IMG/VR virus record: IMGVR_UViG_3300042549_005375
Location: 1 to 25,149 of that record
Length of the DNA stretch: 25,149 bases
From: a virus
Strand: one strand, 5' to 3'
Made by a program: the position numbers and the translations under genes. Of the stretch, positions 1-25,149 are shown one piece after another. The notes under the pieces are model-generated. The model made no database searches, was not told where the DNA came from, and saw only the letters and a list, made by a program, of their open reading frames with translations. Positions within the stretch are counted from its first letter, which is position 1. Every line of letters begins with the position of its first letter.

Positions 1-3
1 AAC

Positions 4-639
4 ATGACACCTAATGGATTTGTATTATATGGTGGCCAAGAAGTTGACTTAGAACGCAGTATCAAAAATAATAATTTGAATGAAGGTACTAGGTTCAAAT
101 TTATCGAACGCACTGGTGCTATAGAAAAACACAGAGGCATCAAACTAGAAGATGGACTGGTTAGAGTAGAATATCAGTTTGAAAAGGTTATTCCAAACCT
201 TCAAGTCAATTATATCAATAATAATAATTGGTGGAGCAATACATATAGCACACCAGGCAATTGGACTAGCTCCGCATTTAGAGGAACATCTAGAGGAACA
301 TCTAGAGGAATATCTACATCTAATGCGCTACTGCAAAATAGTGTTGAAAGTTACAGCACTAGTGCTAGCTGCACTAATGCTAGCTACACCAACGATGTAG
401 GTATTACGGTACCAGGCAGTGTTAGTAATCAAAAGTTTAACACAGCATCTTGGTTCGCAACTGAAGCCGAAAAACATTCCATCGTTCTAAAATTATTGGG
501 AGAAACACCTGATAATAAACCTATTACTCAAGCTGTTACGGTAAAAAATAAGCCAAAGTGTGTGACATGTGGTAAACAGAATAAAGCAACTGCTAAATTC
601 TGCACTGAATGTGGCACTGGATTATTGATACCTGTATGA
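4..639 (+). CDS. Unknown protein with C-terminal zinc ribbon
   Basis: The frame is open to the left edge, so the ATG at base 4 may be internal and the true start may lie outside the window. The C-terminal 30 residues hold CVTC and CTEC pairs about 14 residues apart, a typical four-cysteine zinc ribbon of the kind used for protein or nucleic-acid contacts. The middle is rich in Ser, Thr and Asn and has low complexity. It includes an RGTS-RGTS-RGIS repeat at about residues 93-104, encoded by three 12-base units. The N-terminal 60 residues look folded but I do not recognise them. Function unknown. The gene ends just before the first host-like promoter of the window and is probably the last gene of an upstream transcription unit. 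Confidence 0.75.
   Translation: MTPNGFVLYGGQEVDLERSIKNNNLNEGTRFKFIERTGAIEKHRGIKLEDGLVRVEYQFEKVIPNLQVNYINNNNWWSNTYSTPGNWTSSAFRGTSRGTSRGISTSNALLQNSVESYSTSASCTNASYTNDVGITVPGSVSNQKFNTASWFATEAEKHSIVLKLLGETPDNKPITQAVTVKNKPKCVTCGKQNKATAKFCTECGTGLLIPV
280..315 (+). repeat. Three tandem 12-base repeats inside a coding region
   Basis: The unit AGAGGAACATCT occurs at 280-291 and 292-303, and once with one changed base at 304-315. It encodes Arg-Gly-Thr/Ile-Ser repeats and keeps the frame. The near-perfect copies suggest recent slippage duplication. Confidence 0.85.
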
Positions 640-650
640 GTTATAGCAAT

Positions 651-679
651 TTGACAGTAAATCAATAATATGTTACACT
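651..679 (+). promoter_or_regulatory. Sigma70-like promoter, copy 1
   Basis: TTGACA at 651-656, a 17-base spacer and TACACT at 674-679. The six bases after the -35 box are GTAAAT. This is the most diverged of six matching promoters in the window. The predicted transcription start, near 686, coincides with the GTG start of the next gene. Confidence 0.75.
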
Positions 680-685
680 ATTAAA

Positions 686-940
686 GTGAAAATTGAAATA
701 TCAACTGATTGGCAAGAGGTTCATCGTCTACTTCGGGCAGAGATGAATGCTATTGGTTACAATCAGGATCTAGAAAAAATGGTTCGCAACATTGATAAAA
801 TGGTTGCGGACCTATCTAGGTTAGAGGTTTTAGTTCGTAGAACTAGGAATACAGTAATACATACAGAAAAAGTAGAACAAATAAATTTAACGATAGACCA
901 TTTACGAAAATTGGTCTTGATGGCACAATTGATGAGGTAA
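686..940 (+). CDS. Small helical protein of unknown function
   Basis: This 84-residue protein is rich in charged and leucine residues with a heptad-like pattern from about residue 27 to the end, so it is probably helical or coiled-coil. I do not recognise the family. The GTG start at 686 falls at the predicted transcription start of promoter 651-679, so the mRNA would be leaderless. An in-frame ATG at 743 (MNAIGY) is an alternative and would give 65 residues, but neither start has a strong Shine-Dalgarno sequence. The gene ends two bases before the metallophosphoesterase start, and its last codons carry that gene's GAGG ribosome-binding site, so the two are probably co-translated. Confidence 0.6.
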   Translation: MKIEISTDWQEVHRLLRAEMNAIGYNQDLEKMVRNIDKMVADLSRLEVLVRRTRNTVIHTEKVEQINLTIDHLRKLVLMAQLMR

Positions 941-942
941 AA

Positions 943-1500
943 ATGAAAACTTGGATTACATCAGACTTACATTTTGGGCATCCCAACATTGTAAAGTTTT
1001 GCCCAAAAACTCGTGGTCACTACACTAGCATGACTCAAATGAATGAGGACATGATCCGTCAATGGAACGAGAAAGTTGATCCTGTGGATCAGGTCTATAT
1101 TTTAGGTGATGTTTCGTTTCAGCAGCCACAACAGGCGATAGAAACCCTAGCACGGTTGCATGGTCGCAAAGTTTTGGTCAAAGGTAACCACGACCGCAAA
1201 AATCTCAAGAATGAATTATTCGCGGCTCAATTCACCGAGATCCATGATTATTTGGAACTGAATTATAATGGCAATTATATTGTAATGCTACACTATCCTA
1301 TCGCAGAATGGGATCGTATGCATCGTGGTTCATTGCACTTTCATGGTCATCTGCACGGAAACAAAAGCGGATTGGAAGCTTTCCGTGCCCGTGATGCTGG
1401 ATTTGATGCAACAGGTAATGTGGTAACTCTTATGGAAGATTTGATTGCTGACGCACTCAAGGGCGCTATCAAAGGGCATCATACTGGTCCTGTAATGTAA
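943..1500 (+). CDS. Calcineurin-like metallophosphoesterase
   Basis: At 185 residues this is a single-domain binuclear metallophosphoesterase. The metal-binding blocks are in order: SDLHFGH (D8, H10), GD at 55-56, GNHD at 81-84, a lone His near 117 in MLHYP, and HGHLHG near 134-139. Such enzymes hydrolyse phosphomonoesters or diesters of nucleotides or nucleic acids; the substrate cannot be read from sequence. The start has GAGG five bases upstream. It is followed by denV and, after a new promoter, by HD-hydrolase and kinase genes, so a role in nucleic-acid repair or nucleotide turnover is plausible. In bacterial Pnkp RNA-repair enzymes a domain of this superfamily removes 2',3' phosphates, which is one possible role here (inference). 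Confidence 0.9.
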   Translation: MKTWITSDLHFGHPNIVKFCPKTRGHYTSMTQMNEDMIRQWNEKVDPVDQVYILGDVSFQQPQQAIETLARLHGRKVLVKGNHDRKNLKNELFAAQFTEIHDYLELNYNGNYIVMLHYPIAEWDRMHRGSLHFHGHLHGNKSGLEAFRARDAGFDATGNVVTLMEDLIADALKGAIKGHHTGPVM

Positions 1501-1509
1501 TAAAGTAAC

Positions 1510-1908
1510 ATGACCCGTATCAATTCAGGAGTAGACCCCAAGGAACTCCATCGTCTTCACCTTATAGCAGAATATAGGGAGATTACGATGGTTCCTGCAT
1601 CCTTACGAAGATCACTACTTACCCGTAAACAGGATGATGTCCTAAATAAAGTTCCCAAAGAGTTCACCCTTAACAAAGGGCATGTATCCTTTTTCTATGA
1701 TAAATTGGATTATTTGATAGACAGATTCCATCGTTTAGTTCATGAAATGCAGCAGCGTGGATACACTACTACTATCGACAGAGCCAAATCTTTTACTGGT
1801 TTTCCTAAAGAATTTTATGGGCAGTGGCAAGAAACATCCACTGCCAGAGATATTGTGTTAGAACGAATCAACGCCAGAAAAGATAAAAAACCACATTTGT
1901 ATATTTGA
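1510..1908 (+). CDS. denV: Pyrimidine dimer DNA glycosylase (T4 endonuclease V type)
   Basis: This 132-residue protein closely follows T4 endonuclease V (138 residues). It starts MTRIN, so removal of Met leaves the N-terminal Thr that is the catalytic amine in T4. HLIAEYRE at 17-24 matches the T4 block HLMAEYRE, which places the catalytic Glu at E24 (E23 in T4). GHVSFFYDKLDYL matches GHVTFFYDKLEFL. The enzyme cuts the glycosidic bond of UV-induced cyclobutane dimers and then nicks the abasic site. A sunlit aquatic habitat would fit, but that is inference. No clear Shine-Dalgarno sequence is seen, but the conserved N-terminus fixes the start. The stop codon TGA lies inside the -35 box of the next promoter. 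Confidence 0.95.
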   Translation: MTRINSGVDPKELHRLHLIAEYREITMVPASLRRSLLTRKQDDVLNKVPKEFTLNKGHVSFFYDKLDYLIDRFHRLVHEMQQRGYTTTIDRAKSFTGFPKEFYGQWQETSTARDIVLERINARKDKKPHLYI

Positions 1909-1933
1909 CAATAAATCACTGGTATGTTATACT
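1905..1933 (+). promoter_or_regulatory. Sigma70-like promoter, copy 2
   Basis: TTGACA at 1905-1910, a 17-base spacer beginning ATAAATC, and TATACT at 1928-1933. The TGA stop of denV is part of the -35 box. It drives the HD-hydrolase gene from a predicted start near 1940. Confidence 0.85.
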
Positions 1934-1958
1934 GAGTCTAATTGATAGAGGTCCAGAT

Positions 1959-2405
1959 ATGAAAAAAGGTGAAATGCTTGGGAAAATGTTGGTGATAGCC
2001 ACCAATGCTCATGCTGGTCAGTTTGACCGAGGTGGAAATCCTTATATTCTACACCCACTAAAAGTTATGCACTACCTCAAAACTGACGACGAGGAACTGA
2101 TGTGCATGGCTTTGGGCCACGATGTAATCGAAGATACCAGCGTGACTTACAAAGACCTGCGCGATGCTGGTATCAGCGAAAGAGTTATCGCAGGTATCAA
2201 GGCACTGACCAAAGTTCCTGGTCAGACATATGATGAGTATAAGGAAGGTGTCTTTGCAAACACAGATGCTATGCAAGTGAAAATGGCCGATCTCAGACAC
2301 AATACTGATATTCGACGCCTCAAAGGTGTGTCTGAAAAAGATGTTGCCCGAATGGTAAAGTATCAACTATTTTATTCTGAAATTAAAACAAAGTTGGAGA
2401 AGTAA
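1959..2405 (+). CDS. HD-domain phosphohydrolase, SpoT/MESH1-like (p)ppGpp hydrolase candidate
   Basis: A 148-residue single HD domain. It has the AHAGQFDRGGNPYILHP block of RelA/SpoT hydrolase domains (H32), then HDVIED (H54, D55, E58) and KMADLRHN (D111). These are the metal and catalytic positions of the SpoT/MESH1 family, which removes the 3' pyrophosphate from (p)ppGpp. There is no synthetase domain, so the protein could only hydrolyse. A phage could use it to blunt the stringent response; action on another nucleotide is possible. The ATG at 1959 was chosen over an in-frame TTG at 1905 because the TTG lies in the promoter. AGAGG stands seven bases before the ATG. The kinase gene follows with no gap. 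Confidence 0.85.
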   Translation: MKKGEMLGKMLVIATNAHAGQFDRGGNPYILHPLKVMHYLKTDDEELMCMALGHDVIEDTSVTYKDLRDAGISERVIAGIKALTKVPGQTYDEYKEGVFANTDAMQVKMADLRHNTDIRRLKGVSEKDVARMVKYQLFYSEIKTKLEK

Positions 2406-2810
2406 ATGGCACGACTGATTCTTATCCGCGGCGTACCTGGTTCAGGTAAATCTACCCTGGCCAAATCTATTCTTAGCCAAGAATATGGTAAACACATGGA
2501 AGCCGATATGTATTTCAACCGTGAAGGAGAATACAAATTCGATGCGACCAAGTTGGGCGCCGCACATGGTTGGTGTCAAGCTGAAACTGCCTATTATTTG
2601 GACAAAGGTGTCAATGTTGTGGTGTCGAATACTTTCACTACCATCAAGGAACTCAAGCCGTATTTTGAAATGGCTAAACTTCGCGGCATCATACCTGAAG
2701 TGATTCTTTGTCAGAATCAGTTTGGTAATATTCACAATGTTCCTGCAGAAAGCCTCAAGCGTATGCAGGATCGGTTTCAATATGATATCAAGGAGCTTTT
2801 CAATGAGTAA
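2406..2810 (+). CDS. P-loop kinase resembling the T4 polynucleotide kinase 5'-kinase domain
   Basis: This 134-residue protein has Walker A GVPGSGKST at 9-17, an EADMYF block near 32-37 where T4 Pnkp has NRDDYR, a VVVSNTF strand where T4 has VIISDTN, and a C-terminal VPAESLKRMQDRF resembling the T4 VPIDVLRSMYKS region. The layout therefore matches the kinase half of T4 Pnkp, without the HAD-type 3'-phosphatase half. The likely role is ATP-dependent 5' phosphorylation of RNA or DNA ends, although other zeta-toxin-like kinases share this fold. The ATG follows directly after the HD-hydrolase stop. An RNA ligase lies 0.8 kb downstream, which supports a nucleic-acid repair role. Confidence 0.8.
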   Translation: MARLILIRGVPGSGKSTLAKSILSQEYGKHMEADMYFNREGEYKFDATKLGAAHGWCQAETAYYLDKGVNVVVSNTFTTIKELKPYFEMAKLRGIIPEVILCQNQFGNIHNVPAESLKRMQDRFQYDIKELFNE

Positions 2811-3036
2811 GAAAAAGGAAGAAGGTCTAGGTCTAACTATTGATTGGGAAACCGCTGATAGGATTACTATTTTAAATCTAAAGCAATATGCCAAGATGAT
2901 TACCGAAGACATTGAACGCCTAGAAAATCTTATGGAACAGGGCGATATTGCTGAATGCCAGAGCATAGATTATGTTGCTAATGTAGTACACTTTAAGGCA
3001 ATTACAAAAGTATTAGAATATTTTGGTGAAAAATGA
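2803..3036 (+). CDS. Small acidic protein of unknown function
   Basis: A 77-residue protein, mostly helical by composition, not recognised. The start at 2803 (MSKKKEEGLG) overlaps the kinase gene by eight bases and has a strong AAGGAG site seven bases upstream, at 2790-2795. The frame is open further upstream, but that extension lies entirely within the kinase gene and has no ribosome-binding site, so I shortened the call. The stop overlaps the next start in an ATGA junction, which suggests translational coupling. Confidence 0.7.
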   Translation: MSKKKEEGLGLTIDWETADRITILNLKQYAKMITEDIERLENLMEQGDIAECQSIDYVANVVHFKAITKVLEYFGEK

Positions 3037-3494
3037 GCAAACATGCTGTCCATTGGAGTCATCTGCCCAATGCAGCATATATTGATTGGGCGATATCGTC
3101 ATTAGCGTCTGATCCCTATATTTGGTCTTGCAGGGAGTCAGATGATTGGACTGAAGAACATATATCAGCTTGGGATCGAGATTGGGATACAGCTTGGAAT
3201 GAGGCTTGGTTAGTAGTTCTGGGTAAGAACAGAGAAATCATTTGGCATATGGTAACAGATGAGGCTTACCAAGTGGCAGAGCCATGTAGGCGCCATTGGC
3301 AGCATGATAATAATTGGATTAATGCTTGGGATGCATTCCGAAGTATTATACTTGCACTACTCGCTTATGATGACTGTACTACATATTTAAAACTATCATT
3401 AGATAAACTCAATATGCTTTACCAGTTAAATGAACAACCAGCTTGTCTACTGCTACAACCAGGATCTGTAGTATTTGCAAAACTTTGCAAATAA
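3033..3494 (+). CDS. Tryptophan-rich protein of unknown function
   Basis: This 153-residue protein has 12 tryptophans in its first 110 residues. In the stretch AWDRDWDTAWNEAW four of them fall exactly four residues apart, and a second pair has the same spacing (WINAW). This would line the Trp side chains along one face of a helix and recalls the AWDAAW-type helical repeats seen in some phage and bacterial proteins. There is no signal peptide or enzyme motif. It starts in an ATGA overlap with the preceding gene. Its last codons carry the first of three TTTGCAA repeats lying upstream of the RNA ligase promoter. Confidence 0.7.
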   Translation: MSKHAVHWSHLPNAAYIDWAISSLASDPYIWSCRESDDWTEEHISAWDRDWDTAWNEAWLVVLGKNREIIWHMVTDEAYQVAEPCRRHWQHDNNWINAWDAFRSIILALLAYDDCTTYLKLSLDKLNMLYQLNEQPACLLLQPGSVVFAKLCK

Positions 3495-3501
3495 TTTGCA
3501 A
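3474..3501 (+). repeat. Three TTTGCAA direct repeats on one helical face
   Basis: TTTGCAA occurs at 3474-3480, 3484-3490 and 3495-3501, spaced 10 and 11 bases apart. The core TTGCAA is itself palindromic. The set ends 22 bases upstream of the -35 box of the RNA ligase promoter, so it could be a protein-binding site. Confidence 0.6.
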
Positions 3502-3523
3502 TGGAAATAGAGATATCCTACAT

Positions 3524-3552
3524 TTGACAATAAATGCCGTTTTTGTTATAAT
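3524..3552 (+). promoter_or_regulatory. Sigma70-like promoter, copy 3
   Basis: TTGACA at 3524-3529, a 17-base spacer starting ATAAAT, and a consensus TATAAT at 3547-3552. It drives the RNA ligase gene from a predicted start near 3559. Confidence 0.9.
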
Positions 3553-3577
3553 GTAAGAATAATATATTGGATGCAAA

Positions 3578-4468
3578 ATGAACAAAGAAGAACTTCGCAA
3601 GTTTGTAGAATCTAACCCAAAACTGGTTTCGATGAAGCCTGCAGGTGATGGTATCTATGTACTGAAATACTCTAAAAAAGTATTTTATGATGACCTGTGG
3701 AACGAATATTTGGAAGAATGCCGCGGCACTATTGTTGACGCCGACTTCAATGTAGTATCCCGCCCTTTCACCAAAGTTTACAACTATGGTATTGAAAAGC
3801 TGGCACCTGTACTTGATCCGAACACCGTAGTAAATGCATATCGTAAAGTCAATGGCTTTATGGTCGCAGTGACTTGGTATAATGATGACCTGTTAGTGTC
3901 AACTACTGGTTCTACGGATTCAGATTATGTTAAAATGGCCCGTGAACTGATTGATGTTGAACGGTATCGCAAAGTATGCAGTAAGTGGTATAACACTACC
4001 TTCATGTTTGAATGTGTGCATCGTAACGATCCACATATCATACCTGAAACTGAAGGTATGTATCTGCTGGGATATCGACCAAAGTCATGGGAAGCAAGCC
4101 CAACTAATCCTGACCCAAAGCTATTGCGTATGCTGGCTGTAGAGTTTGACACTCTACCAGTTGAACATCATAGCACTACCGTGGGTTCACTGGTTGAGGA
4201 AGTTAAAGGTGTATCTCATGAGGGATTTGTTTTTTATACCGAATCAGGAGCATCATCAAAAATCAAGTCACCATATTATCTGACCTCAAAGTGGGTGGCC
4301 CGCAACCCTCGTACCGACAAATTAGTTGATATGAAAAACGATATCAAGAAAAATCTTGATGAGGAATACTATAATCTCATTGATGCTATTAGACTCAATA
4401 TAGTTGAGTACACCGCAATGTCTGAACAAGCACGCCTAGCTTGGGTGCGAAAGTTTATGGAAAAGTAA
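3578..4468 (+). CDS. RNA ligase, T4 Rnl1-like
   Basis: A 296-residue nucleotidyltransferase of the ATP-dependent RNA ligase group. The adenylated lysine motif KxxG is KVNG at 90-93. Upstream lies ECRGTIVD (47-54), the block that T4 RNA ligase 1 relatives use before motif I. Motif III is FMFE at 142-145, motif IV EGFVFY at 215-220, and motif V KIKSPYY at 228-234. The protein is shorter than T4 Rnl1 (374 residues), so the C-terminal tRNA-specificity domain may be reduced. The expected role is sealing 3'-OH/5'-phosphate RNA breaks, such as tRNAs cut by host defence nucleases, after end-healing by a kinase like the one at 2406-2810. It has its own promoter; the ribosome-binding site (TTGGA) is weak. 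Confidence 0.92.
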   Translation: MNKEELRKFVESNPKLVSMKPAGDGIYVLKYSKKVFYDDLWNEYLEECRGTIVDADFNVVSRPFTKVYNYGIEKLAPVLDPNTVVNAYRKVNGFMVAVTWYNDDLLVSTTGSTDSDYVKMARELIDVERYRKVCSKWYNTTFMFECVHRNDPHIIPETEGMYLLGYRPKSWEASPTNPDPKLLRMLAVEFDTLPVEHHSTTVGSLVEEVKGVSHEGFVFYTESGASSKIKSPYYLTSKWVARNPRTDKLVDMKNDIKKNLDEEYYNLIDAIRLNIVEYTAMSEQARLAWVRKFMEK

Positions 4469-4482
4469 TAAAGGAGAATAAC

Positions 4483-4758
4483 ATGCCCTGCAGAGATTAT
4501 GAAGCAGACAGAAAAGCGCAAAATGATAGGTTGGCTCGCATTGCATGTAAAGCAATGAATGAGTTGGTTAAAAGTGGCTATGCTGATTTTTTGCTTCTAA
4601 AAGATGACGAGGTTCGTGAATGGTGGGACAAACACCAAGAGGCTGACCGTAAAGCCCGCGAAGCCGCTGCCAAAAAACGCCACCTCGCAAAAGTCAAAAG
4701 AGAAGCATTAGCCAAACTATCGGATGAAGAAAAGGCAGTCTTAGGTATTAAAAAATAA
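4483..4758 (+). CDS. Small charged helical protein of unknown function
   Basis: A 91-residue protein with a long Lys/Arg/Glu/Ala-rich helical C-terminal half, and one Cys near the N-terminus (MPCRDYEADRKAQNDRLARI). It resembles small hypothetical phage proteins that start MPC, but I know of no function. The start at 4483 is set by a strong AAGGAG at 4471-4476. It follows the RNA ligase by 14 bases and is probably on the same transcript. Confidence 0.7.
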   Translation: MPCRDYEADRKAQNDRLARIACKAMNELVKSGYADFLLLKDDEVREWWDKHQEADRKAREAAAKKRHLAKVKREALAKLSDEEKAVLGIKK

Positions 4759-4785
4759 GGCGTTGACTACTCTTGGAGTTGAATA

Positions 4786-5004
4786 ATGGATGATAAAAGT
4801 GCGGCACAATTTGTGGCAATGAGTGTTATGATTAAAGCACTGATTGCTACGCACCAAGACCATGACGCTTTACGAGATAGAATTCAGGAGATCATGAAAG
4901 ATGGATTCAAGAATGCAGATGAAACGATTGAACTACTGATTGACCAAAGTGTTTTGAATTGGATGAATGGCTTAAGAAAACGAGTTCCACGCGATGGTAT
5001 TTAA
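4786..5004 (+). CDS. Small helical protein of unknown function
   Basis: A 72-residue, mostly helical, acidic protein with no recognised motif. TGGAG stands about eight bases before the ATG. The next start codon follows two bases after the stop. It belongs to the tight run of small genes downstream of the RNA ligase. Confidence 0.6.
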   Translation: MDDKSAAQFVAMSVMIKALIATHQDHDALRDRIQEIMKDGFKNADETIELLIDQSVLNWMNGLRKRVPRDGI

Positions 5005-5006
5005 TA

Positions 5007-5189
5007 ATGACAGATAAAGTATACGAACGACAATCCTTACTTCCCAAAGAACCCTGTGCATATTGTGGTAAGATTGCTTGGACATGGACTATTGAAAACG
5101 GTAAGAATGTAGCCAAGCCACACAATCCTGAACGGTGTTTCTATAACCCTAGAAGCCCACATTATCCTATGTATAAGAATTTAAAATGA
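5007..5189 (+). CDS. Small putative zinc-binding protein
   Basis: A 60-residue protein with CAYC near residues 18-21 followed by His and Cys in HNPERC, giving a CxxC...H...C set that could hold one zinc ion. The start at 5007 (MTDKVYERQ) was chosen because the longer in-frame version begins deep inside the previous gene. The gene overlaps the next one by four bases (ATGA). Function unknown. Confidence 0.6.
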   Translation: MTDKVYERQSLLPKEPCAYCGKIAWTWTIENGKNVAKPHNPERCFYNPRSPHYPMYKNLK

Positions 5190-5374
5190 AGGATGAAAGC
5201 CATTTACCTATAACTGAACAAAGCCTAGTATTCAGGTTGCGGAAACGCGCCGAGATACGAAGGCAGATCAAAGACCGTAAAAGTGTTCAAGAAGGTCAAC
5301 CCGATCGCATTGCCGACCTGTTAGAAGAAGCGGCAAATGAAATTGAACGATTAAATATTTTTTTGGGGAAATAA
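5186..5374 (+). CDS. Small helical protein of unknown function
   Basis: A 62-residue basic protein ending in an amphipathic helix (RIADLLEEAANEIERL), a pattern seen in many small phage proteins without known function. It starts in a four-base overlap with the previous gene and ends directly before the macro-domain gene start. Confidence 0.6.
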   Translation: MKDESHLPITEQSLVFRLRKRAEIRRQIKDRKSVQEGQPDRIADLLEEAANEIERLNIFLGK

Positions 5375-5854
5375 ATGCTTATTCATAAACAAGGTAATTT
5401 ACTCGACCTAGCAGAAGCAGGCTACTTTGATGTTATTGTTCAAGGCTGTAATTGCTTTAACACCATGGGCGGCGGCATTGCCCTTGAGATTAGTAAACGC
5501 TATCCTCAGGCAGCAGAAGTCGAGTGGGAAACTATTAAGGGCGATTACAACAAACTAGGCACTTGGACACGAAGCAGAACATTGCCTAATAAAAACAAAC
5601 ATTCATTCACTATTATCAACGCATACACTCAATACAATATGAGTACTGGCGAGGATGTATTTGAATATACTGCATTTGCATTGATTTGCCAAAAGTTGAT
5701 TCACACATACGGTAACAAACGAATTGGCTTACCATACATTGGTATGGGTCTTGCTGGCGGCAATAAAGATATCATCATTAAAATGATTGAAGAATTTGCC
5801 TACAGCGTTTCTAACAAAGGTGGCTTGGTTACATTAGTAGAATTTAGAGGTTGA
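5375..5854 (+). CDS. Macro-domain protein (ADP-ribose-1''-phosphate phosphatase family)
   Basis: A 159-residue single macro domain. The hallmarks are the N-terminal strand ending GNLLDL, VQGCNCFNTMGGGIA at 22-36 (Asn and Gly-rich ligand loop), VxEW/KGDYNKLGTW near 50-64, the INAYTQYN strand, and the second ligand loop GLPYIGMGLAGGN at 118-130. It closely resembles phage and bacterial Appr-1''-p processing proteins, which bind ADP-ribose and can dephosphorylate ADP-ribose-1''-phosphate, a by-product of 2'-phosphate removal during RNA ligation. It could instead remove ADP-ribose from proteins. It sits 0.9 kb downstream of the RNA ligase in the same gene run. The stop overlaps an AGAGG-TTGAA leader that serves the next gene. 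Confidence 0.9.
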   Translation: MLIHKQGNLLDLAEAGYFDVIVQGCNCFNTMGGGIALEISKRYPQAAEVEWETIKGDYNKLGTWTRSRTLPNKNKHSFTIINAYTQYNMSTGEDVFEYTAFALICQKLIHTYGNKRIGLPYIGMGLAGGNKDIIIKMIEEFAYSVSNKGGLVTLVEFRG

Positions 5855-5855
5855 A

Positions 5856-6143
5856 ATGAACGAACGAATTAAACTACTTGCTGAACAGGCTAACGCTTGG
5901 TATCCCGACGGGTATCCTAGTGGTGAAGGCGGCGATGCTGCATGGAAGGATCTTGTAATCTTTGAAAAAGCAGATTTGGAAAAGTTCGCAGAGTTGATTG
6001 TAGAGGAATGTGCGGAACTGATTGACAATAAAGTAATAATTACTGCGGCACAGACATATGATGAAGTTTTCGTGGCTAAGTTTGATACCAAAGAACTTTG
6101 TGCTAAACAAATTAGAGAACATTTTGGAGTTAATGAATGGTGA
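5856..6143 (+). CDS. Small phage protein, tandem paralogue 1 (MNERI/FAELIV family)
   Basis: A 95-residue protein with three conserved blocks shared by four genes here: MNERIKxLAEQA at the start, KFAELIVEECAELI in the middle, and IREHFGV at the end. The middle varies in length and sequence. I recall similar small proteins in many phages but no known function. AGAGG lies before the ATG. The last codon overlaps the GTG of the next small gene in a GTGA junction. Confidence 0.75.
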   Translation: MNERIKLLAEQANAWYPDGYPSGEGGDAAWKDLVIFEKADLEKFAELIVEECAELIDNKVIITAAQTYDEVFVAKFDTKELCAKQIREHFGVNEW

Positions 6144-6298
6144 AATGGTTTGCTTGGTTTCCAGTGAAAACAGTTGATGGAAAATTTAAGTGGTTGACAT
6201 TAGTTAATCGCAAGTGGAATAATGATTTGAATGTCTGGGGTTATGATGGACACTCAGGAGCAGACGGCGGTTGGGAATATCATGGAGTTGAAGAATGA
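6140..6298 (+). CDS. Short aromatic-rich protein with GTG start
   Basis: A 52-residue protein starting GTG (MKWFAWFPVKTVDGKFKWL) and ending WGYDGHSGADGGWEYHGVEE. The four-base GTGA overlap with the gene before, the four-base ATGA overlap with the gene after and the gap-free fit between them support it. It has seven Trp in 52 residues and looks like a small all-beta protein. Its last codons (CATGGAGTTGAAGA) carry a GGAG ribosome-binding site for the next gene, as in the surrounding paralogues. Function unknown. Confidence 0.65.
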   Translation: MKWFAWFPVKTVDGKFKWLTLVNRKWNNDLNVWGYDGHSGADGGWEYHGVEE

Positions 6299-6498
6299 AC
6301 AAGTTTGAAGAATGGTTTATGAATAGGATCATTCGGCGTGAGCTTCGTCAATGGGGCAATCCAGGAGAACATATTATCAATCTGTATAAGATGATTCGTA
6401 TAAAGTGTGAGCATGAATTCTACGAAGATAACACGGTTACGATGAATTCTAACTTGAGAGAATGGTTTGAAAAAAGTTTAAGGAATCCTACAAAATGA
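6295..6498 (+). CDS. Small basic helical protein of unknown function
   Basis: A 67-residue basic protein with Trp- and Arg-rich helical segments and no recognised motif. It starts in an ATGA overlap with the preceding gene, 8-10 bases after GGAG, and ends in an ATGA overlap with paralogue 2. Confidence 0.6.
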   Translation: MNKFEEWFMNRIIRRELRQWGNPGEHIINLYKMIRIKCEHEFYEDNTVTMNSNLREWFEKSLRNPTK

Positions 6499-6746
6499 AC
6501 GAACGAATTCGTGAACTTGTCAAGCAGGCAGGTGGTCATTATAATAGTGGCAATCAGCACAGTTGGCCACAATATACCATTGATGATCCTAAAAAGTTTG
6601 CCGAGTTGATTGTGAAAGAATGCATTGAAACTGTTGCCAAAAATGTGTATTCCGGGTTTACACCTAGTGATTTTTCCGACGGGGCAGATTTTGCATACGC
6701 TCAGGCTATCAGCGATATCAAAGAACATTTTGGAGTAGAAGAATGA
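6495..6746 (+). CDS. Small phage protein, tandem paralogue 2 (MNERI/FAELIV family)
   Basis: An 83-residue paralogue: MNERIRELVKQAG, KKFAELIVKECIE and DIKEHFGVEE are the conserved blocks. The C-terminal codons for FGVEE include GGAG, which serves as ribosome-binding site for paralogue 3, and the ATGA overlap couples the two. Function unknown. Confidence 0.75.
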   Translation: MNERIRELVKQAGGHYNSGNQHSWPQYTIDDPKKFAELIVKECIETVAKNVYSGFTPSDFSDGADFAYAQAISDIKEHFGVEE

Positions 6747-7009
6747 ACGAACGAATCAAGGAACTTGCTGAACAGGCAGGATTTCAATGGCTCATCGGTC
6801 TTAGACGCAATAATCCAATTATTACCGGCCAAGAGACAACCGCACAAGAGTTCGCCGAGTTGATTGTGCAGGAATGCGTTGACCTTTTGATGAAGCCAGA
6901 ATACGCAATGAACAACCCAACTCTTCTTTCGCCGTACAATGAGGGTTGGGCAAGTGGTAGACTTCTTGGTATTGAACATATTAAACAACATTTTGGAGTT
7001 AAAGAATGA
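6743..7009 (+). CDS. Small phage protein, tandem paralogue 3 (MNERI/FAELIV family)
   Basis: An 88-residue paralogue: MNERIKELAEQAGF, EFAELIVQECVDLL and HIKQHFGVKE. The variable middle (YAMNNPTLLSPYNEGWASGRLLG) differs from its neighbours. It overlaps genes on both sides by four bases, with GGAG embedded in the FGV codons of the preceding gene. Function unknown. Confidence 0.75.
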   Translation: MNERIKELAEQAGFQWLIGLRRNNPIITGQETTAQEFAELIVQECVDLLMKPEYAMNNPTLLSPYNEGWASGRLLGIEHIKQHFGVKE

Positions 7010-7242
7010 ACACAGAAAAGTTAAATGCCCTTGCTGATGAGGCTGGATTTGAAATTACTCCCTGGGGCAATGAATCATTACCGTGTGTTCATCAAGAAGG
7101 GCCAATTGATGTTGAACTGAAAAAGTTCGCCGAGTTGATTGTAAGGGAATGCCTACAAATGGCTGATGAATTTGAGATTGATGTCAATCGGAGTGGTTTA
7201 GTAGACAGAATGAAATACCATTTTGGACTTGACAATAAATAG
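7006..7242 (+). CDS. Small phage protein, tandem paralogue 4 (FAELIV family)
   Basis: A 78-residue, more diverged paralogue: MNTEKLNALADEAGF, KKFAELIVRECLQMA and MKYHFGL. Its last residues (Leu-Asp-Asn-Lys-stop) are encoded by the TTGACAATAAATAG of the next promoter. In place of the FGV codons with their GGAG, this copy ends in promoter sequence, which marks the end of the tandem cluster. Function unknown. Confidence 0.75.
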   Translation: MNTEKLNALADEAGFEITPWGNESLPCVHQEGPIDVELKKFAELIVRECLQMADEFEIDVNRSGLVDRMKYHFGLDNK

Positions 7243-7257
7243 GTTTGGGTGTATAAT
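7229..7257 (+). promoter_or_regulatory. Sigma70-like promoter, copy 4, with overlapping dyad
   Basis: TTGACA at 7229-7234, a 17-base spacer starting ATAAAT, and TATAAT at 7252-7257. The -35 region is coding sequence for the previous gene. An inverted repeat, GTGTATA at 7249-7255 and TATACAC at 7263-7269, straddles the -10 box and the predicted start near 7264. Confidence 0.9.
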
Positions 7258-7288
7258 AGCACTATACACTGAGAAAACAGAGGTTTTT

Positions 7289-7624
7289 ATGCTCAAGAAA
7301 GAAATGGATCAGTATCTGGCGGCTATCAAGGCTGACTACCGTAAATGGAACGCAGGCCGCAACCTGACCCCAGAGCAGCAAAAAATTGCGGATGAAATGG
7401 CTGCTGAGTTTGACGCCAATCTCCGTATCGATGAAGGTACCAAGTACCTGAAAGTGGTCAGCAAGGGCTCGGTTCACTCTTTCATCGTTATCAAGGCTGA
7501 CTCCAAATTCAAAAACGGCGATATTCTCAAAGCCGCTTCGTGGGCTGCTCCTGCCCGTAACTTCACCCGTGGCAATGTGCTGACTGGAAATTTTGGGTCA
7601 GTTCGTTGGACTGGCGCGCAGTAA
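7289..7624 (+). CDS. Conserved phage protein of unknown function
   Basis: A 111-residue protein: a helical N-terminal half (MLKKEMDQYLAAIKADYRKW), then KYLKVVSKGSVHSFIVIKAD and GDILKAASWAAPARNFTRGNVLTG, blocks I recall from small hypothetical proteins of many phages. No function is known to me. The start at 7289 has AGAGG five bases before it and lies 25 bases downstream of the predicted transcript start; a longer in-frame version would begin within the promoter. Its codons are visibly richer in G and C than those of the small genes upstream. Confidence 0.75.
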   Translation: MLKKEMDQYLAAIKADYRKWNAGRNLTPEQQKIADEMAAEFDANLRIDEGTKYLKVVSKGSVHSFIVIKADSKFKNGDILKAASWAAPARNFTRGNVLTGNFGSVRWTGAQ

Positions 7625-7629
7625 TTTAT

Positions 7630-7658
7630 TTGACAATAAATCATCATCATAGTATACT
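7630..7658 (+). promoter_or_regulatory. Sigma70-like promoter, copy 5
   Basis: TTGACA at 7630-7635, a 17-base spacer starting ATAAATC, and TATACT at 7653-7658. It drives the MoxR-type ATPase gene from a predicted start near 7665. Confidence 0.88.
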
Positions 7659-7694
7659 CAACTTTCTTTCAATATCACACTAAGGAATAAGCAA

Positions 7695-8792
7695 ATGGCT
7701 GTTACTGACAATCTTACCGTAACTTCGGTTCAGGCTCGCAAGGCTCTACTGACTGCATTCAAGGCGCAGCGTCCGGTCTTTATTTGGGGCCCGCCGGGTA
7801 TCGGCAAAAGTGAGACCGTTCAGGAGATCACCGAAGAACTGGGCGGTCTTATGATCGACCTGCGTATGGCTCAAATGGAGCCTACTGACATTCGCGGTAT
7901 CCCCTACTTCAACAAGGAACTGAACAAGATGGACTGGGCTCCCCCCGTCGATCTTCCTGACGAGGAACTCGCCTCGCAGTATCCTATCGTGGTTCTCTTC
8001 CTTGATGAAATGAACTCGGCTCCCCCTGCTGTACAGGCTGCGGGTTATCAGTTGGTTCTTAATCGTCGCGTTGGTAAATATCGTCTGCCTAAAAATGTGG
8101 TAATCGTTGCCGCAGGCAACCGTGACTCCGACAAGGGTGTTACTTATCGCATGCCAATGCCCCTGGCTAATCGTTTCGTTCACTTGGAAATGCGCCCCGA
8201 CTTCACTTCATGGCAAAACTGGGCAGTCAACAAAGGCATTCACAAGGATGTGGTTGGATATCTGTCGTTCGCTAAACAGGATCTCTACGATTTTGATAGC
8301 AAAGGTTCTTCGAGGGCATTCGCTACTCCTCGTAGCTGGGTCTTCGTTAGCGACCTGCTCAAGGATGAAAACGACACCGACTCCGATACTCTGTTTAACC
8401 TGATCGCAGGTTCAGTAGGTGAGGGTCTGGCAGTCAAGTTTGCGGCGCATCGTCGTCACTCTGGCAAGCTGCCTGAGCCGGCTGATATTCTTGCAGGTAA
8501 GGTTCGGGATCTACAGGTCAAGGAAATCTCGGCTATGTATTCTCTGACTATCTCAATGTGCTATGAGCTTAAGGATTCACTTGACACTAAAAAGGTCAAT
8601 AGCAAGGAATTTCATAGTATGGCAGATAACTTCTTCCGCTACATTATGGATAACTTCGAAACGGAACTGGTTGTCATGGGTGCTAAAATTGCGCTCAAGA
8701 CTTACAAGCTTCCCATGGAGCCTTCTCAACTTAAAAACTTCGATGAGTTCCACAAGAAATTTGGTAAGTACATTGTCGAAGCAGGCAACTAA
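7695..8792 (+). CDS. MoxR-type AAA+ ATPase
   Basis: A 365-residue AAA+ protein: Walker A GPPGIGKS at 32-39, Walker B LFLDEMN at 101-107, sensor 1 AAGNRD near 139-144 and an arginine finger in LANRF near 157-161, the layout of MoxR/RavA-like ATPases. Such ATPases remodel protein or metal-cofactor complexes together with a VWA-domain partner. A VWA/HExxH protein (9953-11254) driven by the same promoter type lies 1.2 kb downstream. The gene has its own promoter and an AAGGA site. A terminator hairpin follows 42 bases after the stop. Codon use is GC-rich compared with the small genes. Confidence 0.92.
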   Translation: MAVTDNLTVTSVQARKALLTAFKAQRPVFIWGPPGIGKSETVQEITEELGGLMIDLRMAQMEPTDIRGIPYFNKELNKMDWAPPVDLPDEELASQYPIVVLFLDEMNSAPPAVQAAGYQLVLNRRVGKYRLPKNVVIVAAGNRDSDKGVTYRMPMPLANRFVHLEMRPDFTSWQNWAVNKGIHKDVVGYLSFAKQDLYDFDSKGSSRAFATPRSWVFVSDLLKDENDTDSDTLFNLIAGSVGEGLAVKFAAHRRHSGKLPEPADILAGKVRDLQVKEISAMYSLTISMCYELKDSLDTKKVNSKEFHSMADNFFRYIMDNFETELVVMGAKIALKTYKLPMEPSQLKNFDEFHKKFGKYIVEAGN

Positions 8793-8803
8793 AAGCTTGT
8801 TTA

Positions 8804-8821
8804 CTACCTTGATTAAGGTAG
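8804..8821 (+). other. Small inverted repeat between MoxR gene and terminator
   Basis: CTACCTT at 8804-8810 and AAGGTAG at 8815-8821 form a perfect seven-base-pair stem with a four-base loop. It lies just before the intrinsic terminator and could be an mRNA 3'-end stability or processing element. Confidence 0.5.
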
Positions 8822-8833
8822 CTTGACTCTTTT

Positions 8834-8864
8834 GGGTGAGGATTATTCCTCACCCTTTTTATTT
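8834..8864 (+). terminator. Intrinsic terminator after the MoxR gene
   Basis: GGGTGAGG at 8834-8841 and CCTCACCC at 8848-8855 make a perfect eight-base-pair stem with a six-base loop, followed directly by TTTTTATTTT. This is the clearest intrinsic terminator in the window. Confidence 0.92.
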
Positions 8865-8874
8865 TAGGATTTAT

Positions 8875-9069
8875 ATGAAAATTAAAGTAAGTTTTGCCCG
8901 AGAATTTTATGAATCATTTACAGGCACCCAAGAAGAATTGGATTCAATTGTAGAGGAAATTCAAAGCCTAGCTGATTCTGGCAAGCTATTTGAAAGGAGT
9001 ATTCCTGTGGACTTTGATTCTGATATTGACGACGCCGAAGATTATCCATCAGATATTGTCCGGCACTAA
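8875..9069 (+). CDS. Small acidic protein of unknown function
   Basis: A 64-residue protein starting MKIKVSFAREFYESF and ending in an Asp-rich tail (VDFDSDIDDAEDYPSDI). The start at 8875 is chosen because AGGA lies five bases upstream and because earlier in-frame starts lie within the terminator stem. Function unknown. It sits immediately after the terminator, so it needs read-through or a promoter I cannot see. Confidence 0.6.
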   Translation: MKIKVSFAREFYESFTGTQEELDSIVEEIQSLADSGKLFERSIPVDFDSDIDDAEDYPSDIVRH

Positions 9070-9080
9070 TATAGAACAAA

Positions 9081-9107
9081 TTATACCTTGTTGATTACTG
9101 GGTATAA
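9081..9107 (+). promoter_or_regulatory. Inverted repeat in the nadE leader
   Basis: TTATACC at 9081-9087 and GGTATAA at 9101-9107 are perfect inverted repeats around a 13-base loop, 24 bases before the NAD synthetase start. They surround a weak -35-like TTGTTG, so an operator or RNA hairpin is possible. Confidence 0.5.
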
Positions 9108-9115
9108 ATTATAAT
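9088..9115 (+). promoter_or_regulatory. Possible weak promoter for nadE
   Basis: TTGTTG at 9088-9093, a 16-base spacer, and TATAAT at 9110-9115. The ATG at 9131 follows a GGAG. It does not share the TTGACAATAAAT signature of the other promoters. Confidence 0.4.
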
Positions 9116-9130
9116 ACACTGGAGATTTTT

Positions 9131-9901
9131 ATGACACCATATAGCAGGGCAAAGTTTATATCGAAATGGATTAAAGACTACGCCAAAAAAAACAAGATTA
9201 AAGAATTAGTGGTAGGAGTGTCGGGCGGCATCGACTCTGCGGTAGTTTCTACTTTATGTGCTGAAACAGGATTACCCGTAACTGCGGTTACATTGCCAAT
9301 TAGGCAAAATAAAAAACTACACAATCTTTCACTGGAACAAATCGATTTTCTTACAGAAAATTATGACAATGTGGTGCATGTAAATATTGACCTCACCACC
9401 GTGTTTAGTGCTTTTGAAAAAAAGACAGCTACTTTGGCCTATCATAGTAAATTGGCTTTTGCAAATAGCCGTAGCAGACTACGCATGATCACCTTGTACC
9501 AAATTGCACAAAGCATTGGCGGAATCGTAGTAGGTACAGGTAACAAGGTTGAAGATTTTGGTGTAGGTTTCTTTACCAAATACGGTGACGGTGGGGTAGA
9601 TATTTCACCTATTGGCGATTGTATGAAAACTGATGTTTGGGCTATGGGTGAGGCACTACATATACCAAAATCTATTATCGAAGCACCTCCTACAGATGGT
9701 CTTTGGGATGATAGTCGCACAGATGAAGATCAATTGGGCATGGCCTATTCTGACTTGGAGCGAGCCATGTGGTTGGACCAGTCAGGAGACCAGTCTGTGA
9801 CCAGTGCTGAGAAAGCAAATCTTAAAAAGTATCGAGCAATACGAGCCAGAAACTTGCACAAAATGAATCCTATTCCAGTTTGTGTAATTCCTAAGATTTG
9901 A
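9131..9901 (+). CDS. nadE: NH3-dependent NAD synthetase
   Basis: A 256-residue N-type ATP pyrophosphatase. It has the PP-loop SGGIDSA at 31-37, a conserved SRSRLRM block, then GTGNKVEDFGVGFFTKYGDGGVDISPIGDCMKTDV from about residue 137, which matches the NadE family closely. There is no glutaminase domain, so ammonia is the expected nitrogen donor. The enzyme amidates nicotinic acid adenine dinucleotide to NAD. The ribosome-binding site GGAG precedes the ATG. The TGA stop is part of the next -35 box. A phage copy could support NAD supply during infection or restore NAD after depletion by host defences (inference). Codon use is AT-rich, unlike the MoxR and VWA genes on either side. Confidence 0.93.
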   Translation: MTPYSRAKFISKWIKDYAKKNKIKELVVGVSGGIDSAVVSTLCAETGLPVTAVTLPIRQNKKLHNLSLEQIDFLTENYDNVVHVNIDLTTVFSAFEKKTATLAYHSKLAFANSRSRLRMITLYQIAQSIGGIVVGTGNKVEDFGVGFFTKYGDGGVDISPIGDCMKTDVWAMGEALHIPKSIIEAPPTDGLWDDSRTDEDQLGMAYSDLERAMWLDQSGDQSVTSAEKANLKKYRAIRARNLHKMNPIPVCVIPKI

Positions 9902-9926
9902 CAATAAATCCGATATTTGCTATAAT
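9898..9926 (+). promoter_or_regulatory. Sigma70-like promoter, copy 6
   Basis: TTGACA at 9898-9903, a 17-base spacer starting ATAAATC, and TATAAT at 9921-9926. The nadE stop codon lies within the -35 box. It drives the HExxH/VWA gene. Confidence 0.9.
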
Positions 9927-9952
9927 GTCTGTATTCTCAGAGGAGTATGTTC

Positions 9953-11254
9953 ATGCGTCAAGTCAAAATGTCTGAAGTGGTTGATGGTAAGCGTAAGCGT
10001 AGCAGCAAATACGAAAAACTTATCGGTCCCACTGATCCTAAAATCGATCATTTGGCACGCGAGCGCCTGATCACTGCCCGAATCGGTCTGCTGCTACGCC
10101 ATTCTTTCTTTGGTAATCTGGCTACTCGCCTTCAACTGGTCAACGCCGATGAATGGTGTGGTACCGCTGCTACTGACGGTATGAAGTTCTATTACAATAG
10201 CCGTTTCATTATGATGCTCAAGCCTAAAGAGGTTGAGTTTCTGGTAGGGCATGAGGTGCTTCATGTGGTCTATGATCATATGGGCCGCCGCGAAACCCGC
10301 GACCCTCAGATTTGGAATATTGCTGACGATTACGCCGTCAATGCTGACCTCAAAAAACATCAGGTAGGTCAATTCATTACTACCGTTCCTTGCCTCTATG
10401 ATAAAAAATATGAGGGTATGACGGCTGAGGCAATCTATGATGACCTGATGAAAAATGTAAAGAAAATCTCCATCGATGACCTGCTTGACCAGATGCTGGA
10501 CGATCACATGGAAGGTGATGAGGACGGCGAGGGTGACGGTGAAGGTGATAAAGAAGGCAAAAGTCGTGGTAAGCGGCCTCAAATGTCACCTGAAGAGCGT
10601 GAGCGAGTGCGTCAGGAAGTCAAGCAGGCTATTATTAATGCTGCACAAAGCGCCGAGGCAGGTCAACTGCCCCTAGGTGTCGAGCGTATGATTAAGCAAT
10701 TCACTAATCCGGTTATGCCGTGGCGTGAGCTTATTCAAACTAACCTGACTTCGGCTATTCGCACTGACTATTCTTGGATGCGCCCCAGTCGCCGTAGCTG
10801 GCACATGGATGCTATCATGCCAGGTATGACTCCTGGTGAGGAAATCGATGTTCATGTGGCAATCGATATGTCAGGTTCTATCAGCACAAAACAGGCTCAG
10901 GCATTCTTGGGTGAAATTTCTGGCATGATGGAATCATTCGATGGTTACAAGGTGCATGTATTTTGCTTCGATACTGAAATTTACAATCCTCAGGATTTCA
11001 CTAGTGAGAATATGGACTCTGTTGAAAATTATGAGCCCATGGGAGGTGGTGGAACTGACTTTACAGCAATCTTCGATTACCTGAAGGAGACTGGCAAAGA
11101 ACCTAAACGGCTAATCGTGTTTACTGATGGTTACCCCTGTGGTAGCTGGGGCGATCCGGATTTCTGTGATACTACTTGGATCATTCATGGAGATCCTAAT
11201 CCCAATCCCCCGTTTGGACAATACGCAATTTATGACGACCATAAAAAGTCTTGA
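9953..11254 (+). CDS. HExxH metallopeptidase-like / VWA-domain protein, MoxR partner
   Basis: A 433-residue two-domain protein of the DUF2201 type. The N-terminal domain carries HEVLHVVYDH (H100, E101, H104, H109), a zinc-metallopeptidase-like site. A very acidic Gly/Asp/Glu linker lies near 176-193. The C-terminal VWA-like domain has the MIDAS set DMSGS (D305), a GGGGTD loop and FTDG (D392). Such proteins work with MoxR AAA+ ATPases like that at 7695-8792. Whether the site is proteolytically active is unknown. I chose the ATG at 9953 because AGAGGAG ends seven bases before it; an ATG at 9947 would leave only one base of spacing. Codon use is GC-rich. Confidence 0.88.
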   Translation: MRQVKMSEVVDGKRKRSSKYEKLIGPTDPKIDHLARERLITARIGLLLRHSFFGNLATRLQLVNADEWCGTAATDGMKFYYNSRFIMMLKPKEVEFLVGHEVLHVVYDHMGRRETRDPQIWNIADDYAVNADLKKHQVGQFITTVPCLYDKKYEGMTAEAIYDDLMKNVKKISIDDLLDQMLDDHMEGDEDGEGDGEGDKEGKSRGKRPQMSPEERERVRQEVKQAIINAAQSAEAGQLPLGVERMIKQFTNPVMPWRELIQTNLTSAIRTDYSWMRPSRRSWHMDAIMPGMTPGEEIDVHVAIDMSGSISTKQAQAFLGEISGMMESFDGYKVHVFCFDTEIYNPQDFTSENMDSVENYEPMGGGGTDFTAIFDYLKETGKEPKRLIVFTDGYPCGSWGDPDFCDTTWIIHGDPNPNPPFGQYAIYDDHKKS

Positions 11255-11483
11255 GGAGATTGTAATCTACGAATCACCTGATGGAGGGAAAACGGTTTAT
11301 AGCCGTAACTCTATGTCAGGTGAGCGTACTTTGGTCAAAATGGATCCTAGTGCTAGTGCTAATGCTAAATGGTTTTTGTGGAAAGAAATTTTACAAGCCT
11401 CTGAAAATTCTCCATCTTTGGCCAATATTATTAAAGAAGCCGAGCTAATTTATGCCCTCGTCAAGAAAGAAAAAACTCAATAA
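11232..11483 (+). CDS. Small conserved phage protein (YESPDGGKTVY type)
   Basis: An 83-residue protein with IVIYESPDGGKTVYSRNSMSGERTLV, a block I recall from small proteins of many T4-like and other phages, function unknown. It overlaps the VWA gene by 23 bases. The ATG at 11232 is the best start; longer in-frame versions would lie deep in the VWA gene. It probably shares the promoter at 9898. Confidence 0.65.
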   Translation: MTTIKSLEEIVIYESPDGGKTVYSRNSMSGERTLVKMDPSASANAKWFLWKEILQASENSPSLANIIKEAELIYALVKKEKTQ

Positions 11484-11826
11484 TTTCGTAGCAGTTTGGG
11501 ACATGTATGGCCTAGAAAGCTTACATGATGTCCTACAAGCCAAAAAAGATTTTGATGAATGGGAAAAGAAAAAAATAGTTGCCATTCTAAAAGAAGAAAA
11601 AGAACCACCTAGGCCCAGAGGTATACCCTTACAATATATCTTACTGCGAGCTAAGATGAATTCTCAACGCAATTATGAAATTTATGAGTTCGTTAGTGAA
11701 TTGAGTTATAACAAGGTCGTGGAACAATTTAAGAAAAATCCCCAAGCAATGGCTGACGCGATTAGATCAGTGGGTAATAAAATTTATAGTGATCGCGCTG
11801 GAACTTACAAACAGGTGATCGTATAA
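11452..11826 (+). CDS. Conserved phage protein of unknown function
   Basis: A 124-residue basic protein with KLNNFVAVWDMYGLESLHDV near the start, then a Lys/Glu-rich helix. RGIPLQYILLRAKMNSQRNYEIYEF and a helical C-terminus complete it. I recall the FVAVWDMYGLE block in hypothetical proteins of T4-like phages. It overlaps the previous gene by 32 bases and ends in a TAATG junction with the next gene. Function unknown. Confidence 0.7.
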   Translation: MPSSRKKKLNNFVAVWDMYGLESLHDVLQAKKDFDEWEKKKIVAILKEEKEPPRPRGIPLQYILLRAKMNSQRNYEIYEFVSELSYNKVVEQFKKNPQAMADAIRSVGNKIYSDRAGTYKQVIV

Positions 11827-12242
11827 TGTGGTATATTGGTACAAGTCTGGGACAATGCCTTAAATCTATTCTATCGGGCGAAGTGTCGGAAAAGTATGTT
11901 TTGTTGATTGTCACAGCAACTTCGGCACCCACCTTTGAAAGATACATGTGGGTAGTTGACCAATATTATGAAAAGGGCAACTACTATGTGACGGCTCCCA
12001 CTAAGTATGTTGCGTCTACTTATTCAGAGGAAGATTATAAAAGTTTGGCGAAACGGCTTTGGGAACAAGGCAAAATTCATCAACCTCGTAATTTTCCTGA
12101 TCATTGGGAATCATATTACACTAATGGTATTCGTGGACAAATTTGGCTACAAGTTGTACCTACAAATCAAAATACTACACCTGCGGTTGTTAATGCCTAC
12201 GAAGAGTATAAGATGTTGGATTCACTAACAAAAAATGAATGA
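11826..12242 (+). CDS. Unknown protein
   Basis: A 138-residue protein without signal peptide or recognised motif, rich in Tyr and Trp. It starts on the last base of the preceding stop (TAATG), which suggests re-initiation by the same ribosomes. It overlaps the next gene by eight bases. Function unknown. Confidence 0.65.
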   Translation: MWYIGTSLGQCLKSILSGEVSEKYVLLIVTATSAPTFERYMWVVDQYYEKGNYYVTAPTKYVASTYSEEDYKSLAKRLWEQGKIHQPRNFPDHWESYYTNGIRGQIWLQVVPTNQNTTPAVVNAYEEYKMLDSLTKNE

Positions 12243-12498
12243 GTACGAAATAGATCCCGCTGCATGGTTTGGTGAGCGTGAACTAAAATTCACGCCGCCG
12301 CATTTTGTAACTACTAGAACTCCATTGACACCTGAGTCTAAGCAATGGATTTTAACCTACCTAAAAGGTAGGTTTTCTCTGGTTTACCAGGACGAAGGAA
12401 TTGACGACATTAATTTGTTTTCGCTGGTAAATTTAGCAGGGTCGCCTGCTTTTGAAATACCACAAGAAGCTATAATCTACGAATTAAAATGGGCATAA
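12235..12498 (+). CDS. Unknown protein
   Basis: An 87-residue protein with no recognised motif. It starts in an eight-base overlap with the previous gene. It ends this compact run of four overlapping genes after the VWA gene; a 62-base gap with a hairpin follows. Function unknown. Confidence 0.6.
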   Translation: MNEYEIDPAAWFGERELKFTPPHFVTTRTPLTPESKQWILTYLKGRFSLVYQDEGIDDINLFSLVNLAGSPAFEIPQEAIIYELKWA

Positions 12499-12520
12499 AA
12501 TAAAATTTAGACAGCATTTC

Positions 12521-12552
12521 TTCCTGTTAAATAAAATAACGAATAACAGGAG
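12521..12552 (+). promoter_or_regulatory. Hairpin that covers the ribosome-binding site of the next gene
   Basis: TCCTGTTA at 12522-12529 pairs perfectly with TAACAGGA at 12544-12551, and T12521 can pair with G12552. The AGGAG ribosome-binding site at 12548-12552 lies in the 3' arm, nine bases before the ATG at 12561. The fold would close the site and could control translation. Confidence 0.6.
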
Positions 12553-12560
12553 AATTAAAA

Positions 12561-13220
12561 ATGGCCTTTTTAAGACATATAGGTAAAATGGGAGATCGCA
12601 AGGTGGCGGTTGTGTTCCGAGAAATACCAGGCGAACCCCATATGTGTTTAGTTGTATATACAGAAGTACTTAACCAGCATATTCACGATCCATTGATGAA
12701 ATGCATAGAAAGCGATATCGGTCAGCATAGTCAAAGCCTAGCTGACGCATTAAATCGTTCTTACCATACTGATGGTAGAATTATTTTACAAGTATTACAT
12801 TCTGAACATCAACTAAAGAAAGTACAAACATCTCAGGTATTAATGACACCTGCACCTAATGCTACTATTAGATTAGATGAATTGAATAAAATTCTAAATG
12901 AGATGGATCAAGGAGAAGCAGCAGTCAAGCGCCTATCCGAATTAGATAAGAGCGCAGGATTACAAGATCCAGCAGATGTAGCCCGCAGAATGCGTGGTAA
13001 TAATAGTGCTGCTCCAGTAGTAACATCTAATGACTTGTTAGGCAATAATGCTATAGCAAATGATTTGAGACAACAAGCAGAGCGTATGACCCGAGAAGCA
13101 ACAGGTTTAATGGCCGAAGCCGACCGACTACTCAAAGAAGCTTCATCACTGGACCCAAAAACACCTGTAGTAGAAACAAAAGTACGCAAACAACGAACTA
13201 AAAAAGTAAATGTCACCTGA
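12561..13220 (+). CDS. Conserved T4-like phage protein, possible virion or assembly protein
   Basis: A 219-residue protein. The N-terminal 85 residues are a compact folded domain (MAFLRHIGKMGDRKVAVVF, then PHMCLVVYTEVLNQHIHDPL and IGQHSQSLADALNRSY). The rest is a hydrophilic, helix-rich tail ending in a very basic KVRKQRTKKVN. From memory the N-terminal domain resembles a protein conserved in T4-like cyanophages and marine phages; I do not know its function. Its ribosome-binding site is inside a hairpin, which suggests regulated or high expression. It overlaps the next gene by 11 bases. Confidence 0.75.
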   Translation: MAFLRHIGKMGDRKVAVVFREIPGEPHMCLVVYTEVLNQHIHDPLMKCIESDIGQHSQSLADALNRSYHTDGRIILQVLHSEHQLKKVQTSQVLMTPAPNATIRLDELNKILNEMDQGEAAVKRLSELDKSAGLQDPADVARRMRGNNSAAPVVTSNDLLGNNAIANDLRQQAERMTREATGLMAEADRLLKEASSLDPKTPVVETKVRKQRTKKVNVT

Positions 13221-13509
13221 ATTCGTACATAAATGGGAGCACATCCTTGAGGATGTTGAAAAGAACAGAATACCTATAGAGTTTGTTAAAAAAATCGTTT
13301 TAAAACTGGAAGGTAAAAAACAACAAACAATCAATATAGAAAAATTGTTAGACCAAGGACTTGAGCCCGAGCAGGTTGAAGAAGCTATTAATACTAAATT
13401 AGTTGAAATGGATGATTTCATAATCACTATTGAATTTGTATTGAATATACGAAAAATAGCTGAGATAGTTCAACCTGAAACTGATAGAATTTTATCTAAT
13501 CTTAAATGA
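13210..13509 (+). CDS. Conserved T4-like phage protein of unknown function
   Basis: A 99-residue acidic helical protein (FVHKWEHILEDVEKNRIPIEFVKKIVLKLEGKKQ). I recall a near-identical N-terminal block in T4-like marine phages, again without function. It overlaps its neighbours on both sides, by 11 and 4 bases, and lies directly before frd, so it is probably in the same operon as the nucleotide-synthesis genes. Confidence 0.75.
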   Translation: MSPEFVHKWEHILEDVEKNRIPIEFVKKIVLKLEGKKQQTINIEKLLDQGLEPEQVEEAINTKLVEMDDFIITIEFVLNIRKIAEIVQPETDRILSNLK

Positions 13510-13961
13510 AAGCTATAGTAGCGTGCGATCCAAGTGGTGGGATCGGATATAAAAACAAATTACCTTGGACTCAACTTCAAGGTGATTTGCCTAGGTTTAA
13601 AAGTTTAACTGATGGTCAAGTTATAATAATGGGTAGGAATACTTGGTTAAGTTTGCCCAAAAAACCTTTACCTAACAGACTCAATATTATTGTGTCGAAC
13701 ACTAAACTTGATTTACCTGATGGGGCTATACAAACAAATAACATAAATCATTTTAAAAATTTTAACAATGGTTGGCTTATTGGTGGGGCAGGTTTAATAA
13801 CAAGCTGTTGGCATCTAATAGATACATTACATTTATCTAAGACTTATACCCAATACACTTGTGATACATACATAGACCTTGATAAAATACATCAACAATT
13901 CACACAGGAACAATCAACTATTTGTGAAGATCACAAATATGAAATTTGGAAAAGAAAATGA
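13506..13961 (+). CDS. frd: Dihydrofolate reductase
   Basis: This 151-residue protein reduces dihydrofolate to tetrahydrofolate with NADPH, recycling the cofactor used by thymidylate synthase. Family blocks are IVACDPSGGIGYKNKLPW at the N-terminus, DLPRFKSLTDGQVIIMGRNTW (NADPH-binding MGRxTW), LPNRLNIIVS, and WLIGGAGL. It is shorter than T4 Frd (193 residues) and close to bacterial enzymes (about 159). It overlaps both neighbours by four bases and directly precedes thymidylate synthase, the same order as T4 frd-td. Confidence 0.95.
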   Translation: MKAIVACDPSGGIGYKNKLPWTQLQGDLPRFKSLTDGQVIIMGRNTWLSLPKKPLPNRLNIIVSNTKLDLPDGAIQTNNINHFKNFNNGWLIGGAGLITSCWHLIDTLHLSKTYTQYTCDTYIDLDKIHQQFTQEQSTICEDHKYEIWKRK

Positions 13962-14806
13962 AAAAATATCATGATTTATGTGCAAAAATTCTAAAAGAAG
14001 GAGAACTGAGTAATGACCGAACTAATACTGGCACCTATCGTATTTTTGGCGCTAATCTTCGCTTTAATTTGCGTGAAGGATTCCCTGCCGTTACAACTAA
14101 GAAACTGGCTTGGAAAGCGGTTGTAAGCGAATTACTTTGGTTTATTGAGGGTAGTGGTGATGAACGCCGCCTACGAGAAATTCTTCATGGTGATCGCAAT
14201 AGTACTAAACCCACTATTTGGACTCCCAATGCTGAAGCAGATTATTGGAAGCCTAAAGCAATGTTCGAAGGTGATTTAGGTAAAATCTATGGCGTACAAT
14301 GGAGATCATGGGGACCTAGGATAGGTGAAAGAGTTGATCAACTTATCCTTCTGATCGAAGGATTAAAAAAAGATCCTACAGGTCGTAGACATATACTAAC
14401 AGCATGGAATCCTGGTGAGTTAGATCAAATGGCACTACCTCCATGCCATGTTATGTGCCAGTTTTTTGTAAGCAATGATAAAAAATTATCTTGTCACATG
14501 TATCAAAGAAGTGTAGATGTATTTTTAGGGTTACCTTTTAACATCGCATCTTACGCATTATTTACTCATATGATGGCACAGGTTTGTGATTATGAAGTAG
14601 GAGAATTAATTATTTCTACAGGTGATACACACATTTATTCAGACCATATAGAACAAGTCAAAGAACAAATGCGTCGTCCTATGTATCCTGAACCTGTATT
14701 AAAATTGAATCCTACAATAAAAGACATAGAAAAATTTACTATGACTGATGTAGAATTATTGGGATATCAGTCACATGACGCTATTAAGGCTAAAATGGCG
14801 GTATGA
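13958..14806 (+). CDS. td: Thymidylate synthase (ThyA type)
   Basis: A 282-residue ThyA-family enzyme that makes dTMP from dUMP with methylene-tetrahydrofolate. It shows the N-terminal DRTNTGTYRIFG, GFPAVTTKKLAWKAVVSELLWFIEGSG, IYGVQWRSWG, the catalytic Cys in LPPCH (C163), SCHMYQRSVDVFLGLPFNIASYA, and GDTHIYSDH near the end. All key blocks are intact, with no intron as found in T4 td. I used the ATG at 13958, which overlaps the DHFR stop by four bases, rather than a TTG 12 bases earlier. Confidence 0.97.
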   Translation: MKKYHDLCAKILKEGELSNDRTNTGTYRIFGANLRFNLREGFPAVTTKKLAWKAVVSELLWFIEGSGDERRLREILHGDRNSTKPTIWTPNAEADYWKPKAMFEGDLGKIYGVQWRSWGPRIGERVDQLILLIEGLKKDPTGRRHILTAWNPGELDQMALPPCHVMCQFFVSNDKKLSCHMYQRSVDVFLGLPFNIASYALFTHMMAQVCDYEVGELIISTGDTHIYSDHIEQVKEQMRRPMYPEPVLKLNPTIKDIEKFTMTDVELLGYQSHDAIKAKMAV

Positions 14807-15084
14807 AATATCATGTTAAGGTCATAGATGGTATACCAATAACATATTATACCATCGTTGTTTATAAATTTATGGTGAGCGATGTAGAAGACCCTGAAAT
14901 ATATGCCGCAGAACCTATACTGGAATGGCAGAATTCTGAAGCCGGAAAGTTTATTATGGAACACGCAACTGAAAAACCATCATATCATCGACATATAGAT
15001 CACCTGGCATATGGTTATAAATATGCCATTACAGCGACACTAAAAGAAACCGATTATACTTACTGGAATTTAAAGTACAAATGA
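14803..15084 (+). CDS. Conserved T4-like phage protein of unknown function
   Basis: A 93-residue protein: YHVKVIDGIPITYYTIVVYKFMVSDVEDPEIYAAEPILEWQ, then GKFIMEHATEKPSYHRH. I recall close relatives in T4-like cyanophages, function unknown. It overlaps thymidylate synthase and the SGNH-like gene by four bases each, so it is translated with them. Confidence 0.72.
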   Translation: MKYHVKVIDGIPITYYTIVVYKFMVSDVEDPEIYAAEPILEWQNSEAGKFIMEHATEKPSYHRHIDHLAYGYKYAITATLKETDYTYWNLKYK

Positions 15085-15800
15085 AAATATTAGTGACAGG
15101 TGGCTGTAGCTTTTCAGTAGCTAAATACGAATGTTGGCCGCATCATCTAGAAAACTACATAAAGCCTGAACAATCAATACATACTGGATTATCATGTCAA
15201 GGTAATGATTTGATTAGCAAGAAAGTTTTGCGACAGTTATTTGATATTGTTGAGAATCACAATACATCGGAATTATTAGTAGCTATAATGTGGTCAGGAC
15301 CTAACAGAAAAGCTATCTACATTGAAAACCCCCACAATGATTTGCCTAAAGTTAATGGTTGCCCAGATAATCCTACAGCGGTTGTAGAAAATTTGAATAA
15401 TTGGTATATACTAAATAGTAGAGACAGAGATATCAATCCAAAAGGACTAACAAATACATACTATAAATCTTTTTATTCTTTGGTAGAAAGTTATGTCAGT
15501 ACTTGTGAAAATATTCTGCGGGTTCAATGGTTCCTTCAAAAAGCTAATATAAATTATTTCATGACAACCTATACAGGTATGGTATTACCTAAAAAAATGC
15601 TAGAAATTTCAGAAGTAAATTATTTGTACAACCAAATAGATTTTAATTATTTTCTACCTGTTACAGGAGAATATGAATGGTGTATAGAACGATATGGGCC
15701 CTATCCCAATGAAGGTGATAATCACCCCACATCTCTTCAACATAAGAAGTTTACAGATGAAGTCATCATTCCATTTTTAAATAAGAAAAAATATATATGA
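15081..15800 (+). CDS. SGNH/GDSL-like hydrolase
   Basis: A 239-residue protein with a GGCSFS block at 7-12 (candidate nucleophile Ser), a CQGND segment near 39-43 (Gly and Asn of blocks II/III), and DNHPTSLQH near the C-terminus, typical of the Asp-x-x-His end of SGNH enzymes. These hydrolases act as esterases or acetyl-transfer enzymes on sugars and lipids. The next two genes encode nucleotide-sugar-type enzymes, so trimming or decorating a glycan is a reasonable guess (inference). Four-base overlaps on both sides. Confidence 0.75.
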   Translation: MKILVTGGCSFSVAKYECWPHHLENYIKPEQSIHTGLSCQGNDLISKKVLRQLFDIVENHNTSELLVAIMWSGPNRKAIYIENPHNDLPKVNGCPDNPTAVVENLNNWYILNSRDRDINPKGLTNTYYKSFYSLVESYVSTCENILRVQWFLQKANINYFMTTYTGMVLPKKMLEISEVNYLYNQIDFNYFLPVTGEYEWCIERYGPYPNEGDNHPTSLQHKKFTDEVIIPFLNKKKYI

Positions 15801-16777
15801 ACATTTTAGTAACAGGCGGATTAGGACTTATAGGACACAATGTAGTAGCCTATCTTGAAGAGTTAGGACATGAACCTGTTATATTAGATACTAAAACAGG
15901 ATATAATCAAACACCTCACGCTCATTTACACTATCTATTAGAATCCAGGTCGAAAAAAATCAAAACTAATCATGTGTATACATTTGATATAGTTACCAAA
16001 GGTGATATAGATTGGATAGATTGGATAATGAAAAAACATGACATAGAAATGGTAATTCATTTAGCAAGTTATCCTAGACAAAAATTAGTAAATATGGATC
16101 CTGCCAAAGCCAGTAGAGTTATGATTGAAGGTCTAATAAATGTGTTAGAAACAAGTAAGCGCAATAGAATTAAAAAGTTTGTATTCATTTCATCTTCTAT
16201 GGTATACGGTGATTTCAAAGATGATATTAAAGAAGATGCTATATGCAACCCTCAAGGACAATATGGTATCCTTAAATTAGCAGGAGAAATGCTAGTCAAG
16301 GACTATGGTAGAGCATCTGATTTAAAATATACTATTATTAGACCTAGTGCTGTATATGGACCATTAGATGTTGAAGATCGTGTAGTTGCAAAATTCATTT
16401 TAAATGCAATGGCTGATGGTGTGTTAAAAGTTAACGGTGCAAACGAATCATTAGATTTTACATATGTAGATGATGCTGCCAAGGGTATTGTAACCGCCGC
16501 GCTATCTGATAACACAAATAATAAAACTTATAACATCACAAAAAGTCATAGCCATACTTTACTTGATGCTGCCAAATTAGCAATTAAGATTGTGGGTAAA
16601 GGCAATATAGAAGTTAACGAAAAGGATTTAGATTTCCCCAGTCGTGGCGCACTAAATATTGATGCAGCTAAAAAAGACTTTGGCTATGATCCTAAAATCG
16701 ATGTAGAGGAAGGTTTTGAAAACTATTACAAGTGGCTACAAAATTCCCCATTTTGGGTTAGCAAGGCAATACGCTAA
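15797..16777 (+). CDS. NAD-dependent epimerase/dehydratase (extended SDR)
   Basis: A 326-residue extended short-chain dehydrogenase of the UDP-glucose epimerase group. It has a Rossmann fold with TGGLGLIG at 6-13, HLASYPRQ near 88-95, FISSSMVYG at 130-138 (catalytic Ser), and Y156-G-I-L-K160 (YxxxK). YTIIRPSAVYGPLD and FTYVDDAAKGI are the usual later blocks. Substrate unknown, probably a nucleotide sugar. The 3' end overlaps the next gene by 62 bases in another frame. Confidence 0.92.
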   Translation: MNILVTGGLGLIGHNVVAYLEELGHEPVILDTKTGYNQTPHAHLHYLLESRSKKIKTNHVYTFDIVTKGDIDWIDWIMKKHDIEMVIHLASYPRQKLVNMDPAKASRVMIEGLINVLETSKRNRIKKFVFISSSMVYGDFKDDIKEDAICNPQGQYGILKLAGEMLVKDYGRASDLKYTIIRPSAVYGPLDVEDRVVAKFILNAMADGVLKVNGANESLDFTYVDDAAKGIVTAALSDNTNNKTYNITKSHSHTLLDAAKLAIKIVGKGNIEVNEKDLDFPSRGALNIDAAKKDFGYDPKIDVEEGFENYYKWLQNSPFWVSKAIR

Positions 16778-17807
16778 ACTTAAAGATGAATTGTTAAGTG
16801 CCACAGACTCAGCACTTAAAGATGGTATTCTAGTCGGCGGCCATTACACAAGTACATTTGAAGATTGGCTAGGACAAAAAACAAAAACAAAATACGCACT
16901 TACCGTACATAGTGGCTCACAAGCATTAGAAATAATTGCTAGATTCAGAGCCCATCAATACGATAAAATTAGACCTAACGCCAGAAAAAAAGAAATAGCC
17001 TTAATACCTAATATTACATATCCTGCAACATTAAACTCATTCATTCAAGCAGGATGGAAAATAGAAATATGCGATACTAATAATAAAGGTATATTAGATT
17101 ATGAACAGGCTGAGGGAGGAAGCGAATACATATTATGTCTAGTGGGATTATATGGCGCTAAACCTCATCACGATAAAGAAGTAGCACATTCACATGTAAT
17201 AATTGATGGGGCACAGCATTGGTTAGTTGCTGACGGTAATGTAGGATTGGGTATGACAATTTCATTTGACCCTACTAAAAATTTACCTAGTAGTGGCAAT
17301 GGTGGTGCAATCGTAACGAATAATCAAGATTTATACAACTATGCTAGATTGTACCGAGATAATTGTAGGGGTAGTTATGAATTTTCAGGTACTAATAGTA
17401 AGATGAGTGAACAAGATTGTGCTCAAATTTTAGTCAGAACTAATTATATAGATGAATGGCAAAATCGTAGGAAGCAAATCAATAATTATTATTTGGATAG
17501 TTTTAAAAATCTACCTATAAAATGTCTTAGCGAAGACATAGAGGAACATTCATATCAAAAATTTGTTATCTATACAGAAAATAGAGATGCTTTAAAGAGC
17601 CATTTGAAAGATATGAGTATCGAAGCAAAAATTCACTATAAGCAAACATTGAGTGAATTGCCACTTGCTAGAAGCATGGTTAAACCTGATTTATTGAGCG
17701 TAAGTATAATGTTAGTGAGGGGCGTATTAAGCTTACCTATATATCCTGAGATTACTGATAGTGAAGTAGAAATAGTTTCAACAGCGATTAAAAACTTCTA
17801 TGTATAA
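16716..17807 (+). CDS. DegT/DnrJ/EryC1-type sugar aminotransferase
   Basis: A 363-residue PLP-dependent enzyme. KIPHFGLARQY near the N-terminus is the usual opening of the family; then come HSGSQALEI (phosphate-binding loop), IIDGAQHW with D165, and SFDPTKNL with the PLP lysine K188, followed by GNGGAIVTN. It probably aminates a keto-sugar nucleotide made with the neighbouring epimerase. The TTG at 16716 is preferred because the conserved KIPHFGL block begins within nine codons of it and AGAGGAAGG ends just two bases upstream. The resulting 62-base overlap with the epimerase gene is unusual. Confidence 0.88.
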   Translation: MKTITSGYKIPHFGLARQYAKLKDELLSATDSALKDGILVGGHYTSTFEDWLGQKTKTKYALTVHSGSQALEIIARFRAHQYDKIRPNARKKEIALIPNITYPATLNSFIQAGWKIEICDTNNKGILDYEQAEGGSEYILCLVGLYGAKPHHDKEVAHSHVIIDGAQHWLVADGNVGLGMTISFDPTKNLPSSGNGGAIVTNNQDLYNYARLYRDNCRGSYEFSGTNSKMSEQDCAQILVRTNYIDEWQNRRKQINNYYLDSFKNLPIKCLSEDIEEHSYQKFVIYTENRDALKSHLKDMSIEAKIHYKQTLSELPLARSMVKPDLLSVSIMLVRGVLSLPIYPEITDSEVEIVSTAIKNFYV

Positions 17808-17810
17808 ATA
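17803..17810 (+). promoter_or_regulatory. T4-type late promoter motif (TATAAATA)
   Basis: TATAAATA matches the T4 late -10 octamer exactly and lies five bases before the ATG at 17816, so transcription would start at or next to the start codon. It precedes the spanin-like pair, as expected for late expression. Confidence 0.65.
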
Positions 17811-17815
17811 AGTAT

Positions 17816-18316
17816 ATGTGGATATTAGAATTTCAAACTTGGATATACCATATTATACTAGCAATAGGAATAATAGGTACCCTAGCAGGCTTTGTGCTAA
17901 ACTTTATACCTTTCATTAAACAATATTCTTTGCCTATACAAGTCATAAGTGTACTAATATTAACTTTGGGTGTATATTTAGAAGGTGGGTTAGCAGTTAA
18001 AAAAGAATTTGAAATGCGAGTAGCTGATCTTAAAGTAAAAATAGCTGAAGCACAAGTACAAAGTGAAAAAATTAATACAGTAGTAGCAACAAAAGTGATA
18101 ACTAATAGAGAAGTAGTAAAAGAAAAAGGTGAGACCGTTACTAAATATATTGATCGTGAAATTGTAAAATACAATGATAAATGTGAAATACCTAAAGAAG
18201 TTATTGTTGTGCATAACGCAGCCGCACAAAACAAGTCAATAGATGAAGTACTAACTCCTAATACACAGATAGATACCAAAGATCATAATAGTGCTGCATT
18301 GAGGTCTTCAAAATGA
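17816..18316 (+). CDS. Inner-membrane protein, candidate i-spanin
   Basis: A 166-residue protein with two hydrophobic segments at about residues 10-32 and 38-60, followed by a long charged coiled-coil stretch (about 61-120) and a hydrophilic tail. The next gene encodes a small lipoprotein and overlaps by four bases. Together they fit an inner-membrane/outer-membrane spanin pair (Rz/Rz1-like) that fuses the two membranes at lysis. Classical i-spanins have one membrane segment, so two is unusual. Another envelope role cannot be excluded. Confidence 0.65.
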   Translation: MWILEFQTWIYHIILAIGIIGTLAGFVLNFIPFIKQYSLPIQVISVLILTLGVYLEGGLAVKKEFEMRVADLKVKIAEAQVQSEKINTVVATKVITNREVVKEKGETVTKYIDREIVKYNDKCEIPKEVIVVHNAAAQNKSIDEVLTPNTQIDTKDHNSAALRSSK

Positions 18317-18582
18317 GAATGCTTCTAATTGTAGCTTTGTTTATTATTGCAGGATGTACTACACCAGTGCCAGTTACATCATCTTTTCCTACCCCACCTC
18401 AAGTATTAATGGAACAGTGTGGTCCCCTGCAAACGATAGATAAAGAAACAGTGTTACTCAGTGAGTTTTTACAAACCGTAAGAACTAACTATGAAAAATA
18501 TCATAATTGTTCAGACCTAGTCAAAGAATGGCAAGAATGGTTCAATCAGCAAAAAGCAATTTACGATAAGTTAAATAAGTGA
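18313..18582 (+). CDS. Small outer-membrane lipoprotein, candidate o-spanin
   Basis: An 89-residue precursor with a short signal peptide and the lipobox IAGC (lipidated Cys at 15), followed by Thr-Thr-Pro. The mature part is about 75 residues with a proline-rich start and a helical C-terminal half. The four-base overlap with a coiled-coil membrane protein gene is the common order of spanin pairs. The lipobox implies a host with an outer membrane. Confidence 0.7.
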   Translation: MRMLLIVALFIIAGCTTPVPVTSSFPTPPQVLMEQCGPLQTIDKETVLLSEFLQTVRTNYEKYHNCSDLVKEWQEWFNQQKAIYDKLNK

Positions 18583-18604
18583 ACTTATAAAACAAACTAC
18601 TCAA

Positions 18605-18612
18605 GATAAATA
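18605..18612 (+). promoter_or_regulatory. Late promoter motif variant (GATAAATA)
   Basis: AAGATAAATACT here matches the sequence before the long reading frame at 22326 in the same context. It lies 24 bases before the ATG at 18637 and within the loop of a weak inverted repeat (CTCAAGA / TCTTGGG). Confidence 0.55.
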
Positions 18613-18636
18613 CTAATACTCTTGGGAATCCCGCAT

Positions 18637-19182
18637 ATGTCACAACAACAGCAAGAAGTTATTAATATTGGCGCTTTACCTAATGATGGTCAAGGTGACC
18701 CGTTACGAGTTGCCTTTCAGAAAATAAATAATAATTTCGCTAAATTATTCTCTACTGATTCATATACATCAGAAGCATATTCTGTAGGTTTAACTCCACT
18801 ACAAGTTATTTGGGAACGCCCTGTTAGTAGTTTTACACAGGCACTAATTCAAGTAGATTCTAGTAATCCTAACAACCAAGATAGCCAAAATATAACTATA
18901 AATGCTGCTATTACTAATAACTTTGACAATGTAAAATGGACAGGTCATAGTACGCTATTTAATGGAACTCCATGCACAAGGTATGAAATGGATGTGTTTG
19001 AGGGTAATGTGAGATTAATGGTTAATCCACTGCAAGATATTACATTATTTCACTTTATCGCCGCACAAGTCACATTCTATATAGCAGATCAAAATCCTGG
19101 CCTAGCCATAAGCTTGAATGGATATCCTGCTGATAATTTACTATCTACAGAAAACGAATTAGTCTTATCGACACAGCAATAA
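18637..19182 (+). CDS. Probable virion structural protein (tail/neck type)
   Basis: A 181-residue protein whose N-terminal INIGALPNDGQGDPLRVAFQKINNNFAKLF is a motif repeated in many T4-like tail, fibre and neck proteins (G-x-x-P-N-D-G-x-G-D-x-L-R-x-A-F). The rest looks beta-rich and fits a small virion component. I chose the ATG at 18637 over a TTG at 18622 because MSQQQQEV directly precedes the motif; no good Shine-Dalgarno sequence is present. It is in the late region between the spanin-like pair and the capsid-targeted proteins. Confidence 0.7.
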   Translation: MSQQQQEVINIGALPNDGQGDPLRVAFQKINNNFAKLFSTDSYTSEAYSVGLTPLQVIWERPVSSFTQALIQVDSSNPNNQDSQNITINAAITNNFDNVKWTGHSTLFNGTPCTRYEMDVFEGNVRLMVNPLQDITLFHFIAAQVTFYIADQNPGLAISLNGYPADNLLSTENELVLSTQQ

Positions 19183-19183
19183 T

Positions 19184-19585
19184 ATGAGAGCCAGAGAATT
19201 TATTACAGAAAGTAAGTTAGAGGGTATGCATGATTACCTGCAAATGGCAGCAGATTCATTACCTCTAGCCTATATTATTCCTGAATTAAAAAATCAAGAT
19301 TTCTATGATTTATATAGATTTGGTGTTGCTATAGCAGATGTTAGAGGTACATCTGGTAATGACAATGTTCAAAATAAATTTAAGCCTGAATTTGAAGCTG
19401 AAAGTAGTTGGGGAGAAAATCAAATTGTAGTCAGTTATGATCCCAGTATTGGCAAAGTAATAGATGCTGCACTTAAGAAAGTTAATAAATCAGGTAAAAA
19501 ACAAGTAGCCAATACAAGTAGTGATGAAATGTCTGACACAAATAAGGGATCCCCGCTAAAACCTTTTAAGGGGTATAAACGATGA
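19184..19585 (+). CDS. Candidate internal head protein 1 with capsid-targeting N-terminus
   Basis: A 133-residue protein that starts MRAREFITES. This closely resembles the T4 capsid-targeting sequence MKTYQEFIAE, which directs internal proteins into the prohead and is cut after Glu by the prohead protease. Here ITE|S would be the cut. The C-terminal 16 residues (DTNKGSPLKPFKGYKR) are shared with the next gene. The middle is hydrophilic and unlike anything I know. It starts one base after the previous stop and overlaps the next gene by four bases. Confidence 0.75.
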   Translation: MRAREFITESKLEGMHDYLQMAADSLPLAYIIPELKNQDFYDLYRFGVAIADVRGTSGNDNVQNKFKPEFEAESSWGENQIVVSYDPSIGKVIDAALKKVNKSGKKQVANTSSDEMSDTNKGSPLKPFKGYKR

Positions 19586-19956
19586 GAGCCAGGGAGTTTA
19601 TGCTAGAGAGCAAAGTTGGTCAGATAACTCCACACCAGCAGCAATCTACCCGTGGGTTAAATGTTTTTTCAAAGAAGCTGGACAGTTATGATAGACTGTA
19701 TGATTTAAATCGTTTAATGATGGCTGTTGCCTGTAGTGATGGTGTTAACCCAATTGATATGAGTGCTGAAAGTTGGGTAGGAAAACATAATACAGCACAT
19801 GCTTATACTAAAGAAGAACAGGATATGCTTTCAATGGCATATAAGGCGGCGGGACTTGAAAATAAAGATTTAAATAATGGCGATTTGGATAGTGAAGAAC
19901 TTGCTGATACAAATAAACAAAGTCCTGTAAAACCGTTTAAGGGCTACAAAAAATAA
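19582..19956 (+). CDS. Candidate internal head protein 2 with capsid-targeting N-terminus
   Basis: A 124-residue protein starting MRAREFMLES, with the same targeting-like first six residues as its neighbour and a possible cut at MLE|S. It ends ADTNKQSPVKPFKGYKK, almost the same tail as the preceding protein, while the central 90 residues differ. The two genes look like a duplicated frame with exchanged cores, as in T4 internal proteins. It overlaps the preceding gene by four bases (ATGA). Confidence 0.75.
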   Translation: MRAREFMLESKVGQITPHQQQSTRGLNVFSKKLDSYDRLYDLNRLMMAVACSDGVNPIDMSAESWVGKHNTAHAYTKEEQDMLSMAYKAAGLENKDLNNGDLDSEELADTNKQSPVKPFKGYKK

Positions 19957-19962
19957 TTCGTT

Positions 19963-20003
19963 AGTCTTATATAGCAATAAGTAATACTATTACCTATAGG
20001 ACT
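19963..20003 (+). other. Structured intergenic inverted repeats
   Basis: AGTCTTATA at 19963-19971 can pair with TATAGGACT at 19995-20003 (one G-U pair), and an inner GTAAT/ATTAC pair lies at 19981-19993. No T-tract follows, so it is not a standard terminator. It ends 11 bases before the methyltransferase start. Confidence 0.4.
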
Positions 20004-20014
20004 TCAATTACACC

Positions 20015-20710
20015 ATGTTAGATATCAATAAAGTATTCGACCCCATCAAAATTAGATTTTACCAAGAGTGGCTTTATGCCAATCATCTTTATGATGAGGG
20101 AGATAGTGAGTATCACAAAACTCTTACAGTAGAAGCAATTGACAGACATATAGTTCCACTAAAATTATCCAAAGACGCAAGAATTTTAGATATTGGATGT
20201 GGCCCAGGATATTTCTTAGATGGCATGAAAGAACGGGGTTATACTAATGTAGCAGGTATTACATTATCCCAACAAGATATTGATTTATGCAAAAGCAAAG
20301 GTCATACCGTAGAACAATATGATATTAGCTTTTTACCCCAGCATAAAGGATATAGTGATGAAAGTGTAGATTTTATTTTCTTGCGTCATGCACTAGAACA
20401 TAGTCCTTATCCAATTTTTTCACTAATAGAATATAATCGTGTATTAAAACAATATGGTAAAATATTCATAGAAGTTCCAGCACCTGACTGCGAGCGCAAA
20501 CATGAATGGAATAGCAATCATTATAGCATCTTAGGTTCAGAACAATTAGCTGCATTATTAGTAAGAACAGGTTTTAGAATTGATTATTTCAATTTACTAG
20601 AATTTGATGTAGATATTAAAGATCCAAATAATAATGATAAAGTTACTAAATCAAAAGAAAAATTTTATGTAGTTATGGCTACTAAAGAAAAGCCACTTGA
20701 TATAAAGTAA
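20015..20710 (+). CDS. SAM-dependent methyltransferase (class I)
   Basis: A 231-residue protein with the SAM-binding motif I ILDIGCGPGYF at 57-67, an acidic residue loop further on, VDFIFLRHALEHSPYP (UbiE/Methyltransf_11-type motif), and LKQYGKIFIEVPAP. Substrate unknown; small molecules, sugars or lipids are typical for this group. It stands alone between the candidate internal-protein genes and terL. The leader contains inverted repeats and only a weak AGGAC site. Confidence 0.85.
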   Translation: MLDINKVFDPIKIRFYQEWLYANHLYDEGDSEYHKTLTVEAIDRHIVPLKLSKDARILDIGCGPGYFLDGMKERGYTNVAGITLSQQDIDLCKSKGHTVEQYDISFLPQHKGYSDESVDFIFLRHALEHSPYPIFSLIEYNRVLKQYGKIFIEVPAPDCERKHEWNSNHYSILGSEQLAALLVRTGFRIDYFNLLEFDVDIKDPNNNDKVTKSKEKFYVVMATKEKPLDIK

Positions 20711-20724
20711 AAATTAAAACTGAA

Positions 20725-20750
20725 ATTGGTATTTTATACTAAATACCAAT
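20725..20750 (+). promoter_or_regulatory. Perfect 10-bp inverted repeat before terL, with late promoter motif
   Basis: ATTGGTATTT at 20725-20734 and AAATACCAAT at 20741-20750 flank the loop TATACT. The loop and 3' arm together contain CTAAATA (20739-20745), a late-promoter-like motif. The repeat ends one base before the terL ATG at 20752. Confidence 0.7.
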
Positions 20751-20751
20751 T

Positions 20752-22305
20752 ATGAATAAAACTGGACAAACCTCTTTAATAAAAACACCTTATGTACAAA
20801 CGCAATTTCCTAACCAGAAGGCGTTAGATGACTTTATAAAGTGTTGTGATCCGGTTGACGGTTATCTATATTATATGGATAACTTCTTTATGATACAGCA
20901 TCCTACACAGGGTGCTATCAATTATCATCCCTACGAATATCAAAAACGATTAATCCACACATATCATGACTATCGCTATAGTATTAGCTTGATGCCTCGC
21001 CAGTCAGGAAAGTCAACTAGTGCTGCGGGTTATTTGTTATGGTATGCTATGTTTGTTCCTGATAGTACTATTCTAATAGCAGCACACAAATACACTGGTG
21101 CTCAAGAAATTATGCAGCGTATTAGATACGCTTATGAAAACTGTCCATACTGGATAAAAGCAGGTGTAACTACCTATAACAAAGGGTCGCTTGATTTTGA
21201 AAATGGTTCTCGTATAGTTTCAGCTACAACTACTGAAAACACAGGTCGTGGTATGTCTATTTCACTACTATACCTTGACGAGTTCGCATTCGTGAGACCC
21301 ACGATAGCTGAAATGTTTTGGACATCTATTACTCCTACATTGGCAACTGGTGGTAAAGCAATTATAACTTCAACACCAAATAGTGATGAGGATCAATTCG
21401 CGTTGATATGGAAAGGTGCAAACAAGTGCTTGGACGATTATGGTAATAAAACAGAATTAGGTATCAATGGATTTAGGGCATATAGAGCGTTTTGGGATGA
21501 ACATCCTGACCGTGACCAGAAATGGGCTGACTCAATGAAAGCACAATTAGGTGATGATAAGTTTGCCCGAGAAATAGATTGCGAATTCATTATCGCCGAC
21601 GAAACACTTATAAATCCCAACACACTTATACAACTTGAAGGTACTGAGCCTGTAAGCAAAATGGGACAAGTACGCTGGTATAAGAAGCCTGAAAAGGGAC
21701 ACATTTATTGTATTGGATTAGATCCTAGTCTAGGCACTGGTGGTGATCCTGCTGCTATTCAAATTTTTGAAGCCGATTCTACTACACAAGTGGGAGAATG
21801 GCGTCATAATAAAACTGATATACCTAATCAGATAAAGTTATTATCACAAATATGCAAACATATTGCTGATGAAACTAATGAACCCAATAATCTATATTAT
21901 TCAATAGAAAATAACTCAATAGGTGAAGCAGCACTAATATCATTAAATGAATACGGTGAGAGCAATATACCTGGTATATTTCTCAGCGAGGCAGGAAAAA
22001 AGCGCAAGGGGTTTAATACTACGCAGAAGGTTAAACTAACAGCATGTGCTAAATTCAAAACACTATTAGAAAGTAAAAAAATGTCATTAAATAGTAAAGC
22101 ACTGATAAGCGAGCTTAAAACATTCGTCGCCAGCGGAGGAAGTTATGCCGCCAAAATAGGTGATACTGATGACTTAGTAATGGCAAGTTTATTAATAATT
22201 AGAATGATGCAGCACTTAAGCGATTATCATGTAAATTTAGAGGAACATATGCGTGACCATGAAGAATATATGGCACCTTTACCATTCTTTGCTGTATATA
22301 ATTAA
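20752..22305 (+). CDS. terL: Terminase large subunit (T4 gp17 type)
   Basis: A 517-residue DNA-packaging motor. The ATPase has Walker A MPRQSGKST at 81-89 and Walker B LLYLDE at 172-177, followed by an ITSTPN coupling motif. The nuclease domain has D324 in IGLDPSLGTGGDP, E386 in SIENNSIGEA, and D473/D474 in GDTDDLVMA, the RNase-H-like acidic set. It is shorter than T4 gp17 (610 residues), mainly at the N-terminus. No small terminase is recognisable upstream. Unlike T4, where the tail sheath gene 18 follows, the next reading frame is the modular protein at 22326. Confidence 0.96.
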   Translation: MNKTGQTSLIKTPYVQTQFPNQKALDDFIKCCDPVDGYLYYMDNFFMIQHPTQGAINYHPYEYQKRLIHTYHDYRYSISLMPRQSGKSTSAAGYLLWYAMFVPDSTILIAAHKYTGAQEIMQRIRYAYENCPYWIKAGVTTYNKGSLDFENGSRIVSATTTENTGRGMSISLLYLDEFAFVRPTIAEMFWTSITPTLATGGKAIITSTPNSDEDQFALIWKGANKCLDDYGNKTELGINGFRAYRAFWDEHPDRDQKWADSMKAQLGDDKFAREIDCEFIIADETLINPNTLIQLEGTEPVSKMGQVRWYKKPEKGHIYCIGLDPSLGTGGDPAAIQIFEADSTTQVGEWRHNKTDIPNQIKLLSQICKHIADETNEPNNLYYSIENNSIGEAALISLNEYGESNIPGIFLSEAGKKRKGFNTTQKVKLTACAKFKTLLESKKMSLNSKALISELKTFVASGGSYAAKIGDTDDLVMASLLIIRMMQHLSDYHVNLEEHMRDHEEYMAPLPFFAVYN

Positions 22306-22311
22306 TATAAA

Positions 22312-22319
22312 GATAAATA
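22312..22319 (+). promoter_or_regulatory. Late promoter motif variant (GATAAATA)
   Basis: AAGATAAATACT, as at 18603-18614. The octamer ends six bases before the ATG at 22326, so transcription would begin at the start codon if it works as a T4-type late promoter. Confidence 0.6.
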
Positions 22320-22325
22320 CTCATT

Positions 22326-25149
22326 ATGCCAATCAATTCCGAATCATTAAACCGCAAACTTTATAACTTGCTAACAGTCAGAGGATATAATCCCAAACCC
22401 CTAGATGTTGAAGGCAAAGTCACCCCTGTACCAGAAGAATCAGCAGTAATGAAGTTTGACTTCGTTAAAGATGATAAAAATTATGGACAGGTTTGGATTT
22501 CTATCGATGGCTCTAAAACACTACAAGTATACTATGGTGATGCTGTAGCAGATAGTCCCAGCGACAAAACAAGGGACGCTTCATATGATGATACATGGAC
22601 TGGATTAATTAGGCATCTTAAGAATTGGGCACAACGCCGTCAATTGGGATTTGAACTTAAAAACGAAAATCATTTGGAATCAGATATGGCTAAAAGAAGT
22701 CACACAGCAAAGAAAGAAAAAATAAGTGAGGCGTCAACTGCTGGAAAGTCAAATAGTTCTTTTATAATTACAGCTAAAACAGCAGAGGGTGATACTAAAA
22801 AATACCGTGTTAAGGCACAAAGTCCTAATATGGCAAAAGAAAAGTTTACACAACATCATTCAATGGCTGAAATATTAGGTGTCAAAGAAGAAGGTGTGGC
22901 GGAAGGCTCGGACTACCAAGAACCTAAATTAGGAACTATAAAGGCTAATTTGATGCTCAGTAAAGAGCCTACAGTACAGGTTAAGATTTTCAAGCATAAT
23001 ACTCTTAGAGGCGATAGTTATTGGGTTACTAAAGAAGTACGCACTTTCAAAACAATGGATCAAGCGCAGGCTTATGTTGACCGAATAAACAACCAAGATG
23101 TAGCAGAAGGCTCGAAAAGAAAAAAGAAAAAAACTTCAAGATCCTTAGGCAGATATTTCTTTCCAGGTTATGGCTATTATGGTAGTGGAGAATCCGGCGA
23201 AAGTGGAGATGGTGGCGGTGGCGAAAGTTCTAATAGGGGTATGGCAGAGGGTCAAACTGGTGTAAGTGTTAAAAAATGGGCCGCGCAAGTTAGACAAGAA
23301 CATGGTGCTGATACTAAGTTTAGTAATGATAAGGTACATAACCGTGTAATAGCCCGTAAAGATAAAGAAATCGTGGGTTCATATGATCGTAAAGCTAATA
23401 ACGGTACTGTATTTTCTCCTAAGCAAGGTGTATCGGAAGGCTACTCACTAAAGAAAACTAATGTTGAAAAAACATTTGATCCAGGTGATCCCGATGAATA
23501 CACACAAGATGTCAATACAACATATACTGATTACGAAATCATCAATAATAAAACAGGTCAAGTAGTTGGAACTGCTAGTTGGACTACTAATGATTTTATG
23601 GGCCCAGGAGCACTAAAGATTACTATGAAGAATGGTGCTACTAGATGGTTAGATATTTGGGAACGAGAAAAGGGTAATCCACAAACAGCATTCAATCGTT
23701 TTGTTAAAGATCCCAAAACTGCTAAGAAGTATAAAGAACAAGATATAAAGGGTGTAACAGAAATGGACAATCGTACCTCAAGTGGTGATCGCAGAGAACA
23801 GCGTGCCAATAGCCCAGAAGAAAAAGCAAAGCGTGAAAAAGAACAACAAGCAAATCTAAAAAAAGTAAGTCCAAAAATGCGCGAAAAATTACGCTTACCT
23901 GAACCTAAAGAAGATATGGCAGAAGGTCAAGGAAAGAGTGGGCCACTTGGAAAAGACCGAATGGGTACTAATTGTGCGAAATGTAAAAAGGGAAATTATA
24001 CAGAAACGAGTATCCATGATGATTGGGACGGAGTATTACATTGTTCCAATTCTAAGTGTAATCATGAAGTCAATCGTTGGCCAGGAAAGGATAAAAAGCA
24101 AGATATGGCAGAAGGCACTGAAAGTATTCTTGCTCGTGGCACAGAGGTAACTGTTCCACACAGAGGCAAAATGGTGCCAGGCAAAATTCTTAGATATGTT
24201 GCTGGTAAAGGTGGCTCTTCAGATGCTTATGTGGTTGATATTGGTGAGTATGAGTCCCTGACTGTACCAACATTTAATGTTAAAACTCAAGGCATGTCGG
24301 AAGGCTCAGAAGAAAAAGATCCAGTTTGGAATAAAGGCACACCAATGCCAAAAGATTATACTTGTCATTGTGGTATCGCCGTTCATCCTAGCGTTCGTAA
24401 CCCCAAAGCAATTCATATACCAGATTGCCCTTATGCTAAGAAGCAAGATATGGCAGAAGGCACTGAGGACTCAACTCAAGTATTAAGTGATATTGTTGCT
24501 AACGAAGATTTTGATGCATTGTATGACTTAATGTCATCTAATACTGAAGCAGGCAAAATTGTTCAACGAATGTATAACGATGTTTCTGGTGAAGAAGGCT
24601 TGCATCCAGATGATGATTTTGAACAGATTCTAAACCGTGTGTTTGATCACCTGTCACAGGATTATGGTCAGCAAGGTATGGCAGAAGGCTTCGGTGATGT
24701 TGTAAAAGGTATCAAGCGTTCTATCAAAGGCAAAGAACATCCAGATGTTGTTGCTGCCAAACATCTAGGTAGAGCATTGGGACACTATAATCAAGGCGAT
24801 ATGGAATTAGGCAACAAAGAAGAAAAGCGTTACATAAAGACTAGGGATATGCATCTAAAAGCAAAAGGTGTGGCGGAAGGCTCCGAAAAAGTTCATCTAA
24901 AAACACCTAAACATGGACTTGCCGATCATCCAGGTAGAGATACTGGTATAAGCCTAAGAGCATTCGCTCAAACACCAGAACAAAATCGTTGCCCAAAATG
25001 CAACAGTCTGTTCAAGAATCATGATCAGCAAGGTGTGGCGGAAGGCTCGGATCAACATCCAGGCGTACCGACTAGTAGAGATGAGTTATATCACCATCAT
25101 TTATCTGCCGCCAAAATCTCTAAAGGCAGAGCCAAGGAACATCATCTAC
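22326..25149 (+). CDS. Very long modular protein with repeated [MV][AS]EG motifs, candidate prohead polyprotein (3' end beyond window)
   Basis: The frame stays open for 941 codons to the window edge. After an N-terminal domain of about 135 residues ending ISE|A, it is a chain of 47-108-residue modules. The motif copies start at residues 191, 259, 306, 369, 477 (VTEM, degenerate), 531, 594, 657, 709, 785, 849 and 904. Modules are unrelated: a Lys- and Gly-rich one (262-308), a charged helix (480-533), a zinc ribbon with CAKC and CSNSKC (534-596), an SH3/KOW-like beta module (597-659), a CHC/H/C module (660-711), an acidic helix (712-787), a basic helix (788-851) and a CPKC module (852-906). 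The motif fits the hydrophobic-x-Glu cut site of T4-type prohead proteases. Its place directly after terL, with a late promoter motif, fits a head role. Alternatively the motif is only a linker. Confidence 0.8.
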   Translation, partial: MPINSESLNRKLYNLLTVRGYNPKPLDVEGKVTPVPEESAVMKFDFVKDDKNYGQVWISIDGSKTLQVYYGDAVADSPSDKTRDASYDDTWTGLIRHLKNWAQRRQLGFELKNENHLESDMAKRSHTAKKEKISEASTAGKSNSSFIITAKTAEGDTKKYRVKAQSPNMAKEKFTQHHSMAEILGVKEEGVAEGSDYQEPKLGTIKANLMLSKEPTVQVKIFKHNTLRGDSYWVTKEVRTFKTMDQAQAYVDRINNQDVAEGSKRKKKKTSRSLGRYFFPGYGYYGSGESGESGDGGGGESSNRGMAEGQTGVSVKKWAAQVRQEHGADTKFSNDKVHNRVIARKDKEIVGSYDRKANNGTVFSPKQGVSEGYSLKKTNVEKTFDPGDPDEYTQDVNTTYTDYEIINNKTGQVVGTASWTTNDFMGPGALKITMKNGATRWLDIWEREKGNPQTAFNRFVKDPKTAKKYKEQDIKGVTEMDNRTSSGDRREQRANSPEEKAKREKEQQANLKKVSPKMREKLRLPEPKEDMAEGQGKSGPLGKDRMGTNCAKCKKGNYTETSIHDDWDGVLHCSNSKCNHEVNRWPGKDKKQDMAEGTESILARGTEVTVPHRGKMVPGKILRYVAGKGGSSDAYVVDIGEYESLTVPTFNVKTQGMSEGSEEKDPVWNKGTPMPKDYTCHCGIAVHPSVRNPKAIHIPDCPYAKKQDMAEGTEDSTQVLSDIVANEDFDALYDLMSSNTEAGKIVQRMYNDVSGEEGLHPDDDFEQILNRVFDHLSQDYGQQGMAEGFGDVVKGIKRSIKGKEHPDVVAAKHLGRALGHYNQGDMELGNKEEKRYIKTRDMHLKAKGVAEGSEKVHLKTPKHGLADHPGRDTGISLRAFAQTPEQNRCPKCNSLFKNHDQQGVAEGSDQHPGVPTSRDELYHHHLSAAKISKGRAKEHHL
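22896..25049 (+). repeat. Dispersed [MV][AS]EG-coding repeats (about 12-27 bp each)
   Basis: Copies start at 22896, 23100, 23241, 23430, 23754 (degenerate), 23916, 24105, 24294, 24450, 24678, 24870 and 25035. Most copies use the same GAA-GGC codons. The copies starting 22896, 24870 and 25035 share GTGGCGGAAGGCTC, and those at 24105 and 24450 share about 26 bases. The DNA-level match suggests that recombination at these points spreads or swaps modules. Confidence 0.85.

Follow-up and report, generated by a model that had tools for sequence, protein, structure and literature searches.

A modular reading frame behind the terminase gene of a T4-superfamily phage: a probable head-targeted polyprotein recomposed by cassette exchange

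Results

Organisation of the locus

The window, i.e. the whole stretch of DNA analysed, is the 25,149-base virus fragment IMGVR_UViG_3300042549_005375. It ends inside a long reading frame that starts with ATG at position 22326 and remains open to the last base, and hence the C-terminus of the product and the 3' end of the gene are missing. The length of at least 941 codons agrees with that reported in a preliminary description made from the letters of this DNA. The frame directly follows the gene for the terminase large subunit (TerL), which is 48–50% identical to TerL of Phosso and PA5oct. Genes for a protease and a capsid protein are absent from the window, which is a fragment. The features at this end of the window are as follows; here and below, an arrow marks the site of cutting, which is predicted for the proteins of this study.

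19184 to 19585, + strand: small protein starting MRAREFITE↓S, which resembles the T4 IPII/IPIII targeting peptide MKTYQEFIAE↓A
19582 to 19956, + strand: second small protein of the MRAREF type, MRAREFMLE↓S
20752 to 22305, + strand: TerL of the T4 superfamily; among cultured phages, nearest to TerL of the jumbo phages Phosso and PA5oct
22313 to 22319, + strand: ATAAATA, resembling a T4-type late promoter, 13 nt before the start codon
22326 to 25149, + strand: modular polyprotein gene

Sequences of the late-promoter type are weakly enriched ahead of polyproteins (23/116, as compared with 118/936 controls; p=0.04) and are taken as weak evidence. In related contigs a common order is kept, namely MRAREF genes, TerL, a chain with the same N-terminal domain, and SSB and UvsX/RecA genes (read from sequence), and the annotation of Phosso has RecA at the corresponding place.

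The two tandem genes of the MRAREF(I/M)xE↓S type (19184–19585 and 19582–19956) have a common C-terminal stretch, DTNKxSPxKPFKGYK, and two related contigs (L125 and L127) carry three MRAREF genes each at the same place. Elsewhere in the window, paralogous small proteins of the form MNERIxxLxxQA...FAELIVxEC...HFGV are encoded at 5856–6143, 6495–6746 and 6743–7009. Further genes are for proteins resembling NAD synthetase (9131–9901, assigned by eye), nucleotide-sugar epimerase (15797–16777) and aminotransferase (16716–17807), the latter two being PHROG matches.

Modules and seams of the polyprotein

The motif [GD][VM][AS]EG occurs 11 times in the chain, at residues 190, 258, 305, 368, 530, 593, 656, 708, 784, 848 and 903, and is absent from every other ORF of the window. 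In 5000 shuffles of the protein itself, the number of motifs averaged 0.011 and never exceeded 2, by which an origin as a chance or low-complexity repeat was rejected. The residue preceding [GD] is K or Q in 8/11 motifs, and S or T follows the motif Gly in 7/11. Hence, of the form [KQ][GD][MV][AS]EG[ST] given in the preliminary description, the core stands and the flanks were too strict.

Two weaker sites are also present. KISE135↓AS forms the end of the N-terminal domain, in agreement with the KISEAS end originally assigned to the first domain. KGVTE479↓M was counted as a true boundary because it aligns with the ends of homologous modules in L092 and L180, which are GVAE↓G and GVAE↓A, respectively. 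The chain has 13 predicted sites and 14 modules in total, and the internal modules are of 47–108 aa, as had been described. A modular frame with a repeated motif is thus confirmed. The modules are:

22326 to 22730, + strand: module 1, N-terminal domain (residues 1–135), ending KISE↓AS; homologues in L086, L103, L108, L125, L127 and others
22731 to 22904, + strand: module 2, 58 aa; a module of L006 has the same GVAE↓G end and 67% identity; also in L041
22905 to 23108, + strand: module 3, 68 aa; homologue in L260
23109 to 23249, + strand: module 4, 47 aa, Lys-rich at the start, then Gly/Ser-rich, net charge +4
23250 to 23438, + strand: module 5, 63 aa, net charge +5; homologues in L213 and L110
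23439 to 23762, + strand: module 6, 108 aa, ending KGVTE↓M; homologues in L092 and L180, with 81% identity
23763 to 23924, + strand: module 7, 54 aa, highly charged
23925 to 24113, + strand: module 8, 63 aa, zinc-ribbon-like CxxC...C...C; homologues in L082 and L078
24114 to 24302, + strand: module 9, 63 aa; homologue in L094
24303 to 24458, + strand: module 10, 52 aa, CxC...C
24459 to 24686, + strand: module 11, 76 aa, acidic, net charge -15; homologues in L197 and L037
24687 to 24878, + strand: module 12, 64 aa, net charge +5; homologues in L132, L133 and L042, in other contexts
24879 to 25043, + strand: module 13, 55 aa, CxxC; homologue in L134
25044 to 25149, + strand: module 14, truncated where the contig stops; its counterpart in L134 is 95% identical and extends further

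The seams and predicted cuts between them are:

22728 to 22730, + strand: predicted cut after Glu135, KISE↓AS
22887 to 22907, + strand: seam EEGVAE↓G
23091 to 23111, + strand: seam NQDVAE↓G
23232 to 23252, + strand: seam NRGMAE↓G
23421 to 23441, + strand: seam KQGVSE↓G
23760 to 23762, + strand: predicted cut after Glu479, KGVTE↓M; homologues confirm this boundary
23907 to 23927, + strand: seam KEDMAE↓G
24096 to 24116, + strand: seam KQDMAE↓G
24285 to 24305, + strand: seam TQGMSE↓G
24441 to 24461, + strand: seam KQDMAE↓G
24669 to 24689, + strand: seam QQGMAE↓G
24861 to 24881, + strand: seam AKGVAE↓G
25026 to 25046, + strand: seam QQGVAE↓G, with a single mismatch against the consensus

Clear homologues elsewhere, on other phage contigs and in other contexts, were found for 11/14 modules; none was found for modules 7 and 10, and the match of module 4 is unconvincing. 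The window chain gave no match in Pfam or PHROG. In three of its modules, pairs or triplets of Cys suggest zinc binding. Most modules are neutral or basic, and a single one is strongly acidic. Related phages have homologues of module 1 at the corresponding position, after TerL. The predicted fold of module 1 is compact (pLDDT 80.7), and the tail beyond residue 138 is disordered. A module common among relatives is predicted to adopt a small β-β-β-β-α fold (pLDDT 76), its seam lying in a tail that is disordered in the model. Fold searches with these two models gave no significant match to solved folds.

Known domains are rare in the modules of relatives and include GNAT acetyltransferases, ParB-like domains and cytidine deaminase; one chain (L083) combines a T7 gp0.7-like kinase with an acetyltransferase. 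Among 55 chains, Pfam gave ParB and acetyltransferase matches for a few; none of the matches was to a peptidase, and hence none to an internal MPTase of the kind that marks polyvalent proteins.

Related chains and exchange of cassettes

A search with a 16-nt motif gave at least 120 viral stretches, to which a second scan added. The resulting collection comprises at least 158 non-redundant ORFs that contain the motif twice or more, from at least 144 loci. The number of motifs per chain reaches 11, the window chain having the most among these ORFs. In three large records the GVAEG-type motif is confined to one or two chains per genome and is not scattered.

Cutting the chains at the motifs gave 694 modules, i.e. 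about 700 candidates, with 99 families of two or more members. Among 125 pairs of homologous internal modules from different chains, both neighbours are different in 121 and alike in none, which bears out the expectation of the preliminary description that the motifs would be kept while the modules change in homologous frames. In 16 near-identical module pairs, DNA identity usually ends 14–25 nt to the left, in the seam, and 1–8 nt to the right of the module; in a few of them it extends through the neighbouring cassette on one side. A tandem duplicate of one 201-nt cassette is present in L190 (199/201 nt identical). Since identity usually stops at the seams and module orders are new, the modules move as in-frame cassettes. 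At the level of sequence, these comparisons demonstrate the modularity of the chains, their common seam and the exchange of cassettes at the seams.

The whole window chain had no match in cultured phages by tblastn. Other chains matched mainly T4-like cyanophages among the matches listed, through their C-terminal modules alone. The window chain and further cassette chains, used as protein queries against 50,697 phage records, gave no seam-carrying host-phage pair. Cyanophages were rejected as cultured hosts of the full system because only terminal modules are common and no GVAEG seams occur in the cyanophage sequences read. The cyanophage proteins with the C-terminal modules of the chains (KSRYKVWPSAYASGALVKCRK and CWKGYKxxGMKKKG) are encoded near terminase genes (L122:4750–6525, which is S-RIM8 gp114; L123:2954–4468; L124:3959–4948).

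The N-terminal domain of the window alone, used as the query, found nothing, and the version from L108 found orthologues. Those in L127 and L130 keep the N-terminal domain and have no GVAEG cassettes; glycine-zipper-like stretches replace these (L127:7989–10445; L130:1–2478).

Conservation of the seam as DNA

The seam is conserved at the DNA level, with a nucleotide consensus of approximately AAGCAAGGTGTGGCGGAAGGC. Codon bias was first estimated from an exact 16-mer search, which carries a retrieval bias, and the estimate was then repeated with the synonymous bases free. With all of them free, 118 copies in multi-motif ORFs have CAA in 117, GGT in 112, GTG in 103, GCG in 106 and GAA in 110, GCG accounting for 7% of Ala codons in an earlier set of cassette ORFs. 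All 398 seam copies with up to three mismatches are in the KQGVAEG reading frame, and 257 Gb of bacterial and archaeal genomes contained just two matches, each a lone copy outside any array. On both counts, we rejected a mobile DNA repeat that only happens to lie within genes. As the copies lie in one frame and synonymous sites are conserved, the seam is a coding DNA joint. Part of the motif repetition has a DNA-level cause, since conservation extends to the DNA of the seam, at which cassettes are exchanged. Departures from the consensus are mostly G to A (154/285 changes, positions 7–18).

The prevalence of GTG, and of Met (ATG) as the main alternative amino acid at this codon, would also be expected if the seams were internal translation starts, the modules being made from nested starts or being remnants of once separate genes. 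However, inspection by eye revealed no ribosome-binding site at a usable distance, the second commonest codon is GTA (24/329), which is not a start, and the strong bias for GGT and GCG would be left unexplained. We consider internal starts highly improbable.

Constraint on hydrophobic-x-Glu

Variation of the seam as protein was assessed by a de-biased count, in which the codon tested was excluded from the match and two other motifs were required in the ORF. Glu occupies P1 in 307/315 (97.5%), including 25 synonymous GAG codons, and P3 is hydrophobic in 328/329 (99.7%). The other positions are freer, with Gly in 86% at P4, Ala in 85% at P2, Gly in 71% at P1' and Gln in 70% at P5. Thus, the motif Glu does not vary freely, a point on which the preliminary description had made its reading depend. 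T4 gp21 cuts after L/I-x-E (PMC9026906). As P3 and P1 are held while P4, P2 and P1' vary, the seam fits the hydrophobic-x-Glu rule of T4 gp21-type proteases. The I/L-x-E rule invoked originally therefore holds as hydrophobic-x-Glu and not in its P3 residue, which is mostly V or M rather than L or I (V/M-A-E↓G). The pattern among the copies demonstrates constraint on P3 and P1 at the protein level.

Conservation of synonymous positions and cassette exchange at the seam require no protease, and DNA-level conservation could explain much of the sameness of the motif without one. The main alternative to a cut precursor is, hence, an uncut multidomain virion protein whose seams are flexible linkers, their DNA being kept as a recombination joint. 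A pure DNA joint should drift evenly, yet P1 and P3 are nearly invariant in class while P4, P2 and P1' drift, and the seam Glu shifts from GAA to GAG synonymously 25 times. Moreover, hydrophobic-x-Glu also occurs at boundaries that have no GVAEG seam: where homology starts away from GVAEG-like seams, [LIVM]xE is found in 30%, as compared with 19% at random positions. The P1/P3 pattern in particular speaks against an uncut protein, which we judge to be unlikely.

At the N-terminus, hydrophobic-x-Glu is present at residues 7–17 in 70/117 chains with a 5' end, as compared with 25.5% of control ORFs (p=3e-13), and the N-terminal hydrophobic-x-E peptides of many chains resemble the T4 peptide. The window chain has no such short capsid-targeting sequence (CTS) and starts with the 135-aa domain ending ISE↓A. 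Depletion of [LI]xE inside modules (0.77, as compared with 1.20 in controls) was discarded as evidence for a protease, as the frame-shifted [LI]xxE is depleted likewise (0.73) and the effect is nonspecific.

Head genes in related records

A gp23-type capsid protein was found in 8/34 records searched, and an S77 (gp21-type) protease in the same 8 records. A complete chain of 816 aa (L160:15598–18045) is encoded in a record together with an S77 protease (L135). The capsid proteins of these records have a conserved L-x-E site followed by N or S (L-x-E↓N/S). Three head clusters contain genes for a portal, core, protease, scaffold-like protein and capsid protein in the T4 order, the roles being assigned partly by reading. 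Gene content shows a head of the gp21/gp23 type in relatives, and the T4-like setting proposed in the preliminary description was borne out by these records and by the T4-superfamily TerL.

The orthologue in L125 matches the PHROG 'virion structural protein'. PA5oct gp278, encoded close behind TerL, is annotated as a virion protein by ESI-MS/MS; it matches residues 120–309 of the L125 orthologue, which lie largely beyond the window's own N-terminal domain.

A head precursor need not deliver its products. The T4 core proteins are cut into several, mostly removed fragments (PMC9026906), and the chain could likewise be a scaffold-like core protein that is chopped and whose pieces leave the head, like gp22, gp67 and gp68 of T4, with no job in the new host cell. 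Spacer peptides would have no need of the enzyme-like modules of some relatives (GNAT, ParB, cytidine deaminase and gp0.7-like kinase), and the three head clusters have a separate gp22-like scaffold candidate between the protease and capsid genes. A disposable core is thus regarded as quite improbable, though less so than internal starts.

Discussion

Proposed processing of the chain

The best explanation, to which we assign a probability of about 0.7, is that the chain is a cut, head-targeted precursor polyprotein of a T4-superfamily phage that is recomposed by cassette exchange. An N-terminal head-targeting part, here the domain conserved after TerL and in many relatives a short peptide like the T4 CTS, would bring the string of modules into the core of the prohead, where the gp21-type protease would then cut after Glu in the hydrophobic-x-Glu↓G seams. 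The proteins of 5–12 kDa thus freed would remain in the head until they pass into the cell together with the DNA, like the T4 internal proteins. Through seam-to-seam recombination, entire modules would be gained, lost, duplicated or swapped in frame, and every incoming module would bring a cutting site of its own. We infer cutting, packaging or retention in the head, injection and a recombination enzyme from these patterns, and the interpretation in the preliminary description is thus partly supported. There is about an even chance that the chain is a protein-cassette array in the full sense, in which seams of 18–21 nt are both the exchange joint and the head-protease site and exchanges yield new co-packaged, co-injected sets.

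Comparison with known systems

The T4 proteins IPI–IPIII and Alt have a short N-terminal CTS with hydrophobic-x-Glu, are cut by gp21 after Glu in the prohead and are ejected with the DNA; the IPs are of about 8, 10 and 20 kDa (PMC9026906). The cassette chains would share head targeting, cutting at Glu, small products and ejection, all predicted from their sequences. Whereas each T4 IP has its own gene and its own CTS, a cassette chain has many modules behind one N-terminus with sites between them, the window frame alone holding 14.

Polyvalent proteins resemble the chains in being long strings of unrelated domains that are mosaic between genomes, and ParB-like domains are common to both (PMC5512222). 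They are thought to be injected and to act early, and self-processing by an internal MPTase has been proposed (Iyer et al. 2017, PMC5512222). In contrast, the sites in cassette chains fit a head protease acting in trans, and the modules are mostly tiny and separated by a common seam. A short DNA repeat also enables module exchange in the PeSL shuffling of T4-type phages (Arbiol 2010; Comeau 2014, cited in PMC4503421). PeSLs are promoter/stem-loop elements between genes, unlike the seam, which is coding, in frame, within one gene and likely a protease site.

T4 gp22 and gp67 are, like the predicted chain, single head precursors with several Glu sites cut by gp21 in the prohead; unlike the cassette chains, they are scaffold, and their fragments mostly leave. 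To our knowledge, neither has exchangeable folded modules or a DNA seam, and we know of no tailed phage with many-module exchangeable polyproteins cut by a head protease. Open-access papers contained no GVAEG phage motif and no phage head polyprotein of the cassette kind, in line with the preliminary description, whose author knew of no described system of this kind. The cutting principle is that of T4, and the cassette chain with a coding seam appears to be undescribed.

If cutting is confirmed, the chains would represent a set of exchangeable small proteins that the phage carries in its head. Phages could then quickly change the proteins delivered at the very start of infection, the time at which host defences act, and one short sequence would serve as DNA recombination joint and protease site. 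The seam also offers a simple way to collect such modules by sequence, in their hundreds.

At the N-termini of four chains (L042, L009, L022 and L064), a segment (T)SGxVA(T/S)VxxPxG resembles the capsid proteins in L147–L154 just after their L-x-E site (AGxxxAGN(V/I)ATLNRVILP). This segment is perhaps a head-binding peptide common to chains and capsid proteins.
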